DNA of 64,000 nt from Planctomycetota bacterium (GTDB lineage Bacteria > Planctomycetota > Planctomycetia > Pirellulales > Pirellulaceae): contig JAQCHP010000003.1 of assembly GCA_027619595.1 (NCBI GenBank), forward strand, positions 1-64,000, written 5' to 3'. How positions within the stretch are numbered: position 1 is the stretch's first letter; every line of letters starts with the position of its first letter. A program made the position numbers and the translations under genes. This document shows, in pieces, positions 1 through 64,000 of the stretch. Under the pieces are notes generated by a model that was not told the DNA's origin, did no database searches, and worked only from the letters and a program-made list of their open reading frames with translations.

Positions 1-78
1 GGTTCTCCTTACACACGCCGGCCACCGCTAGTTATCGCCACCTAGACCTACAATTGCTGACGTGGCCCCAACGCACTT

Positions 79-858
79 GTGATGAATCCGTACCGCCAGC
101 AAGTGGAACAGAACTCCGCTAGATTGGAGGCACAGGTTCGGCGACGTACGCGTGAACTGGAGGCTTCGCGACAAGAAGCCATTCTCTGTTTGGCACGGGC
201 CGCAGAGTACCGCGACGACGATACCGGCAAGCACGTGATTCGAGTTGGCAGGTACGCGGGCATTCTCTGTCGCAAATTGGGTATCAGCGAAAGAGTCGCA
301 ACACTTGTTGAACAAGCAGCTCAATTGCACGACATGGGGAAAATTGGAATTCCGGATGCGATCTTACTGAAACCGGGACGACTTGAGGCGCATGAATTCG
401 ACATCATGAAGAATCACTGTCCCATCGGGCGGAAAATTATCCAGCCTCTTACGGATCGTGAATGGAAGACATTGCGACAGCACACGCACATGGCGGCTAC
501 TATTTTGGGAATTCCGAGCTCCCCGATTATGAAAATGGCTGCTGTGATTGCTCAGACGCACCACGAAAAATGGGATGGTTCCGGCTATCCGCTGGGTCTG
601 CAAGGTGAAGAGATACCCTTGGAAGGGCGAATCGTCGCCCTAGCTGACGTTTATGACGCGTTGTCGAGCGAACGTCCTTACAAGAAGGCGTTCACTCAGG
701 AGAAATGTTGCGAAATTATCCGCGAGGGAAGTGGAAAGCACTTTGACCCGAGAATAGCTGACGCGTTTTTCGCTTCGTTGGGACAGATTTCGCAGGTGCA
801 AAGCGAATTTGCTGATGCCGAAGGGCATTTTCTCGGGGCGCGCGTTCCGTCTCGGTAG
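79..858 (+). CDS. HD-GYP domain protein, probable c-di-GMP phosphodiesterase
   Basis: A 259-residue protein. A coiled-coil-like linker (residues about 8-35, rich in R, E and Q) is followed by a complete HD-GYP domain: an HD pair in AQLHDMGKIGIP, then THHEKWDGSGYPLGL and the ALADVYDALSSERPYK motif. This family hydrolyses cyclic di-GMP and normally sits behind a receiver domain. Here the reading frame opens only at position 61, after a TGA at 58-60, and the start is GTG at 79 or ATG at 82. The first residues (NALVMNPYRQQVEQ) look like the linker that usually follows a receiver domain, so the N-terminus may be lost by frameshift or lie beyond the window edge. A segment between the HD and GYP parts (NHCPIGRKI...TDREWKTL) is longer than in the classic family and resembles other planctomycete members as I remember them. 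Domain call secure; intactness uncertain. Confidence 0.85.
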   Translation: MMNPYRQQVEQNSARLEAQVRRRTRELEASRQEAILCLARAAEYRDDDTGKHVIRVGRYAGILCRKLGISERVATLVEQAAQLHDMGKIGIPDAILLKPGRLEAHEFDIMKNHCPIGRKIIQPLTDREWKTLRQHTHMAATILGIPSSPIMKMAAVIAQTHHEKWDGSGYPLGLQGEEIPLEGRIVALADVYDALSSERPYKKAFTQEKCCEIIREGSGKHFDPRIADAFFASLGQISQVQSEFADAEGHFLGARVPSR

Positions 859-1187
859 TCCCACGTGCCTCGAAGCTGTCCAGGCGTAGTCGCGTGACGC
901 CCCACGCTGCCATGGGCACTTCGATTACTTTTGCGCAAATTTTGCGGGCACTTGTTCCGAGTAATGGATTGAGGAGCGAGAATTAGGTGTCGCGTACTCC
1001 TGGATGCTGAGACTGCAATGCTGGCAGTTGCGGTGAAGGCGTCAGCAAAAAATTTGCGAGCCGCGGCCCTGGGGAGTTGCCACGCCCGTTCGACGGAAGT
1101 CAGAAATCACTTGGCTGCCATCATCGATGCGAAGATAGTGGACTTTTCGGTCACGTCCAAGATCCCGCAAGATACAAAGCGAATCTC
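859..1187. other. Intergenic region, no gene recognised
   Basis: About 330 bases between the HD-GYP gene and the porin. An open frame begins upstream of the porin ATG at 1188 (TTG at 1077), but its translation has no signal-peptide character, so I treat it as untranslated leader. I see no tRNA, repeat or clear terminator. Confidence 0.4.
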
Positions 1188-2735
1188 ATGGAATCCTTGT
1201 CAGGAAGTTTGCGAATTAGGATCGCTGTGGCAATCACGGGGTTGTCGTGGCTTACCGCTTGGACATTGTGTGTCCGGGCAGAGAGCTTTGATGAATCGGA
1301 GCTCTCTGCTCCGACATTCTGCCGGGCGCCGTTAGCCGCAGAATCCTCGCCAATCCCAGACCGTGATTACGAGTCTGGCGTGATTCCGTTGGCCGGACAC
1401 CGGTTGCCGCCGACCGAACTGAGCGACGTACTGCGTCGCCTGGAGGCCTTGGAATCGGCGTCGTTGTTACCTCACGCAATGCATCCAATTGCCGAAAAAG
1501 AAAACGACAAAAAGCCAGCCGAAGGCCAATCGGCTTCCGGGGACGGCAAGAAAATGTTTGACGACGGTTGGATTGACGTGTCCGACGAAAAATGGACGGT
1601 TAAGCTCGGAGGGCACGTTCAGACGGACTACATCAATTGGGCTCAAGCCGATGATAGCATCGTGGGAGCCCAGGACTACTTCGAATTCCGTCGACTGCGA
1701 CTGGTGGCGGATGGCACTGGATACGGAGTTTGCGATTTTCGTCTGCAGATGACGTTGGAACCAGAAACCGTAGGTGAAACTGCGCCTGGGACAGTCACAT
1801 CGCCCGATGTGAAGGACGCCTATTTTTCCATGAACGAGATCCCTTGGCTTGGCCGTGTTCGTATTGGGAACTTCTTTGTGCCGTTCAGCCTCGAGCAGGT
1901 TACGAACGACACGAACAATATATTCATGGAGCGATCGGTTCCGACCCAGGGGATCTTTGCGGCCGACCGTGAAGTTGGGGTAGCCTTCTATAACGCCACC
2001 GATAGCCAGCGCATCGGTTGGGCGTATGGCGCCTTCATTGATGGTATCAGCGATTCGATCAAGGAACGGATTGACGACAATCAAGGGTATCGTCTCAGCA
2101 GTCGGTTGACATGGTTGCCCTAATATGATGAACCTTCGAACGGCCGATATTTGCTGCATTTCGGCACCGGTGTGCTCTATACCCAAGACCAAGATAGCCG
2201 CGTGCGGTTCCGCTCACGTCCGCAGATCCATGAAGGGCCTCGACTCATCGATAGTGGCATCTTGGACGCCGATTCTTATACCACAGGAAATGTCGAAATG
2301 GCACTCGTCTGGGGACGAATCACGATCCAGAGCGAGGCATTTCTTTCGAGTATCAATTCGATCAATGGGCCGAACGCAACGGCATCGGGCGCGTACGTCC
2401 ACAGCAGCTATTTCCTTACGGGCGAGAATCGCATGTTCGAACGATTCGGCCAGCACGGTGCACAATTTGCACGCAATGCGCCGTTTAGCAATTTCTTCTT
2501 GACGCCCGGCGGTAACAGCTGGGGTGCTTGGGAAGCAAAATCACGCTGGTCGGTATTGGACTTAAGTGACGTCGACCGGGGCCAATACAACGATATTACA
2601 ACCGGTTTAAATTGGTATTGGTCCGATCGTACACGGGTCATGTTTGATTGGATTCACCCGTTTACGAGTTCTTTGAGCACGTTTGGCGCTTCCGAAGCAG
2701 ATATTTTGGCGATGCGATTCGATTTCAATTGGTAA
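1188..2735 (+). pseudogene. Phosphate-selective porin O/P-like protein interrupted by one in-frame TAA
   Basis: The frame from ATG 1188 encodes a signal peptide (hydrophobic IAVAITGLSWLTAWTLCVRA), a low-complexity charged region, and then OprP/OprO-type beta-barrel sequence (KLGGHVQTDYINWAQ, YFEFRRLRLVADG, GRVRIGNFFVPFSLEQ, FMERSVPTQ). Codon 312 (2121-2123) is TAA. The same frame continues without any shift (YDEPSNGRYLLHFGTGVLYT) to a C-terminal barrel ending in FDFNW, the aromatic terminus expected of outer-membrane proteins, with stop at 2733-2735. The stop sits where the family usually has a second Tyr (LPYYDE), so one base change from TAT or TAC explains it. The two halves are 311 and about 203 codons. 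It could be a recent pseudogene, a strain polymorphism or a sequencing error. The ribosome binding site before 1188 is weak. The porin would have formed an outer-membrane anion channel. Confidence 0.8.
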
Positions 2736-2825
2736 ATTGGAGCGATCCGTTTGTCTCGGCCGACCTGACGGCTAAACAACAATTGTAGGTTCCCAGTTTT
2801 TTACAATGGTGCATCGAGGAGAAAT

Positions 2826-3365
2826 ATGTCCTCCCCACGGTTCAAGAGAAAAACGTGTGTCTATGCCCCTGTCCTCTTGGCGCTGCTATGTCTTGCGGAC
2901 AGGACAATGGCCATACACAGCGACGGTCCGCAAGGTCGGTGTGCGAAATGTGCGAGTACTTCTGCTTGCCAAAAGACTTGCCGCCTTGTAAAAGAAGAAA
3001 AGAAGATTTCGACGACATGTTGGGGAAGCAAGTGCGAAGATTTTTGCCTCAGTGGTCCCAGTGTACCGTGTCGTGAGCATTGCAAAACGATATGTGATGA
3101 CGGTAACTGCAAGGAGGACGTGCGTGGTGCTTCAAAGCGGTTCGTGTGGACCGAATGGCTGCCGAGCTGTTCGGCGGAGAGGCACTCGCGAAAGAAGCTC
3201 ATGAAACGGACGGTCACGACAAAGGTGCCCATTTTTAAGTGGGTCGTCGAAGATTTATGTGAAAGTTGTCAAAACGATTGCGAAGTTGTGCAGGTTGCTG
3301 ACATGTCGCAGATCCCACCGCTCCCCTCAATCGACGCAAAAGTAGTAGGATTCGAGCGACACTAG
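2826..3365 (+). CDS. Secreted cysteine-rich protein of unknown function
   Basis: A 179-residue protein preceded by a strong ribosome binding site (GAGGAGA). An N-terminal signal peptide runs to about residue 29 (YAPVLLALLCLADRTMA). The mature part holds about 15 cysteines, mostly paired at short spacing (RCAKC, CWGSKCEDFC, CREHC, CESCQNDC), mixed with a basic KKLMKRTVTTKVPIFKWVVE segment. This pattern matches a planctomycete family of small exported Cys-rich proteins that I have seen only as hypotheticals. The cysteines suggest disulfides or metal binding outside the cytoplasm, but no ligand can be assigned. It follows the broken porin by 90 bases on the same strand and precedes the DUF6807 gene. 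Confidence 0.75.
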   Translation: MSSPRFKRKTCVYAPVLLALLCLADRTMAIHSDGPQGRCAKCASTSACQKTCRLVKEEKKISTTCWGSKCEDFCLSGPSVPCREHCKTICDDGNCKEDVRGASKRFVWTEWLPSCSAERHSRKKLMKRTVTTKVPIFKWVVEDLCESCQNDCEVVQVADMSQIPPLPSIDAKVVGFERH

Positions 3366-3449
3366 CCCACGATGTATGGTGGCCGATTTGCCAGGAATGT
3401 GCACGCGAAAGTTAGGATTCAACCGATTCCATTGTTAGGAAAAATTCTG

Positions 3450-4427
3450 ATGCCGAGCAAACTACGTCGGGGCTGTCTTGCTAGCTGGGCCATCCTCTTC
3501 CTGTCGGCTGGCTTGACACCCGTAGTCGCGGACGTAACTGTGCAGCCGATGGAGGATAAGATCACCGTCAACATCGACGGTGAGTTGTTCACAGAGTATC
3601 ACTACAAGGATTGCGAAAATCCGTATCTCTACCCGATCTTAGGTCCGCACGGCATTCGCATGACGCGGGATTACCCGATGTTGACGCGTGAAAGCGAGGC
3701 GCACGACCACCCGCATCACCGTTCGATGTGGTTTGCTCAAGATGGCTTGAACGGAATCGACTTTTGGCGTACAGCCGAGCCTGTCCATGGAACGGTGCAG
3801 CACGAGCGGATTATTCGCACAGAGAGTGGTTCGACACGTGGGTATTTTGAGACGGCCAGCCGCTGGGTTGGGCCAGACGGCACCATTATCTGTCGTGACA
3901 CGCGGCGAATTAGCTTCAGTGTGTTACCTACCGGACGAGCTATCGATTGGGCCGTAACACTCATTGCATCCGAAGGGGAGTTGAGGATCAAAGATTCGGA
4001 GGAAGGGACCATGGCGATGCGGACTCATACGAACTTGCAACTTGTAGATCGTAAAGGAACCTCAACTGCGAATGGACAAGCGATCAATAGTGAGGGGGTG
4101 CGTGGCAAGGAAGTTTGGGGGAAGCGTGCCGCGTGGATCGACTACTGGGGGACGATCGACGGACATCAAGTCGGCATCGCCATCTTGGATCATCCGAGCA
4201 ACCTACGCCATCCGACGTGGTGGATGGCGCGGGATTATGGATTAGTAGCGGCCAACCCGTTTGGGATCCATGATTTTGAAGGGAAGCCCCCTGGTACCGG
4301 AGACTTTGTGTTGCCCAAGGGGGAAAGACTCACGCTGAGGTACCGATTTCTGTTGCACGAAGGGGGAGCCGATGCGGTCGACTTTCCGGCCGAATTAGAT
4401 CGCTATCGAACCGATTCGAACCCGTGA
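3450..4427 (+). CDS. DUF6807 (PmoA-like) secreted protein
   Basis: 325 residues from ATG 3450, chosen over the upstream ATG 3372 because a signal peptide starts there (CLASWAILFLSAGLTPVVA) and a weak AGGA lies upstream. The body carries the motifs of the family annotated as methane oxygenase PmoA or DUF6807: a GPHGIRMTRDYPM segment, the histidine-rich AHDHPHHRSMWFAQ, GIDFW, and a C-terminal region with DHPSNLRHPTWWMARDYGL and RYRFLLHEG. Despite the name there is no evidence that these proteins oxidise methane; they are common in planctomycetes near carbohydrate genes. The clustered His residues suggest a beta-sandwich or epimerase-like fold with a polar site, which is inference. It is the last gene of a same-strand run and converges on pepD. 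Confidence 0.75.
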   Translation: MPSKLRRGCLASWAILFLSAGLTPVVADVTVQPMEDKITVNIDGELFTEYHYKDCENPYLYPILGPHGIRMTRDYPMLTRESEAHDHPHHRSMWFAQDGLNGIDFWRTAEPVHGTVQHERIIRTESGSTRGYFETASRWVGPDGTIICRDTRRISFSVLPTGRAIDWAVTLIASEGELRIKDSEEGTMAMRTHTNLQLVDRKGTSTANGQAINSEGVRGKEVWGKRAAWIDYWGTIDGHQVGIAILDHPSNLRHPTWWMARDYGLVAANPFGIHDFEGKPPGTGDFVLPKGERLTLRYRFLLHEGGADAVDFPAELDRYRTDSNP

Positions 4428-4524
4428 TTCTACTGCCGGTGCAACACAAGCGTGGCCGCGCCAAGGCTCTTTGCGGAAAATCGGTATCAAGTCAGCGAGA
4501 GATCTTGGAATGAGACGCTTGCTC

Positions 4525-6054
4525 TTATGTCGCGCCCAGTTTTGCCAAGATCGCGTTTAAGTACTGAAATGACTTGCGAACGGAACTGATTTGAACCCGC
4601 TCTCCCACGGCATGATTCCCTTTGATGGTGGGGCCGATCGAAATGGTTTCGAGTCCTGGCATTTTTTTCAAGAGTAACCCGCACTCCAGTCCAGCGTGTA
4701 CGGCGTGAATTCTTGGCGGTGCGCCAAACACCGTCTGATATTGTTCCGCGGCGACCTTCAAGAGTGATGAATCTAGGTCCGGTTTCCAACCAGGATATCC
4801 GTCGGAAAATTCAACGTCCCCTTTCGAAAGGCAGACGACACTCGTGATCGAATCGCAAACATCCTGGAGTGATTCCGTCGTCGTGCCGCGCACACTGCAC
4901 GCGATCTTGGCGTCACCAGAGTTTTCTTGCTGGACAATGGCCAAATTGCAAGATGATTCCACCAAGTCTGGGAGTTCGGGAGTCATTTCGCAAATTCCCG
5001 TAGGAATTCCCGCAAGTAATCGCGCCAAGCCCATCGTACTGAGCTGCGAGAGGGCGTTTTCTACTTGCACGTCAGGCGATCTTGCCAGCGTGATGGCAAT
5101 CGTATTGTCGCGTCCAGCGTAAAGTCGGTTCCATTCCAGGCAGCAAATTTGCACGATCGATTGATAGTCGGGTTCCAGATGGGGCTCCATCAGCAGTGTC
5201 GCCGCACATGCGTCGGGAATTGCGTTGCGCCGAGTCCCACCCTGCATTGAAAGCAAGTGAACGCGGTGCGATTGTGTCAATCGCAGCAGGACACGGGCCA
5301 GTAACCGAATCGCGTTGGCACGCCCTCGGTTGATTTCCAAACCGGAATGTCCGCCTTTGAGTTCTTGGATTTTTAATGTGTAGGGAACGCATTGAGTGGA
5401 GCGATCCTGTCGCTCCCAATCGCCCGTCCATCGAATACGCGCATCGCGTCCACCCGCGGCACCGATGGTAATCTCCTGATCGTCTTCGGTGTCGATATTG
5501 ATCATGAGATTCCCTGTCAAACCAAGTTCCGCAACATTCAATCCTGCTGCGCCAGACATACCTTCTTCTTCGTCGACGGTGAAAAGCAGTTGTAACGGTA
5601 CGGGCCGATGATCTGCTTCCGCAATCGCCATCATCATGGCAACACCAATGCCGTTATCAGCCCCCAGCGTTGTGTGGGGCGCTTGGATCCAGTCGCCAGC
5701 TTGGTTGGGAATCAACATCGTTTCAGTGGCCGCGTTAAGATCACCTCGCACCATGGGAATCATGCCGCGTGCCGCATCGGCTCCATGCGTCGCAGGCTGT
5801 GCGGTGATAGCCACCATGTCCACATGGCACTGCAGAATGACCGGTGGTGGCGTGCTATGCGAATGGGAGGCGGGCACATGGACGACAAGGTTGCCGGCCG
5901 AATCGTGTCGCGTCACGAATCCTAGTCCTTGTGCCCATTGATCGAGAAATGTGATTGCCGCTTGTTCACGTTTTGAGGGCCTTGCGATTTGGTTGAGTGC
6001 GATGAAATGTTGCCACACAACCGCGGGTTCGGGAGTCGTAATTGAGGCGTTCAT
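4525..6054 (-). CDS. pepD: Xaa-His dipeptidase (aminoacyl-histidine dipeptidase), M20 family
   Basis: 509 residues from ATG 6054. Motifs of the M20 zinc dipeptidase PepD are clear: N-terminal VWQHFIALNQIARPSKREQAA, the metal-binding QCHVDMVA, GADNGIGVAMMMAI with the bridging Asp, DEEEGMSGA with the catalytic Glu pair, NIDTEDDQEITIGAAGG, the lid segment GGHSGLEINRGRANAI, and C-terminal HAGLECGLL with the last His ligand. It cleaves Xaa-His dipeptides such as carnosine and probably acts in the cytoplasm, as no signal peptide is visible. The frame stays open upstream to GTG 6132, which has AGGAG only three bases away; that start would add 26 residues not typical of the family. It lies just downstream of aroQ, probably co-transcribed. 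Confidence 0.9.
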   Translation of the reverse strand: MNASITTPEPAVVWQHFIALNQIARPSKREQAAITFLDQWAQGLGFVTRHDSAGNLVVHVPASHSHSTPPPVILQCHVDMVAITAQPATHGADAARGMIPMVRGDLNAATETMLIPNQAGDWIQAPHTTLGADNGIGVAMMMAIAEADHRPVPLQLLFTVDEEEGMSGAAGLNVAELGLTGNLMINIDTEDDQEITIGAAGGRDARIRWTGDWERQDRSTQCVPYTLKIQELKGGHSGLEINRGRANAIRLLARVLLRLTQSHRVHLLSMQGGTRRNAIPDACAATLLMEPHLEPDYQSIVQICCLEWNRLYAGRDNTIAITLARSPDVQVENALSQLSTMGLARLLAGIPTGICEMTPELPDLVESSCNLAIVQQENSGDAKIACSVRGTTTESLQDVCDSITSVVCLSKGDVEFSDGYPGWKPDLDSSLLKVAAEQYQTVFGAPPRIHAVHAGLECGLLLKKMPGLETISIGPTIKGNHAVGERVQISSVRKSFQYLNAILAKLGAT

Positions 6055-6138
6055 GGTGTTCAAGACCTTATTCGGTTCGGACAATGGTTCTTCAGGTGTG
6101 GGAATGGAGACGATTCGGCAGCGGGTAGCCACAATCTC

Positions 6139-6588
6139 CTAGGAGTTTGCGCCGGCGAGCAGGTAACCAAGTCGTTGAATTGCCAAACTGTAGCCCTGCG
6201 TGCCACAGCCGCAGATCACCCCCGTGGCCGCCAGTGATATGTAGGAGTAATGACGAAAAACCTCGCGTTGGTGGATGTTGGATATGTGGACTTCCATGAT
6301 GGGACCGTCGAACGTCTTGAGAGCATCCAGCAGAGCGATCGATGTGGACGTCCATCCGGCCGGGTTGATCACGATGCCCGCGGCCGATTCACGTGCTTCG
6401 TGGATCCAGTCGATCAATTGTGATTCAGCGTTGGTTTGACGAAATTGAACGTCGAGGTTGAACTTCGCCGCAACGCGCCGGCATTCCGCTTCTACGTCGG
6501 CGAGTGTCTCGTGGCCGTAGATATGAGGCTCGCGGGCTCCCAAGAGGTTAAGGTTACATCCATTCAAGATAAAAATGGTCGTTTTCAT
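6139..6588 (-). CDS. aroQ: Type II 3-dehydroquinate dehydratase-like protein
   Basis: 149 residues, the usual length for this family, which dehydrates 3-dehydroquinate in the shikimate pathway. Seen: N-terminal [14 protein letters not shown] with the catalytic Tyr (about residue 24) and Arg 19, [23 protein letters not shown] with the catalytic His, and [11 protein letters not shown] followed by [15 protein letters not shown]. Two positions deviate from the strict consensus: GPNLNLLG reads GCNLNLLG, and the Y/F-THTS stretch reads WTSTS. The core catalytic residues appear kept, so activity is likely, but a side-pathway role is possible. ATG 6588 has no strong Shine-Dalgarno sequence. The stop codon overlaps the AGGAG preceding the possible GTG start of pepD. 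Confidence 0.85.
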
Positions 6589-6860
6589 AGGGCGATTTTC
6601 GGTAAGGGAACTCTGCTGCTAGTTTGGAGCACGCGAGCGAATCTGGAGCGTGCAAGAATTCTACAGGGATTGGCTTCGTTTCGAAACGAGTACGCCTTGA
6701 TGTTGACGAATCCCCAGGTATGAACTAGCATGGGGCCGGAAAGAGAAGTCGGGCAACCATGGTTATTGGGTGGCGTTAGCCGGACGAGGTGGTGTTGGAC
6801 CTTGCGTGGCGTGGGGTTGAATTCGGCTCGGCCCCCAGTTCGCATTTCGGGTGCTGGACT

Positions 6861-7424
6861 ATGCATTTCCTCTCTTCCTCAGCGGTGTCTGGTCCGTTCG
6901 TTGGTACCTGTCGGGCTAGCGTTTGGAATGCGATTGCCCAGTTGACGGCCTGGTTCGGTGCGCCAGCCGGAGCGACTTTCCGCGGTGGCCCATTCTGGTG
7001 TCGGCGTTTTCTTCGTGGCGTCGTCGTGGGAGTGCTGACCGTGTGTTTCGTCGGCTGTGGTGAACCCCCCCGACCCGTCAGCCCGCAAGAGTCGCGATTG
7101 CGTTCTTTGGCGGTGCTTTACGGCAGGTACATTGCTTCCCACCGAGGCAAACCACCATCGAACGAACGGGAATTCGTTGGGTTCATGCAATCGTCTGGAG
7201 CTGACGTGTTGGCGTGGTTCGAAGTGGATGATCCGGAGAAGCTACTCGTTTCGCCCCGGGACAATCAACCGTATGAGATCAATTACGGTGGTTCACTTGC
7301 CAGCCAATGGATTGCACACGAAAAGGTCGGAGTTGATGGAAAACGTTGGATAGTTGATCGAGACGGTAGGATGCAGGAAATCGATGAAATGGCGATGCGT
7401 GCGGTAACATCGAAGCGTCGTTGA
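6861..7424 (+). CDS. Small lipoprotein preceding a DUF1559 pilin-like gene
   Basis: The reliable coding part begins near 7020 with a hydrophobic segment ending in a lipobox-like FVGC-GE, followed by about 115 residues: a charged helix (SPQESRLRSLAVLYGRYIASHRG), KPPSNEREFVGFM and SPRDNQPYEINYGG. This resembles the lipoprotein that planctomycetes often encode directly before a DUF1559 gene. The start is unsettled: ATG 6861 gives 187 residues with a long leader, while TTG 6942 and GTG 7026 would bring the lipobox closer to the N-terminus. None has a good ribosome binding site. It lies 36 bases before the next gene and is presumably co-transcribed. Function unknown; probably a membrane-anchored partner of the pilin-like protein. 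The roughly 270 bases upstream hold no other recognisable gene. Confidence 0.6.
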   Translation: MHFLSSSAVSGPFVGTCRASVWNAIAQLTAWFGAPAGATFRGGPFWCRRFLRGVVVGVLTVCFVGCGEPPRPVSPQESRLRSLAVLYGRYIASHRGKPPSNEREFVGFMQSSGADVLAWFEVDDPEKLLVSPRDNQPYEINYGGSLASQWIAHEKVGVDGKRWIVDRDGRMQEIDEMAMRAVTSKRR

Positions 7425-7460
7425 CGAGTGCGGCCTTGAGGCAAAAATCTACGGGAGACA

Positions 7461-8459
7461 ATGAAGATGAGATCGCGATTGAAGAAAGCATTTACGCTGG
7501 TCGAACTCCTGGTGGTGATCGCCATTATTGGGATATTGGTTGCGCTTCTGTTGCCAGCGGTGCAAGCCGCCCGCAATGCGGCCATTCAAATGCAGTGTAA
7601 GAACAACCTGAAGCAGATTGGTTTGGCCTGTCACAACCACGAAAGTTCTTACGGTTATTGGCCGACCGGCGGGGTTCATCCTTGGCCGGTCCTTGCCGAT
7701 TACATGACGGGTGGTTCCCCCAATCCGGCACCACGTCAAGGGCTGGGGTGGGCGTTCCAGATCCTCCCCTACCTTGAGGAAGGGGCAGTGCACGGACTTA
7801 CCACCGGTACGACTATGGAAAGGACGGCTGTCCCCATGTATCAATGTCCGTCGCGTAAGGCACGTCGCGTCAATGGGAAGGCGTCGACCAACGTACTCAT
7901 GGACTATGCGGGAGCGATGCCGTTGGGGTACTCGTTTGAGTCGGGCTACACCGTACGGTATACGTCCTCGCAGGTCGGCAGCTCATTTTTTCAAGGGGCC
8001 CACACGCCTGCGCCCCCTAACCGGCAATGGCGAGGAGTGATTGTACGTACGAACTGGGAGTTAGACAAATCGTTGCCCGAAGGTGGGCGAGAAATAGGAT
8101 CAACTCCGGTCACGAAGTTCAAGGATATCGTGGATGGCACGAGCAAGACGATGGTAATTGGTGAAAAGCGAGTCAAGATAAAATTCGAAGACGGCGACTA
8201 TGGGGACGATCGTGGCTGGACCGATGGCTGGGACTATGACACCATGCGCAATACCGGCGGTCGTTATGGGATCGATACCAACACCGATTCCATCAAGGAG
8301 GAAGTTTACCTGGCCTTTGGGTCGGCGCATAAGGCCGGAATGAATGCAGTCATGGCGGACGGATCGGTAAGGCTGATTCAGTACGAGATCGACCCTGCGA
8401 TATTCGAATTTCTGGCCGACCGTGCGGACGAGTCAGCCATCGACCTGGGAGCTCTCTAG
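7461..8459 (+). CDS. DUF1559 domain protein with type IV pilin-like N-terminus
   Basis: 332 residues. The N-terminus [19 protein letters not shown] is a prepilin cleavage/methylation motif (Phe after the cleavage site, Glu at position 5), followed by the DUF1559 signature [10 protein letters not shown]...[17 protein letters not shown] and a C-terminal [21 protein letters not shown] (the usual H-x-G-G-x-N-x-x-x-x-D-G-S-V-R pattern). These proteins are greatly expanded in planctomycetes and are thought to be pseudopilins or secreted filament subunits. The start is supported by GGGAGA six bases upstream. It follows the lipoprotein gene, with a hairpin after the stop. Confidence 0.9.
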
Positions 8460-8507
8460 CCCACCGGGTCATTTGTGACGCATTCGTTCTTTTACGTCGA
8501 CCTGTAA

Positions 8508-8529
8508 CCGGCTGTCGCTCTACAGCCGG
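8508..8529. terminator. Hairpin between convergent DUF1559 and RRM genes
   Basis: Perfect 8-bp inverted repeat CCGGCTGT / ACAGCCGG with a six-base loop, about 50 bases after the DUF1559 stop and about 95 bases after the RRM gene's stop on the other strand. There is no T-run on either side, so it may be an RNA 3'-end stabiliser or a factor-assisted terminator. Confidence 0.5.
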
Positions 8530-8564
8530 CTGCGTGGTAACGCCGATTGCACGTGGATCGTGGT

Positions 8565-8596
8565 CAATCGGTGGTTCTGTCCATCGGTGGTTCTGT
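8565..8596. repeat. Two 16-bp tandem copies
   Basis: Two adjacent near-identical 16-mers (CAATCGGTGGTTCTGT and CCATCGGTGGTTCTGT), differing at one base, lie between the hairpin and the 3' end of the RRM gene. Probably a slippage product; no function suggested. Confidence 0.7.
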
Positions 8597-8624
8597 TAGT
8601 CAGGGCAAGTTGTACTGGCCAGTA

Positions 8625-8933
8625 CTAGTAGCCTCGACTGTAGCCGCCGCGCCCGCCGCCGCCACCACCACGAGAATTTCGGTCTTCCTTGGGCTTGGCT
8701 TCGTTGACATTGAGGGGGCGACCAGCGTGCTGGGTTTCGTGCAGGCCTTGAATGGCGGAACGTGCGTCAGCATCGTCTTCCATTTCCACAAAACCAAATC
8801 CCTTACTACGACCCGTATCGCGATCTTGGATCACCTGCGCGCTGCGGACAGGTCCGTAGGCAGAAAACAACTCTTCCAACGAGGCGTTCGTGACTTCGTA
8901 GCTCAAATTTCCGACGTACAGTTTCATACTCAT
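8625..8933 (-). CDS. RRM-domain RNA-binding protein with glycine-rich tail
   Basis: 102 residues starting at ATG 8933, supported by GAGGA eight bases upstream. A single RNA recognition motif is complete: RNP2 is KLYVGNLSY near the N-terminus, RNP1 is KGFGFVEM near residue 50, with LEELFSAYGPV and AIQGLHETQHAGRPLNVNEA completing the fold. The tail is RGGGGGGRGGYSRGY, typical of cyanobacterial and planctomycete Rbp proteins linked to cold response and mRNA binding. The 270-base region upstream is shared with the divergent small gene at 9242 and may contain a long leader. Family call secure; physiological role inferred. Confidence 0.92.
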   Translation of the reverse strand: MSMKLYVGNLSYEVTNASLEELFSAYGPVRSAQVIQDRDTGRSKGFGFVEMEDDADARSAIQGLHETQHAGRPLNVNEAKPKEDRNSRGGGGGGRGGYSRGY

Positions 8934-9186
8934 AACAGATTCCTCAGAAACAATTCGATCTAAAAAAATGTCCGGACCGAAACGGATTTGGACCAGATTG
9001 GTGGCCAGCCAAGAAGGCATGGCGAGAGATCGTAGCAAAGGCCACCTGATGCATGAGCTACAATTCATATCGCGAACCAACTGACTAGATTGTAACACGG
9101 ATTTCGGGCATGGTATAGAGCAAAATAACCTAGAAGTTGAGATTTGCCCTAACAACAGGTGTACAAATGGGCTAGTATGACGAAAC

Positions 9187-9200
9187 TGATAGATCTATCA
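9187..9200. promoter_or_regulatory. 14-bp perfect palindrome upstream of the 9242 gene
   Basis: TGATAGATCTATCA is perfectly self-complementary and lies 42 bases before ATG 9242, within the divergent promoter region shared with the RRM gene. Position and symmetry suit a dimeric repressor site; no regulator is identified. Confidence 0.35.
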
Positions 9201-9241
9201 CATTCGTGCTTGGCATAAATTGCCGCAAGGAACCCATTGCA

Positions 9242-9601
9242 ATGGCCCGTAAGAAATCATCTCCCGATGACTCGTCGAACCGCTCGAATCCCCGCAGTAA
9301 CAAGAGTCTGGCAATTCGAAATACGCTCAAGAAGATGCCGAGCGCCAGGGCATCGGAGGTGGCGGTTGCCGTCAAGAAGGAATATGGGCATACGGTTAGC
9401 CGCAATATGATCTATATGGTCAAAACCAAGGCGAATATGCGTTCGGACGGCAGGGATACAAAACGCAATTCCGCAAGCAGCAAGAGTCCAATGACAACGC
9501 CCTTGTTGTGGGTCGAATCGATCGGAATGGCGCGAAAATTGCTCAAGGCAACCGGGAGTGTCGCAAATGCGACGGCCTTGCTCAAGGCACTGGATGGTTA
9601 A
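9242..9601 (+). CDS. Small basic protein, planctomycete hypothetical
   Basis: 119 residues from ATG 9242, with an AAGGA ribosome site. The N-terminus is Lys/Ser/Asn-rich and probably disordered. It is followed by a compact helical stretch (RNTLKKMPSARASEVAVAVKKEYGHTVSRNMIYMVKTKANM) that looks like a winged-helix or HTH-type DNA-binding segment, and a C-terminal helix (SIGMARKLLKATGSVANATALLKAL). I recognise similar planctomycete proteins only as hypotheticals. The high positive charge suggests nucleic-acid binding, which is inference. It is divergent from the RRM gene and stands alone on its strand. Confidence 0.7.
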   Translation: MARKKSSPDDSSNRSNPRSNKSLAIRNTLKKMPSARASEVAVAVKKEYGHTVSRNMIYMVKTKANMRSDGRDTKRNSASSKSPMTTPLLWVESIGMARKLLKATGSVANATALLKALDG

Positions 9602-9663
9602 TGTGGCGTCGCCGTCACAGGCGTCTATTCGACGAGTGCCACCTCATCGATGATTGTACGTGA

Positions 9664-9796
9664 TTCAAGCCCCCACCCGAGCTTGCCTCGGTGGAGCGAT
9701 GTTCACAACCAGGGTGCCATCCGCAAACATCCTGTCAGATCTTCGCCCCCACCCGAGCTTGTCTCGGTGGAGCGGTGTTCACAACCAGAGCATCGT
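9664..9796 (-). repeat. 75-bp hairpin repeat, two copies, at the 3' end of the subtilase gene
   Basis: Two copies with a 76-bp period, each containing CCACCCGAGCTTG and CTCGGTGGAGCG followed by a TTCACAACCAG segment. They are the reverse complement of the unit repeated six times at 11782-12228. The inner part is an imperfect palindrome able to fold as a hairpin. The second copy contains the last codons and the stop codon (9779-9781) of the S8 gene. Confidence 0.9.
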
Positions 9797-11524
9797 CTCC
9801 GCATGGACGGCATCGATTGCCTTGGTCAGAGCCGCTGGTGTCGCCGAGTTCCATGGAGCGACAGAATTCCGAAATGGGAATGGCGTGTTGTATTGGTTCG
9901 CCGCGGCTACAATGAATTGGAAACTCCCCAGGGTCTGGCCCGACGCGGTCGAGTTCACGTGAGATGCGATCGTATTTGATGTGCTCTTTTGGCTCGAGCT
10001 GGTTTTCGGAACACGGTTCGCCTGTGCCACCGAAGTTGCCGCATTCACTCCGTTTCCTACGCCACGTGTTTCCGCTACGGTTCGGTCGGCCCCCTTGGTC
10101 AGCAACGTTCGTAGTTCGGCGGCAGAGAAGCTTGGATTGGCCGACAAGGCCAAAGCGGCCAGTCCAGCGACGTGCGGCGCTGCCATGCTGGTACCGCTCA
10201 GACGTCCATAGCGTCCCTTTGGCAACGTGCTAAAGATATCAACACCCGGAACTGAGACTTGGACCGCACCAACATTTCCGACGGCGTTACTAAACGGAGC
10301 GGAAACACTCGTCCGATCATACGCGCCAACCGAGATGATATTGGTCCATTGATTACTAAATCTCGCAGGATAGGAAGGTTTGGTTGCGGCTTCGTTTCCC
10401 GCCGCAGCGACGACCAACACATTCTTGCTGGCTGCGTAGGACAGTGCGTCGGTTAAGTAACTGCTGTAACTTGCACTGCCCAAGCTTAGGTTAATGATAT
10501 CGGCACCGTTATCGACAGAATAACGGATTCCTTGAGCTACTGCGAAGTCAGTACCGGAACCATTTGCGCCGAGCACACGCACCGGCATAACGTCGGCTTG
10601 ATAGGCGACTCCGGTTGCACCTATGTCGTTGCGCGCGGCAACGATGGTACCAGCCACGTGCGTGCCATGTCCATTTTCGTCCATGGGGTTATTGTCACCG
10701 TTGGCAAAGTCCCATCCGCGCGTATCGTCAACGTAGCCATTTCGGTCGTTATCGATGCCGTCCCCCGCAATTTCACCGGGATTGGTCCAAATAGCACCTT
10801 GCAAGTCTGGGTGGTTCCAGTCGACACCCGAATCGACCACCGCCACGACAACCCCTTGGCCGCTATAACCCTGCGCCCAAGATTCAGGAGTGTTTATGGA
10901 ATTTAGATTCCATTCGTTGGTACCCCCGTAATTGGCCACGTCCGGAAACACTTGTGGTGCGCTGGTAGTGGGAGCCTTGGGGCTGGTTGCGGGTGGCGTG
11001 GCCTGAGGCGGATTGGGTTGCGAAGTGGGGGGTGTCGCCGGAAGAGTGGGGAGATTCACAGGGTTGCCGTCCGCAACATCCAACGTCAAAATGTACGGCG
11101 TGCTAAAATTCGACCAGGAAGAGACGGTAATCCGATACGAACCTGCCGCAAGTTCTCCCGCCAATACCGCCCCTGGCGTATCGAAGGCCATGGCACGCCC
11201 AAACGTTCGGCCAGCAAGATCCGTCACCGTCACTTGGATCGGAACCCATTGGCCGGAGACGTCGAGTTGTATACGACTCGACGCTGTGAGATTCAATTGA
11301 AACGAGTCACTCACATCCCGCCCGCCCACTCGATCACGCTGTTGCCAACGTCGGACCTGAGTCTGTTGGACGTTCTGCGATTCCGTGAATACTTCAGCTG
11401 TAGATTGCGTCGGCTGTCGCCATGTCTCGCTTGTCGTCAAGCCGTGCGCCGTCAATAGACAGCGACTTTCCAGACATTCGCCGCGGACTTCCGAAGTCCA
11501 CCGACCTTTTGTCCGTAACTTCAT
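9779..11524 (-). CDS. Secreted S8 family subtilisin-like serine protease
   Basis: 581 residues. The N-terminus has LESRCLL (residues 19-24), a planctomycete-type extracellular protein signal. Residues about 70-150 look like a pre-peptidase (PPC) beta domain and 157-190 are a Pro/Thr linker. The catalytic domain follows: Asp231 in VVDSGVDWNHPDL, His286 in NGHGTHVAG, oxyanion Asn377 in AAAGNE and Ser446 in SGTSMAAPHVAG, so all active-site residues are present. A calcium-binding-like DGIDNDRNGYVDD lies at 255-267. The C-terminal 90 residues are Ser/Thr/Asn-rich, and the last few residues (MLWL) and stop come from a 75-bp repeat, so the tail has been changed by repeat insertion. ATG 11524 is preceded by GGAG lying in the centre of a perfect dyad (11526-11547). 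Probably an extracellular or surface protease. Confidence 0.92.
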   Translation of the reverse strand: MKLRTKGRWTSEVRGECLESRCLLTAHGLTTSETWRQPTQSTAEVFTESQNVQQTQVRRWQQRDRVGGRDVSDSFQLNLTASSRIQLDVSGQWVPIQVTVTDLAGRTFGRAMAFDTPGAVLAGELAAGSYRITVSSWSNFSTPYILTLDVADGNPVNLPTLPATPPTSQPNPPQATPPATSPKAPTTSAPQVFPDVANYGGTNEWNLNSINTPESWAQGYSGQGVVVAVVDSGVDWNHPDLQGAIWTNPGEIAGDGIDNDRNGYVDDTRGWDFANGDNNPMDENGHGTHVAGTIVAARNDIGATGVAYQADVMPVRVLGANGSGTDFAVAQGIRYSVDNGADIINLSLGSASYSSYLTDALSYAASKNVLVVAAAGNEAATKPSYPARFSNQWTNIISVGAYDRTSVSAPFSNAVGNVGAVQVSVPGVDIFSTLPKGRYGRLSGTSMAAPHVAGLAALALSANPSFSAAELRTLLTKGADRTVAETRGVGNGVNAATSVAQANRVPKTSSSQKSTSNTIASHVNSTASGQTLGSFQFIVAAANQYNTPFPFRNSVAPWNSATPAALTKAIDAVHAETMLWL

Positions 11525-11525
11525 G

Positions 11526-11547
11526 TTTATTGACTCCAGTCAATAAA
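11526..11547. promoter_or_regulatory. Perfect 22-bp dyad enclosing the ribosome binding site of the S8 protease
   Basis: On the + strand, arm TTTATTGACT (11526-11535), centre CC, arm AGTCAATAAA (11538-11547). The arms are exact reverse complements. On the mRNA (minus strand) the centre reads ACTGGAGT, so the GGAG Shine-Dalgarno sequence forms the apex of a 10-bp hairpin that ends one base before the AUG. It could be a translation-blocking RNA hairpin or an operator for a dimeric repressor. Confidence 0.65.
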
Positions 11548-11781
11548 GACTCCGAACTGCTGTTACGCGAATTGTCCCACGATCGGTCGCTACCGAACCG
11601 CGAAGATGCTCAAATGTCACTGTGTATCCCTTAGGGACGATTTGGCAGTTCAAAGGTAACGCTAAGTTTTTAAGGCTGGAACAATTATTCTGCCACAAGC
11701 TGTAGGAATTTGTGTAGACCAAAAGACAATAAAATTCTCGACACCAATTTATTGGGCTTGACATGACCTGTTTAGATTGGC
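11548..11781. other. AT-rich upstream region of the S8 gene
   Basis: About 230 bases, visibly more AT-rich than the flanks, with several small dyads such as TCCCTTAGGGA (11627-11637) and TCGGTCGCTACCGA (about 11584-11597). No gene is seen. It presumably holds the protease promoter; I could not pick a convincing -35/-10 pair. Confidence 0.35.
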
Positions 11782-12228
11782 CTGGTTGTGAACACCGCTC
11801 CACCGAGACAAGCTCGGCGGTGGCGAAGATCTGAGGTGATGCTTACGGATGTCGCTCTGGTTGTGAACATCGCTCCACCGAGACAAGCTCGGGTGGGGGC
11901 GAAGATCTGAGGTGATGCTTACGGATGTTGTTCTGGTTGTGAACATTGCTCCACCGAGACAAGCTCGGCGGTGGCGAAGATGTGACGTGATGTTTGCGGA
12001 TGCGCTCTGGTTGTGAACACCGCTCCACCGAGACAAGCTCGGGTGGGGGCGAAGATCTGAGGTGATGCTTACGGATGTCGCTCTGGTTGTGGACTTCGCT
12101 CCACCGAGACAAGCTCGGCGGTGGCGAAGATGTGAAATGATGTTTACGGATGTCGCTCTGGTTGTGAACATCGCTCCACCGAGACAAGCTCGGGTGGTGG
12201 CGAAGATGTGAGGTGATGATTCTGACTT
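11782..12228 (+). repeat. Six-copy 75-bp hairpin repeat array with alternating subtypes
   Basis: Units start at 11782, 11857, 11933, 12007, 12083 and 12158 (periods 75, 76, 74, 76, 75). Each begins CTGGTTGTGAAC (TGTGGACT in one copy), continues with CTCCACCGAGACAAGCTCGG, an imperfect hairpin, then GAAGAT.TGA..TGATG and CGGATGT. Two subtypes alternate: GGCGGTGGCG in copies 1, 3, 5 and GGGTGGGGGCG (or GGGTGGTGGCG) in copies 2, 4, 6, so the true unit is a 150-bp dimer amplified three times. Inverted copies lie at 9664-9796. It sits between the S8 promoter region and the 3' end of the VCBS gene. Open frames through the array are by-products. Confidence 0.92.
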
Positions 12229-12259
12229 GATGCCGGCGATGTCGATTCGCGATGTTACG

Positions 12260-15166
12260 TCAATTTTTTGCATCGAGGCTGATTTCGTCCAATACCGGCG
12301 TGCTGCCACCGTTGGGAGTCGCCAAGCCGACTTGGTATTGCAGTCGGAGATGCCCTTGTGGAACGAGGAATTCCGTGCCAGATTGTTCGAACCATTGCGT
12401 CGACTTGGCGTCCGGGCCATGCCAAATTGCTGTTGTTAAGGCGTCTTCTGTCGGCGCGCTGCGCACTTGCAGTCGAACTGCGGTTCCATGTGGCGTTGAG
12501 GCAATCCAGCGCAAACGAGCCACCCTTTGATCTGGCGGCCATGCCAACGATTCTGAAACATATCGTTCTTCCAATTTGCGATTGTAAATGTTGCCAATAT
12601 CGCGGCGGACACCATAGTGAGGTCCGAATGTTGGCAGCCATTCGCGCCGAGTCACCGAATACCCTTCCGGGCCGCCCCAATAGAGGTGCGCTCCGACGCC
12701 ATGATCGCCACGATGAATATGATTAAACACAACGGCGTCAGGCCAATCATCCTTATTGAGATCAGCCAGGGTGAGTGCCGACGAGGATTCGGTCGGCAGG
12801 CTGCTCCGCCGTTCATTGCTATACTTACCGTCGGCTGCGCCCCAGTACACGTAAAATGGTACGCTACGTGTCGTATAGGCATGGTAATTCGTCGTGGCAA
12901 TATCTAAGAACCCGTCTCGATTGATGTCGACGATGGCCTGTTCTTCGGCTTCATAACCGTCGAGTATTGTCCTGCGATCAAGCGAGTACCCTGCGGGTCC
13001 GCCCCAGAGTAGCGAGAGTACTCGCATGGGGCGGCCAAACTGATGAGGGTCATAACATCCCCCCATAATCAGATCGAGCCACCGATCGCCGTTGAGGTCC
13101 GCCACCTCTACGTGCGACGTGGAATGGATCGTGAGTGCTTGGTAGGCATTCTGTCCGTATCCTTGTGGACTACCGTAGAACAATTCCAGTATTTCCGTGT
13201 CCGCGTCCGGCGCAATCAGGTCCAGATGACCATCTTTGTTGAGGTCCGCAATCGTGACGCTATAGCACGTTTTTGAGTTGAGATTTAGTTCCGTCTTCGC
13301 TTCCTTGTGGTAACCGTGAGCGCTTCCCCAAAGGATGGTTATCACCGGACGTGGGTTGTCGCCATAGCCCAATCCGACAGGCGTGACCAAGTCGAGAAAT
13401 CCATCGCGATTTAGATCTGCCACCGATGTGCTACGCCCCTGGTCCATGCCAGAAATCTCGGTCGATTGCTGAGGATCGAACCCTGCGGGCGTGCCCCAAA
13501 AAATGAGCCCGCCCGGATAGGCAATGTCGAGCCAATTGTCTTGATTTAAGTCGGCAATGGCCACAGCGCCGGATGCCGTGCCGCGGATGACCGACATCGC
13601 AGCAGGAGAATATTTGTTTTGAGAATTGCCCCAATAAATAAACGAGCCGACAGGTCCGTGCGTTCCACTGATTCGGTTGATTAATACACAATCGGTTTGT
13701 TTGTCCGCATTCAAATCACTTGCTTGGATGCTGACTGCCCCGAAGCCTTGTAAGTCGCGACGGTTGGCGGCGTGCAGGCCCTGAGGGCCATTCCAATAGA
13801 TGTATGAATTCACATCGTACGTACTGTCATTGCGTTCGTTGCTGAAGCCCACGTCAATCCAACCGTCATTGTTGAAATCAGCAAGCGCCACGCCTGTGGC
13901 ATGCATTGTTGGAAGCGTGCCGCGATGCTGTTCGTCCCAGCCATCTGCGTTGCCCCAATAGATAAACGATTCGTTGCCTGCTGAATTGGCGAATACAATG
14001 TCGGGAAATGCATCGCGGTTCAAGTCGTCGGACCGACATTCATTGGCCTTGTCGGTTGTCAGTTGTTTCCATGGTTCCCGTTCGAATCCCGATTTAGCTC
14101 CGCGGAAAACCTGCGCGCGGCTGTCGCGGTGCATGACGATCATATCGAGTGTTCCATCTCGGCTCACATCGGCGAGAGTTACCCCCACTGGATCGCCCCC
14201 CGGACGAATTTCGCGATGCGTTTCGGAAAAACCCTGTTTGCTTCCTGTATAGACAGAAACGCTCTTTTCGTCGGAGCCACTGTTGGCAAATACCAATTCT
14301 GGATAGCCATCGCCTGTGATGTCGCCGGCAGCACAATCGACGGCACTGACGGTCGGGATCGACGTACGTTGCTCGATATCAAAGCCGGCGGGACTGTTCC
14401 AATAGATATACGATTCAAGATGTTGGTCGTATCCAAACCGCCCGCCGCCTTCAATGCCGCTGTTGGCGAAGGCCAAATCCAGGAATCCGTCCTGATTGAA
14501 ATCGGCGGCTGCGAGTCCCTGTGCCATCAGTGTGGGCAATTCAGTGCGCCGCGTTGCACTGTATCCGCTTGCATGGCCCCAGTAAATCAACGCTTTCATA
14601 TGCACGGAGTAGTTATGGATGTAGTTGCAGAATACAATCTCGGGGTATCCATCGGCGTTGAGGTCGACGATCAAGGATCTGCCACCACCATCGCTCGGGA
14701 GCCGAGTGGCGTGGCGTTCTCCGTCAGCCACCGCTCTTAGCATCCGGTCCAAGGGCTGTTGGTCTAGCAAATCTGGGAGTATTGACTGTGGGCCGTCGGT
14801 GCGCCCCCAATAAATCAAGGCATCGACGTTCTCGACGTGGTTGTGGTCTTGACCCACGAAGAGATCCAAGTGGCCATCGTTATTGAGGTCCCAGCGGTGG
14901 ATCATTTCTAGGGTGCCCGAGTGTGTGGCATACAGATTCGATCCACTATCCGGAAAAGTTCCACGCGAAAAGTCTTCAAAATTTCGGTGTTGGACGACCG
15001 AACGGTAGGCTGCTTTTGGAGGCGGTTCGGCGTGGATGGTTGGCGGTACTACGAAAAAAATTGCCAGAAGTTGCATCCCGCACGCGGCGAATGGGCATCG
15101 CAATTGTGTAGTCGGCCTTACAAGAGGGACCATTGGCGTCCAGTACTGTTGACGGGAAGTCGGCAT
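12260..15166 (-). CDS. Large secreted VCBS/FG-GAP repeat protein (14 repeats)
   Basis: 968 residues from ATG 15166; the frame is open up to 15247 but the signal peptide (MQLLAIFFVVPPTIHA) suits the later start. I count 14 Ca-binding-like repeats of the form D-L-N-x-D-G-x-x-D-L/I (for example DLNNDGHLDL, DFNQDGFLDL, DLNRDGFLDL, DINRDGFLDI), each followed by a beta segment often ending in YWG. Fourteen blades would fit two seven-bladed integrin-like propellers, which is inference. The last 90 residues (RVARLRWIASTPHGTAVRLQVRS onward) form a separate beta domain. It is likely exported and may bind carbohydrate or calcium. It follows the GH-like gene by a few bases on the same strand. The repeat array starts about 30 bases after its stop. 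Confidence 0.88.
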   Translation of the reverse strand: MPTSRQQYWTPMVPLVRPTTQLRCPFAACGMQLLAIFFVVPPTIHAEPPPKAAYRSVVQHRNFEDFSRGTFPDSGSNLYATHSGTLEMIHRWDLNNDGHLDLFVGQDHNHVENVDALIYWGRTDGPQSILPDLLDQQPLDRMLRAVADGERHATRLPSDGGGRSLIVDLNADGYPEIVFCNYIHNYSVHMKALIYWGHASGYSATRRTELPTLMAQGLAAADFNQDGFLDLAFANSGIEGGGRFGYDQHLESYIYWNSPAGFDIEQRTSIPTVSAVDCAAGDITGDGYPELVFANSGSDEKSVSVYTGSKQGFSETHREIRPGGDPVGVTLADVSRDGTLDMIVMHRDSRAQVFRGAKSGFEREPWKQLTTDKANECRSDDLNRDAFPDIVFANSAGNESFIYWGNADGWDEQHRGTLPTMHATGVALADFNNDGWIDVGFSNERNDSTYDVNSYIYWNGPQGLHAANRRDLQGFGAVSIQASDLNADKQTDCVLINRISGTHGPVGSFIYWGNSQNKYSPAAMSVIRGTASGAVAIADLNQDNWLDIAYPGGLIFWGTPAGFDPQQSTEISGMDQGRSTSVADLNRDGFLDLVTPVGLGYGDNPRPVITILWGSAHGYHKEAKTELNLNSKTCYSVTIADLNKDGHLDLIAPDADTEILELFYGSPQGYGQNAYQALTIHSTSHVEVADLNGDRWLDLIMGGCYDPHQFGRPMRVLSLLWGGPAGYSLDRRTILDGYEAEEQAIVDINRDGFLDIATTNYHAYTTRSVPFYVYWGAADGKYSNERRSSLPTESSSALTLADLNKDDWPDAVVFNHIHRGDHGVGAHLYWGGPEGYSVTRREWLPTFGPHYGVRRDIGNIYNRKLEERYVSESLAWPPDQRVARLRWIASTPHGTAVRLQVRSAPTEDALTTAIWHGPDAKSTQWFEQSGTEFLVPQGHLRLQYQVGLATPNGGSTPVLDEISLDAKN

Positions 15167-15250
15167 GATGTGTGACGCTCGTTTGTCCGAAAGTTTTGCC
15201 AGGCGGCTGGCTCGATGTGCTCTCCTAGATCGAACGAAGTGTCCCATGTC

Positions 15251-16867
15251 TTATGACGACACGGTGGTCCACAGCTCCGCACCTACCAGCTGTGCTGCAT
15301 CCGCAAGGGCCTCGATTGTGATTTCGTTGCGGCCCGGACGAGTTTGCTCGTTCGTTACTGTAAATCGCAGCGTTCGCACCTCGCCCAGCGTTTCTGCAGC
15401 GACAGGTTGCCCAAGCGGTTGCGAATTGTAACGGACCATCGGGTGCGATGATTCGGGGACGCCCGTGAATTCCAGTCGCAGCTCGGTCGTGGCCTTCGTC
15501 CCAGGGGCTGCTGACATGTCCGCGACGACAAGAGGAACCGACGTAGCCGATTTCGCATTGAGTTTCACCGGTAATGCCCCCGAGAACTCCTCCACGTCCT
15601 TCGCCCAGTAGTGGCTGGGCATGAACAAGCCAGCGTCGGAAACAGCGAAGATTCGGTCGGATCTCCTGATCGTTTCCGTATCGCCAATCGTCTTTAAGAT
15701 GTCCGCTGCAACGTTTGTTTCGACGTTATTGTTCGGAAACAGGTTAAACACCTGAATCCCATCGGCGTGGCTGGCCCACAGCCGGGCAGCCGCTCCGTAC
15801 CAGGTAGGAATCGGCTGCAGGTTCCGGTCGCCACGCGGCTTCCACCGCATCATGCCAGACCGACTGAGGCATGGATAGACAGGGACCTGGTGCTCATGGC
15901 CGAGGGCCACGAGTCCCTCGACCGGCTGGTCGAAAGCTACATAGCCTCCGCTGATTGATAGTGTATCGATGAGTTTCGCTTGGATCCAATGCCGTATATC
16001 GATTCCAATGTAATTGCAGAACGCTTCCGTCACTGGGACGCGGCATGTAAGCAGGAATGGTTTGCCTTGACGTTCGCTTTCCCTGAGTATCAACTGTCGG
16101 ATATTGGTGGTCAAACTCGTGAGGATGTTTGTCTGTTCTTCTGTGGCCGGTTTTCCTTCGTAGGCGGTCCTGAAATAGAAAGGCGCCCGCAGGAAATCAA
16201 GGTCAATTCCGTCCACAGGGTAATTGCGCAATACCTCCTCGATGATGGCCAGAATGCGTGGTTCGACTTCGGGATTTTCAAAGTCAACGAGGCTCCACAG
16301 GCTGCGACGATCCTCCAGGTGTTCGACGACGGCCTGTGCAGCCATAATGCGTCGTGGATTGTCCTTCTTCCACTGGGGAACAAATACGGGTGCTTTTGCG
16401 TCATGGATATCGTTCATGCGCATCGTCCAAATCGATTCCATTCCATGCGCATGAGCAAATTCGCAGGACATTCGCAATCCGTCGGTCTGTTCCGCGAGGA
16501 ACATCGGCAAGTTGTTCTCTGGTACGGGTTCCTCACCCGTCAAGAACATTTCTGCGACATCGGTCTTATGGATATAGTAGTTAAAGCTTTGAGTGGTGTT
16601 GTAGTAAATACTGTCGACTTGAGTTCCTAGGAGTGGTGTATGTCGCTGTTCCAAGAATTTTTCGCGGGTCGTGGCTCCGCCGGCGAAAATATCATCGCCG
16701 TCGTTGTTGTAAATAATTCTGCGGCGTCGATGGGCGGACTGACGCCGGGCGTTGTCGATCGCGCGGGTTTCAGTAGCCAAGACAGGACCGTCGAGGTTCC
16801 AGCCAAGGCCCAAAGCTGTACTGCCAGCAACCACTCCTTGTAAGAACTCCCGTCGCGCGACTTGCAT
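15251..16867 (-). CDS. Tat-exported TIM-barrel protein, glycoside-hydrolase-like
   Basis: 538 residues. A twin-arginine signal (ARREFLQGVVAGSTALGLGW) is at the N-terminus. The central region looks like a TIM barrel of the GH-like (GHL10) group: IIYNNDGDDIFAGGATTREKFL, CEFAHAHGMESIWTMRMNDIHD, YPVDGIDLDFLRAPFYF (acidic residues after a strand, expected active-site region), KPFLLTCRVPVTEAFC, ADGIQVFNLFP. A C-terminal beta domain (about 440-538, VPLVVADM...LRFTVTNEQTRPGRNEITIEAL) may bind ligand. The substrate is unknown. It is the first gene of a two-gene unit; the VCBS frame opens four bases downstream. AGGA lies before ATG 16867. Confidence 0.65.
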   Translation of the reverse strand: MQVARREFLQGVVAGSTALGLGWNLDGPVLATETRAIDNARRQSAHRRRRIIYNNDGDDIFAGGATTREKFLEQRHTPLLGTQVDSIYYNTTQSFNYYIHKTDVAEMFLTGEEPVPENNLPMFLAEQTDGLRMSCEFAHAHGMESIWTMRMNDIHDAKAPVFVPQWKKDNPRRIMAAQAVVEHLEDRRSLWSLVDFENPEVEPRILAIIEEVLRNYPVDGIDLDFLRAPFYFRTAYEGKPATEEQTNILTSLTTNIRQLILRESERQGKPFLLTCRVPVTEAFCNYIGIDIRHWIQAKLIDTLSISGGYVAFDQPVEGLVALGHEHQVPVYPCLSRSGMMRWKPRGDRNLQPIPTWYGAAARLWASHADGIQVFNLFPNNNVETNVAADILKTIGDTETIRRSDRIFAVSDAGLFMPSHYWAKDVEEFSGALPVKLNAKSATSVPLVVADMSAAPGTKATTELRLEFTGVPESSHPMVRYNSQPLGQPVAAETLGEVRTLRFTVTNEQTRPGRNEITIEALADAAQLVGAELWTTVSS

Positions 16868-17195
16868 AACTCGTGTTCCTGTCCGATGAAGTTATTCTGG
16901 GAATTAGTCTCCCCCTCCCCATTCAGGTACCATCGTAGTCTCACGGATTATCGTGTGGAAGTGTATTTGGCCGTGACTTGCTGGAATATCCAAGGGATCG
17001 CCGCTGGTCTTTCATTCTTATCAGCCCGATTGCGGCGGGGTGCTGCAGGACTTGAGTTAACGGTATCCTGAACTCCTCAGGAGTGATGTGGCCTGTTGCC
17101 AAGTCGGTCGTTTGACGAGTACTATCGCGGTGTTCCGCTACGGCGAGAAATACAAGCCTAGCCAATTCCGCCAATTTCGTACGAAGAGGACAAGA
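16868..17195. other. Divergent promoter region, no gene
   Basis: About 330 bases between the GH-like gene (minus) and the neuB-like gene (plus). It contains a 13-bp dyad, ACTCCTCAGGAGT (17072-17084), about 110 bases before the neuB-like start. No RNA gene or repeat is recognised. Confidence 0.35.
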
Positions 17196-18020
17196 ATGAA
17201 GACAATCGTCATATCAGAAATTGGCGAGAATCACTACGGACGCTGGGATATTTGTCGTGGCCTCGTGCATGAGTCTGCCGTCAACGGCGCTACAATCGCG
17301 AAATTGCAAACCTATACCGGGGATCAATTTGGCGCCACCCATCCGGCATACGATTGGTTCAAAGGTGTTTCTGTTCCCGAGTCGATCCATCGCGAGATGC
17401 AGCAAGCATGTCAACAAGAAGGGATCGGTTTTCTAAGTTCACCATTCACTGTCCGTGCAGCAGCATTTCTAGTCGACAAACTTGGACTAGATGCCATCAA
17501 GGTTGCGTCAGGGCGCGTTGTTCACCATGACATGTTGGATTTCATTGATAGCCGCTCCGATCAGGTGAAGACGGTGTACATGTCGACCGGCGGCTGTTCT
17601 ATGGCGGAAATCACGGCAGCGGTAAAGCGATTCCCTCACATCGAAAATTTGTACTTACTGCATTGCGTGAGCCAGTATCCTACCGACGACGCGAACGTCA
17701 ATCTGCGGGCGATGATGACATTGCGCGCGGCGTTCGTTGACCATGGAATCGGCTACAGTGATCACAGTCGCGGGATCGAGGCTTGTGTGGCTGCCGTGGC
17801 ATTGGGAGCGGAAGTGCTTGAGAAACATTTTAGCTACAGCACCAAGATGCCAGGCGACGATCATCCCGGTGCCATGACCCCCGAGACGCTCGCGGAAATG
17901 GTGCAACGGATCGAACGTGTGGAAACCATGTTGGGTTCCCCGGAAAAAAAACTGCTCAAGGCGGAGGAGGGGATTATCGACGCTCTGAGGATTAAGCTGG
18001 CCGAAGTCGATTTCGAATAG
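17196..18020 (+). CDS. NeuB-family sialic acid synthase-like aldolase lacking the SAF domain
   Basis: 274 residues from ATG 17196, set by AGAGGA ten bases upstream. The NeuB TIM barrel is evident: ISEIGENHYGRWD at the N-terminus, AKLQTYTGDQFG, GFLSSPFTVRAAAFL, DAIKVASGRVVHHDMLD, VYMSTGGCSMAEI, LLHCVSQYPTDDANVNLRAM, IGYSDHSRGIEACVAAVALGAEVLEKHF and PGDDHPGAMTPETLAEMV. These proteins condense phosphoenolpyruvate with an N-acylated hexosamine to make nonulosonic acids. The usual antifreeze-like (SAF) domain that would bring the length to about 340-350 residues is absent, and no CMP-transferase or epimerase gene lies nearby. The barrel metal and phosphate motifs look intact. It could serve another PEP condensation. 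Confidence 0.85.
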   Translation: MKTIVISEIGENHYGRWDICRGLVHESAVNGATIAKLQTYTGDQFGATHPAYDWFKGVSVPESIHREMQQACQQEGIGFLSSPFTVRAAAFLVDKLGLDAIKVASGRVVHHDMLDFIDSRSDQVKTVYMSTGGCSMAEITAAVKRFPHIENLYLLHCVSQYPTDDANVNLRAMMTLRAAFVDHGIGYSDHSRGIEACVAAVALGAEVLEKHFSYSTKMPGDDHPGAMTPETLAEMVQRIERVETMLGSPEKKLLKAEEGIIDALRIKLAEVDFE

Positions 18021-18115
18021 TTTGGATGTGTCACAGCGTTGCTCTGTGGGCCTTGGAAAGCCACCAGTATCGGCGTCGATCGGATTTGCTCCGGTTGGCT
18101 TCAGCGATGGCTAAG

Positions 18116-19318
18116 CTATTGGACTGGCGTAGCTTGTTGAAGGAACCGAACAATCCGGTCGATCGCGTGCGGATCGCCGAATCCTCCGGCTTTCGTTGCG
18201 ACGCGCAATCCGTGCAGCGTCCCTCCCTCGATTCGTCCCGTAGGGATCCCCGTTTCGATCTCGCCGTCGAGCCACAATCCATGAGCATCGCAGTGGTCCA
18301 TGACGGTTTGCGCGGTATCGCCTCCCGTCATCACAAGGCCCGCAATCACGCACCGTTGGCACGCAGCGATCAGCAAACGCAAGGACTCCTTGGTTGCATG
18401 CCCCTCGATTAATCGAACCACGATGCAACTTGCGCTTGCCATGGAATCGACAATTGCGTCGACCGATTCAAGGCCAAGGATAAATTCAGCCGCGTCGTGC
18501 GCAGTTCGAAGCAAGGCTACTTGATCCTGCGTGCAGATATTGGAAGAGCCGACAATCGTAACGACGCAAGCCCCAGCTGGGTTTGGCGGGATGGCGGGAT
18601 GAGGGCCCTCTTGACGAGGCCCACGATCAGGCGGAATCGGCAAGTTACGTGCTGCGAGTGCTGCCATGGCGGTCGCCAAACCGGCGGTGCCGACGGGCAG
18701 GACGGAGTCGCCGAGCAACTCCAGCGATTCTGCTACGATCTCCAAATCACGGTCCGTTGTGCCGTCGACGACAAACATCGTTTCTACGCTGGGCTGTGTG
18801 TGAACGACATTTCGTAGATAGTCGGGTCCTTCACTCAATTCCCGTAACGTGATGTGTCGTAAGGGCACTGGGAGTTCATGACTTAACATCGTCAAGAGCG
18901 AAAGGTCAAGGATGCCGGTACGGACCTCGCCATGGATCGTCAGTTGACCATCCACGAAGCAACGTCCTCGCGCAGGATAGGCGGGGGCAATCATCGCAGA
19001 GCGACGGTGCAGCCCACGCATAGCCGCGAGCACTTCATGTGTCCAATGGCCTTTGAGTGTGGAGTCGATTTTCTTGAAGGGACGCGTCGAATTCGGCAGT
19101 GGAAGGCATTGCGTAGCGAGCCTATTTTTTTCTGCTGCGACGCCGGGAGAGTCGGCTCGGCTCTTTGTGCAAACCGACACAACATCGGCGTTCACGTTGT
19201 CGAGACAGTCAAGACGCCAAGTAACCCACACGGACCACCCGCGATCGGCGAATGGCGCTGCGGCATCGCAGGCGCCGGTTAAATCGTCAGCGACGATCGA
19301 AAATGCTGGGTAAGGCAT
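18116..19318 (-). CDS. Four-carbon acid sugar kinase family protein (DUF1537)
   Basis: 400 residues from ATG 19318. The N-terminal domain starts FSIVADDLTGACDAAAPFADRGW, the family signature with the conserved Asp pair; PFKKIDSTLKGHWTHEV and APAYPARGRCFVDGQL follow; the C-terminal nucleotide-binding domain has VIAGLVMTGGDTAQTVMDHC and GIPTGRIEGG...VATKAGGFGDPHAI. The family phosphorylates four-carbon acid sugars such as threonate, erythronate or 3-oxo-tetronate. No partner aldolase or dehydrogenase is adjacent, so the substrate is open. The frame extends upstream to 19456, but that extension is the translation of the tRNA-Leu gene and is not coding. Convergent with the neuB-like gene. Confidence 0.88.
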   Translation of the reverse strand: MPYPAFSIVADDLTGACDAAAPFADRGWSVWVTWRLDCLDNVNADVVSVCTKSRADSPGVAAEKNRLATQCLPLPNSTRPFKKIDSTLKGHWTHEVLAAMRGLHRRSAMIAPAYPARGRCFVDGQLTIHGEVRTGILDLSLLTMLSHELPVPLRHITLRELSEGPDYLRNVVHTQPSVETMFVVDGTTDRDLEIVAESLELLGDSVLPVGTAGLATAMAALAARNLPIPPDRGPRQEGPHPAIPPNPAGACVVTIVGSSNICTQDQVALLRTAHDAAEFILGLESVDAIVDSMASASCIVVRLIEGHATKESLRLLIAACQRCVIAGLVMTGGDTAQTVMDHCDAHGLWLDGEIETGIPTGRIEGGTLHGLRVATKAGGFGDPHAIDRIVRFLQQATPVQ

Positions 19319-19351
19319 GGGCAGGACGCACGGTCGCCTAGATTGGGCTAG

Positions 19352-19434
19352 TACCAGAGGAGGGAGTCGAACCCTCATGCCCTTGCGGACACTGGATTTT
19401 GAATCCAGCGCGTCTGCCATTCCGCCACTCTGGC
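19352..19434 (-). tRNA. tRNA-Leu (anticodon CAA)
   Basis: Read on the minus strand: acceptor arm GCCAGAG pairs with CTCTGGT (one G-U at the end), discriminator A; D-arm region TGGCGGAATGGCAGACGC; anticodon stem CTGGA/TCCAG with loop TTCAAAA, giving anticodon CAA; a long variable arm of the class II type; T arm GAGGG-TTCGACT-CCCTC. The length is 83 bases and no CCA is encoded. It lies 33 bases upstream of the sugar kinase start, on the same strand. Confidence 0.95.
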
Positions 19435-19466
19435 TCAGGTAGGAACTTCTCGCCACCCTGGCTCAG
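19423..19466. repeat. Duplicated 5' end of the tRNA-Leu gene
   Basis: The 16-mer CGCCACTCTGGCTCAG (19423-19438), covering the tRNA 5' end and its immediate upstream bases, recurs at 19451-19466 with one change (CGCCACCCTGGCTCAG), 28 bases away. It may be a slippage duplication or a trace of an integration event at the tRNA. Confidence 0.6.
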
Positions 19467-19685
19467 CGTAAAAGCCTATGCCAACGGCGTGATTCGGTCA
19501 ATCCGGGCTTGGAGCACACGCTGGGGGGAAAAGGAGAGGAGAATTCTTCGACGAAAGTTGTGGCCGCGCCGTACACTTTACGGAATGTTTCCGTACCCAC
19601 GCTTCGCAATCGGATCGTATCGGATCTGCCGGTTGTTTAAGATATCGCGGCCAGCGGGGTGTGGCGGTACTGCGGAGTTAAACGT

Positions 19686-20903
19686 GTGGATATCCTGCTC
19701 TTCGAGGACGCTCAGGTAGCCCAGCTACTGCCACTTACGTGGACGCGTCCCGCGTTCACTTTGCCCATCGGCGGCTGGACTCTGCTCGATTTGTCGCGCG
19801 AACTTGGCTTGCCGGTCTTCAGTCACGTGCGTCCCTTCTTGCAGACGCTGCAACAGGTTGACTATGGAATTGAGCCGATCCCGGCTACGAATCATCAGGG
19901 ATGCTTAGCACTCAATTCTCGCTTACTTCCGACCGTAGAGTTACTCGTCGAGTTACAACGCGCCGTGTCCGCGGCGAAACCGGCGTTAGTCATGGCGGAA
20001 AATGAGATTGCTTACGCGTTTCTGCCTCGTTCGCTGCCCGTTCTCCCGAGCTTGGCTGACGTCGAGTTGGCGAGCTTGGTTACATCTCAGGGTGGTCAGG
20101 TACAACAAGTGCCAGCCACGGGACGGCTACTGCAATGGCCGCACGAAGTTGTGGCAGCCAACCAGCGGATGTTGGTGGAAAATCTGGATTATCGCCTGCG
20201 GTCGGGACGCTATCACGAAATACGCGACGGAGTGTTTGTCGCCGCGGGCGTACGCTTTGTCGAGCCGGTTGTTACCGACTGTCGATTGGGTCCAATCGTA
20301 CTGGATAAGGACGTCGAAGTTAACGCATTTACGCAGCTGACGGGTCCCATCTACGTTGGGCCGCATGCACAAATTCAGCCACATTCATGCATTGTTGGGC
20401 CCGTAGCCGTTGGCGAACGGGTAAAACTTGGCGGCGAAGTCGAGTCATCCGTCGTTGATTCTCGTTCCAACAAGAAGCATTTTGGATATCTTGGCCATAG
20501 TTATTTGGGGAGCTGGGTCAATTTGGGAGCCGGGACCGTTACCGGAAATCTCAAGCATACGTACGGCGAGATTCGCATGCGTTACGCGGATCGTACGGTC
20601 GCGACGGCGATGCAGTTCCTAGGAACCATCATGGCCGACTACAGTCGGACGTCGATCAATACGGGGATCTATACCGGGAGATCCGTAGGTGTCTGTAGTT
20701 TGCTGTTCGGGACGGTATCGGACCACGTCGGAAGTTTCACCAATTTCGGGGCACCGACGGGGCAGTTGACGGAGGTCTCGCTTGATGTTGCGATCCGGAT
20801 GCAAGAGCGTATGTTCGCGCGGCGGGGGATTGTCGCTCAGGCTGGTCACCGCGAGTTGCTACAGCATATTTTCCAGCAGACTCAAGACGACAGGCCCGGC
20901 TAG
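19686..20903 (+). CDS. GlmU-like sugar nucleotidyltransferase with left-handed beta-helix
   Basis: 405 residues from GTG 19686, preceded by GGAG at suitable spacing; the frame is open to 19659. The N-terminus (VDILLFEDAQVAQLLPLTWTRPAFTLPIGGWTLLD) is typical of the bacterial GlmU-like family that joins a divergent nucleotidyltransferase domain to a hexapeptide-repeat acyltransferase domain. The second half has repeated hexads (GPIVLDKDVEVNAFTQLTGPIYVG, GPVAVGERVKLGGEVESSVV), then HFGYLGHSYLGSWVNLGAGTVTGNLKHTYGEI and TSINTGIYTGRSVGVCSLLFG. It probably makes UDP-GlcNAc or a related nucleotide sugar for envelope polymers. Divergent from the tRNA and sugar kinase unit; metF follows after 88 bases. 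Confidence 0.85.
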   Translation: MDILLFEDAQVAQLLPLTWTRPAFTLPIGGWTLLDLSRELGLPVFSHVRPFLQTLQQVDYGIEPIPATNHQGCLALNSRLLPTVELLVELQRAVSAAKPALVMAENEIAYAFLPRSLPVLPSLADVELASLVTSQGGQVQQVPATGRLLQWPHEVVAANQRMLVENLDYRLRSGRYHEIRDGVFVAAGVRFVEPVVTDCRLGPIVLDKDVEVNAFTQLTGPIYVGPHAQIQPHSCIVGPVAVGERVKLGGEVESSVVDSRSNKKHFGYLGHSYLGSWVNLGAGTVTGNLKHTYGEIRMRYADRTVATAMQFLGTIMADYSRTSINTGIYTGRSVGVCSLLFGTVSDHVGSFTNFGAPTGQLTEVSLDVAIRMQERMFARRGIVAQAGHRELLQHIFQQTQDDRPG

Positions 20904-20925
20904 GATTCTACCCGATTCGAGTTTC

Positions 20926-20934
20926 TGCTAGAAT
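20926..20934 (+). promoter_or_regulatory. Possible extended -10 promoter for metF
   Basis: TGCTAGAAT matches an extended -10 element (TG-n-TAGAAT), 58 bases before the metF ATG. No good -35 is visible, which is acceptable for an extended -10. No SAM or cobalamin riboswitch pattern is seen in this short leader. Confidence 0.35.
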
Positions 20935-20991
20935 TTCCTTCGGTAATTTCCCTGCCGTTCGCTTCCGTCAAGCCTTTGATGTACCGCACTT

Positions 20992-21864
20992 ATGGACTTT
21001 GCAAGTATTTTTTCGGCACGCAAGTTTTGCCTTTCCTTTGAGGTATTCCCGCCTAAGACGGCGGCTGGCGAACAAGCCCTGCTTGTGCATATGGAACGCC
21101 TTGTCGCCTGGCACCCAGCGTTCTTGACGTGTACTTACGGTGCGGGTGGGTCGACGCAGGACACCACGTTGCAGTTGACGACACGGCTCAAGCGTGAATT
21201 CGGCATTCCTGTAGCATCGCATCTCACGTGCGTTGGTTCGTCGCGTGACGAGTTGCGGACGTACCTCCAGCAAGCGAATGTAGCGGGGATCGATAACATC
21301 GTGGCGTTACGAGGCGATCCTCCCAGCGGAGAGACTACGTTTCGGACAGCAGTCGATGGTCTATCGTACGCGAATCAATTGGTGGCTCTGATCTGTGCGG
21401 AATTTCCTCAGTTTGGGATTGCCGTCGGTGGGTATCCCGAAACTCACCAGGAGGCGGCCAGTCCCGAAGCGGATCTGCTGAATCTCAAACGCAAGGTGGA
21501 CGCGGGAGCCGATGTTGTGATTACTCAGCTTTTTTATGACAATCAGGACTTCTTTCGCTTTCGCGACCGTTGCGACGCCGCGGGGATTCGGGTGCCGATT
21601 GTCCCCGGAATTCTGCCGGTCACGAACCTGTCACAAATTCAAAGAATTACCAAGATGTGCGGAGCCAAACTGCCCATACCTCTAATGGAAGAGTTAGCAC
21701 AGGACGAAAGCGAAGACTGGCAGTACCGGTCGGGTGTGAACCACGCGACTCGGCAGGTGGAAGAATTGCTCGCCGGTGGTGTCTCCGGCCTTCATATCTA
21801 CGTGTTGAATAAATCGGCTGCGGCGGTCGACATCTTGTCCGCCCTACCGAACTTCGCTCGGTAG
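20992..21864 (+). CDS. metF: Methylenetetrahydrofolate reductase
   Basis: 290 residues, the usual bacterial length. It reduces 5,10-methylene-THF to 5-methyl-THF, supplying methyl groups for methionine. Motifs: [13 protein letters not shown] at the start, [44 protein letters not shown] (FAD-binding region), [51 protein letters not shown], and C-terminal [13 protein letters not shown]. The FAD barrel is complete. It converges on rpoD with a 21-base overlap of coding ends, and both stops lie in one hairpin. It is not in an operon with metH here. Confidence 0.95.
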
Positions 21865-21869
21865 GGCGG
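21839..21869. terminator. 12-bp perfect hairpin containing both metF and rpoD stop codons
   Basis: Left arm CCGCCCTACCGA (21839-21850), loop ACTTCGC, right arm TCGGTAGGGCGG (21858-21869), perfectly complementary. The rpoD TAG (21844-21846 on the minus strand) is in the left arm and the metF TAG (21862-21864) in the right arm, so the ends of both genes are encoded by the same dyad. There is no T-tract, so it is either a factor-assisted bidirectional terminator or a 3'-end protector. Confidence 0.65.
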
Positions 21870-23460
21870 CCATCTCATCAAATTCCGTTTCTTGGTGCCC
21901 GTCCAGAAAACTCAGCAGCGACTTACTGCGATAGGGTTGTTGCAGCTTGCGGACCGCCTTGGATTCGATTTGACGAACTCGTTCGCGTGTCACAGAGAAG
22001 ATCTTGCCTACCTCTTCCAGTGTGTAGGCGTACCCATCTGCGAGGCCATAACGGAGTCGGATGATTTCGCGTTCGCGATGATTCAAGACTTGCAGGGCGC
22101 TTTCGATTTGTTCTTTGAGTGCCTGTTGGTTGGTGCCGTAAAGTGGATCCACGTCGCGATGGTCTTCCAGGAAATCACCGAAATAGTTTTCGTCGTGGTC
22201 ACTTACCGGTTGATCGAGAGACAGGGGTTGACGGGTCATTTTCAGGATACAACGGGCGTCTTCGACCGAAATCGAAGTTCGCTCAGCAACTTCTTCTGGG
22301 TTGGGTTCCCGGCCTAACTCTTGCAGGAGCTCTTGTGCGACATTGCGCACTTTGCTCATCGTGTCAATCATGTGTACCGGAACACGAATCGTGCGGCTTT
22401 GGTCGGCAATGGCTCGCGTAATCGCCTGCCGGATCCACCACGTGGCATAGGTCGAGAACTTATATCCACGTGCGTGTTCGAACTTGTCTACCGCACGCAT
22501 CAGTCCTGTATTTCCCTCCTGTATCAAGTCCAAGAACGAAACGCCGCGGTTTCGGTATTTCTTGGCAATCGAGACGACCAATCGCAAGTTGGCAGCGCAA
22601 AGGACGCGTTTTGCTGCATCGTAGGCGCGACGGAATACTTCGGTTTGGTAGACGCGACGAGCTAACGTGGCGGGACTTTCCAAAGTGATCCGCATCAAGT
22701 AGTGCAATTCGGCTCGCAGTTCGTCCACCGATTGACCGCTACGAGCAGCCGGATCCTCTGAGCCAAGATGTTCCAAGATGGAGGTCATGCGGGCTGAGAT
22801 ACGGTTCAATTGTTGGAGTACTGGCTGAATCTTTTGTGTACGCAAATTAAGTTCTTCGACCAACGCAGCGGCACGGTAACGGCGTCGCACGAGTCGTTTC
22901 CAGGCAACATGCTTTTCCTTGGCCGAGGTTTTGCGAGAAATGGCGATGTGGTAGTCGCGATAGTTCAATTCGAGCAAGTGACGTAAGGTTTCGACATTGG
23001 GAGTCAAACGTTGCAGTATGCGTTTCTTTTCACGGATGTTCGTTACTGATACTTCAATGGTTCGGTCGAGTCTTAGTTCACCGTCTCGTACTTTTTCCAG
23101 TGAACGCAGTGCTGCTTGGAGGACAAAGTCAGTCCCTAGCATGCTTCGGCGGAAGCGAATTCGAGTGTATTCGATACTGCGTGCTGAAGATATTTCTTCG
23201 GCACGGGTAAGCAGCGGGATCTCTCCCATCTGCATCAGGTACATGCGTATTGGATCGTGCGTGTTGTTCGTGCTGTCGAATTCTTCAGCGACAAATGACT
23301 CCCCATCCAGATCGTCGTCAACGATTGAGTCGTCCACAACTTCGTGAGCAATCTCGTCATCCACGAGGAGGTCATGGGACAGATTTCCATCAAGGTCCAA
23401 ATCTGGCATGCGGTCCATTTTTTTCTTAGTACCGGGTGTGCGGGATTGCTTGACACTCAC
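21844..23460 (-). CDS. rpoD: Primary sigma-70 factor RpoD/SigA
   Basis: 538 residues from GTG 23460, chosen because AAGGAG lies exactly six bases upstream; the frame also opens at GTG 23478, but that start would place the ribosome site inside the gene. Order: a very acidic N-terminal stretch (about residues 18-62), region 1.2 ([26 protein letters not shown]), a spacer of about 180 residues rich in Arg and Leu, region 2 ([53 protein letters not shown]), region 3 ([12 protein letters not shown]) and region 4 ([40 protein letters not shown]). Regions 2.4 and 4.2 are canonical, so standard -35/-10 promoters are expected. Likely essential. Confidence 0.95.
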
Positions 23461-23683
23461 AGGCGACTCCTTCTTCACGGGTGGGGCGATCGGAGGTGGT
23501 TGCTAGACCGACGATCCCACCCAAAGCAGAAGGAGTGCCATGCTGCTCGGCCGACTGTAGGGTTGGCCGTAACGCTCTATTTTGTAAGGACTTAGAAAAA
23601 TTGGATGGGTTGCGGGCAAAGGGGACTATGTGGCATACTGGCCACAGGTGTTGCCAAATCACCTCACCCAGGAGACCTGAGAA

Positions 23684-24478
23684 ATGCCCGGACAAGTACG
23701 CGTGCGCAAGGATCCGCCGAGCGGCACGATCCTGATCGACGATCTGACGCGTCGGAATCCGCTGTCCCGGTCGGTGGTTGATCAGCTGTTGCAGGGATTG
23801 GACGATTTGCGTCAAGAGCCTTCGGTCCGCTGCATCATCATCACCGGCAGCGGCGACATGTTTTCCTCCGGGACAGATTTGGCGGAAGTCGGCGTGGTCC
23901 GCGAAGAAGAAGCCCTCAGCCAAGCGGCGATTTGGCACCAGGATGCACAAAGAATTCGTGACCTGTATTTGAGCTGTTTGCGGCATCCCAAGGTCGTGAT
24001 TGCCGCATTACCTGGTCCGGCGCTCGGAACCGGGGCGGGGCTGGCGATGGCCGCTGACCTCATGTTGGCGACCCCCCAAACCGTATGGGCGTTTCCGGAG
24101 GGGAACCGAGGCTTGGTCGCCGGGTCTGCTATACCACTTGTGGCATTTCGCTGGGGAGCCGGATTCGCGTCTCGTCTATGCGTCGCCGGTTTGCCGCTTA
24201 CAGCCCACCAAGCTCGTGACTTGGGGCTCGTATTGGATGTGGTCTCGCCCGATGACCTCTGGGTAAGGGCGCATGAGTTGGCGGAGGCCATCGCAAAGAA
24301 TTCGCCGTCTAGCCTTTCGCTGGCCAAACGCGTGCTGCTGGAAACTGTCGGTGAGGATTTGGAATCTTTCCTTTCGACAGGTGCCGCCGCGATGGCGACC
24401 GCCCGCACCACTCCGTCGGCTCGCGAAGGAATTCAAGCATTTCTCGACAAACGGCCCCCCGATTGGTTGCGAGAATAA
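23684..24478 (+). CDS. Enoyl-CoA hydratase/isomerase family protein
   Basis: 264 residues; ATG 23684 is preceded by CAGGAG at nine bases. Crotonase-fold motifs: RRNPLSRSVVDQLLQGLDDL, CIIITGSGDMFSSGTDLAEV (first oxyanion loop), VIAALPGPALGTGAGLAMAADLMLATPQTVWAFPEGNRGLVAG (second oxyanion Gly and catalytic loop, where Glu of FPEGNRGL matches one of the hydratase acids), and a C-terminal SLSLAKRVLLETVGEDLESFL helix. It may hydrate or isomerise an acyl-CoA. The neighbouring fatty-acid module begins 45 bases away on the opposite strand, so a link to lipid metabolism is tempting but unproven. A TTGCGG and a CATACT, 18 bases apart (23609-23638), make a weak promoter candidate. Confidence 0.85.
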   Translation: MPGQVRVRKDPPSGTILIDDLTRRNPLSRSVVDQLLQGLDDLRQEPSVRCIIITGSGDMFSSGTDLAEVGVVREEEALSQAAIWHQDAQRIRDLYLSCLRHPKVVIAALPGPALGTGAGLAMAADLMLATPQTVWAFPEGNRGLVAGSAIPLVAFRWGAGFASRLCVAGLPLTAHQARDLGLVLDVVSPDDLWVRAHELAEAIAKNSPSSLSLAKRVLLETVGEDLESFLSTGAAAMATARTTPSAREGIQAFLDKRPPDWLRE

Positions 24479-24522
24479 TTCACCCCGCAGTTTCCGCGTA
24501 TGACTTTCGGTTCGCACGTCAC

Positions 24523-25488
24523 TTACAAATAGACTTCCGCGAAAGTGGCCAATCCGCGAACTTTGGCCATTTCTTTGAGTTTTGCCATCGCTCGCTTTTC
24601 GAGTTGCCGTACGCGTTCCTTGCAAACCCCGAGCAAATTCGCGAGGGCTTGCAGCGAAGGCTTGCTGCCAATCGATTCGTAGCCAAATCGCGCCGATATG
24701 ATCTGCCGTTCGCGTGGGTCAAGTTCATCCAACATCGACTCCAAGGTCTCGTACAGCGTACGCCATTGTTCGGCCGGAAGTCGCGGGAGATGCGAGACAA
24801 AAGCACTTTCGATCAACTGGCTTTGATCGGCCGAAATAAATCGACGGTGACTGACGTGCGCCGCCTCAATGGACCGGAATAACTCGCGACGGACCACCAT
24901 CGTCGCATAGGTGCTGAAGCGAAATCCCCGCGTTTCATCGAACTTTTCCACCGCCCGAATTAACGCCACGATGCCGTCGCTTAATAGTTCGTCAAAGGTA
25001 ACTTCCTTCGTTTTCAGCTGCTTGATAAGCGACATCACAAGTCGTACGTTGGCCGACACCAAAACATCTTGAGTTCGTGACGCTTCGTCTAAGAGCCATT
25101 CCGTGCGGTCCACTAGCGATCGGTCTGGCTTTCGAGGATTCAGCCGAGCACGCAATTGATTGGCTTGATATTTAAGGAAATTCAACCGCCTAAAAAGAAT
25201 GCCTTCCTGCTGGCCGTTTAATAGTTGCGTTTCACACATCCTGGCGAGATGGCTCGGCATCGACGGCCGCAGGCCGGGTCGCTCAAAGGAGCTCAAGTCG
25301 AGCGACTCCAAGAGCTCCGCCTCGTCTTCGGGCAGGCTGCCGAATGCCTTGTTCGGCAAGAACGACAATTCGGAATGAAGCAACCGCTCAATTCGCTCGA
25401 GCAATTTAGGGCATTTCACCGGACTTTCGCCGGCCGCCCGGCTCCGGCGGCCACTACATTTACGGCGGTGGGGCTGAATGGACTGCAT
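24523..25488 (-). CDS. Alternative sigma-70 family factor, divergent region 2
   Basis: 321 residues; ATG 25488 has GGAGG at seven bases. Region 2 is seen in SANVRLVMSLIKQLKTKEVTFDELLSDGIVALIRAVEKFDETRGFRFSTYATMVVRREL, and region 4 in LDPRERQIISARFGYESIGSKPSLQALANLLGVCKERVRQLEKRAMAKLKEMA. Compared with the primary factor, the [10 protein letters not shown] segment reads STYATMVVRR, so the two Trp residues that help open the -10 element are lost. Region 1.2 is not evident. The N-terminal 60 residues are unlike RpoD. It is transcribed away from the CarH-like regulator across a 182-base gap, suggesting the two are regulated together. Probably a planctomycete-specific group 2/3 sigma controlling a stress regulon. 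Confidence 0.88.
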   Translation of the reverse strand: MQSIQPHRRKCSGRRSRAAGESPVKCPKLLERIERLLHSELSFLPNKAFGSLPEDEAELLESLDLSSFERPGLRPSMPSHLARMCETQLLNGQQEGILFRRLNFLKYQANQLRARLNPRKPDRSLVDRTEWLLDEASRTQDVLVSANVRLVMSLIKQLKTKEVTFDELLSDGIVALIRAVEKFDETRGFRFSTYATMVVRRELFRSIEAAHVSHRRFISADQSQLIESAFVSHLPRLPAEQWRTLYETLESMLDELDPRERQIISARFGYESIGSKPSLQALANLLGVCKERVRQLEKRAMAKLKEMAKVRGLATFAEVYL

Positions 25489-25509
25489 GGCACTACCTCC
25501 AGTTTTTTT

Positions 25510-25527
25510 AAACGTTCAAAACGTTCG
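25510..25527. promoter_or_regulatory. Direct repeat in the sigma/regulator intergenic region
   Basis: ACGTTC occurs twice nine bases apart within AAACGTTCAAAACGTTCG, each inside an AACGTT dyad. A related pair (CCGTTGGACAACAATCGTTC) lies near 25628-25647, closer to the regulator start. Repeats of this kind would suit binding of the MerR-type regulator, but no binding site is known. Confidence 0.35.
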
Positions 25528-25670
25528 TAGTCGATTTTATCGAATTCGGCGGTTCCGGCAAGAGATTCCGGGCTTTATCTTTTATTTTTTGGCCATCTCG
25601 GGCGAATCGCCCCTTGCCATATTTGAACCGTTGGACAACAATCGTTCATAACAGTCATCTGGAGTTTCTT

Positions 25671-26528
25671 ATGCAGTCTGTGTCGCCGCGTCAGCTTGCA
25701 CGGGCCATTGGTGCAAGTGAGTCCTCGGTTAAACGTTGGTGCGATCGTGGGTTGGTTGCTAGCTTAAAGACGGCCGGCGGTCACCGACGGCTCCTGTTGT
25801 GCACGATTTTGGAATTCTTGGAAAAACATGGCTATGCGCTAATCCGCCCCGAAGAGATCGGGTTACCGGCTACGGTGGCTGGGCGGTTTCAGTGTGAAGA
25901 AAAACTGCGGGCCGCTTTTAATTTAGCGCTCGAACAGGGAGATCAACGCGTTTGCCGCCGGTTGTTAGCGGAACTACGGTTAGCCGGTTGTCGGATTGAC
26001 TGGATCTGTGATGAGATCCTGGCTGTCGCGATGGAGGCGATTGGCCGACTCTGGCATGCAGGGCAACTCGAAATCTACCAAGAGCGTCGTGCCTGTGAAA
26101 TCGTCGTATCGCTGCTGTGGGAATTGGTCCATTGGACCCCTCCGGTGCCCTTGGATGCCCCAAGTGCGATCGGGTGTGGTTTGGAAGGTGATCACTATGC
26201 CCTCCCGTCCCACATGGTGGAGGTGATCTTGCGTGATGCTGGATGGAACGCCGCTTCGTTGGGTTGCAATGTGCCGATCGAGTCTCTTGCTGCCGCGATG
26301 AGTGCTCATCGTCCTCGCGTGATCTGGATCTGCGTTTCGCACGTGGTAGACAAGGAATCCTTTCTCAGCAAATACGAACAGTTATGGCGATCGGCTCAGC
26401 AGTTGGGAACGGCCGTCGCTGTTGGTGGATATGCCTTGTCGTCCGACCTTCGCAAAAGCATGAGCTATTCGTTTTACGGCGATAAATTTCAGCATTTGGT
26501 CAACTTTGTGACAGAGTTGCAACGTTAG
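25671..26528 (+). CDS. MerR-HTH / B12-binding-domain regulator, CarH/LitR-like
   Basis: 285 residues from ATG 25671, set by TGGAG upstream. Residues 1-60 form a MerR-type HTH (SPRQLARAIGASESSVKRWCDRGLV, TAGGHRRL). Residues about 75-155 are the helical bundle that caps cobalamin in CarH, with WHAGQLEIYQER (W128, H129, E138, R139). Residues 165-285 form a Rossmann-like B12 domain (DHYALPSHMVEVILRDAGWNAASLG, IWICVSHVV, AVAVGGYALS). CarH has W-x9-EH and an E-x-H lower ligand; here the motif is W-x9-ER, and the lower-ligand position appears to be Tyr176, with His175 just before it. So it may bind cobalamin differently or not at all. It heads a run of fatty-acid genes, which fits the LitR/CarH gene neighbourhood. 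Confidence 0.85.
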   Translation: MQSVSPRQLARAIGASESSVKRWCDRGLVASLKTAGGHRRLLLCTILEFLEKHGYALIRPEEIGLPATVAGRFQCEEKLRAAFNLALEQGDQRVCRRLLAELRLAGCRIDWICDEILAVAMEAIGRLWHAGQLEIYQERRACEIVVSLLWELVHWTPPVPLDAPSAIGCGLEGDHYALPSHMVEVILRDAGWNAASLGCNVPIESLAAAMSAHRPRVIWICVSHVVDKESFLSKYEQLWRSAQQLGTAVAVGGYALSSDLRKSMSYSFYGDKFQHLVNFVTELQR

Positions 26529-26571
26529 CTACAATCCCAGCTTTAGATCGACAAAGCTATCAGGAGCCTCA

Positions 26572-27615
26572 ATGGACCAGGATGGAATTCTTCAAGTCGA
26601 TCGTACTCAAGGCGTTATCGATCCAATCGGTGAGCCGTCGGTCGAACGAATGCATCGCAAGTCGACGCAGGCTGTGACTGCTTCGACCGACGAAACGGAG
26701 TATGTAATCGCTTGGGGACGGATTGTGCCCTTCATTCTGCTGCATTTGGCGTGCGGCTTTGTTTTTGTCGTCGGTTGTTCGCCCGCCGCACTCATCGGAC
26801 TCGTTGTTACGTTCTTACTACGAGAATTCGGACTTACGGCGTTTTATCACCGATATTTCTCGCACCGGGCATTCAAGACATCCCGATGGTTTCAGTTCGT
26901 GGGGGCTTGCCTTGGCAGTGCAGCAATCCAGCGGGGACCGCTTTGGTGGGCAGCTCACCATCGTGACCATCATCGTCATTCTGATCACGACGGTGACGTC
27001 CATTCACCGCATCAGCATGGCTTTCTATGGAGTCATATGGGCTGGTTTCTCACGGAAAAAAACTATCGGACCGACTACTCGAAGGTCAAAGATTTTTCCC
27101 GCTTCCCTGAGCTTGTGCTACTGAATCGTTATGACTTTACTGGTCCGGTCCTGTTCGGCATATTGGTCTACGGAATCGGCTGGTGGGTAGGCTATGCTGT
27201 GCCATCTACTGGTACGAGTGGTTGGCAGATGTTGGTATGGGCGTTTGTTGTTTCCACAATTCTCTTGTACCACGTAACCTATGCGATCAATTCGTTAGCT
27301 CATACGTGGGGATCGCGTCGATTTGCTACGGATGACGATAGCCGAAACAACGTCTGGCTGGCATTGGCGGCCGGGGGCGAGGGCTGGCATAACAATCACC
27401 ATCGCTTCCCCGCGTCGGCTCGGCAGGGGGTTTATTGGTGGGAATTCGATACGACCTATTACGTGCTGGTCGTGCTCTCCTGGTTTGGTGTTGTGTGGGG
27501 CTTGCGACAAGTGCCTCGGGAGATACTTGTAGAAGGTCGGGCAGGAACCTTACGTGAAAGATATCGTTCAGCGGGAAACTCGGCGGACGAAGCGTCTGCA
27601 CCCGCTAACGGCTAA
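26572..27615 (+). CDS. Membrane fatty acid desaturase (acyl-CoA delta-9 type)
   Basis: 347 residues; ATG 26572 with CAGGAG seven bases upstream. Three His boxes of the di-iron desaturases are present: HRYFSHR (HX4H), HHRDHHRHSDHDGDVHSP (HXXHH) and WHNNHHRFPASAR (HXXHH). Membrane spans are at FILLHLACGFVFVVGCSPAALIGLVVTFLL, GPVLFGILVYGIGWWVGYAV, MLVWAFVVSTILLYHVTY and YYVLVVLSWFGVVWGL. It inserts a cis double bond into a saturated acyl chain using oxygen. It lies 43 bases after the regulator, so is likely co-transcribed, and would supply the double bond used by the methyltransferase three genes later. Confidence 0.93.
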   Translation: MDQDGILQVDRTQGVIDPIGEPSVERMHRKSTQAVTASTDETEYVIAWGRIVPFILLHLACGFVFVVGCSPAALIGLVVTFLLREFGLTAFYHRYFSHRAFKTSRWFQFVGACLGSAAIQRGPLWWAAHHRDHHRHSDHDGDVHSPHQHGFLWSHMGWFLTEKNYRTDYSKVKDFSRFPELVLLNRYDFTGPVLFGILVYGIGWWVGYAVPSTGTSGWQMLVWAFVVSTILLYHVTYAINSLAHTWGSRRFATDDDSRNNVWLALAAGGEGWHNNHHRFPASARQGVYWWEFDTTYYVLVVLSWFGVVWGLRQVPREILVEGRAGTLRERYRSAGNSADEASAPANG

Positions 27616-27647
27616 TCGAAAGGGATGGCTCCATTATTAACAATGGC

Positions 27648-28913
27648 TTGCGAATTGCAGTCGTCGGGGGCGGAGTGAGCGGCCTATTTGCTGCACGATT
27701 ACTTGCCGCTCAGCATCAAGTTGTTCTCTTCGAAGCCGCAGACTATCTGGGTGGCCATGCTTGCACGTTGCCGATTCAGTTGGACGGGAAATCGTACCCA
27801 GTCGACATTGGCTTCATGGTATTTAACGACCGTACCTATCCGAATTTCTGTCGGTATCTACGCCAATGGCAGATTGCTGTCCGGAGCAGCGACATGAGCT
27901 TCAGCGTTAGCTGCTCGCGTACGGGAATTGAGTTTCAAGGGAGCCGTTGGAGCGGACTGTTTGCCAAGCCGACCAACGCAATCAAGCCACAGTTCTATCG
28001 TATGCTGGCCGGTATTGTTCGATTTAATCGTGTTGTGAATCGTGAAGTCATGGCGGCTACCTGGCTCGGAGCAAGTCCAGATGAATCGCTCGGGGAGTTT
28101 GTTCAGCGCGAGCGATTGTCTGACGATTTTCGCGATCTCTACTTGTTGCCTATGGCTTCCGCAATTTGGTCGGCCCAGCCATGCGACATATTGAAGATGC
28201 CAGCGCGGTTCCTTTTGCAGTTCTTTCATAACCACGGCCTAACGCAACTACGTAACCGTCCGCAATGGTATACCATTGAGGGTGGCGCACAGAGGTACAT
28301 TCAACACATGATATCGGACGGGAGTTTTGACATTCGCCTCAATTGCCTCGTGGAACGGATAGAGAGAGACGGCCAAGTCGTGAACTTGCACGCGCAGGGC
28401 CGCCAGTGGGTGTTTGATCGAATCGTCCTGGGTTTGCACGCGGATCAAGCGTTGCGTTTCTTGCCGGATGCGAGTGATGACGAACGATCGATATTGGGAA
28501 GCTTTCACTATCAAGACAATGACGTCGTGTTACACACGGACTCCGGACAAATGCCCCAGTCACGCGCTGCTTGGGCGAGTTGGAACTATCGTGTGTCCCC
28601 TGAATCGGGACAAGGACCCACAGTGACCTATTGGCTGAATTCGCTGCAGGGACACGATACCACCGTCCCTCTACTCGTGACGCTTAATCCTCGCCAAAAA
28701 ATAGCGAAGCGTTACGTTCTGCGGCAAGTGACACTTCGTCATCCTGTCTTTAGTCGTGGAACATGGGCGGCGCAGAGACGCCTGCCACAGATACAAGGAG
28801 ATCGAAATACATTCTATTGCGGCGCCTATTGGGGGAACGGATTTCACGAAGATGGCGTACGCAGCGCTGTCGCTGTTGCTAAACAATTGGGAGTTGATCA
28901 AGGCCATGAATAG
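27648..28913 (+). CDS. FAD-dependent amine-oxidase-like oxidoreductase
   Basis: About 421 residues. The N-terminal dinucleotide site is RIAVVGGGVSGLFAARLLA, with a following acidic residue (VVLFEAADYLGGHA) as in FAD-binding NAD(P)/FAD oxidoreductases; PVDIGFMVFNDRTYPNF and a C-terminal FYCGAYWGNGFHEDGVRSAV close the FAD fold. This family regularly sits with DUF1365 and a cyclopropane-type methyltransferase; a relative (UfaD) acts in furan fatty acid synthesis in alphaproteobacteria, as I recall. The start is odd: TTG 27648 has no ribosome site, the nearest ATG (27643) is out of frame, and AAAGGGA at 27619-27625 is well spaced only for ATT 27633. It overlaps the next gene by eight bases. Confidence 0.88.
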   Translation: MRIAVVGGGVSGLFAARLLAAQHQVVLFEAADYLGGHACTLPIQLDGKSYPVDIGFMVFNDRTYPNFCRYLRQWQIAVRSSDMSFSVSCSRTGIEFQGSRWSGLFAKPTNAIKPQFYRMLAGIVRFNRVVNREVMAATWLGASPDESLGEFVQRERLSDDFRDLYLLPMASAIWSAQPCDILKMPARFLLQFFHNHGLTQLRNRPQWYTIEGGAQRYIQHMISDGSFDIRLNCLVERIERDGQVVNLHAQGRQWVFDRIVLGLHADQALRFLPDASDDERSILGSFHYQDNDVVLHTDSGQMPQSRAAWASWNYRVSPESGQGPTVTYWLNSLQGHDTTVPLLVTLNPRQKIAKRYVLRQVTLRHPVFSRGTWAAQRRLPQIQGDRNTFYCGAYWGNGFHEDGVRSAVAVAKQLGVDQGHE

Positions 28914-29715
28914 TTGTCTTTATTCAGGCTTTGTGTCGCATCGGAGGTCTAGCCCTGTCGCCAATAGGTTTCGCTATCCTCTCTATATGTTGTATCTGGA
29001 TTTGGCCGAATTCGATCGGATTTCCAGGGAATGTAGTTTGGTTTCGAGTCGTCGATTTGCGCCGTTCTGTGTTCGGGGTGTTGATCATCCTCAGTTGCGT
29101 GATGGTGCCCGGTCGTCTTCTGCATCAAATGAAGTATCGGGTAATGCAGAAGAATGGGCGAATCGTATTCGACAACTCGTCGAACGACGATTGTCGATTA
29201 GCGTTCCGGGCAACGTTTGTCTCTTAACCTTTCCGCGAAATTGGGGCTACTATTTTGCACCGCTCAACCTGTACTACTGCTTTCAGGATGGAAATCGATC
29301 GTTGCGGGCGATAGTAGCGGAGGTGAGTAATACACCGTGGTTGGAAACGCATTATTACGTACTGGACTGTCAGCAGAATGCAGTGCGATCAGGCTATCGC
29401 AATCAACAAGCTAAGCAATTTCATGTTTCTCCTTTTCTACCAATCGAAGGCAACTACAACTGGCGATGGAATGACCCAGGAGAAACGTTGAGGATTACCA
29501 TCGAGACTTCTTGTATCGATCCACCTTTTGTGGCGCGTATGTGGATGCGTCGTCAGGTACTTAACAACCAGACTTTGCTTCGCCTATTGCGGCAGAACCC
29601 GTGGCAGAGCGGATCAGTATCAACTCTTATTTATTGGCAAGCACTTCGGCTTTGGATGAAAAAATGTCCGTATTTCCCCCACCCACGCAACCAAGCAAGT
29701 TCTCCGACGCCCTAG
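28906..29715 (+). CDS. DUF1365 family protein
   Basis: 269 residues from ATG 28906, which overlaps the stop of the FAD gene (ATGAATAG), suggesting translational coupling. Family motifs: LYSGFVSHRRSSPVANRFRYPLYMLYLDL at the start, VCLLTFPRNWGYYFAPLNLYYCF in the middle, AIVAEVSNTPWLETHYYVL, KQFHVSPFLPIEGNYNWRW, and a C-terminal helix. The function of DUF1365 is not established; its constant company is the FAD oxidoreductase and the cyclopropane-type synthase, so a role in modified fatty acid formation or delivery is inferred. No signal peptide is seen. Confidence 0.9.
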   Translation: MNSCLYSGFVSHRRSSPVANRFRYPLYMLYLDLAEFDRISRECSLVSSRRFAPFCVRGVDHPQLRDGARSSSASNEVSGNAEEWANRIRQLVERRLSISVPGNVCLLTFPRNWGYYFAPLNLYYCFQDGNRSLRAIVAEVSNTPWLETHYYVLDCQQNAVRSGYRNQQAKQFHVSPFLPIEGNYNWRWNDPGETLRITIETSCIDPPFVARMWMRRQVLNNQTLLRLLRQNPWQSGSVSTLIYWQALRLWMKKCPYFPHPRNQASSPTP

Positions 29716-30989
29716 GCCGATCCGAAGAACGGGCAGGGCATCGGTCGCCGGAGAATTGGTACGATCGCCTCGCGCGTCAGGCGATCTGGGCCGGTTTGGC
29801 GCGATTGCAGATCGGACAACTTTCGTTCCAAGACGAAGAGCGGCGACAAACTTTCCCAGCGGAACCCGTCGGTGATTTGAGAGCCGACCTGCGGGTGCTC
29901 GATCCGCGGTTCTATCGCAAAGTCTTGTTCGGGGGTGGTTTAGGCGTGGCGGACGCTTACGTCGAGGGTTGGTGGGATTCCGCTGATTTAGTCGGCTTGC
30001 TTCAACTGGCGGCCAAGAATGCGCAATGGCTCGCAAGCTTGCAAGGTTCCATCTCGAAATGGGTTGCGTTCCCGTCGGTCTGGGGGCATCGGTGGCGGCG
30101 AAACACTTTGCAAGGTAGTCGACGCAATATTGCGGATCACTATGACCTCAGCAACGACTTCTTTCAAGAATGGCTCGATCCCACGATGACGTATTCCGCC
30201 GCACTATTTGAGTCAGAAAGCGATTCATTAGAGACGGCTCAGCGGGCAAAATACGATCGCTTAGCGCAGAGTCTCGCTATTTCCGCTTCCGATCGAGTTT
30301 TGGAGATCGGGACCGGTTGGGGTGGATTTGCCTTGCACCTCGCTGAGAAATATGGCGTACATGTGACGACAACCACCATTTCCCCATCGCAGTACAAATT
30401 CGCCGGCGAACGTGTTCGTGCTGCCGGGCTACAAGATCGCATAACGCTTTTGAACCAAGATTATCGACAAGTGACGGGTCTCTATGACAAACTGGTTTCC
30501 GTGGAAATGATCGAGGCGGTCGGCCATGAATTTCTTCCGGAATTCTTTCGTTGCTGCTCGCAGCTTCTGAAACCATCCGGTCTGATGGCGCTCCAGGCGA
30601 TTACCATTCCTGATCAGCGATACGCGGAGTACCTGCGCAGTATCGACTTTATTCGAAAGTACGTTTTTCCGGGCGGCTGTCTGCCCAGCCATGGCTCGAT
30701 GTTGGCGGCTATTCAATCGTCGACCGATATGCGCATCGTCGGATTGCACGATTTCGCTCATCACTACGCGCAGACATTGCGAATGTGGAGTCAACAATTT
30801 GAGTTGCGCTTGAATCGGATTCGAGAGATCATGCCGTCGCCAAGGTTCCATCGGATTTGGCGCTACTATTTGGCCTATTGCGAAGCAGGCTTTCGTGAGC
30901 AATTGATCGGTTTGTCGCAAATAGTGCTCGCAAAGCCCGAGTTCTGCGGCCAACTACCCGTCGTGGGGATCCGGTCGCCGCAGTGTTAG
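29664..30989 (+). CDS. Cyclopropane-fatty-acyl-phospholipid synthase family methyltransferase
   Basis: 441 residues from ATG 29664 (GGATG nearby); it overlaps the DUF1365 gene by 52 bases. Motif order: an N-terminal SCP2-like part (DLRVLDPRFYRKVLFGGGLGVADAYVEGWWDS), then NIADHYDLSNDFFQEWLDPTMTYSAALFE, SAM-binding VLEIGTGWGGFALHLAEKYG, TTISPSQYKFA, YDKLVSVEMIEAVGHEFLPEFF (active-site Glu), and FIRKYVFPGGCLPS. It transfers a methyl from S-adenosylmethionine to a cis double bond of membrane lipids, yielding cyclopropane or methyl-branched acyl chains. Last gene of the regulator-desaturase run. Confidence 0.94.
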   Translation: MSVFPPPTQPSKFSDALGRSEERAGHRSPENWYDRLARQAIWAGLARLQIGQLSFQDEERRQTFPAEPVGDLRADLRVLDPRFYRKVLFGGGLGVADAYVEGWWDSADLVGLLQLAAKNAQWLASLQGSISKWVAFPSVWGHRWRRNTLQGSRRNIADHYDLSNDFFQEWLDPTMTYSAALFESESDSLETAQRAKYDRLAQSLAISASDRVLEIGTGWGGFALHLAEKYGVHVTTTTISPSQYKFAGERVRAAGLQDRITLLNQDYRQVTGLYDKLVSVEMIEAVGHEFLPEFFRCCSQLLKPSGLMALQAITIPDQRYAEYLRSIDFIRKYVFPGGCLPSHGSMLAAIQSSTDMRIVGLHDFAHHYAQTLRMWSQQFELRLNRIREIMPSPRFHRIWRYYLAYCEAGFREQLIGLSQIVLAKPEFCGQLPVVGIRSPQC

Positions 30990-31046
30990 GCACATTTTGC
31001 AAGGCACAATTGGCACAGTCTGCATAACCGATACTGGCGGTTTTGC

Positions 31047-31074
31047 TTGACAAACGTCGTGGCAGACCTAGAGT
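31047..31074 (+). promoter_or_regulatory. Candidate sigma-70 promoter for the 31181 PEP-CTERM gene
   Basis: TTGACA (31047-31052, perfect -35), 16-base spacer, TAGAGT (31069-31074, four of six matches to TATAAT). It lies about 105 bases before the start, giving a long leader. Confidence 0.45.
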
Positions 31075-31180
31075 TGCGTGTCATTCTCGTCACAGTGGAA
31101 TCGAATTGGCAGCTTCGTAGAAGCTTGCAAGTTTTTTCCGCAACTCATCGCCTCATTGTATCGGAATCGGACAAACAACC

Positions 31181-32164
31181 ATGACTTGCCAGCGTTCTGT
31201 CGGCGTTTTATCAATGTGTTTCCTGTGTGTCTTCTCTGCTCTGGCAACCGCGCAGAGTACGTTTCGCGGTATTCAGCTCGACCAAGGGAACAATTTGATT
31301 TACGAGCCAGTTTTGGATCGAGTACATCCTTGGTTTGTGGACGTGGTTGAAAATTTCACAACCTACACCAACCAAACGTTTGAAGGTCAGATATTCAGTC
31401 GAAACCTGTCGGATACTTTGGCGGGAACCTATGTCGATGGCCTACGTATCGGTTTCGTGCCACCCACAGAAGGGCTTCCCGATGGACCCCTTACAGGGAC
31501 GGCGGCCGAATCCGTTGGACGCTGGATGAGTGGCGGATCCCCGCAATACACGATGGACAGCGCCCACAGCGGAAGTACAGATCGCACGAGCGACGGAAGC
31601 GTGGCGCTCGCCTGCATTAACTGGCGCGTGACGCCAGGATTAGGAAACGCGTATTTGCTGGAAATGGGTGTCGATCTTGCGGAGGGTGAGTCGGCAACCG
31701 TCGGCTATTTTGGCGACATCGGTGTGCACGGGAATTCGTTGAGTTTGCTGGCCGGACCGTTGGGGCAACTTGCATTTGGCGTGGAACGTGGAACAGGCGG
31801 AAATAGCACTCGGTATGACTGGACGATTTCCTGGTGGGAAGGAACGACTCAACAAACAGATACCGGTTCTGTGTTCTTAACGACCAGCGATCCCGTTACT
31901 CTGCAGTTGGGCTGGGAAGACGGCGCTAATCATCGGTACGATGCGTGGATCGAAACGACCGCGGCGTCGTTCCGAATTTGGCAAGATACGATGCAGGATC
32001 CGATTGATGTATTTGGAATCGGATTTGAGCTATCCGGAACTCAGTCGAAAATTACCGAGTTCGTGGCGGCAGTCCCAGAGCCTCCTATGAGTCTGTTTGC
32101 GACTGGTGCAGGGCTGCTGTTGGCGATCTTTCGTCGGCGACGCAACTGCTACAGCGGGAGCTAA
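31181..32164 (+). CDS. PEP-CTERM sorted secreted protein of unknown function
   Basis: 327 residues. The signal peptide is CFLCVFSALATAQ at about residues 12-26. The body is beta-rich, without a family I recognise (NLSDTLAGTYVDGLRIGF, GNAYLLEMGVDLAEGESATVGYFGDIG, YDWTISWWEGTT). The C-terminus is a PEP-CTERM tail: VPEPPMSLFATGAGLLLAIFRRRRN, that is a PEP motif, a membrane span and an Arg cluster, which targets proteins to the exosortase system. It is separated by 190 bases from the fatty-acid operon and has its own promoter candidate. It converges with the oxidoreductase gene, with about 30 bases between stops. Confidence 0.8.
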   Translation: MTCQRSVGVLSMCFLCVFSALATAQSTFRGIQLDQGNNLIYEPVLDRVHPWFVDVVENFTTYTNQTFEGQIFSRNLSDTLAGTYVDGLRIGFVPPTEGLPDGPLTGTAAESVGRWMSGGSPQYTMDSAHSGSTDRTSDGSVALACINWRVTPGLGNAYLLEMGVDLAEGESATVGYFGDIGVHGNSLSLLAGPLGQLAFGVERGTGGNSTRYDWTISWWEGTTQQTDTGSVFLTTSDPVTLQLGWEDGANHRYDAWIETTAASFRIWQDTMQDPIDVFGIGFELSGTQSKITEFVAAVPEPPMSLFATGAGLLLAIFRRRRNCYSGS

Positions 32165-32193
32165 GGCAGGCAGCAAGTCTTGCCGCGATCGAG

Positions 32194-33537
32194 CTATATC
32201 GCAGGGAGTTCGAATCCTTTGCGTCGAGCCCGACTGAGGTAGTTGTTGGCATCCGCGTCGCCGACAAATTGCTCGGTGTCGGGATTCCAATGGAGGGGTC
32301 GAGCCGCAATTCGGGCGATATTGGCCAAGTGGCAAACGCTCACCGATCGATGACCGATTTCCACATCCGCGACCGGCCGTTGGCGTGAGTGGATGCAGTC
32401 GATCCAGTTTTGCATGTGCCAACGAGCTTGCCACAACGCCGTGTCATCGCTCCACTTGCGCTCCTCTTCGGCAGCATCGAGCCTTTTCAACAGCTCTTGG
32501 GCGATCTCAGGTGGATTCGAAGAGAATTTGTTGCGATTGATCTCTAGCTTCCCCTTTTCACCAACGAAGACCGCTCCGCCCATAGGCCCGTGGTTTCGCT
32601 GTAGCACGAAATTGACCTCACATCCGTTCTTGTAACGCATGGCTACTTCACTTCCGGGGCCTTCACCAAGCGGTTTGATTTCGACTGGTCCGGTGTCATC
32701 CATTCCCAACGCCCATTGAATTTGGTCCACTCCGTGGGCACCCCAATTGGTCATTTCGCCTCCGGCAAATTCACGCCAACTCATCCATGACATCCATTCT
32801 TCGTGGTAGGGACGCTCAGCTCCCTGGTTGAGCCAAAGGTTCCAGTCGAGTCCTGAGGGGACTGGCGATTCGGGGAAGGGTGTAGCAGGTGAAGGCTTCC
32901 CCATTGCGTAATTCATGGCACGGACCTCCAACAGTTTCCCAAGGCCTCCATTGCGCACAAGTTCGCAAGCGATGCGATTCATTTCCATCGAACGCTGCTG
33001 CGTTCCGACTTGCAAAACACGGTCGTACTTACGTACGGCATTGACCAGTGCGCGTCCTTCACTGATGTAAAGAGTGAGCGGCTTCTCGGCATACACATCC
33101 TTACCTGCCTGGCAAGCGTGGATACAAGGAAGAACGCGCTGGAAATCTCCGGTGCCAACAATGACGGCATCGACATCCTTTCGCGCCAGTAGTTCGTGAT
33201 AGTTTTGATGGAGAGGCCAGGCGCCTTTCATTTTCTCCTTGAAGGCTTCGGCACGGGGCAGGTTACAATCCGACAACGCTATAATCTGAGCCGACTCCGG
33301 CAATTGCTCTAGCAATAGGGAGGCACGGAGCCCGACACCAATCGCCCCCACGGCAATGCGATCGTTAGCCCCGGGCCGACCAGGTGCCGCGAGCGCATGC
33401 CGTGAAATCAGGAACGGTATTCCGAACGACGTTGCAGCCAGGCCGGCTATGCCTGCGCCCAAGAACTGTCGTCGGTTGTAATTGCATTTACGGAACCGGC
33501 GACTGTGGCTATTTGATGATCGTGGAAGGGTCGTCAT
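32194..33537 (-). CDS. Gfo/Idh/MocA family oxidoreductase, Tat-exported
   Basis: 447 residues from ATG 33537. The Tat signal is YNRRQFLGAGIAGLAATSFGIPFL. The NAD(P)-binding Rossmann segment follows (IAVGAIGVGLRASLLL, IIALSDCN) and the family-typical KDVYAEKPLTLYISEGRALVNAVRK with the EKP motif. The C-terminal domain has REFAGGEMTNWGAHGVDQIQWALGM, FVGEKGKLEINRN and LHWNPDTEQFVGD. It catalyses an NAD(P)-dependent oxidation or reduction of a sugar or related polyol in the periplasm; the substrate is unknown. Planctomycetes have many paralogues. A GCGAT / ATCGC hairpin (32181-32200) overlaps the stop. Confidence 0.9.
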   Translation of the reverse strand: MTTLPRSSNSHSRRFRKCNYNRRQFLGAGIAGLAATSFGIPFLISRHALAAPGRPGANDRIAVGAIGVGLRASLLLEQLPESAQIIALSDCNLPRAEAFKEKMKGAWPLHQNYHELLARKDVDAVIVGTGDFQRVLPCIHACQAGKDVYAEKPLTLYISEGRALVNAVRKYDRVLQVGTQQRSMEMNRIACELVRNGGLGKLLEVRAMNYAMGKPSPATPFPESPVPSGLDWNLWLNQGAERPYHEEWMSWMSWREFAGGEMTNWGAHGVDQIQWALGMDDTGPVEIKPLGEGPGSEVAMRYKNGCEVNFVLQRNHGPMGGAVFVGEKGKLEINRNKFSSNPPEIAQELLKRLDAAEEERKWSDDTALWQARWHMQNWIDCIHSRQRPVADVEIGHRSVSVCHLANIARIAARPLHWNPDTEQFVGDADANNYLSRARRKGFELPAI

Positions 33538-33736
33538 GGAATTTACCTTGCGGTTGAACCATAAGGGATGTCGAAACGGCATTGGCGGGAAGTATAAAAT
33601 TTTACCTCAAACGACTTATATTGGGTACCAGGGATCCGCGCCGGTGGGTTCTCAAGCCCGATGCATTCGGGACGCACCGACGCGGAATCTCGATTGGTTC
33701 ATCTCCGTGTTTGTCGTTTGGATGCGACATCGAAGT

Positions 33737-34420
33737 TTATGGTCGCGTTGCCGGTGCGCAGAAAAGGGGTGCTAGCCACTGATCGTCACCCTGCATGCGT
33801 CGTGAATAGGACGAATACGGGTGCTCTCCTAGGTTTTTTTCCAGTCCGGCTTGTTGGGCTGTCGACGCTAAGTAAACGCTGCAGGCCAGAGTATCCGCAG
33901 GCCCTTCGATCGGATGCCATTGGAACGTTGGCTTCACAAATCGGCCCTTACCCCGATTGCGACGGTGGATCTCGCGGGCGACCGGTTCGAGGAACTGTTC
34001 CTGAAAATACGAGATGCTGCTCAACTTGGTGCGCATGTCGCCAAACCCTTCCGACCCGTCCGATGTGTCCGGGAATTTCAATTCGGGAGAATGGAGTATC
34101 ACCCATCGGTAAGCCAATTCCTCTTTGGTCCATTGCTGGGCAACGTCCGGACGATTACGCAACAGGGTGTGGATCTCGTCGATCAACAGCGAGTAGTCAA
34201 AAATATCGATGGCAAAAATCGATGCTAAGAACCTCAGACGATCTTCGAAGAATTTCCACCTTTCTGTGTTTTCTCGCTCCGCATCCTCGCGTTCGGTCGG
34301 CTCACCTTTCGCTCCTCGGCTTTCAACGTGGGAAAACCACCGCCGACCACATTCCGTCTTACAGTAGTAGATCCCCTCCACGTGCGAGTCGATTTCGTAA
34401 CCATTTCGGTCTTCTGGCAT
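33737..34420 (-). CDS. RAYT-type transposase-derived protein with lost catalytic motif
   Basis: 227 residues from ATG 34420, with AAGGAGA before it. The order of segments follows the REP-associated tyrosine transposase-like proteins common in planctomycetes: GIYYCKTECGRRWF (usually CVxRCVRRAFLCG), RWKFFEDRLRFLASIFAIDIFDYSLLIDEIHTLLRNRPDVAQQW, a KFPDTSDGSEGFGDMRTKLSSISYFQEQFLEPVAREIHRRNRGKGRF block, and a final LACSVYLASTAQQAGL (usually SAYVDLNPIRAGL). The diagnostic MSNHIHLVL, whose His pair binds the metal, reads LIDEIHTLL, so one His is replaced, and FWQSRYR reads FVKPTFQ. The frame is fully open and has a good ribosome site, so it may be a domesticated protein rather than a dead element. 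Confidence 0.7.
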   Translation of the reverse strand: MPEDRNGYEIDSHVEGIYYCKTECGRRWFSHVESRGAKGEPTEREDAERENTERWKFFEDRLRFLASIFAIDIFDYSLLIDEIHTLLRNRPDVAQQWTKEELAYRWVILHSPELKFPDTSDGSEGFGDMRTKLSSISYFQEQFLEPVAREIHRRNRGKGRFVKPTFQWHPIEGPADTLACSVYLASTAQQAGLEKNLGEHPYSSYSRRMQGDDQWLAPLFCAPATRP

Positions 34421-34928
34421 CTTTATTCTCCTTGTGTAAATTGATTTTTCGAGGCACAAATCGGGTGAAAAGTCCCGCTCGGCCGAGCAACCATCGCTGG
34501 GGTACGGCAGAGTGATCTCGGGTCCTTTTTCCCTTCAACTCACTACGACGCCTTGCGTGGCGGAACCGAACATAAAAAATGGGAAAATTTGGCAAGTTTT
34601 TTGAACCACCCAGTAACCGGCGGTCTGGAGGGGCAATTTTTGAGATCCACCGGTAGCGGCCGGTAATCGTGCCCTCTGCGATGGAGATATCACGCGGACG
34701 GGGTTAAATGCCGCGAGACGAAACGCCCAGTCCCATTGATCGCAGTCCGATTGATCGATTGACGTTTGCCAATCCTGCCACGCATTTTTGGGAGATATTG
34801 CGTGGTCTCGTCGTGCGGGGCTGCGGATGGCCAGGATCTTTGGCCTCGGACGCTCGTCAGCGGCACCGTGATTTTGGGTGCGCGCTGAATCCTTCCGCTA
34901 AAGGATGAGATTCCGGGCGATCATTGGG
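34421..34928. other. Intergenic region, about 500 bases, no supported gene
   Basis: Holds the ribosome site of the transposase-derived gene and the 3' flank of the next gene. Small dyads or repeats include ACCGGCGGT (near 34616), a CCGGTAGCGGCCGGTA stretch (about 34650), and an ATTGATCG pair 15 bases apart (34736-34755). A short open frame at 34708-34908 has no family likeness or ribosome site and I do not call it. Confidence 0.35.
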
Positions 34929-36095
34929 CTAACGACGTCGCGTTAACAATACAACGGCGAAGCCCAATCCAATGAGTCCAATACTCGTCGGTTCAGGCAC
35001 GGGAGAAGCATCCGTGGTTCCCCAACCGTCGAAAACGGCTGCGAGGTCGGCGCCATCGACATTTTCATCACCGGTCACGTTGGCGACGTTCGCCGAAGTA
35101 AGCGTACCCCATGCGTTGTACACAACAGCGACATCCGCGCCATCGACTGTACCGTCGTTATTGAAATCGACGGTGGGGGCGAGACTTTGGCTCGGCGTGA
35201 GAACGCCCCGGAAGGCCCTCAGGTAGTCGAGTTCGACGCCCGCCCATGCTCCGTTTTTCACTATCTTGAAGCCGCCGTCAACGGCGTAGGTCGGAAACAA
35301 ACCGGGCCCATTGCCGGCTGGATAATCGAGCGGATCTCCCAACTGTGTGAGCGAGGCTTCATCAGCGCCCGCAAACAGCGTCAACGTTTCGCTACCAGCA
35401 GTCGTTTGGTCGGTGACGACTCGGATAACCAACCATTGATCATTAACTAGCGGGAAGTCTGCGTGCTTGATGTTTCTGTGGCCGCCCCCGACGACCGGGT
35501 CCTGACCCACTAGGTCCAAGCCAAGATAGCTAAGATTCATTGATTTGCCAAAGCTCGGTCCAAATCCAAAGTCATTATTCGGCCGTCGCTCATATCCGAA
35601 GGTCATATTCCAGCGTACGGCTCCAAAGTGTTCCTGGGAAATTTCCCAGACGTTATTGTCGATAAACAGACCATCCTCGTCTTGTCCGTCCAATGACGCG
35701 TCGGGCTCCCAGTCGGTCAGCTTGAACCGAAATTGGAATGTCATATTCGTATAGTTGACGAGCGGTCCTACGTGGGCACCCGGACTTTCGTCGCCATCCC
35801 AATTGGTGATGCCGCCCGTTCTAGTGTCCGATGGATTCATGACCCAAGTCGAGTTTGCCCCGCTTCCTCCCATCGCGATGATTTGCGCTACGTCTCCATC
35901 GGCTTCGCAGAAGCCCTGCCAACGCGGAACATTGCAGTTGCGCCAAGTCGTGCCGTCGAGTCGCGGACTGCTGGGCTCCAGGATGAGTTCGTCGGACCAA
36001 GTGGCGTTCACGGCGAGACTGGACTGTCCCGACCCAGCAACGAGTGCGATCAGTGCAACCAACTGTAAAACGACTGTTGTTTGGTAATTCCGCAT
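34929..36095 (-). CDS. Secreted protein with dockerin-like repeats and PEP-CTERM tail
   Basis: 388 residues from ATG 36095 (AGGGGG upstream). The signal peptide is VVLQLVALIALVAGSGQSSLA. The middle 250 residues form a beta-rich, possibly LamG-like domain (FQFRFKLTDWEPDASLDGQDEDGLFIDNNVWEIS, WLVIRVVTDQ, LTLFAGADE). Two Ca-binding dockerin-like repeats follow (DFNNDGTVDGADVAVVYNAWG and a second with DENVDGADLAAVFDGWG), then VPEPTSIGLIGLGFAVVLLTRRR, a PEP-CTERM tail. An exported, possibly carbohydrate- or surface-associated protein. A promoter candidate is at 36187-36215. Confidence 0.85.
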   Translation of the reverse strand: MRNYQTTVVLQLVALIALVAGSGQSSLAVNATWSDELILEPSSPRLDGTTWRNCNVPRWQGFCEADGDVAQIIAMGGSGANSTWVMNPSDTRTGGITNWDGDESPGAHVGPLVNYTNMTFQFRFKLTDWEPDASLDGQDEDGLFIDNNVWEISQEHFGAVRWNMTFGYERRPNNDFGFGPSFGKSMNLSYLGLDLVGQDPVVGGGHRNIKHADFPLVNDQWLVIRVVTDQTTAGSETLTLFAGADEASLTQLGDPLDYPAGNGPGLFPTYAVDGGFKIVKNGAWAGVELDYLRAFRGVLTPSQSLAPTVDFNNDGTVDGADVAVVYNAWGTLTSANVANVTGDENVDGADLAAVFDGWGTTDASPVPEPTSIGLIGLGFAVVLLTRRR

Positions 36096-36186
36096 TGAAA
36101 AAGCCCCCTGCAAAAAAGAGAAATCGAGCATTGTCAGACGCATTGGCGTGACCGCGTCGCTCTCAGAGTTCGGCGGATCCGTCTAC

Positions 36187-36215
36187 AATCTACACGTTGC
36201 GAAAGCCGAATTCAA
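36187..36215 (-). promoter_or_regulatory. Candidate promoter for the 36095 gene
   Basis: On the minus strand TTGAAT (36215-36210), 17-base spacer, TAGATT (36192-36187); four of six matches in each box. It lies about 90 bases before the start. Confidence 0.4.
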
Positions 36216-36316
36216 GAAAAAAATCGTGACACAACTGGTGGTGGTTCGGCCCCTGGTGATCTTCCGAGGCGTGGTTTTCTCGTTCCTGCGGGCGGGTTAC
36301 CAGGGGTCTTGATTGC

Positions 36317-37792
36317 CTACGTGAGGAGCGTGTGTTGGACCTTTCCGTGCACGTCGGTGAGTCGAAAGTCGCGTCCCTGAAATCGATAGGTGAGTTTTTC
36401 GTGGTCAAATCCGAGCAAATGCAACAGCGTGGCGTGTAGATCATGCACATGCATCGCCCCTTCGGTCACGTGATAGCCTAATTCATCGGTTTGGCCATGG
36501 ATGTGTCCGGCTCGAAATCCGCCGCCGGCCGCCCACATCGTAAACGCGTTGATGTGATGATCTCGACCGGCGATACCTTCTCGAAGTTCGCCCATGGGCG
36601 TGCGGCCAAATTCACCACCGAAAACGACAATCGTTTCGTCCAATAGGCCATTTTGCTTGAGGTCATGGATGAGTGCTGCGGCCGGCCGATCGACTTCCAG
36701 GCAACGTTGAACGAAGGGAGCTCCAAGGTTTGCGCCGGGTCCGCCATGGTCATCCCAGTCGGTATGGTAAAGCTGAACGAACCGGACGCCACGCTCGATG
36801 AGACGTCGCGCCAGCAAACAATTGTTCGCAAACGAGTTTTCGCCCACCTTGGCACCGTATCGTTCCAAAACGTTTACCGGTTCGGACGATGTGTTCATCA
36901 AGTCCGGAGCACTCGACTGCATGCGATACGCCATCTCATACGCATTGATACGGGTCACAATTTCGGTGTCACCGGTTGTGTCGAACCGTATTCGATTGAG
37001 TTGTCCGACCAGGTCTACAAACTGCCGTTGCTGGTTCGGTGTGATGTTTTGCGGGTTGCGAAGATTGAGAATCGGATCGCCTACACCTCGGAATGGAACT
37101 CCCTGAAACGATGTCGGTAAGAAACCACTCGACCACAGGGCGTTTCCGGCACGTGGTCCGCGCGGCCCCGATTGCAGCACGACAAAGCCAGGAAGGTCCT
37201 GTGATTCGCTGCCGAGACCATAAGTGACCCAAGAGCCCATGCTGGGTCGTCCGGGTACTTGAAAGCCGGTGTTCATGAAAAGCTTGGCCGGGCCATGGTT
37301 AAACACATCGGTTTGCATTCCCTTCATCCAGCAGAGGTCGTCAGCCACTTGACCCATGTGTGGAACCAACTCGCTCAGTTCCATGCCGCATTCACCATAG
37401 CGTTGAAACTTGCGACTGGATCCCAGCAGCTTGGCTCCCTTGCCAATAAAGGCAAAACTCTTGTCCTTCGGAAAGAAGGACTCGGGCGCAGGTTGCCCAT
37501 CCAGCTCCATCAGCTTGGGTTTGCGATCGAATAGATCAAATTGGCTAGGCCCGCCAGCCATGAACAAAAAAATCACGTTCTTCGCTCGTGCTGGGAAATG
37601 GCCCGGGCGGGGCGATAGCGGGTTGGTTACTTGGGTAGGAACCGACTTGGCGAGAGCTTGATCGGATAGTAACTGTTGTAGTGCGATGGCCCCCAGGCCA
37701 ACGCGACATTGGCTAAAGAAATGACGTCGCGTTGCCAGTAAATCGTTGTAGGCATTCAAGGAACTTGCGGAATGGGGTACTGAACTTGGCAT
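36317..37792 (-). CDS. DUF1501 secreted protein (sulfatase-like fold)
   Basis: 491 residues. N-terminal ATRRHFFSQCRVGLGAIAL resembles a Tat signal. The family pattern is complete: KNVIFLFMAGGPSQFDLFDRKPKL, GMELSELVPHMGQVADDLCWMKGM, GRPSMGSWVTYGLGSESQDLPGFVVL, LIERGVRFVQLYHTDWDDHGG, DETIVVFGGEFGRTPMGE, GRDHHINAFTMWAAGGG and a C-terminal HDLHATLLHLLG. DUF1501 proteins resemble alkaline-phosphatase superfamily enzymes and are nearly always encoded next to cytochrome-domain DUF1549/DUF1553 proteins in planctomycetes. It starts five bases after the stop of its partner at 37798. Substrate unknown. Confidence 0.93.
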   Translation of the reverse strand: MPSSVPHSASSLNAYNDLLATRRHFFSQCRVGLGAIALQQLLSDQALAKSVPTQVTNPLSPRPGHFPARAKNVIFLFMAGGPSQFDLFDRKPKLMELDGQPAPESFFPKDKSFAFIGKGAKLLGSSRKFQRYGECGMELSELVPHMGQVADDLCWMKGMQTDVFNHGPAKLFMNTGFQVPGRPSMGSWVTYGLGSESQDLPGFVVLQSGPRGPRAGNALWSSGFLPTSFQGVPFRGVGDPILNLRNPQNITPNQQRQFVDLVGQLNRIRFDTTGDTEIVTRINAYEMAYRMQSSAPDLMNTSSEPVNVLERYGAKVGENSFANNCLLARRLIERGVRFVQLYHTDWDDHGGPGANLGAPFVQRCLEVDRPAAALIHDLKQNGLLDETIVVFGGEFGRTPMGELREGIAGRDHHINAFTMWAAGGGFRAGHIHGQTDELGYHVTEGAMHVHDLHATLLHLLGFDHEKLTYRFQGRDFRLTDVHGKVQHTLLT

Positions 37793-37797
37793 GGAAA

Positions 37798-40700
37798 TTA
37801 TTCCCGTGTGATGAACTCATCGGTATTGATCAGCGCCCTCGCCAGAGCAGTCCAAGCGGCTTTCTGAGTAGCGGTCAATTCCGTTGCCGCTGCATTCCAT
37901 TGTTGCTGCTGCAGAAAATCGCGAGCGGTATTCAGTTCCGGTCGATTTGGTGGCCGAGCGTATGCGACCAAGTAAGCCAAACGGATACCGTCGTCGGTCC
38001 GGTCTTTATCGCTTGCCTCGGGAATGTTGGCCAGGATACGATCCGCGAATCCCTGCGCAAATTCGTACATCGCTTCATCGTTGGATAACGTCAAGGCTTG
38101 AAGAGGGGTATTCGATCGGGCGCGCCGTGTGCAAACGCTCTGAAAGTCCGGTGAATCAAACGTGGTCAAAGTAGGATACGGCGCGCTGCGATAGAACTTG
38201 GTATACATTGCTCGGCGATAGCGATCGTCGCCGGTCGCGACACGCCATTCCTTGCGGTTCTGCGTGAACGAATAGACGCCCTCCGGTTGCGGAGGCTGAA
38301 CACTCGGGCCACCGATCGTTGGGTTGAATTTTCCAGAGGCCACGAGCGCGACATCACGGACAATTTCTGCATCCAGCCGGACGCGATTTTGCCGAGCGAG
38401 TAGCAAGTTCAGCGGATCGATGGCCTCCAATTCGGCGCGATGATAGGATGATTGCCGGTACGTAGCCGAAGTAACAATCAATCGGTGGATCGCCTTTTGC
38501 GACCAACTCTCGGCAATGAATTGTGACGCCAGCCAATCCAATAATTCAGGGTGAGTCGGCGGCGAACCTTGCGAACCAAAGTCATTTTCTGTTTCGACAA
38601 GCCCACGACCAAAATAATGCATCCACATGCGATTGACAGTGACTCGTGGAGTCAGTGGGTTGTCGGCGCGTACTAACCATCGAGCAAGGTCGAGACGGGT
38701 GGGGCGGTCGGGGCTTTGCACCGGATCCATTTTGGGGAGTATCTGAAAAACGTCGGGCTCGATCGTTCCACCTTCCCGATCCGGTTGCAAGAAATCACCG
38801 CGAGTCAACAAGTACGTGGCACGCCGCGAGGGGAGTTCCTGCATGACCATCGACTTGACGGCCGGACCCAATTGGAGCTCCGTGCGAAAACGTTCGACGC
38901 GGGCCTTCGCTTCCTTCCAAACCGTATCGACCGAAGCAAAAGCCGCAGTAAGAATTTGCTCCTGTTCTTTAGTCCGTTTATCCGTTGGTGTACGAAGAGC
39001 CGACATAAAACCTACATCCGAACCTGCGTCGACCGGCACCGAGCTGATCGACAATTGCAGACGTCCGATATTGTAATCGTTATTGAGTTCATGTTTAAGC
39101 AAAAACTTGAGCGGCCTTCCGTTCGTCGTGACCGGATTCGCCGGCGATACCCAGGCGGTATACTCGCGTTGCGAATCGTCGGTGGAAGAAGTGTCCACTT
39201 CGCTTTTCCAGGCTGTGCCTGGATTGTCATCAATCAGTGCAATTGCAGGATGGGTCACTGGTGCGCGTGATGCGCTGGCCGATACGAGCGACAGCCGTTC
39301 ATCACCCAAATAGGCTTCCAACGCCGTCAGGACAAAGTTACCGTTAGAGGCGAGTCCCGGCCCATGCTGCGGTAGGGATTCGTCTGGCATGACGCGTAAC
39401 TGGATCGAGGCAACGGTTGTGCCAGCTGGGAGAGGAACTGTTTCGATGACGTAAATCTCTCGGGGGACACCCGGCGTGGCGATAACCGAATCATCTGGGA
39501 GCGTTTTGAACGTGGCGGATTCGCCTTTCGCCTGAGAGATTTTTAACGTGGTCCAGGCCAAGGTTTCCGGAGCTTGCCGGGGGAGTGTGTGGGCCAGTTG
39601 CGTCGCTTCCCACGCCCTTTGCCGCTCGATCCGCTGGGATTCAAGTTGATCCACGTCGTTACTGGCACGCTGTAGTTCCGTCAATCTGTCGAGATCGACC
39701 GAGTCGGCAAATAGCTCACCAGGATGCACATCGATCGTTGGACCGACATTGTTGACGTCGGCCCCATGATTGAAAAACGCCAACATCTGATAGTATTCGC
39801 GTTGACTGATCGGATCGAATTTATGAGTGTGACATTGGGCGCATGCGACCGTCAGGCCCATCCAAACGGCGCCCGTCGTCGATACGCGATCCATCACGGT
39901 TTCAATGCGAAATTGTTCCGGGTCAGTACCCCCTTCTTGATTAATGAGAGTATTGCGGTGAAATCCTGTCGCGAGGATCTGCTCGCGGGTCGGATGGGGC
40001 AACAGGTCGCCCGCCAGTTGCTCAATGGTGAATTGATCGAAGGGCATATCGAGATTCAAGGCCTTGATGACCCAATCACGATACGGCCACATGAACCGCT
40101 CACCGTCAATCGTGTAACCGTTGGAGTCCGCGTAGCGAGCCTGATCCAGCCAATGCCGTCCCCACCGCTCACCATAGTGAGGGCTCTTGAGCAGACGCTC
40201 GACGAGTTCGTTATATGCAGTCGAGCGGTGGTCGAGCAAAAATTCCGTAACGTCCTCCGGCGGTGGCAATAAGCCGACCAAGTCGAGGTACAGTCGTCGG
40301 ATCAACGTGCTTTTATCTGCTTCTGGCGACGGAGTCAGGCCGTGTTCCTCTAATCGCTGCACGACAAACGTGTCGATTCCGTTGCGTACGGCACTGGGGG
40401 TCTTGACCGTCGGCAGAGGTACTTCGCCGACTTTCAGAAAGGACCAATGTTCGGCGTAGGGAGCCCCTTGCGAAATCCAAGTCCGCAGGGTCTCGATCTC
40501 GCGTTCGGTCAGTTGTTTTCCCTGGTCGGGTGGCGGCATGCGGGTGTCGGGATCTTGGCTCTCGATCCTTGCCATCAATTCGCTCGTCTCGGGATGTTCT
40601 GGCGTGATGGCCGCACGCCCATCGCGAGTTTCGACGGCCGAGTCACGAACGTCAAGTCGCAATTCTGCTTGCCGGTGTCGTTGGTCCGGACCGTGGCATG

Positions 40701-40815
40701 CATAACACTTATCCGATAGGATCCGTCGTACATCCCGATTAAAATTAACCGGTTGTTGTGCCGTCGCTTGACTTGCCAATGCCAAGCTTATCAGTAGGGC
40801 GACTCTTTTGAGCAT
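37798..40815 (-). CDS. Planctomycete cytochrome C / DUF1549 / DUF1553 (PSD1) protein
   Basis: 1005 residues with an N-terminal signal peptide (VALLISLALASQATA). A cytochrome-like domain with heme-binding CYACHG comes first (RRILSDKCYACHG, DTRMPPPD), then DUF1549 (IDTFVVQRLEEHGL, RRLYLDLVGLLPPPEDV, ERWGRHWLDQARYADSNGY, second motif CAQCHTHKFDPI), a beta domain of about 250 residues in the middle, and DUF1553 ([63 protein letters not shown]). These proteins are thought to act with DUF1501 partners in the periplasm on polysaccharides; this is not proven. It heads a two-gene unit and is divergent from a second such unit. Confidence 0.93.
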   Translation of the reverse strand: MLKRVALLISLALASQATAQQPVNFNRDVRRILSDKCYACHGPDQRHRQAELRLDVRDSAVETRDGRAAITPEHPETSELMARIESQDPDTRMPPPDQGKQLTEREIETLRTWISQGAPYAEHWSFLKVGEVPLPTVKTPSAVRNGIDTFVVQRLEEHGLTPSPEADKSTLIRRLYLDLVGLLPPPEDVTEFLLDHRSTAYNELVERLLKSPHYGERWGRHWLDQARYADSNGYTIDGERFMWPYRDWVIKALNLDMPFDQFTIEQLAGDLLPHPTREQILATGFHRNTLINQEGGTDPEQFRIETVMDRVSTTGAVWMGLTVACAQCHTHKFDPISQREYYQMLAFFNHGADVNNVGPTIDVHPGELFADSVDLDRLTELQRASNDVDQLESQRIERQRAWEATQLAHTLPRQAPETLAWTTLKISQAKGESATFKTLPDDSVIATPGVPREIYVIETVPLPAGTTVASIQLRVMPDESLPQHGPGLASNGNFVLTALEAYLGDERLSLVSASASRAPVTHPAIALIDDNPGTAWKSEVDTSSTDDSQREYTAWVSPANPVTTNGRPLKFLLKHELNNDYNIGRLQLSISSVPVDAGSDVGFMSALRTPTDKRTKEQEQILTAAFASVDTVWKEAKARVERFRTELQLGPAVKSMVMQELPSRRATYLLTRGDFLQPDREGGTIEPDVFQILPKMDPVQSPDRPTRLDLARWLVRADNPLTPRVTVNRMWMHYFGRGLVETENDFGSQGSPPTHPELLDWLASQFIAESWSQKAIHRLIVTSATYRQSSYHRAELEAIDPLNLLLARQNRVRLDAEIVRDVALVASGKFNPTIGGPSVQPPQPEGVYSFTQNRKEWRVATGDDRYRRAMYTKFYRSAPYPTLTTFDSPDFQSVCTRRARSNTPLQALTLSNDEAMYEFAQGFADRILANIPEASDKDRTDDGIRLAYLVAYARPPNRPELNTARDFLQQQQWNAAATELTATQKAAWTALARALINTDEFITRE

Positions 40816-41189
40816 GGGAACTCACGGCGAATAACGTATGGAACGTACGAAGTCGTACCACTTGTGTTGAACTGTGAACCAATCAGGCCGATGGCGGTCA
40901 TGGTCGGCGCGTCCATCCTAGGCGGCGTTCATCCTAGGCTCTGTCGGCTATCACCGGCAAGTATGATAACGCCACGGGCAAGTAGGACAACGCGCAGCAG
41001 TCCGGGAGCGAAGGTGGATCGCTTGGATTGCAGGATAGTTCGTGCTGCCTTACGAGCTTCTCTCTATTGTAACCGGGATGTGGCAGCGTGATGCCATTGT
41101 GGGTAAGATACTACAAGTGGTCGCCTGCCGTGACGTGCTTGTTCGGCAGGTACTCAGCTTGCCCACACTGCTTAAAGGCCATTGGTTAC
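40816..41189. promoter_or_regulatory. Divergent intergenic region with two pairs of direct repeats
   Basis: About 370 bases between two PSD1 genes. CATCCTAGGC occurs at 40914-40923 and 40930-40939; GGCAAGTATGATAACGC (40956-40972) recurs as GGCAAGTAGGACAACGC at 40977-40993. These lie roughly midway and could be shared operator sites controlling both divergent units. No gene is seen. Confidence 0.4.
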
Positions 41190-44100
41190 ATGCGAATTTC
41201 CGCGGGCTTGGGAATGCGATTGCTGGTAACTGTGGAGTTTCCCCGCTTCTGCCGCAGCATCACGCTGGCCGCGGCATGTTCGTGCATCGGCCATGTCGGG
41301 GCGGTGCTGGTGGCCAGCTTGGGTGTTGTCGCTGCAAGTGAGCCGTTGGATCGACCCGGCGCAAAGGCCGCTCTGACGGCGCCACTGTTCGAAACAAGCG
41401 TCCTGCCGATCCTGCAGGCTAAATGCGTGCGATGCCACGGAGGAGAGGTTCGCAAGGCCGATCTGGACCTCAGGACCGCGGCCAGCCTACTGGCCGGCGG
41501 CGAGTCCGGCGCTGTTGTCGAGCCGCAAAAACCGACGGAGAGCCTGTTGTTCGAAAGGATACTCGATGGATCAATGCCTCCTGACGCCGAAGACGCAGAT
41601 CGTCTGTCGGAAGCTCAAATCGAGCAGATTCGCGGGTGGATCGCAGCGGGCGCTGTGAGCCAACGTTCTTTGAGCGCAGATAGCGGCGGAGGTTCTCCTG
41701 AAGAAAATTCATTTCATGCGGTACTGCCGATTCTATTGCGGCATTGCACTGTTTGTCATGGCCCGCGCGTGCACGAGGCGGACTTGGATTTGCATACCTA
41801 TGCCCAATTCATGCGGGGGGGGAAATCAGGGCCGATCGTGCAGGCTGGCGATCCGGAACGCAGCCTGATTGTGCAACGTATCGCGGCCCACGAAATGCCG
41901 CCGATCGATCGACTGATTGAAGTGAGCGTGAAACAAGTCGATGTCAGCGAACTAGAAACGATACGCAGTTGGATTGCGGCGGGTGCAAGGGAAGGTGATG
42001 TCGTTGCCGATACTGCAGGCAACGAATCCGATCTTTTGGTTACCGATCAAGACCGCGATTTTTGGTCTTTTCGAGCTCCAGTCAGAGCCGTTCCTCCCGT
42101 AGTTACGGGCGTCGATCCAGTCCGCAATGCGGTGGACGCGTTTGTTCTCGCCCAGCTTGAGTCGCGTCGACTCTCGTTCGCTGCGCCAGCCGATCGTGCC
42201 ACGTTATTGCGACGTGTATGTTTTGATCTCCTGGGAATACCACCTTCTCCGGAGCAATTGGCATCTTTTCTGGAAGACCGAGATCCATTGGCCTACGAAA
42301 AGCTGGTGGACCAACTCTTGGCATCGCCCGATTACGGCGAGCGATGGGGCCGAGTATGGCTCGATGTGGCGGGGTATGCCGATTCGGACGGAAAACGTGA
42401 ACAGGACTTGGCACGACCCTACGCTTGGCGTTACCGCGACTACGTTATTCGCGCATTCAATCGCGACAAGCCATATGATCAATTCCTTCAGCAGCAGCTG
42501 GCGGGTGACGAATTGGCCGATTATAGCGCAACGCCGCAACTGACGGATGCTCACTACGACAACCTAGTCGCTACAGGCTTCTTAAGGATGGCTCCTGATC
42601 CCACGTGGCGCAACGTCACCAATTTCATTCCAGATCGTTTGGATGTCATCGCCGACGAAATCGACATCTTGGGAAGTTCGGTAATGGGCCTGACCATCAA
42701 GTGTGCTCGCTGCCATAGCCACAAATTTGATCCCTTACCTCAACGCGACTACTATCGATTGATTTCGATCTTCAAGGGAGCCTTTGATGAATACGATTGG
42801 ATGAAAAGCAATTGGGATTCCCGTCTGAGCGAAGGGCAACGTATTCAGCGGGAACTACCGTGTAACCGACCAGAAGAACGAGTGCCTTGGGAAGCTGCCA
42901 AGGCCAAGGTGGACCAGCAGTTGGAGATTTTGCGAGAGGTCCTTCGTGCGCGAACCGCAAGTGACACGCAGCGTTACGTCGAGCAGCGAATAGCAAAGTT
43001 TCCTTCGGAGCAGCGGTCGGATTTGCTGGCAATGTTGGCCACGCCGCAAGCGAATCGTTCGCCAGCGCAATTGGATTTGGCGAAACAATTTGAGGCGCAG
43101 CTAACGATATCGCAGCGGGAATTGAGAAAGTTGGACGCCGAATATGAAAAATTCTTGCTGGATACCGAGTCACAGATGGAGCAATTGGAAAAAGACTTAC
43201 CTCCAGAACCTACCATCCACGCTCTCTGGGACCGCGGCGATCCGTCTCCGACGTACCTTTATCGCCGGGGAGACTTCCAACTGCCGGGGCGACTGATTGG
43301 GCCGGGAGTGCCTTCGGTATTGACAGATGGTCGTACTCCATTCGTGGTGGAGCCGCCCTGGCCCGGTGCCTCATCGACGGGACGGCGATTGGCATTCGCC
43401 CGTTGGCTCACGCATCCGGATCACCCGTTGACGGCACGTGTTTTCGTCAATCGAATTTGGAAACACCACTTCGGCGCGGGGTTGGTGCGCACGCTGGATA
43501 ATTTTGGAAAAGTTGGCTCCCCGCCGTCGCATCCGGAGTTGCTCGACTGGCTCGCGAGAGATTTCGTTGCGCATGATTGGAGCGTTAAGCGCCTGCATCG
43601 ACTGTTGGTTACAAGTACAACCTACCGACAATCTTCCATGGTTGCAGCAGAGGTCAAGCAATTGGATCCAGAGAACGTCCATTTGTCACGCATGCCAAGT
43701 CAGCGCTTGTCGGCAGATCAGCTATACGACGCTCTCTTGTGGGTGGCAGGTCAATTGGACCCGCGGCGGGGAGGGGCACCGGATGGCGTTGAACTGCGTA
43801 ATGACGGTCTAACGACGCCGCGACGAGGCTCGGCAGGTTGGCGCCGCAGTATTTATTTGCAGCAGCAGCGTAAGGTCGTTGTCACACATCTTGAGACCTT
43901 TGATTTTCCGGCCATGAACCCTAACTGTTCCGAACGCCACGATTCGACGGTCGCGACCCAGGCCTTGTATCTATGGAACAATGGCATGGTCGAGGAACTG
44001 GCTGAGCATTTCGCGGATCGAGTTGTGGAATTGGCGGCGGATACCCCGGAATCCCAAGTGGAGGTTGCCCATCGAATCGCGTTGGGACGTCCCGCGACGG

Positions 44101-44291
44101 CCACTGAGTTGAAGACGGGCGTCACAGCACTGCGCGACCTCACCGAGGCATGGGAAGCATACGACGCCCGTTTGGTTGGATCGGAACCAGTTGCGCCGGC
44201 AGGCTCCATGCCGCGGACCGCAGTCGTGCGCGCGCTGTCGAACTGGTGCCACGCAATCCTCAATTCAGCGGAGTTTCTTTATGTGGACTGA
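41190..44291 (+). CDS. PSD1 protein with duplicated cytochrome-like domain
   Basis: 1033 residues from ATG 41190; ATG 41214 is an alternative and the frame is open to 41088. A hydrophobic leader is followed by two cytochrome-like domains in tandem: [21 protein letters not shown] with [10 protein letters not shown], and [21 protein letters not shown] with AHEMPP. DUF1549 follows ([63 protein letters not shown]), then a charged helical insert (about residues 580-660) and DUF1553 ([55 protein letters not shown]). It overlaps the next DUF1501 gene by 11 bases. It differs from the 37798 protein by the doubled heme domain. Confidence 0.92.
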
Positions 44292-45720
44292 CTTGCATCG
44301 CCGTGGTTTTCTGCAATCCATGGCTGGTGGCCTCTGCGGTGCTTCGCTGGCAAGCTTGCTTGGCGACAGTGTGTTTGCCGGAACGCCGGCCCACTCCGAT
44401 ATGCCCTACACGAGTCTGAGTCCACGACAGCCTCACTTCCCGGTGCGCGCCCAATCGGTCATTCATCTCTATATGAATGGCGGACCGAGTCAGATGGACC
44501 TGTTCGACCCTAAGCCGATGTTGGATAAGCTGCATGGCACGAAGCATTATGACAAGATTGCCGGCGAAATCGAGAACTTGTCAAGCGCGGGGGCAATCAT
44601 GCGCAGCCCGTTTAAATTCGCGCAATACGGTCAATCCGGAATGTGGGTGTCTGAGGTGATGCCGCACTTTGCGCGGCATGTGGACGACGTTGCCATTATC
44701 CGTTCGATGCAGACCACGAACATCACTCATGAGCCTGCCGTTTACATCATGCAATCTGGCAAGATGGGGCCGGGGAACCCTACGGTGGGTTCTTGGGTTG
44801 TCTACGGTCTGGGTAGTGAGAATCAGAACTTGCCGGCATACGTTGTACTTGATGATCCCCAAGGATTGCCAATCAACGGAATAGAAAACTGGCAAGCGGG
44901 ATTCCTGCCGCAACAATTTCAAGGTACGCGATTTCGTTCTACAGGATCGCCCGTGTTAAATCTACATCCCGACAACGCTCGACCCGCTGATGTGGAGGCT
45001 ATCGAGCGTGCCGTGTTGACCGCCCGCGATCGACAGCATTTGCAAGAACGGCATGGAGATCCGCGTCTGGCTGCGCGGATCGCGAGTTACGAACTGGCGG
45101 CGCGCATGCAACTTGCCGCTTCCGAAGCGCTCGACCTGTCCCAAGAGACTGCCCATACTGAAGCCATGTACGGCATCGACAACGAAGTTACGGCTTCTTA
45201 CGGTCGACGATGTTTGATCGCGCGACGCCTTGTGGAGCGAGGTGTCCGTTTTGTGCAATTGTATATCAATCAACAGATTTGGGATCACCATTCGAATTTG
45301 GAGGAAGGACTACGTTCGGCCTGTACTCGTACCGATCTACCGATTGCAGGCTTGCTGGAGGATTTGAAGCAGCGAGGTCTGTTGGATAGCACTTTGATCA
45401 TCTGGGGAGGCGAATTTGGTCGATTGCCGATCGCGCAGTTGTCGGGGAATGATGCGAAACGTTCCGGCCGTGACCACAACAAGAATGCCTTTTGCTGTTG
45501 GTTGGCAGGCGCTGGGATTAAGCGAGGCACGGTCTATGGAGAAACCGACGAACTGGGATTTTCTGCCGTCAATGGACAGGTTTCCGTACCTGATTGGCAT
45601 GCAACTTTGCTGCATTTGGTGGGGTTGGACTATGATCGACTCTATTTAACGCGGGATGGTTTGAATGAACGTCTGACCGGGGTTCATCCAGCCCGCGTCG
45701 TTACGGAAGTTCTCGCGTAG
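44281..45720 (+). CDS. DUF1501 secreted protein, second copy
   Basis: 479 residues from ATG 44281, which overlaps the end of the PSD1 gene (ATGTGGACTGA). Tat signal: HRRGFLQSMAGGLCGASLASLLG. Motifs as in the 36317 protein: QSVIHLYMNGGPSQMDLFDPKP, GMWVSEVMPHFARHVDDVAIIRSMQ, GNPTVGSWVVYGLGSENQNLPAYVVL, LVERGVRFVQLYINQQIWDHHSN, STLIIWGGEFGRLPIAQ, GRDHNKNAFCCWLAGAG and DWHATLLHLVGLD. It forms a unit with the PSD1 gene, and the FhcB-like gene starts four bases after its stop. Confidence 0.93.
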   Translation: MWTDLHRRGFLQSMAGGLCGASLASLLGDSVFAGTPAHSDMPYTSLSPRQPHFPVRAQSVIHLYMNGGPSQMDLFDPKPMLDKLHGTKHYDKIAGEIENLSSAGAIMRSPFKFAQYGQSGMWVSEVMPHFARHVDDVAIIRSMQTTNITHEPAVYIMQSGKMGPGNPTVGSWVVYGLGSENQNLPAYVVLDDPQGLPINGIENWQAGFLPQQFQGTRFRSTGSPVLNLHPDNARPADVEAIERAVLTARDRQHLQERHGDPRLAARIASYELAARMQLAASEALDLSQETAHTEAMYGIDNEVTASYGRRCLIARRLVERGVRFVQLYINQQIWDHHSNLEEGLRSACTRTDLPIAGLLEDLKQRGLLDSTLIIWGGEFGRLPIAQLSGNDAKRSGRDHNKNAFCCWLAGAGIKRGTVYGETDELGFSAVNGQVSVPDWHATLLHLVGLDYDRLYLTRDGLNERLTGVHPARVVTEVLA

Positions 45721-45724
45721 CGAC

Positions 45725-47056
45725 ATGGAAAACGTACAGACTTGTGATTTATTGCCGGAGGATTGTTCTGGTCCCGGGAAGTTAATGGGCTCAATCCGTG
45801 AAAATGACGTGGCGTGTACCGTATGCGGTTGTGTTTGCGACGATCTGACGGTTCATCTCGACGGTGAGAATATTGCTCAGGTTGATCACGCTTGTACGTT
45901 GGCGCAACCTTGGTTTGCGGCGTTACAGTGGTCGCCACCGCCCGTTGCCCGTGTTCAACGTCAGTCGGTTCCGTTGTTCGATGCGATTACGTCGGCCGCT
46001 GACATACTTCGTTCCAGCCATGCGCCTTTGGTGTTCGGGCTGTCGAGGAGCAGCACACAGGGGCAACGAGCGGCAGTTCGCTTGGCCGATGTTCTTGGCG
46101 GCTGCATCGATACGACAGCTTCCGTTTGTCATGGTCCATCGATTATGGCGATCCAACAAGTGGGTGAGTCGACGTGCTCTCTGGGTGAGGTACGCAACAG
46201 GGCCGATCTCGTCGTTTTTTGGGGGGCTGATCCGGTCGTGAGTCACCCTCGTCACCTCGAACGATATTCCCTGGATCCTATCGGTCAGTTTGTGCCACGC
46301 GGTCGACAAGACCGACATTTAGTGGTGATTGACTCCTTACCGACAGCGACGAGTGAACTCGCAGATACGTTCATTCAAGTAAAATCGGGTGCTGATTTTG
46401 AGTTGATCTGTGCGCTACGTCAAACGTTGTCTCAGATCGCTATCCCGGATTCGTTGGAAATTGGTGTCGACCACACAGCAATCCGGTCATTGGCCCATCG
46501 AATGGCCAACTGTCGCTACGGAGTCGTCTTTTTTGGCCTCGGTCTTGCTCAGCAAGGGCAGGGGCATGCCAACGTCGAGGTCCTGTTGCGGCTCGTAGCC
46601 GAACTCAACTCGCATACGCGATTCACAGCGCGTAGGATGCGAATTCCCGGGGATGTCACGGGCGCCGATTCCGTCTTGTGTTGGCAGACCGGCTTCCCGT
46701 TTGCGGTGAATTTGGCGCGCGGATACCCACGCTACAATCCTGGGGAATATTCCGCCAATGAATTGTTAGAGCGAGGAGAAGTAGACGCCTGTGTCTTAGT
46801 TGGTTCGGAGGCGGTAGCGAGCCTCTCGCTGCGTGCGCAACAGACTCTGGCGAATTTACCCACGATCGCCTTGGATTATCCGAACTGCCGCCCTACGATC
46901 GATGCGACCGTCCAGCTAACCACGGCCATCTATGGCGTCCATGAACCGGGCACCGCTTACCGTATGGATGAGATCCCGATTCCGCTGCGACGGCTCATTC
47001 CAACCCACTATCCTACCGACCATGATGTGATTAGGAAAATAATCGATCGATTATGA
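45725..47056 (+). CDS. fhcB: Formylmethanofuran dehydrogenase subunit B-like protein (FhcB)
   Basis: 443 residues; ATG 45725, or ATG 45785 with a better GGGAAG site. The N-terminus has a Cys cluster (ACTVCGCVCDDLTVHLDGENI) typical of the molybdopterin oxidoreductase fold; then IDTTASVCHGPSIMAIQQVGESTCSLGEVRNRADLVVFWGADPVVSHPRHLERYS, GVVFFGLGLAQQGQGHANVEVLLRLVAELN and WQTGFPFAVNLARGYPRY. In planctomycetes and methylotrophs the Fhc complex hydrolyses formyl-tetrahydromethanopterin in C1 metabolism. Other subunits are not in the window, so the gene is either an isolated member or a complex component encoded elsewhere. It follows the DUF1501 gene closely but has no obvious link to it. Confidence 0.85.
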   Translation: MENVQTCDLLPEDCSGPGKLMGSIRENDVACTVCGCVCDDLTVHLDGENIAQVDHACTLAQPWFAALQWSPPPVARVQRQSVPLFDAITSAADILRSSHAPLVFGLSRSSTQGQRAAVRLADVLGGCIDTTASVCHGPSIMAIQQVGESTCSLGEVRNRADLVVFWGADPVVSHPRHLERYSLDPIGQFVPRGRQDRHLVVIDSLPTATSELADTFIQVKSGADFELICALRQTLSQIAIPDSLEIGVDHTAIRSLAHRMANCRYGVVFFGLGLAQQGQGHANVEVLLRLVAELNSHTRFTARRMRIPGDVTGADSVLCWQTGFPFAVNLARGYPRYNPGEYSANELLERGEVDACVLVGSEAVASLSLRAQQTLANLPTIALDYPNCRPTIDATVQLTTAIYGVHEPGTAYRMDEIPIPLRRLIPTHYPTDHDVIRKIIDRL

Positions 47057-47161
47057 TGCTTGGTCGGTTCCGTGCACGAGCCGAATGGCAAACGCAAAAC
47101 AAGTTGCATACTCTTCGAGTTCAGAGTTACCAAATTCATCGAATGGAATGTACATAGGAAT

Positions 47162-47620
47162 ATGAAGAGTCGCTCCATCCCACCATGCAATGACCTACCG
47201 GTGTATCACCGGGGACGACGTCTATCATGGTATGCTCTTTTGTTAAATGTGATTGTTGGAAGTGTTGCTGGAGGTGACGAACCGACTCCGCGCATCGAAG
47301 TAAGAAATTTGGCATTGTCGGCCAACATTACCGCGTCGAGCGAGCCCGAGCATTTACATGCTAGGCATCAGGCCGCCGGTCGCATAAGCGAGGCTGGAGC
47401 AACGCTCGAAGAATTGGGATCGTGGGCGGTCTTAGGTGAAGAATAAAAGGGAATAGGCGAAAAGAGTTTTGCTTGGGAAACACCCACTCGTATCGCCGAA
47501 ATCGTATAACCTAGCCGTGGCCAATTTCTTTGGTCGTCAACTGCACAACGATCTAAACGTACCAATCGGGTTGGTGGATTTGTCCTTGGGGCGCCACATA
47601 TATAGATCCTTGGGAATAGG
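47162..47620 (+). pseudogene. Decayed secreted protein gene, F5/8-like and sialate O-acetylesterase-like remnants
   Basis: ATG 47162 starts a signal-like segment (WYALLLNVIVGSVAGG) and a discoidin/F5/8-like piece (EVRNLALSANITASSEPEHLHARHQAAGRI). The frame hits TAA at 47444-47446, continues in the same frame as KGIGEKSFAWETPTRIAEIV, and meets a second TAA where such proteins usually have Tyr. A shifted frame then shows NLAVANFFGRQLHNDLNVPIGLVDLSLG, which looks like the start of a sialate O-acetylesterase (SASA) domain, followed by a further apparent shift (GATYIDPW). The order suggests one gene, or two fused remnants, broken by two nonsense codons and two shifts. Confidence 0.55.
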
Positions 47621-47757
47621 TGTCCGCAGCGAAACCGATTCGCCTAGTGCTAGCTCGCCGGGCTTGGGTAGGATGTCGCCGCACCGTAAGCGTATCCGGT
47701 TGTGGTTACCGCCGTACAGCCGCCCCGTCAAGTGATACCCGCGAGGACGCATTTGCC

Positions 47758-48102
47758 ATGTCAGTGATTGTTAAGACCGTTCTGTTGCTTATCTTGTCCA
47801 ACGTATTCATGACATTTGCCTGGTACGGGCATCTCAAAAATCTCAAGCACCGACATGTCATGATTGCCGTATTGGTAAGTTGGGGAATCGCATTCTTTGA
47901 ATACCTGATTCAGGTCCCCGCCAATCGAATTGGGTTCGGGGGCATGTCCCTAGCGCAGCTCAAGATCCTGCAGGAGGTCGTTACGCTTTCGGTATTTGTA
48001 CCGTTTGCGATTTTCTATATGCATCAGCCGCTCAATTGGAATTATCTTTGGGCGGCGTTTTGTCTGTGTGGGGCAGTCTTTTTTGTGTTTCGTCCCGCGT
48101 AG
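47758..48102 (+). CDS. DUF486 small membrane protein
   Basis: 114 residues from ATG 47758, with GAGG upstream. It has four predicted membrane segments (VLLLILSNVFMTFAWYG, MIAVLVSWGIAFFEYLI, LQEVVTLSVFVPFAIFYM, YLWAAFCLCGAVFFVF) and the DUF486 pattern: FAWYGHLK, the conserved FEYLIQVPANRIG, and LKILQEVVTLSVF. The family is related to the drug/metabolite transporter fold; the substrate is unknown. It stands between the decayed gene and the large membrane protein on the same strand. Confidence 0.9.
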   Translation: MSVIVKTVLLLILSNVFMTFAWYGHLKNLKHRHVMIAVLVSWGIAFFEYLIQVPANRIGFGGMSLAQLKILQEVVTLSVFVPFAIFYMHQPLNWNYLWAAFCLCGAVFFVFRPA

Positions 48103-48265
48103 TATTCCCGTCTGGTCCGACGGGTGCCATCTCGTTTCCATGATCCCCTTTTGGGCTGTGGGGCTAATCGATGAAGGGGAATTCTGCTAAGGTATCGCTA
48201 GTCGGCAAGTCCCGCACGGTCGTTGGGTCTGCCCCGACCATCGGAAACCCGGAGGTTCGACTATC

Positions 48266-51200
48266 GTGAGTGCAGGGAGTCTGGTGGAGTCCACGCTAGC
48301 CGTTCTGCGGAGTGCTTTGCGCATCGCAGCGCCAGATGCACACTTGGTAGAGCCGCGCATCTTGCGGCGTGTGATTCGTTTGGATCGTCGCCTGGCCGGG
48401 CTTGGCATCGCGATCCCGCACGCTCATTGCTACACCATTGAAACGGCGCGTTTGCTTGCCTACGTCGAGTGGGACGAGTTAGAATTGGCGCCGACGACCG
48501 ATTTGCCTTGGAAGGTAATTCTGCTTGCCAAGCCGGGCTTGGAATCCCTCCGCGAGATCGAGCCGCAGGAGCGATGGCTTGCCGAATACTCCCGAATCCT
48601 CTTCCATGGTCGCCTGCATATGGAGCTGGATCGTTTCTTGCCGCCGCTAGAGGCGACCGATCGGCACATAACCCAGCGGATGGAACAGATCGGACAACAG
48701 GAATTCTCAGAAATTCGTACCGTGTTGTCTCGCGAGAATCTGCTCTTTCCGGAAGCGGACGATCGCGAAGTCTATATCGAGTTCGTCGCCAGTTTTTGGG
48801 AAATGCACTACTATGCGCCCGCAGACCGGCAGTGGCGTTTTCCCTGCGTCCGCCACTGGACTCGTCTGGAAGAGTTACTCAGTCAGGATGTTGCGCACGC
48901 GCAGTTATGGCAATCGTGTCAGCTCGATACCTCCCCGCTCGCGGAAACTGCTGTGGCCACAGCAGCCGACGAAATCGTGCATTCGGCACCGGTTTCCAAA
49001 AGTGGCATTCGGGCTAGAACGAAACAGCATATTTCTCGAGCTGTCCGCGCAGTTTCGCGGGGCAACGGAATACGGGCTGCCATTTTGCGCGCTCGACTGG
49101 CAGAAGAAGCCAATTCGGGCGAAGAAGCACAAGCGGCTGTCGACGAGTTGCAAAGTGTCGTACGCCGATTGCAACCGATCCTGGGACTTTCGCAGGACGA
49201 CGTTCAGGAATGGACGAATGTATTCCAACCGTTGCTAATTCCTGCTACCAAGGAATTTTGGACGGTTGAAGCCAGGCTCCTGTACGACTTGCAAAAAGTA
49301 TGCGTGGAATACGAACGGGGTGTGTTTCAGGTAAACCTCATTGACTGGTGTAGAAGTCTTGGCCGCAGTCCGCTGCGGATCCCCTTGCCCTTATTGCGCG
49401 AAGTACTCATCACCAAGCATCTCCGTTCGGCATTGCGCCGAGTACCGGGAACTCGGATAGCCGCCGAGCAACGTGCAAAACTAGTGACAGTACTTAGCCA
49501 AGCGACGCAACTCGCGGAAACACGCGCTAGAGATCGGATCCGTCCCTTAATTGTGGATGTTTTCGATCGTGTTGGGTTAGTGCCAGCGAACGTGCCGGAA
49601 CGCGTTTCACGCCAAAATGTTGTGGAAGAATTACTCGATCATATTGTCGAACAAGGGGTTGCCAATTTAGGTCACCTAAGAGATTCTCTTTCCAAAAACG
49701 ACATCAAATTGCCAGACTTAGCGGGTGCCCGGGAATTGTTGGGTGGAGACCTGTTGCTGCGAGTGGATCGAGAGATGGGCCGAACGTTGGGTGGAATCTA
49801 TCGGCCGGGTGCAATTTATCTCCGATCGACACAACGTTTGAGCTCCCTGGCGTTTGGTACCCGCACGGGACGCTGGTTGACGCAATATTTGGTGATTCCC
49901 TTTGGAGGGGCCTACGTCGTCTTGGCGTTTCTACGGCATTTGATCGATATCGCCATGGGCCGACCGGGGCACTCGAAGGAAGCAAGTCACGCTGATTCTG
50001 TCGTCGATATCCCCTACCTCGCAGCCGTACTTGTGTTGGGAACGTCGCTGCTATTGCTGATGCATTCAACACGATTTCGTTTATGGTGGCGCGATCTTAC
50101 CGTAGGCATTTGGCACGCAATCCGAATTTTGCTGGTAGACGTTCCTGCAGTCATTCTGCGCTCTCCGATCGTGCGTGACATCCTGCGAAGCCCCACGTAT
50201 GCTGCGTTCCGCAGTTACCTGTTGATTCCCGCTTTGGTAACGTTGTTTGCCTATGGGATAGGATTGATCGGTCCGCTGCGAACCTCGAGTAGTACACTGT
50301 CGAGACATTTCCTGTTGGAAATTTTTCTGGCGACGGCTTTGTTCTTGAATTCTCGCGTCGGCAGATATCTTGAAGAGCTTGTGGGCGACCTGCTCATACG
50401 GCTTTGGCATGACCTTCGTATTCGAGTCTTCGCAGCGGTATATGACTGGGTCATGGACACGTTTCACCGGTTGTTCGTCGGGCTCGAAAGGGTCGTCTAT
50501 TCGGTGGACGAGTTCTTAAGGTTCCGTACAGGGGATAGTCGATTCGTAGGCGGGATTAAGCTGCTGGCTGGGACCGTTTGGTTGTTTATCGCTTACGTCG
50601 TGGTGTTCGCGTTTACTTTGTTGATTGAGCCGCAGATCAACCCGATCAAACATTTTCCTGTGGTAACTGTGTCCCACAAAGTGCTCATTCCAATTGGCTA
50701 CGATGTCGTCAAAGTAATCTCTCCGTACGTAGGGACAGCCCGTGCCAATGCCCTTGTTTGGTCAACGATTTTCTTAATTCCCGGTGTGATTGGTTTCTTG
50801 GTCTGGGAACTTAAAGAAAATTGGCGACTCTACGCCGCCAATCGGCCACACCTCTTGTCGTCCGTGCCCGTAGGACACCATGGTGAAACGATGCTGCACT
50901 TTCTGCGCACCGGATTCCATTCGGGTACGCTTCCCAGGTTGTTTCATCAACTGCGTCGGGCGCTCGCTCAGTCGCATTTGACCGCAGACTTCAGGACTTT
51001 CCAACGGAAAGAGTCCGAGCTTCATCGTACGAAAGAAGTTGTCCATCGATTCTTCGAGCGTAAGTTGTTGTGGTTATGGCAAGAGTCAAAGCTGATTCCT
51101 GGAACGTATCAAATTCAAGAGTCGCACCTGGCCACGAATCGAATCGAAGTGTCGATTGCCGAGGTACCGTCTGCCGCTCCGCCGCTCCGTTTGCGGTGGG

Positions 51201-51490
51201 ATGAATACGATGGACACCTGACGGGAACCGCTGAGCCGAATTCGTGGGTCGATCGATTGACACCTAGCCAGCAGCAAGCTGTCGCCATGTCGGTGGCGGG
51301 AATCTTTCGACGCGGTGCTGTGGAGTTGACCAAGGCTCCCTGGCCGTTGCGTCCGGTTGAGGCGATTGGCTGGCACGATTGGGTACAATTTTGGTCGTCA
51401 GCTTCCAGCAACCCGCTGCCTCAACGGGACGAAAACGCGTTTCCATTACCGCCCCGCTCACAAACGACATCTTCAACAACGACGTCCTAG
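48266..51490 (+). CDS. Large multi-domain membrane protein of unknown family
   Basis: 1074 residues from GTG 48266, preceded by CCCGGAGG. I do not recognise the family. Residues 1-530 are soluble, charged and helical, with many Arg and Glu (for example the ILRARLAEEANSGEEAQAAVDEL coiled-coil-like part). From about 545 to 865 there are six or seven hydrophobic segments (YLVIPFGGAYVVLAFL, YLAAVLVLGTSLLLLM, YLLIPALVTLFAYGIGLIG, FLLEIFLATALFL, TVWLFIAYVVVFAFTLL, TIFLIPGVIGFLVWEL) linked by basic amphipathic stretches. Residues 870-1074 are soluble again. Its size and architecture suggest a membrane scaffold or mechanosensitive-type protein, but nothing ties it to a function. Single gene, same direction as DUF486. 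Confidence 0.6.
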   Translation: MSAGSLVESTLAVLRSALRIAAPDAHLVEPRILRRVIRLDRRLAGLGIAIPHAHCYTIETARLLAYVEWDELELAPTTDLPWKVILLAKPGLESLREIEPQERWLAEYSRILFHGRLHMELDRFLPPLEATDRHITQRMEQIGQQEFSEIRTVLSRENLLFPEADDREVYIEFVASFWEMHYYAPADRQWRFPCVRHWTRLEELLSQDVAHAQLWQSCQLDTSPLAETAVATAADEIVHSAPVSKSGIRARTKQHISRAVRAVSRGNGIRAAILRARLAEEANSGEEAQAAVDELQSVVRRLQPILGLSQDDVQEWTNVFQPLLIPATKEFWTVEARLLYDLQKVCVEYERGVFQVNLIDWCRSLGRSPLRIPLPLLREVLITKHLRSALRRVPGTRIAAEQRAKLVTVLSQATQLAETRARDRIRPLIVDVFDRVGLVPANVPERVSRQNVVEELLDHIVEQGVANLGHLRDSLSKNDIKLPDLAGARELLGGDLLLRVDREMGRTLGGIYRPGAIYLRSTQRLSSLAFGTRTGRWLTQYLVIPFGGAYVVLAFLRHLIDIAMGRPGHSKEASHADSVVDIPYLAAVLVLGTSLLLLMHSTRFRLWWRDLTVGIWHAIRILLVDVPAVILRSPIVRDILRSPTYAAFRSYLLIPALVTLFAYGIGLIGPLRTSSSTLSRHFLLEIFLATALFLNSRVGRYLEELVGDLLIRLWHDLRIRVFAAVYDWVMDTFHRLFVGLERVVYSVDEFLRFRTGDSRFVGGIKLLAGTVWLFIAYVVVFAFTLLIEPQINPIKHFPVVTVSHKVLIPIGYDVVKVISPYVGTARANALVWSTIFLIPGVIGFLVWELKENWRLYAANRPHLLSSVPVGHHGETMLHFLRTGFHSGTLPRLFHQLRRALAQSHLTADFRTFQRKESELHRTKEVVHRFFERKLLWLWQESKLIPGTYQIQESHLATNRIEVSIAEVPSAAPPLRLRWDEYDGHLTGTAEPNSWVDRLTPSQQQAVAMSVAGIFRRGAVELTKAPWPLRPVEAIGWHDWVQFWSSASSNPLPQRDENAFPLPPRSQTTSSTTTS

Positions 51491-51510
51491 AACCGATGTC
51501 TTTCCAAGTA

Positions 51511-51666
51511 GGACGGGTCTCCCGGCCCGTCGACTCCGCGGTTCTCCAATCCTCGTCGGCTCGGTTTCCTCCTCTTTTCTTGCCGGGAGCGAACGGAGGT
51601 CGGGAGTTGACGGGCCTGGAGACCCGTTCTACCGGAGGCCATAGTTGACGGGCCGGGAGCCCCGTT
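51511..51666. repeat. Three copies of a short GC-rich hairpin repeat
   Basis: A 20-base element GACGGG-N8-CCCGTY appears at 51511-51530 (inverted), 51609-51628 and 51647-51666 (direct, 38 bases apart). Each can fold into a 6-bp stem (one with a G-T pair), flanked by CTACCGG or its complement. Similar elements are familiar from Pirellulales intergenic DNA. They lie just after the 48266 gene; the open frames across them are repeat artefacts. Confidence 0.75.
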
Positions 51667-51846
51667 CTACCGGATGCGGTAGGCGAGGAAAGCCCTTATT
51701 TCGCACTTAGACAGTTGTGCTGATTTCCCCCCAATTGGTGCAGTGTCACGACGAAAAATTGACCACAACGCGCGACTTGCCTAATCTGATGGTGCGCGAT
51801 CCGCGCGGTTTGGCGATACGCTCATGGGATGGACAAGGGTCACAAA

Positions 51847-54051
51847 ATGGTAGTAGGTGGCAGAGTCAAGCCGTTGATTACGCTTTGTTTGGTCATGCTT
51901 TCTTGCCGCGATGTCGTGGCCAGAACGCCCATTGCTGGGTTTCAGCCCCTGGTCGGAATTGGGCTTACCGACGAATTTAAGGACGAAAACTCGGATACCT
52001 TTTTTATTGCCGATACGAGCGTTGGTCCAGGCGGAACCTGGTTAGGAAGCGGCGGTTCACCTCACTTCGATTTGGCGTTGCTCGACACGGGTGCCGCGGT
52101 GTCGCTCATTACCTCGGCCGCTAACGAGGCGTTTGATATCGTCGGCGCGGGGTTTGACGGAACCGCCCTTCAGCAGTTGGGTGGGGCAACGGGTACGATC
52201 TTCGCCACGATTGAAGATCCTTTGGGCATCTATGCCACGGGACTTGCCAACCGAACTGGTAGTGGGACACTCCAGTTGAACGCGGCGAGCATGAAGGGGC
52301 AAACGAGCGTGTCGGTTCTAACCCTTCCCGCAGAATCCGATCTGCCGAACATCTTAGGCTTGAATTTTGCAAGTCAATACAAAACCAGCATACGGTCCGA
52401 TCAGCCGCAGTTGTTTACTCACGACGGTCGAACCGTGCGCACACCCAACGTATCCTTTGGTACGCTCGGTTCGGGTGGCGACGGAATTATTCGCCGCGCG
52501 CCAATTACTCTCAGTCCCGGTAGTTCCTTCCTGTCGCCGCCGCTGTATATCTTCAGTTTTGACAATTTGCAAACCGGTGATCCTTTGACCGAAAATCCGA
52601 CGACTCCTACCCATATTCAGGGCGGGATGTTCCTGAATGTGAGCGTGGCGAATCAGGGGCTGGCAGTCAATAACTCCCCGTTTTTTTTCGATACAGGTGC
52701 CGACGTTACGGTCGTGTCGCAATTGAACGCTGTTCAATTGGGGTTCGACCCCGTGTTAGACGAACCGGATTTTACGATTTCGATTTTGGGTTCCGGCGGT
52801 ACACTCACAGCCGTACCTGGGTTCTTTGCCGATCAGTTGACGGTGTCGACTGTCGGTGGAACGTTGACGGCCACAAACGTACCCATCCTTGTTTTGGATG
52901 TTACCGATCCGAGTTCACCGGGGAATATCGTGCCGGGAATTGTCGGCACGAATGTTTTTTCCGGGCGAAATCTCGTGATTGACCCTAAACCATCGGTGGG
53001 TGGTGGTGGAGTTGGACCCAGCCTCTACATCAGTGACCCAGTGACATCGACACATCAATGGGCATCTTCGGCTGCAAGTTCCGCCTGGCAAACGCCCGGT
53101 AATTGGGCTTCAGCCGGTGCTCCCAGTCAGCTTTGGGTTGCAAATGTCAACCACGTAACGGGTGGCTCGCAGGAGGCGATTGTTTCTTCAAACTCGTCGG
53201 TTTGGGAAGTGAACGTTGCTGGTACGACTTCCAGCCCCAACATGACGGTGCGGGTTGCCAATGGCGCGACGCTAACGACATTTTCTGGCATCAACGTAGA
53301 AACTGGCGGACGGCTACATCTTTCCGGCGGGCGAGTTGATGCGCAATACGTTGAGGTGTTAGGCGGAGAATTGTCCGGATCAGGAACCGTCGAAGTCGGC
53401 AATGGACCGATCATTGGACAAGTGGAGATTCGCGGTGGTACGATTGCGCCGGGGGATGGAATTGGCGCACTGACGATTTCTGGCATCTTTGCTACTAGCG
53501 CTGACAGTACGATGCGGTTCGAGTTAGGGGGCAATCTCCCGAGTACTGGCTACGACCAATTGATAGTCGATCACACTGCTTCCCTGCAAGGCACCTTGGA
53601 GGTGCTATTGAGCCCCGGTTTTGTCCCCCAGATCGGTGACGCATTTTCGTTGATATTGGCCCACCAAGGTCTAGGGGGCACCTTCGATAGCCTCTCTCTA
53701 CCGTCCGCGTTCCAGTGGAATGTCGACTACCAAGCCACGCGTTTAGTACTTTCGGTAGTTAGCGGAATCTTGCCAGGAGATGTTAATGGCGACGGACTGG
53801 TCGACGGGGCTGACGTCAGCGTACTTTTCGGAAGTTGGGGAGTATCGAGTGGTGCGGCCGATCTAACGCGTGACGGTTTTGTTGACGGGGCAGACGTCGG
53901 CATCGTGTTTGCAAATTGGACGGGCGATTCAGTCGGCGCAGTCGCGGTACCCGAACCGATCGGCTCATTTCTACTTTGGGCGATACTGATCGGTTACGTC
54001 CCAAACCGCATCCCGAATCGACGAGTTCGCCGTTTGTTGCACGATTGTTAG
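51847..54051 (+). CDS. Secreted aspartic-protease-like protein with dockerin repeats and PEP-CTERM-like tail
   Basis: 734 residues from ATG 51847 (AAGGG seven bases upstream); ATG 51829 is the upstream alternative. The signal peptide is LITLCLVMLSCRDVVA. Two aspartyl protease active-site motifs are present: LALLDTGAAVSLI (D80) and FFFDTGADVTVV (D282), each followed later by an ILG or IVG motif (NILGLNF, GIVGTNVF), the two-lobed pepsin/retropepsin layout. Residues about 380-560 are a beta-helix-like stretch with repeated N-G-x-x-L-x-V elements, then a beta domain. Two dockerin-like repeats follow (DVNGDGLVDGADVSVLFGSWG, DLTRDGFVDGADVGIVFANW), then VPEPIGSFLLWAILIGYV. It probably acts outside the cell. 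It overlaps the next gene's end by four bases, convergent. Confidence 0.8.
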   Translation: MVVGGRVKPLITLCLVMLSCRDVVARTPIAGFQPLVGIGLTDEFKDENSDTFFIADTSVGPGGTWLGSGGSPHFDLALLDTGAAVSLITSAANEAFDIVGAGFDGTALQQLGGATGTIFATIEDPLGIYATGLANRTGSGTLQLNAASMKGQTSVSVLTLPAESDLPNILGLNFASQYKTSIRSDQPQLFTHDGRTVRTPNVSFGTLGSGGDGIIRRAPITLSPGSSFLSPPLYIFSFDNLQTGDPLTENPTTPTHIQGGMFLNVSVANQGLAVNNSPFFFDTGADVTVVSQLNAVQLGFDPVLDEPDFTISILGSGGTLTAVPGFFADQLTVSTVGGTLTATNVPILVLDVTDPSSPGNIVPGIVGTNVFSGRNLVIDPKPSVGGGGVGPSLYISDPVTSTHQWASSAASSAWQTPGNWASAGAPSQLWVANVNHVTGGSQEAIVSSNSSVWEVNVAGTTSSPNMTVRVANGATLTTFSGINVETGGRLHLSGGRVDAQYVEVLGGELSGSGTVEVGNGPIIGQVEIRGGTIAPGDGIGALTISGIFATSADSTMRFELGGNLPSTGYDQLIVDHTASLQGTLEVLLSPGFVPQIGDAFSLILAHQGLGGTFDSLSLPSAFQWNVDYQATRLVLSVVSGILPGDVNGDGLVDGADVSVLFGSWGVSSGAADLTRDGFVDGADVGIVFANWTGDSVGAVAVPEPIGSFLLWAILIGYVPNRIPNRRVRRLLHDC

Positions 54052-55502
54052 GCAAATAACTCGGCCACCGGTGTACCTTTGCCGTCTTGTGTGGCGTAGA
54101 ACGGTCGATTCTCGATGTCGAAGACCGACTTTGGACTCATTCCCATGGCATGGAAGATCGTTGCGTGCAGATCCGAAATCGTCACAGGATTCTTAATCGC
54201 GATACAAGGCCGTTCCGCGGCCGTCTCGCCGTAGAGGAACCCTCTCTTCGTTCCGCCGCCGAACAACACGACCGATGAGCCGCCGGTAAAATGGCGGTGT
54301 AGTCCATAGTGTTTCATTTCGGAGAGTTTATCGGTGGCAGCTCGGGATTGGTCCTGAGCGGTGCTGCCGGGGACGCCTTCAATCATCATGTCGCGACTGA
54401 ATTCACTTGCGATAACGACCAAAGTGCGATCCAATAGCCCTCGTTGATCCAGATCGAGGATTAGTTGTGCGATCGGTCGGTCAACTTCTGCTTTAAGTTT
54501 CTCCAGCGTCGTGTGCCCGTTTTCATGAGTATCCCAATGTATAAATGGTATGTATTCGGTTGTCACTTCGACAAATCTCGCGCCCGCTTCCACTAAGCGT
54601 CGTGCCGCCAAACAGCCTCGCCCAAATCGCCCAGTGTTGTACGTGTCGAAGCTGGTTTGCGGCTCAAGCGAAAGGTCAAACGCTTCTCGGTCTCGAGAAC
54701 TCAACAAGCGATTTGCGTTTTCAAAGGCACGCAGCATCGACTCTTGGTGGTAATCGCTCACGTGTTCGGCGTTCGGTCCATTCTGGACCAGTTGTCGGAA
54801 TTTACGATAGCGTTCAGCGAATCGGCTCGAGTCCATTCCCTTGGGGGGCCGAACCGCCTGAGCCGCATCTTCGGGAAAGGGGAGATTGAACGGACCGAAT
54901 TCACTGCCGAAGAAACCGCCGGTCGTAAACGCCTTGAGTTCTTCTGACTCTCCGTTTCCTTCGATCTGTTGGCCAATATTGATAAACGGAGGGATGACCG
55001 GATTGCGCGGACCCAAGACTTTCGCAATCCACGCACCTAGGTGCGGAGCTGCGACCGTTTGGTGCTGAACATAGCCGGTGTGCCAATGGTATTGATGGCG
55101 CGAATGCAAAATGGAGCCCAAATCGGGCTGTACGTGCGATCGAATGAGTGTCGCACGGTCCATCACCTTTGCGATCCCTTCAAATCCTTGCGAAATTTTG
55201 ATCGGATCGACTACCGTGTCGATGGCCGGAAACGTACTGTAAACCTGTTCCACCGGTAACCCTATTTCGAACGGCAGGTATCTTTTAGGGTCGAATGTCT
55301 CCGGTGCTGCCATTCCGCCTGCCATCCAAAGGAGGATGCAAGCATCGGCGCGGGCGGGTGGATGAATTGTAGGCTCATTCTCCGCCAGTAATTCGCGGGG
55401 ACCGTTCGTAAGTAACGTTGCGGCGCTCGCTGCCGCCAGGCTGGCGATAAATCTACGTCGCTCGAGTCGCTTGTCTTCAAGATCGCGGAGCATGGTTGGC
55501 AT
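54048..55502 (-). CDS. DUF1501 secreted protein, third copy
   Basis: 484 residues from ATG 55502; the frame is open to 55538. The signal region is LERRRFIASLAAASAATLL, Tat-like. Motifs: ACILLWMAGGMAAPETFDPKRY, HSRHQYHWHTGYVQH, GAWIAKVLGPRNPVIPPFINIGQ, RRLVEAGARFVEVTTEYIPFIHWDTHENG, RTLVVIASEFSRDMM, HYGLHRHFTGGSSVVLFGGG and ISDLHATIFHAMG. It is the most divergent of the three copies here (SEFSRD instead of GEFGRT). It follows its PSD1 partner (57613-55559) with a short gap. Confidence 0.9.
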   Translation of the reverse strand: MPTMLRDLEDKRLERRRFIASLAAASAATLLTNGPRELLAENEPTIHPPARADACILLWMAGGMAAPETFDPKRYLPFEIGLPVEQVYSTFPAIDTVVDPIKISQGFEGIAKVMDRATLIRSHVQPDLGSILHSRHQYHWHTGYVQHQTVAAPHLGAWIAKVLGPRNPVIPPFINIGQQIEGNGESEELKAFTTGGFFGSEFGPFNLPFPEDAAQAVRPPKGMDSSRFAERYRKFRQLVQNGPNAEHVSDYHQESMLRAFENANRLLSSRDREAFDLSLEPQTSFDTYNTGRFGRGCLAARRLVEAGARFVEVTTEYIPFIHWDTHENGHTTLEKLKAEVDRPIAQLILDLDQRGLLDRTLVVIASEFSRDMMIEGVPGSTAQDQSRAATDKLSEMKHYGLHRHFTGGSSVVLFGGGTKRGFLYGETAAERPCIAIKNPVTISDLHATIFHAMGMSPKSVFDIENRPFYATQDGKGTPVAELFA

Positions 55503-55558
55503 GAGTTGGGTCTCCTTCGACGGGGTGTGCCACGACATGTGTCAAGGTTTAATGGCCG

Positions 55559-57613
55559 TTAACGAATAATTTGAAATTCCGGGAGCATCAACAGGGTCCA
55601 GAGTAGGTCTTCGATTTCAGTCACCGCGGCGCTTTCATCGACCGAAATGGAAAAACTACTGCGTTCATCTTCAGTGGGCAGGCGAGTCAATAACCCCAGG
55701 CAGATGTGGTCGACGATCCCACTCGGAGTTTTAGGAGGAGCGCTAATCCCATCTTGGGTCGTGGGTGGTGTCGCGGTTGGTATCGATGTACTGAACTGCG
55801 CCGCCAGACGTCCGGCACCTTGACGGAGCAGTTCGGCAAGTTCCTCGCCATTGGAGAGATTGATCGCCTGCAATGTTGTTAGCTGCGTAGGGCGCGAAGT
55901 TACCACCTGCTCGCGCATGGGACGACCGAGCTGTGCCTGCAGCGGATCGAGTCCCGCGAGTGCGGCGCGGATTGGTCGCGTCCCCCATTGAACCAGCAGG
56001 TCTTCAGCGGAGACGGAGGTAAGCTGTTCAGGCGTTTCCGAAATCGCCAACAGGACGTCACGCAGTTGTCCGTGCTGGTCTCGGCCGTCTCGCTGAAACA
56101 TCCCCAAATCGGGCTGCGGCCAGACTCCCGTGATCGATCGGACGGCGTCCACGAATTGTTCAGCGGTAAGCCTTCGTGCAATAGGTCCGCCAAACACAAA
56201 CGTGCCCGTTTCGGGGTCGCTCGTCGATGCGATTGCGTGTGATTGATACGCTGCAGAATTCAGAATAAGTCGTAGAACTTGCTTGATGTCGTACGACTGG
56301 TCCGCCAAATAAACAGCCAGATAGTCCAGTAGGTCGACACTCCAGGGTTCGGTATGCATTGCATCCACCGGGTGGACGATACCGCGTCCAAATAGCCGAT
56401 GCCATAACCGATTTACCAGTGTACGTGTCAGCCGTCCGTTCTGAGGGTGCGTCATTAGCGACGCGATTTGTTTCATACGAGCTGGTTGCGGTGCCTCCGG
56501 GTCAATCCGTCCCAGTTCCGGAAAGATCCAGGCCGCAACCGCTTGCGTTCCTTGCGCCTTGTCGCATCGGTGGATCTCTAGCGGCTGCTGAGAATACGCA
56601 GCGGCTAGCCCGTAGGTCTCCTTCAATGTCCATCGATCGATGAAGCTATCGTGGCAGGACGCACATTTCATGTTGATGCCGAGAAACACTTGCGATACGT
56701 TTTGAGCAAATTGAATCTCTTGCATCTGGCTAGCGTTCACCGTACCACGCCACTTGATCCCCTTGATGAACCCTTCAGAATTGTTGCTGGCAACAACAAT
56801 TTGTCGTACAAATTCGTCGTACGACAAATTGGTGTAAAGCGCGTGATAAAGCCACTGAGTCATCTGCTTACGACCGCCGTCGATAAACCCTGTTCCGGAG
56901 TAGGCGTTTCTGAGCAAGTCGTTCCAAAACGTGAGCCAATGCGTGGCATAGCCTTCGCGATTGTTGAGCAGTTCATCGATCAGTTTGCTCCGTTTGTCCG
57001 ATGCCGGTTCCGCCACAAATGCGGTAACTCGCTCCGGCGGTGGAAGTATTCCGACCACGTCCAAATAGACTCGGCGGAGAAACTGTTGGTCGTCGATCGG
57101 GGTCGGACGCGTTTGATGTTGTTCGACGAGGTAGGCGTCAAGAATGCGGTCGACCGGATTGTCGCGTCCGTCCACGACGGGGGGGAGTGCGGGTCGTCTC
57201 GGAGCCAGGGGTGGCTCGTAGGCCCGGCCCGCAAATGAATAGCCCGATTCCCAAGGCAACCCGGCTTCGACCCATTGCTGGAGTACCGACACGTCTGCAG
57301 GTGACAACCTCTCGACTTCTTTCGGCGGCATTTGCGACTCGGGGTCCGAGGATAGAATCAACTGCAACAGCCTCGAGTGTTCGGGTTGCTTCAGGTCCAC
57401 GACCTCGGCTTCAAGGACCAATTCCCGAGTGTTCATCGAAAACCCACCCTTGGCTTCCTTACCACCGTGGCAGGCAACACAATGGCGGTTGAGAATCGGG
57501 ACAACATCATGCGCAAAGTCAATTGGCTTTCCATGGGCGTACTTTGCGTGCAGTGCGGTGGTACAAAGCAACCAAAGGGAAAGCGTTCCGAGTCGAGCCA
57601 GCAGGCGCTTCAT
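55559..57613 (-). CDS. PSD1 cytochrome C / DUF1549 / DUF1553 protein, short form
   Basis: 684 residues, shorter than the two other copies. Signal peptide: LGTLSLWLLCTTALHA. Cytochrome-like motif RHCVACHGGKEAKGGFSMN and DPESQMPPKEVER; DUF1549 with ILDAYLVEQH, RRVYLDVVGILPPPERV, HWLTFWNDLLRNAYSG, KCASCHDSFIDRW; DUF1553 with LTRTLVNRLWHRLFGRGIVHPVDAMHTEPWSVDLLDYLA and LILNSAAYQS. The central beta domain of the long form is missing. It heads a two-gene unit with the DUF1501 gene. A TATAAT -10 is found 55 bases upstream. Confidence 0.92.
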   Translation of the reverse strand: MKRLLARLGTLSLWLLCTTALHAKYAHGKPIDFAHDVVPILNRHCVACHGGKEAKGGFSMNTRELVLEAEVVDLKQPEHSRLLQLILSSDPESQMPPKEVERLSPADVSVLQQWVEAGLPWESGYSFAGRAYEPPLAPRRPALPPVVDGRDNPVDRILDAYLVEQHQTRPTPIDDQQFLRRVYLDVVGILPPPERVTAFVAEPASDKRSKLIDELLNNREGYATHWLTFWNDLLRNAYSGTGFIDGGRKQMTQWLYHALYTNLSYDEFVRQIVVASNNSEGFIKGIKWRGTVNASQMQEIQFAQNVSQVFLGINMKCASCHDSFIDRWTLKETYGLAAAYSQQPLEIHRCDKAQGTQAVAAWIFPELGRIDPEAPQPARMKQIASLMTHPQNGRLTRTLVNRLWHRLFGRGIVHPVDAMHTEPWSVDLLDYLAVYLADQSYDIKQVLRLILNSAAYQSHAIASTSDPETGTFVFGGPIARRLTAEQFVDAVRSITGVWPQPDLGMFQRDGRDQHGQLRDVLLAISETPEQLTSVSAEDLLVQWGTRPIRAALAGLDPLQAQLGRPMREQVVTSRPTQLTTLQAINLSNGEELAELLRQGAGRLAAQFSTSIPTATPPTTQDGISAPPKTPSGIVDHICLGLLTRLPTEDERSSFSISVDESAAVTEIEDLLWTLLMLPEFQIIR

Positions 57614-57667
57614 GAAGTGGGCTCACGTGCAAAAGGAGGGCGATTTGCGGAGAGTCGAATAGCCAGT

Positions 57668-57673
57668 ATTATA
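57668..57673 (-). promoter_or_regulatory. Perfect TATAAT -10 box for the 57613 gene
   Basis: TATAAT on the minus strand, 55 bases before ATG 57613. The -35 at 17 bases is TTCAAT (three of six), so recognition may depend on an activator. Confidence 0.4.
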
Positions 57674-57827
57674 AGCCAAATTCAGTTTCGATTGAAGAGT
57701 CACCGGCGGACGAATGGCAGTTTCCTGGCTCCGGCGATAAGATGCGAAATCGTCCTGGCCGCACCCGACGTTTCTTAGACAATTGAGTCCCTTCCATTCC
57801 AATCCGAAAGAACTACGCAGGCCAAGT

Positions 57828-60143
57828 ATGAATAATCCGCTCGCTCATTCGATGGTGAAAATGCCGGCACTTCGGATACGTAAGCTAGGACTGCCAAATC
57901 CCATAGGACAAACAGCTCGGTCGATTCTGCTCGTCGGATTTATCTCTTGTGGTCTGGCAAATGGGGTCTTCGCTTTGGACCGGGGTGCTATTCAAAAGAA
58001 TGCAATCGAGACATTACGTCGTACCCTGGAGACACAAGAACGCTGGATTAAGGTACACGCCGCCGAAGCACTGCTAACGGTCGGGCAGCCTGAAGGTGTC
58101 CGTGCAGTGTTCTTGGCGGAATTGCAAAAGCATTCCAATGTTCCCGAATATCGAATTGGCATCTGGCGTGTATTGGCCAAGTGCTCAGACGATCCAGTGG
58201 AAAAGACGCAATGGATCGGCAAGATTCAAGCAGCCATGCTCGATGGAAAGGGGCCGGATCAGGGACATGCCGCAGAGACCCTCGGCAAGCTTGCCGTACC
58301 GTTTCCTGAGGAATCTCGGAACGTTGCAATTCAAGTTGTCGAGCAAGCGCAGGGTCAATTCGCACTGCTCGGAGTTTGGGCATTGGCCGCCGACCCACAA
58401 AACCCCCATCGAGCCGACTACAAAGGGAGGCTCATCGACTATTTATCCGATCCTGTTCCCACACAGCGCAGTCTGGCCGCTTACGCTTTGCGGTTCTTGG
58501 GACCCTTACCGGAGTCAACTTGGAGGCAGTTGGTCGAAGCAGCTTGGAAGGAACCTGCGGATACCGGAGCCCAAGTAAGTATGTTGAGCGCCTCGCTGTG
58601 CACGGCTCCGGATCAAATTGAAGCGACAACTCTGCTGAAAGTCCGCGAGATGTTGTTGAAGGCAAGCACCTCGCCCAGCGGTCCTGACCGTTATGAAATG
58701 TGCGAAGCATTGTCTTTGCGTGGGATTCCGGTGGATGTTTTGATGCTCAGCCGCCTCATCGAGGGATCCGATCCGATCCGAACGTTGCCGGACGTTCCGG
58801 GGCCCGTGACCGATGCGGCGATTCACGATCATCCCTTGAACGTTGATGTTCGGGTCGCGGCGTCCAAGGCTGCTTTGCTGATTCGCAAACGCGAAGCAAA
58901 GATTGAGCACAAAGGGGCAGGCAATGTGGGTCGAACGATCGAACTGGAATTGAGCAAAGTCAAGGCGAGCGATTGGCCGTGGTGGCGCGGTTACGATCGT
59001 ACTGGTGTTGCTCCGTCAGGGCAAACGCCGCCTCGTGAATGGGATGCCGAAAAAAACGTTCGCTGGAGCGCACTTGTTCCTGGCCGCGGATACGGATCTC
59101 CGATCGTGGTTGACGATCAGGTGTTACTTGCGACGGCCGACGAAACGAATGAGTTGCAGTCGGTGCTATGTTTCGATCGGGGCACTGGGCAACTTGCCTG
59201 GAAAACCGACGTGCATCGTGGAGGTCTGACAAAAAAAGGAAATAAAAAAAGCACGCATGCATCGTGCAGTGTTGCCTGTGACGGTGATCGGTTTTTCATC
59301 AACTTTGTGAACAAGGATGCCGTTTATACCACGGCGCTCGACCGACAGGGGAAACAAGTATGGCAAACGAAGGTTTGTGACTATGTGACGTACCAAGGAT
59401 ACGGCGCTTCGCCAGCGGTTTACGGTCAACTCGTCATCGTGGCAGCCGATCACGAAGAAGGTGGAGTTGTGGCGGGGCTCAATCGAATTTCGGGTGCGAT
59501 GGTGTGGAAGATCGCACGGCCGAAGCTTCCCAACTATACGTCGCCGATCATTCTAGAAGCTGCTGGGAAACAGCAGCTTGTCTTGACTGGGTGCGATCTT
59601 GTCACTAGTCTCGATCCGGTGACGGGCGCAAAGTTGTGGGAAATAGCAGGCGCTACTACGGAATGTGTTACCACCGCGGTTACGGATGGAACGCATATAT
59701 TCAGTACGGGTGGATATCCTCGCAATCATCTTGCCGCTATCCGTGCAGATGGTTCCGGCAAAGTAGCCTGGAATGAAGAATTGCGTGTGTATGTCCCGTC
59801 GCTCATCGTCCATGGCACGCATGTATACGGCGTTGTGGATTCCGGTGTGGCCATGTGTTGGAAGTGTGATACGGGTGAGACGGTGTGGCGCGGTCGACTG
59901 GGCGGAACGTTTACTTCTTCACCCGTCCTGGTAGACGATACGATTTTCGCCACCAACGAAGAAGGGACCACCTATCTATTTCGGGCGGCGCCGACGGAAT
60001 TTACATTGCTTGGAAAGAACCAGTTAGGAGACGAGTCGTTCGCTACGCCGGCTATTTGTGGTAGCCAGATCTTTACTCGCGTGGTGAACCAGACGGGGGA
60101 CGCTCGTCAGGAAGTTCTCTATTGTCTTGGTTTACCGGATTGA
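57828..60143 (+). CDS. Secreted HEAT-repeat plus PQQ-type beta-propeller protein
   Basis: 771 residues from ATG 57828. Signal peptide: SILLVGFISCGLANGVFA. Residues about 45-330 are helical repeats of HEAT type (ALLTVGQPEGVRAVFLAEL, AETLGKLAVPF, LAAYALRFLGPLP). Then a PQQ-like quinoprotein propeller: WPWWRGYDRTGVAPSGQTPP, VRWSALVPGRGYGSPIVVDDQVLLATADE, VLCFDRGTGQLAWKTDVHRGG, ALDRQGKQVWQTKV, GYGASPAVYGQLVIVAADHEEGG, SLDPVTGAKLWEIAG, CWKCDTGETVWRGRLGG. No enzyme active site is evident, so it may be a binding or scaffold propeller. Divergent from the PSD1 gene across about 215 bases. Confidence 0.85.
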   Translation: MNNPLAHSMVKMPALRIRKLGLPNPIGQTARSILLVGFISCGLANGVFALDRGAIQKNAIETLRRTLETQERWIKVHAAEALLTVGQPEGVRAVFLAELQKHSNVPEYRIGIWRVLAKCSDDPVEKTQWIGKIQAAMLDGKGPDQGHAAETLGKLAVPFPEESRNVAIQVVEQAQGQFALLGVWALAADPQNPHRADYKGRLIDYLSDPVPTQRSLAAYALRFLGPLPESTWRQLVEAAWKEPADTGAQVSMLSASLCTAPDQIEATTLLKVREMLLKASTSPSGPDRYEMCEALSLRGIPVDVLMLSRLIEGSDPIRTLPDVPGPVTDAAIHDHPLNVDVRVAASKAALLIRKREAKIEHKGAGNVGRTIELELSKVKASDWPWWRGYDRTGVAPSGQTPPREWDAEKNVRWSALVPGRGYGSPIVVDDQVLLATADETNELQSVLCFDRGTGQLAWKTDVHRGGLTKKGNKKSTHASCSVACDGDRFFINFVNKDAVYTTALDRQGKQVWQTKVCDYVTYQGYGASPAVYGQLVIVAADHEEGGVVAGLNRISGAMVWKIARPKLPNYTSPIILEAAGKQQLVLTGCDLVTSLDPVTGAKLWEIAGATTECVTTAVTDGTHIFSTGGYPRNHLAAIRADGSGKVAWNEELRVYVPSLIVHGTHVYGVVDSGVAMCWKCDTGETVWRGRLGGTFTSSPVLVDDTIFATNEEGTTYLFRAAPTEFTLLGKNQLGDESFATPAICGSQIFTRVVNQTGDARQEVLYCLGLPD

Positions 60144-60213
60144 GATCCGGACAGAAGCTGCAGCGTCCGTAGCAGTCGGTGGTTCAGAACGCCGAAGGGC
60201 CTAAGGTAAGAGG

Positions 60214-60270
60214 GTTCGGGTTACAAGAATAGAGATGCGTGCTCCCTCGCTAACGCGTTCGGATTACAAG
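60214..60270. repeat. Two related 14-mers near a gene 3' end
   Basis: GTTCGGGTTACAAG (60214-60227) and GTTCGGATTACAAG (60257-60270) lie 43 bases apart in the same direction, the second preceded by CTCCCTCGCTAACGC. This resembles a short dispersed repeat familiar from Pirellulales intergenic DNA; no function is known. Confidence 0.55.
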
Positions 60271-60324
60271 GTTGACGAGACCCTCCAGATACGCGACGCA
60301 TCGTGGACTCAATGTTAGAAGGCG

Positions 60325-61515
60325 TTACGGATGTGATGGCTGCCGCAGACGCTCACGGACTTCATCGGCCCAGGTACTTGTAGGATCCAACTTCAAGTAG
60401 GCCTTCCAATGGCTTTGAGCTTCCGCGTTACGATCAAGACGCTGCAGCGTATCGGCCAGATTGTAGTGTGCGTCGGCATACTCAGGGACGACTTGTAGAG
60501 CCCGCTCAAAGGCATTGACCGCGCTGGCATGATCCCCCTTTTCGCACAAGACACTACCGAGGTTGTTCCAGGCCTCGACGTAGAGCTCGTCAAGTTGCGC
60601 TGCGGCTTGAAAATGTTGCACCGCGGCGGGAAGGTCTCCCAACATGTACACGACATTGCCCAAATTAAAATGCAGGATAGGATCTTGTGGTTCGTATCGT
60701 ATGGCGTCTGCATAGGAATCAGCGGCCGATTCTAGGTCACCCATCTCTTCAAAACGCAGCGCTTCTTCGAATGCATCGTCGGCCGATTCGGGGTCCTCTG
60801 GCAGAAAAAGCTGCGGAGAATTGTCGGTTTCAGTCGGAACAGGACCAAAGTCCAGCAACAATTGCCCTGTCGACTCCGCCAAGCTGCCGTTTTGTAATCG
60901 CACGATGAGCGCCCCGTCGGACTCCAGCGTTGCCAATTGCATGAGTGGCTGATCAATGTTCGGTAGCCAACGGCGCAACCGTTCCAAACCGCTGCGAATC
61001 ACCTCGGGCGTGAGACCATCCGCTACAAGTTGCTCAAGCATCCGCGCGCTGGACACTTGCTGGTAGTCGAAATAGGCCAATCGATGCACCGTTTCGACCG
61101 GCTCGATGAGTCCAATGCGAATCCAATTGCGCAGACGTGTTCGCGGGACGTTGAGGATCCGACTCAATTGCACCAGAGTATATCGGCGATGGATGGCAGA
61201 TTGTTGGTCCAGCAATCCGATATGGGTCAAGAACGCTTCTTCGTTCATGATCTCAATGGAATAACCTTCGGCCTGCAAGCGGCGCGCTCGCTGGAAGCTG
61301 ACCGTGGGCTGACCGTCGGGACCGAGTGGCCATCCTTCCTGTCCGGTAATCAGTAGATGCGTTCGGCGACTGGGCTGTTGTACGACCTGTCCGCCGAATT
61401 TCCGAACAAGTTGCGCGACAGACTCTTGAGTCATCGACGCGAAGCGTCCCGTCAAAGCGAGCGTCTTGCCCTGCAGCAGTAATTCGGATGGTTCAGCGGA
61501 TGTCGTAGAATCCAT
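60325..61515 (-). CDS. BRCT-MerR HTH-TPR fusion protein
   Basis: 396 residues. Residues 12-95 form a BRCT domain (LQGKTLALTGRFASMTQESVAQLVRKFGGQVV...THLLITG, like the BRCT of NAD-dependent DNA ligase). Residues about 109-180 hold a MerR-like HTH (YTLVQLSRILNVPRTRLRNWIRIGLIEPVETVHRLAYFDYQQVSSARML). An acidic linker follows (LLLDFGPVPTETDN...LFLPEDPESADDAFEEAL), then TPR units from about 245 to 390 (FEEALRFEEMGDLESAADSYADAIR, ILHFNLGNVVYMLGDLPAAVQHFQAAAQL, EAWNNLGSVLCEKGDHASAVNAFERALQ, DAHYNLADTLQRLDRNAEAQSHWKAYLKL). The combination suggests a DNA- or partner-binding regulator. I have seen similar planctomycete proteins but know no function. No clear ribosome site; stands alone. Confidence 0.85.
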   Translation of the reverse strand: MDSTTSAEPSELLLQGKTLALTGRFASMTQESVAQLVRKFGGQVVQQPSRRTHLLITGQEGWPLGPDGQPTVSFQRARRLQAEGYSIEIMNEEAFLTHIGLLDQQSAIHRRYTLVQLSRILNVPRTRLRNWIRIGLIEPVETVHRLAYFDYQQVSSARMLEQLVADGLTPEVIRSGLERLRRWLPNIDQPLMQLATLESDGALIVRLQNGSLAESTGQLLLDFGPVPTETDNSPQLFLPEDPESADDAFEEALRFEEMGDLESAADSYADAIRYEPQDPILHFNLGNVVYMLGDLPAAVQHFQAAAQLDELYVEAWNNLGSVLCEKGDHASAVNAFERALQVVPEYADAHYNLADTLQRLDRNAEAQSHWKAYLKLDPTSTWADEVRERLRQPSHP

Positions 61516-61771
61516 AGGGGGTGTTCAATAGACTTGCTATAGTTCCTGCTAGACAATCTTTTGTCAGCCACCGGAGCAGGTAGTCGTGGCGTGCGCAATG
61601 CATCGGATACCATACTTTGCTTAGCGGTGGTCAATCAACCCAGGGGCTGTTTTTAGCGAGAAAATAGGGGCATTGTGGACAATCGGTTCGGCCGCCACCA
61701 TGGAGGCACGGCGTGGGCACTATGCGTTTTGCCTGCGTGTCGGATGACTGTCGTTCACGGAGGCTTGTATC

Positions 61772-63805
61772 ATGACGTTTGCCCGGCTGTCCCTGATTTT
61801 GCTCCATGTTGTGCTAGCTTCGGTACCCGTGATGTCCGCCGCAAAGGAAGGAAACACACCCTTGATCCCTCGCAAAGTCTTGTTCGGAAATCCACAACGC
61901 GCTGGAGCGCGTATTAGTCCAGATGGGAAGTATCTTAGCTACCTAGCACCGGTATCGGGTGTACTGAATGTTTGGGTAGCCCCCGTCGACAAGCCATCGG
62001 ACGCTCAGCCAGTTACTCAGGACCGGGAGCGTGGAATTCGAAGCCACCAATGGGCATATGACGGTAAGCACATCCTGTATTCGCAGGACGCCAAAGGGGA
62101 CGAGAACTGGCACGTCTATGCGACCAATTTGGCGACCAAAGAGACTCGCGACCTAACGCCACTGGAAAACATTCAGGCGCAAATTGAGTCCGTTAACGAA
62201 GATACTCCGGACGTTATCCTCGTGGGGATTAACGAACGTAATCCTCAATTGCACGATATCTTTCGGATCAAATTGGCCACCGGCGAGCGAGAGTTGGTGC
62301 AAGAGAATCCGGGGTTTGCCGGATTTGTCCTGGATAATGCGGATCAGGTCCGTTTCGCGATTTCCATGACCCAAACGGGCGGGCAACTTGTGCTCGAACC
62401 CGACATGGGATGGAAGCCTTTTTTAGAAATCTCCAATGTAGATGCCATGACCACTGGCTTGGCAGGCTTCGATAAGTCGAATGAATCGGTGTATTTTATG
62501 GACAGCCGTGACCGCAATACGGGTGCTCTGTTCGAATGGAATCTAAAGACTGGCGCAAAGAAACTGATTGCAGAAGATCCCCATTCAGACGTCGGAGGTA
62601 TTCTCGTACACCCGACGAAAAAGACGATCCAAGCGGTGTCGTTTACCTATGATCGTGAGCGATGGCAAGTGCTCGACCCAGTGATGGGTGAACACCTGGC
62701 GGTTCTGAAGAAGCTTGAGCATGGTGACATCATGGTCACGAGCCGTACTCTCGATGATCGTTTTGCGACGATTGCTTTTCTGATGGACGATGGACCGGTC
62801 AAATATTATCTGTATGACTTGGAGCACCGGACTGCGCGGTTCCTCTTTAGTAATCGAGATGATCTGGGACAGTATTCGCTCGCCAAAATGCATTCGAGGA
62901 TTATTGAATCGCGCGACAAGATGAAACTGGTAAGTTACCTGACCTTGCCGGTGAAATCCGATCCCGACGGCGATGGAGTCCCCAACAAACCTCTGCCCCT
63001 CGTCCTTTCGGTGCATGGAGGCCCCTGGGCTCGAGATTCGTGGGGATTTGATTCTGAACACCAGTGGCTAGCGGATCGCGGTTACGCTGTGTTGAGCGTC
63101 AATTTTCGCGGATCGACTGGCTTTGGCAAAGACTTTGTCAATGCTGCAAACGGTGAGTGGTCGGGCAAGATGCACGACGATCTGCTGGATTCTGTGCAGT
63201 GGGCCATCGACAACAAGATCGCGGATGCCAAGAAGGTAGCGATTATGGGAGGCAGCTACGGCGGCTATGCGACCCTTGTCGGGCTCACGTTTACCCCGGA
63301 CCTATTTGCGTGCGGTGTCGACATCGTCGGTCCCAGCAGTCTCGTAACGTTGATGGAGAATGTGCCACCCTATTGGATTCCGGTGATGCCCATGATGAAA
63401 GATCGTGTCGGAGACTGGACGACCGAAGAGGGTAAGCAGAATCTGCTATCGCGTTCGCCGTTGACCAAGGTAGACGAAATTCGGCGACCATTGCTCATCG
63501 GCCAGGGTGCCAATGATCCTCGCGTCAAACAGGTCGAAGCTGACCAAATTGTGGATGCCATGAAGAGCAAGTCGATTCCGGTCACGTATGTTCTCTATCC
63601 GGATGAGGGGCATGGTTTTGCTCGACCTGAGAATCGCATGTCATTCAACGCCGTGACCGAAGCCTTCCTAGCAAAACATTTAGGAGGGACCTACGAACCC
63701 GTGGGAGAAGATTTTCAGGGGAGCAAGCTCCAAGTTCCCGCGGGAGCCGAGCAAGTTCCGGGACTCCATGAAGCGCTGAAGGCGATTCAAACCAGAGAAC
63801 CCTAA
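61772..63805 (+). CDS. Secreted S9 family (prolyl oligopeptidase-like) peptidase
   Basis: 677 residues; ATG 61772 preceded by GGAGG. Signal peptide: LSLILLHVVLASVPVMSA. Residues about 40-390 form the beta-propeller (FGNPQRAGARISPDGKYLSYLAPVSGVLNVWVAPVD, QWAYDGKHILYSQDAKGDENWHVYATNL). The C-terminal alpha/beta-hydrolase has PLPLVLSVHGGPWARDSWGFD, SVNFRGSTGFGKDF, the catalytic Ser in IMGGSYGGYATLVGL, Asp in GQGANDPRVKQVE and His in YPDEGHGFARPENR. It cleaves peptides, probably small or proline-containing ones, outside the cytoplasm. The upstream 256 bases, divergent with the BRCT gene, hold no other gene. Confidence 0.93.
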   Translation: MTFARLSLILLHVVLASVPVMSAAKEGNTPLIPRKVLFGNPQRAGARISPDGKYLSYLAPVSGVLNVWVAPVDKPSDAQPVTQDRERGIRSHQWAYDGKHILYSQDAKGDENWHVYATNLATKETRDLTPLENIQAQIESVNEDTPDVILVGINERNPQLHDIFRIKLATGERELVQENPGFAGFVLDNADQVRFAISMTQTGGQLVLEPDMGWKPFLEISNVDAMTTGLAGFDKSNESVYFMDSRDRNTGALFEWNLKTGAKKLIAEDPHSDVGGILVHPTKKTIQAVSFTYDRERWQVLDPVMGEHLAVLKKLEHGDIMVTSRTLDDRFATIAFLMDDGPVKYYLYDLEHRTARFLFSNRDDLGQYSLAKMHSRIIESRDKMKLVSYLTLPVKSDPDGDGVPNKPLPLVLSVHGGPWARDSWGFDSEHQWLADRGYAVLSVNFRGSTGFGKDFVNAANGEWSGKMHDDLLDSVQWAIDNKIADAKKVAIMGGSYGGYATLVGLTFTPDLFACGVDIVGPSSLVTLMENVPPYWIPVMPMMKDRVGDWTTEEGKQNLLSRSPLTKVDEIRRPLLIGQGANDPRVKQVEADQIVDAMKSKSIPVTYVLYPDEGHGFARPENRMSFNAVTEAFLAKHLGGTYEPVGEDFQGSKLQVPAGAEQVPGLHEALKAIQTREP

Positions 63806-63823
63806 TATCGAACCCGCTCGTCA

Positions 63824-64000
63824 TTATTGCGGGCTGATGGTGCGGAATTCCAGCCAAATGCCTCTCTGGTAAGCAAGGGCGGCCAGCTCAGGCGGAACAA
63901 AAACAACCGACCGAGGAGTCTCCCAGCCTGACGCGTCAGTGATGGTCGGGGGATTCAGTTCCAGGGCCTCACACCCCTGGCTATTGACTTGAGCCGCGTT
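63824..64000 (-). CDS. Partial CDS, C-terminal 58 residues, unknown function
   Basis: Reading from the right edge on the minus strand, an uninterrupted frame of 58 codons ends at TAA (63824-63826). It contains LNPPTITDASGWETPRSVVFVPPELAALAYQRGIWLEF near its end. It converges with the S9 peptidase. I do not recognise the family; the start is beyond the window. A CCCGC / GCGGG pair (63815-63833) lies at its 3' end and may be a weak hairpin. Confidence 0.6.
   Translation of the reverse strand, partial: NAAQVNSQGCEALELNPPTITDASGWETPRSVVFVPPELAALAYQRGIWLEFRTISPQ

Follow-up and report, generated by a model that had tools for sequence, protein, structure and literature searches.

A candidate photo-oxidative defence module in a planctomycete would place predicted furan-lipid genes and a sigma factor under an atypical CarH-like regulator

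We describe a planctomycete locus that is probably a photo-oxidative defence module, in which genes for a predicted furan lipid and a sigma factor would be held under the repressor switch of a single regulator. It lies in a window of 64,000 nucleotides (JAQCHP010000003.1 positions 1-64,000, assembly GCA_027619595.1, Planctomycetota bacterium; Pirellulales; Pirellulaceae). Short names are used throughout: SIG for the sigma gene, REG for the MerR/B12 regulator, DES for the desaturase and trio for FAD-DUF1365-CFA. The enzyme cluster, DES included, is ordinary; its control is the new part.

Gene content and linkage

All six genes are intact, and their names, coordinates, gaps and overlaps in the preliminary description agree with the gene calls and, for every name, with Pfam. 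SIG (24523-25488, minus strand) encodes a sigma-70 family factor with regions 2 and 4 and an N-terminal extension (Sigma70_r2/r4 and a structural model). It is divergent from REG (25671-26528, plus strand), 182 bp away, which encodes a MerR/BldC-type winged helix and a complete B12-type domain (B12-binding_2 and B12-binding), with Tyr176 in place of the cobalt-ligating histidine and ER in place of EH. The plus strand continues with DES (26572-27615), an SCD1-like acyl desaturase with three histidine boxes (FA_desaturase; 4ymk, E 9e-32); FAD (27648-28913), a UfaD-type FAD oxidoreductase of the Amino_oxidase fold; DUF1365 (28906-29715), a UfaO-type protein (Pfam DUF1365, 230 bits); and CFA (29664-30989), a UfaM-type SAM-dependent fatty acyl methyltransferase (CMAS, 276 bits). 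Gaps of 43 and 32 bp separate REG from DES and DES from FAD, while FAD and DUF1365 overlap by 8 bp and DUF1365 and CFA by 52 bp. A promoter-like match (10/12) from a consensus scan lies immediately 5' of DES, so that the enzymes could be uncoupled from REG and the run need not form a single transcript.

Within the same taxonomic order, Pirellulales, the trio is complete in 60 of the 60 DUF1365 loci examined, a grouping far beyond chance. DES lies on the same strand in 9 of 60 planctomycete loci, and SIG is divergent beside REG in 24 of 70. Having desaturase and trio in one operon had also been put forward, as making the pathway self-contained. We do not regard it as special or novel: besides those 9 planctomycete loci, the same four-enzyme order already occurs on Acinetobacter plasmids. 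There the block (desaturase-FAD-DUF1365-CFA-DUF1295-methyltransferase) has no REG or SIG alongside and is followed by a histidine kinase gene.

The enzymes and the predicted lipid

UfaM, UfaD and UfaO, the last of which contains a DUF1365 domain, are sufficient for furan fatty acid synthesis (PMC7380195). Judged by sequence, FAD-DUF1365-CFA is the UfaD-UfaO-UfaM set: the three families adjoin one another here, as Pfam and neighbourhood comparison indicate, and are likewise adjacent in Rhodobacter sphaeroides and Rhodopseudomonas palustris (PMC7380195). This likeness is one of protein family, the alignment having been made with other trio-linked proteins. Relative to the Rhodobacter system, the run here includes DES, and a REG/SIG pair takes the place of sigma-E/ChrR. 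The side-by-side Ufa-type genes support the earlier expectation of an unusual membrane fatty acid. As to which one, cyclopropane, 10- or 11-methyl and furan products had all been entertained; our best prediction is a furan fatty acid, with cyclopropane and 10-methyl products less likely, because DUF1365 belongs to the UfaO family. That identification of DUF1365 as a UfaO-type, furan-forming enzyme was absent from the earlier reading.

It is unlikely that the operon instead makes a cyclopropane or a 10-methyl (tuberculostearic-like) fatty acid, with FAD as reductase and DUF1365 as accessory. CFA does match cyclopropane synthase models, albeit at 261 bits against a 400-bit cut-off, and the Glu and Tyr that serve catalysis in the E. 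coli CFA synthase are conserved in it. In that enzyme the bicarbonate-site histidine is H266, and C139 is the cysteine examined with it. The equivalents in CFA are Gln and Ala, and EAVG stands for EHVG; this EAVG/Gln signature is common to trio-linked enzymes of other phyla, and we rejected CFA as a canonical cyclopropane fatty acid synthase. The BfaA/TmsA oxidase of 10-methyl fatty acid synthesis is of the PF01565 type, whereas FAD matches PF01593 (Amino_oxidase) and gives no PF01565 match; we therefore also rejected FAD as the oxidase of a BfaA/BfaB or TmsA/TmsB pair. Moreover, in the only pathways that have been put to the test DUF1365 acts as UfaO (PMC7380195), which also counts against this reading.

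A second methyltransferase, a possible FufM, is present in 42 of 60 related loci; in this genome the idea was rejected, as the search gave only two weak matches (20-22 bits, with the cut-off at 27). A literature search on DUF1365 together with LitR gave no lead.

Operator and regulon

The 9-bp direct repeat AAWCGTTCAAAWCGTTC, which resembles BldC sites, is likely the operator of REG, and comparison across genomes suggests a BldC-like mode of binding. BldC of Streptomyces binds 9-bp direct repeats (PMC5859096) with a winged helix to which that of REG is related; it has no sensory domain, unlike REG, for which the same binding mode is predicted. In the SIG-REG interval, the putative operator O1 (AAACGTTCAAAACGTTCG, 25510-25527, plus strand) is an exact match to the 17-mer form of the repeat, 22 bp upstream of the SIG start codon. 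It sits where transcription would be expected to start from a SIG promoter-like site, TTGCCG-N16-TAAAAT (25534-25561, minus strand). A REG promoter-like site, TTGCCA-N17-AACAAT (25614-25642, plus strand), lies on the other side; both come from a consensus scan, which alone is not evidence of function. A weaker operator-like site, O2 (TCGTTCATAACAGTCA, 25642-25657, plus strand), recognized by comparison with relatives, has three mismatches and lies directly 3' of the REG -10 element, in the same place as the second operator of those relatives.

Of 90 upstream regions of REG, 57 carry the repeat (shuffled sequences give 0.28) and the other 33 lack it; of 61 CGTTC pairs, 51 are spaced exactly 9 bp. 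The exact 17-mer occurs 38 times in 197 genomes and only in those bearing REG (30/71, against 0/126 of the others, with none for a reversed control; these are raw counts, uncorrected for kinship). Its locations are before REG, before SIG, including unlinked cases, and before fasciclin genes. Outside coding sequence, the best second operator site of this genome is upstream of fasciclin and PQQ-DUF1295 genes, families that adjoin REG or the trio in other genomes. One-mismatch matches on C87, C161 and C23 of this genome, and an operator-like site in genome G024, fall within coding sequence and were taken as chance. A photolyase, considered for the regulon in this genome, was rejected, as none was found there.

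Could the repeat instead belong to SIG, as its promoter or binding site, or to a third regulator? Its closeness to the SIG start, beside -10-like elements, is what one would then expect, but we consider this highly improbable. In three genomes that lack REG and in which SIG is divergent from FAD (G015, G094 and G098), the repeat is absent from those loci, which led us to reject it as a SIG promoter; the exact site is missing from all 126 genomes without REG; the repeat is also found at REG loci with no adjacent SIG; and the 9-bp spacing fits the mode of BldC, to whose winged helix that of REG is related. Our search for a SIG-specific promoter returned a faint TGGTCA-N14-TCTACAAA upstream of FAD, at a few loci only.

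The regulator

B12-type photoreceptors are defined by a cobalt-holding histidine. REG had been described as an atypical LitR/CarH-like regulator, and the analysis supports this: its predicted structure has a complete CarH-type fold (Z 27 to CtMerR, 8JBS; Z 21 to CarH; model residues 74-285 superpose) in which this histidine is replaced. At the position of Tyr176, 97 planctomycete homologues have Tyr in 94, Phe in 2, Ser in 1 and His in none, and the histidine is missing from distant REG paralogues too. The EH pair of the adenosyl cap is ER in 97/97, a count partly biased by the search pattern, although ER was also present in the first 14 homologues found without it. REG shares with CtMerR and Thermus CarH the winged helix, helical bundle, B12 Rossmann domain and the GxxW and GxxxP motifs (G125, W128, G198 and P202 in 97/97), and differs in having GxxY for GxxH and ER for EH. 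It thus keeps two of four light-sensor signatures and lacks the other two, and light need not be its signal. Its B12-binding match of 30.5 bits is below the Pfam cut-off (32.1), and it scores 34.6 against the NCBIfam CarH model, whose cut-off is 400. This equivalog model gave no match above cut-off in 197 genomes, but a Thermus control was likewise below, which leaves the negative with little weight.

Ligand binding could well have been lost altogether, leaving the B12-type domain as a platform for oligomerisation or for docking a partner (such as the LOV protein of the class II LitR system), with the signal coming from elsewhere; we give this reading nearly even chances. It would account for the missing histidine in homologues and paralogues alike, and class II LitR of Pseudomonas does dispense with B12, working by way of a LOV protein (PMC9758184). 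However, class II proteins have only the helical bundle and no B12 Rossmann domain, whereas REG retains the full domain, and W128, E138, R139, D174, G198, P202, G252 and G253 are invariant in the 97 sequences. This conservation of residues and fold suggests a ligand. More tentatively still, REG may found a class of CarH-like sensors in planctomycetes, with Tyr176, and Arg139 near it, holding a corrinoid or some other tetrapyrrole such as heme or a porphyrin. This would be a photo- or redox-switch with new coordination chemistry, which would use 9-bp direct repeats in the style of BldC to repress both a region-3-less sigma factor and a furan-lipid regulon.

The sigma factor

SIG has no recognisable region 3, its structural model leaves no room for one, and its named matches are RpoD/RpoS-type models, with a long N-terminal extension. 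Sigma factors of the ECF11 group are compact two-domain proteins followed by a gene for the zinc anti-sigma factor ChrR; SIG departs from this, and Pfam scanning of its neighbours found no ChrR gene. It had been proposed as a dedicated sigma factor. Its association with REG stands, as the pair recurs across planctomycetes with the operator-like repeat between them; the idea that SIG drives the operon goes further than the comparison, which puts the REG operator at SIG. That SIG is a chance neighbour with no part in the lipid regulon seems improbable. It is beside REG in only a minority of loci (24/70), but the operator is found at SIG even where REG is unlinked (8 genomes), 5 loci have SIG divergent from FAD and no REG alongside, and the pairing recurs with distant REG paralogues (9/15).

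Discussion

Together, these features outline how the proposed defence module might work. DES would place a double bond in an acyl chain, the UfaM-like CFA would methylate the unsaturated chain, the UfaD-like FAD would desaturate the methylated chain, and the UfaO-like DUF1365 would insert O2-derived oxygen and close the furan ring in membrane phospholipid. Furan fatty acids in the membranes of other bacteria quench light-generated singlet oxygen. REG, as a CarH/LitR-type repressor, would bind 9-bp direct repeats in head-to-tail fashion where transcription of SIG and of the REG-DES-FAD-DUF1365-CFA run begins, as well as at the unlinked fasciclin and PQQ-DUF1295 genes. On a signal, perhaps light, singlet oxygen or tetrapyrrole state, REG would release the DNA, allowing the run and SIG to be expressed, and SIG would then transcribe further genes. 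REG may act by activation instead of repression. Among the observations counted against the module are the two absent light-sensor signatures, the 33 of 90 upstream regions without the repeat, the lack of a photolyase and the promoter-like site before DES.

Parts of this arrangement have known counterparts. Pseudomonas has light-controlled ufaM clusters that are governed by LitR-type regulators, and a class II LitR there adjoins FAD oxidoreductase and UfaM genes, as here (PMC9758184); REG differs in its full B12 fold and paired sigma gene. In the sigma-E/ChrR (ECF11) regulon, the response to light or singlet oxygen ties furan-lipid or pigment genes to an alternative sigma factor (PMC6852236), and Streptomyces coelicolor LitR works with an ECF sigma factor, according to a report cited in PMC9758184. 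In contrast to both, SIG has RpoD/RpoS-type models as its named matches, an N-terminal extension, no recognisable region 3 and no adjacent ChrR.

The REG family is large and conserved, retaining the whole B12 fold and most of its contact residues but never the cobalt-holding histidine, and its readable operator and regulon make the domain's ligand and signal directly testable. If the inferred product is correct, planctomycetes would share a furan-lipid defence known from proteobacteria, with a different circuit controlling it. The sigma factor, anonymous until now, gains a testable place in a stress response.

Gene content and a conserved repeat

The six genes that the preliminary description read from the sequence are real and correctly placed: the sigma-70 family gene SIG (24523-25488, minus strand) and, divergent from it across a 182-bp gap, the plus-strand genes for the regulator REG (25671-26528), the acyl desaturase DES (26572-27615), the oxidoreductase FAD (27648-28913), a DUF1365 protein (28906-29715) and the methyltransferase CFA (29664-30989). 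They come from a draft planctomycete assembly of 5.18 Mb in 281 contigs, estimated as 96.4% complete. Two genes from SIG lies an RpoD-like full sigma factor (21844-23478, minus strand; 544 aa, regions 1.2, 2, 3 and 4), with an enoyl-CoA hydratase gene (23684-24478) in between.

A dyad count on 90 regions upstream of REG genes returned a single motif, AAWCGTTCAAAWCGTTCA, with half-sites 9 bp apart; 51 of 61 CGTTC pairs within 40 bp have exactly this spacing. Allowing up to two mismatches, the motif occurs in 57 of the 90 regions versus 0.28 in shuffles, and 33 regions hold two or more copies. The 9-bp repeat of this putative REG operator fits the binding mode of BldC, which binds head-to-tail to 9-bp direct repeats AATTNNNNC (PMC5859096).

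The motif adjoins -10-like elements of both the divergent gene and REG. In the window, the predicted operator O1 (25510-25527) stands just past the promoter-like -10 of SIG (25534-25539), and the weaker O2 (25642-25657) adjoins that of REG (25637-25642); both promoter-like sites were called by a separate, independent scan. Such a position is common for a repressor site, and from the operator placement we infer repression rather than activation.

The repeat follows REG

Across 197 genomes of the same order, the exact 17-mer AAWCGTTCAAAWCGTTC was counted 38 times, and its reversed control was absent. It is present in 30 of the 71 genomes with REG (a match above about 200 bits) and in 0 of the 126 without (Fisher 4e-16, relatedness ignored). 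By coordinate comparison, 33 of the 38 sites adjoin REG or SIG. Eight genomes (G002, G003, G040, G058, G075, G081, G110 and G130) have the site at SIG with REG elsewhere, and in three (G015, G094 and G098) in which SIG is divergent from FAD and REG is absent, the repeat was not found there. The repeat thus goes with REG, and SIG is likely to be among its targets. In G128, an operator-like site and SIG lie beside broken REG fragments (contig C1, 1534743-1535288), with an intact REG elsewhere in the genome. A limited literature search found no paper on the REG family, the operator or the REG/SIG pair.

SIG has regions 2 and 4 and an N-terminal extension, with no recognisable region 3; among named models, those of RpoD/RpoS-type factors are closest to it. 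Of the 70 REG loci whose upstream sequence is long enough, 24 have SIG divergent from REG, and 9 of 15 loci of distant REG paralogues show the same arrangement. A faint element, TGGTCA-N14-TCTACAAA, is shared upstream of FAD where SIG is divergent from FAD (L034, L040, L041 and L049); as a candidate SIG promoter it is only a lead.

An altered B12-type domain

REG combines a BldC/MerR-type winged helix with a complete B12-type domain. Its confidently predicted structure (pLDDT 93) superposes on CtMerR (Z 27), photocobilins (Z 25) and CarH (Z 21). Light-responsive B12 domains have GxxW, EH, GxxH and GxxxP in common (PMC11796333); REG keeps GxxW and GxxxP, with ER for EH and GxxY for GxxH. Among 97 distinct planctomycete REG sequences, position 176 is Tyr in 94, Phe in 2, Ser in 1 and His in none, and this position was part of no search pattern. 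W128, E138, R139, D174, G198, P202, G252 and G253 are invariant. ER is owed in part to one search pattern, but the first 14 sequences were found without that pattern. His is absent from more distant paralogues as well. The change is a conserved family-wide replacement, not decay of a single gene. The missing His argues against ordinary CarH photochemistry and the invariant residues favour a ligand; REG may bind a corrinoid, another tetrapyrrole or nothing.

Candidate targets beyond the locus

Four of the five exact sites away from REG and SIG, in three genomes, lie at fasciclin genes, near which are MsrA-like genes in two genomes (L287, 5144-5665; L288, 6262-6855) and DUF2867 in one. The MsrA-like call, made by reading a GCFW motif rather than with a profile, is in keeping with an oxidative-stress regulon. 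Photolyase, SRPBCC, DUF1731-SDR and DCC1-like genes are likewise recurrent neighbours of REG. Gene sets of this kind are found in regulons for light and singlet oxygen (PMC9758184, PMC6852236).

The best second non-coding site of the window genome (C265:6673, one mismatch) has a fasciclin gene on one side and a PQQ-propeller/DUF1295 pair on the other, and an SDR gene and a DUF2867-TspO fusion flank this group. This locus (L225, 2669-9102) is likely, judging by its site, to be a second REG target. DUF1295, often near the FAD-DUF1365-CFA trio in relatives, is here on another contig under seemingly the same operator. It is unusual for a TspO domain to be fused to an NmrA/DUF2867 protein, which is a hint of tetrapyrroles. 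The remaining one-mismatch sites in the window genome fall inside coding sequence and were set aside.

A predicted furan-lipid pathway

CFA, FAD and DUF1365 belong to the UfaM, UfaD and UfaO families of the furan fatty acid pathway (PMC7380195). DUF1365 is present in 70 of the 197 genomes (46 of 71 with REG versus 24 of 126 others; p 1.6e-10, phylogeny ignored), and every one of the 60 DUF1365 loci inspected has FAD and CFA beside it on the same strand. At the positions of EHVG and the bicarbonate-site His in E. coli CFA synthase, CFA carries EAVG and a Gln, as do trio-linked enzymes from Acinetobacter, Pseudoalteromonas, Streptomyces and Cupriavidus. FAD has an Amino_oxidase fold, with LkcE its best solved relative, and DES resembles SCD1 and contains three His boxes.

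On Acinetobacter plasmids the genes stand in the desaturase-FAD-DUF1365-CFA order of the window, and DUF1295 and another methyltransferase come after CFA. In A. schindleri p1AsACE (L249, 2483-12143) this block is accompanied by lipocalin and cryptochrome/photolyase genes, and in A. haemolyticus p4 (L255, 5331-12143) by a lipocalin gene; both plasmids are mobilizable, and the block is likely to be a mobile furan-lipid module. Enzyme families, trio linkage and the Acinetobacter order together make the metabolic part a known kind of module, and a furan is the best prediction for its product. In 42 of the 60 related loci (L034-L093) the trio has a further, weaker CFA-like methyltransferase nearby, often together with DUF1295; it may be a FufM-like enzyme that leads to dimethyl furans, and no clear copy was found in the window genome.

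A promoter-like match, GTGACA-N16-TACAAT (26508-26535, plus strand; 10/12), stands just before DES and might start transcription of the enzyme genes from inside the run, so their co-transcription with REG is likely rather than proven. In the simplest mechanism, REG would repress both SIG and its own run from operators at their starts until a signal releases it, SIG would form a second regulatory tier, and the furan lipid would be one output of the REG/SIG circuit.
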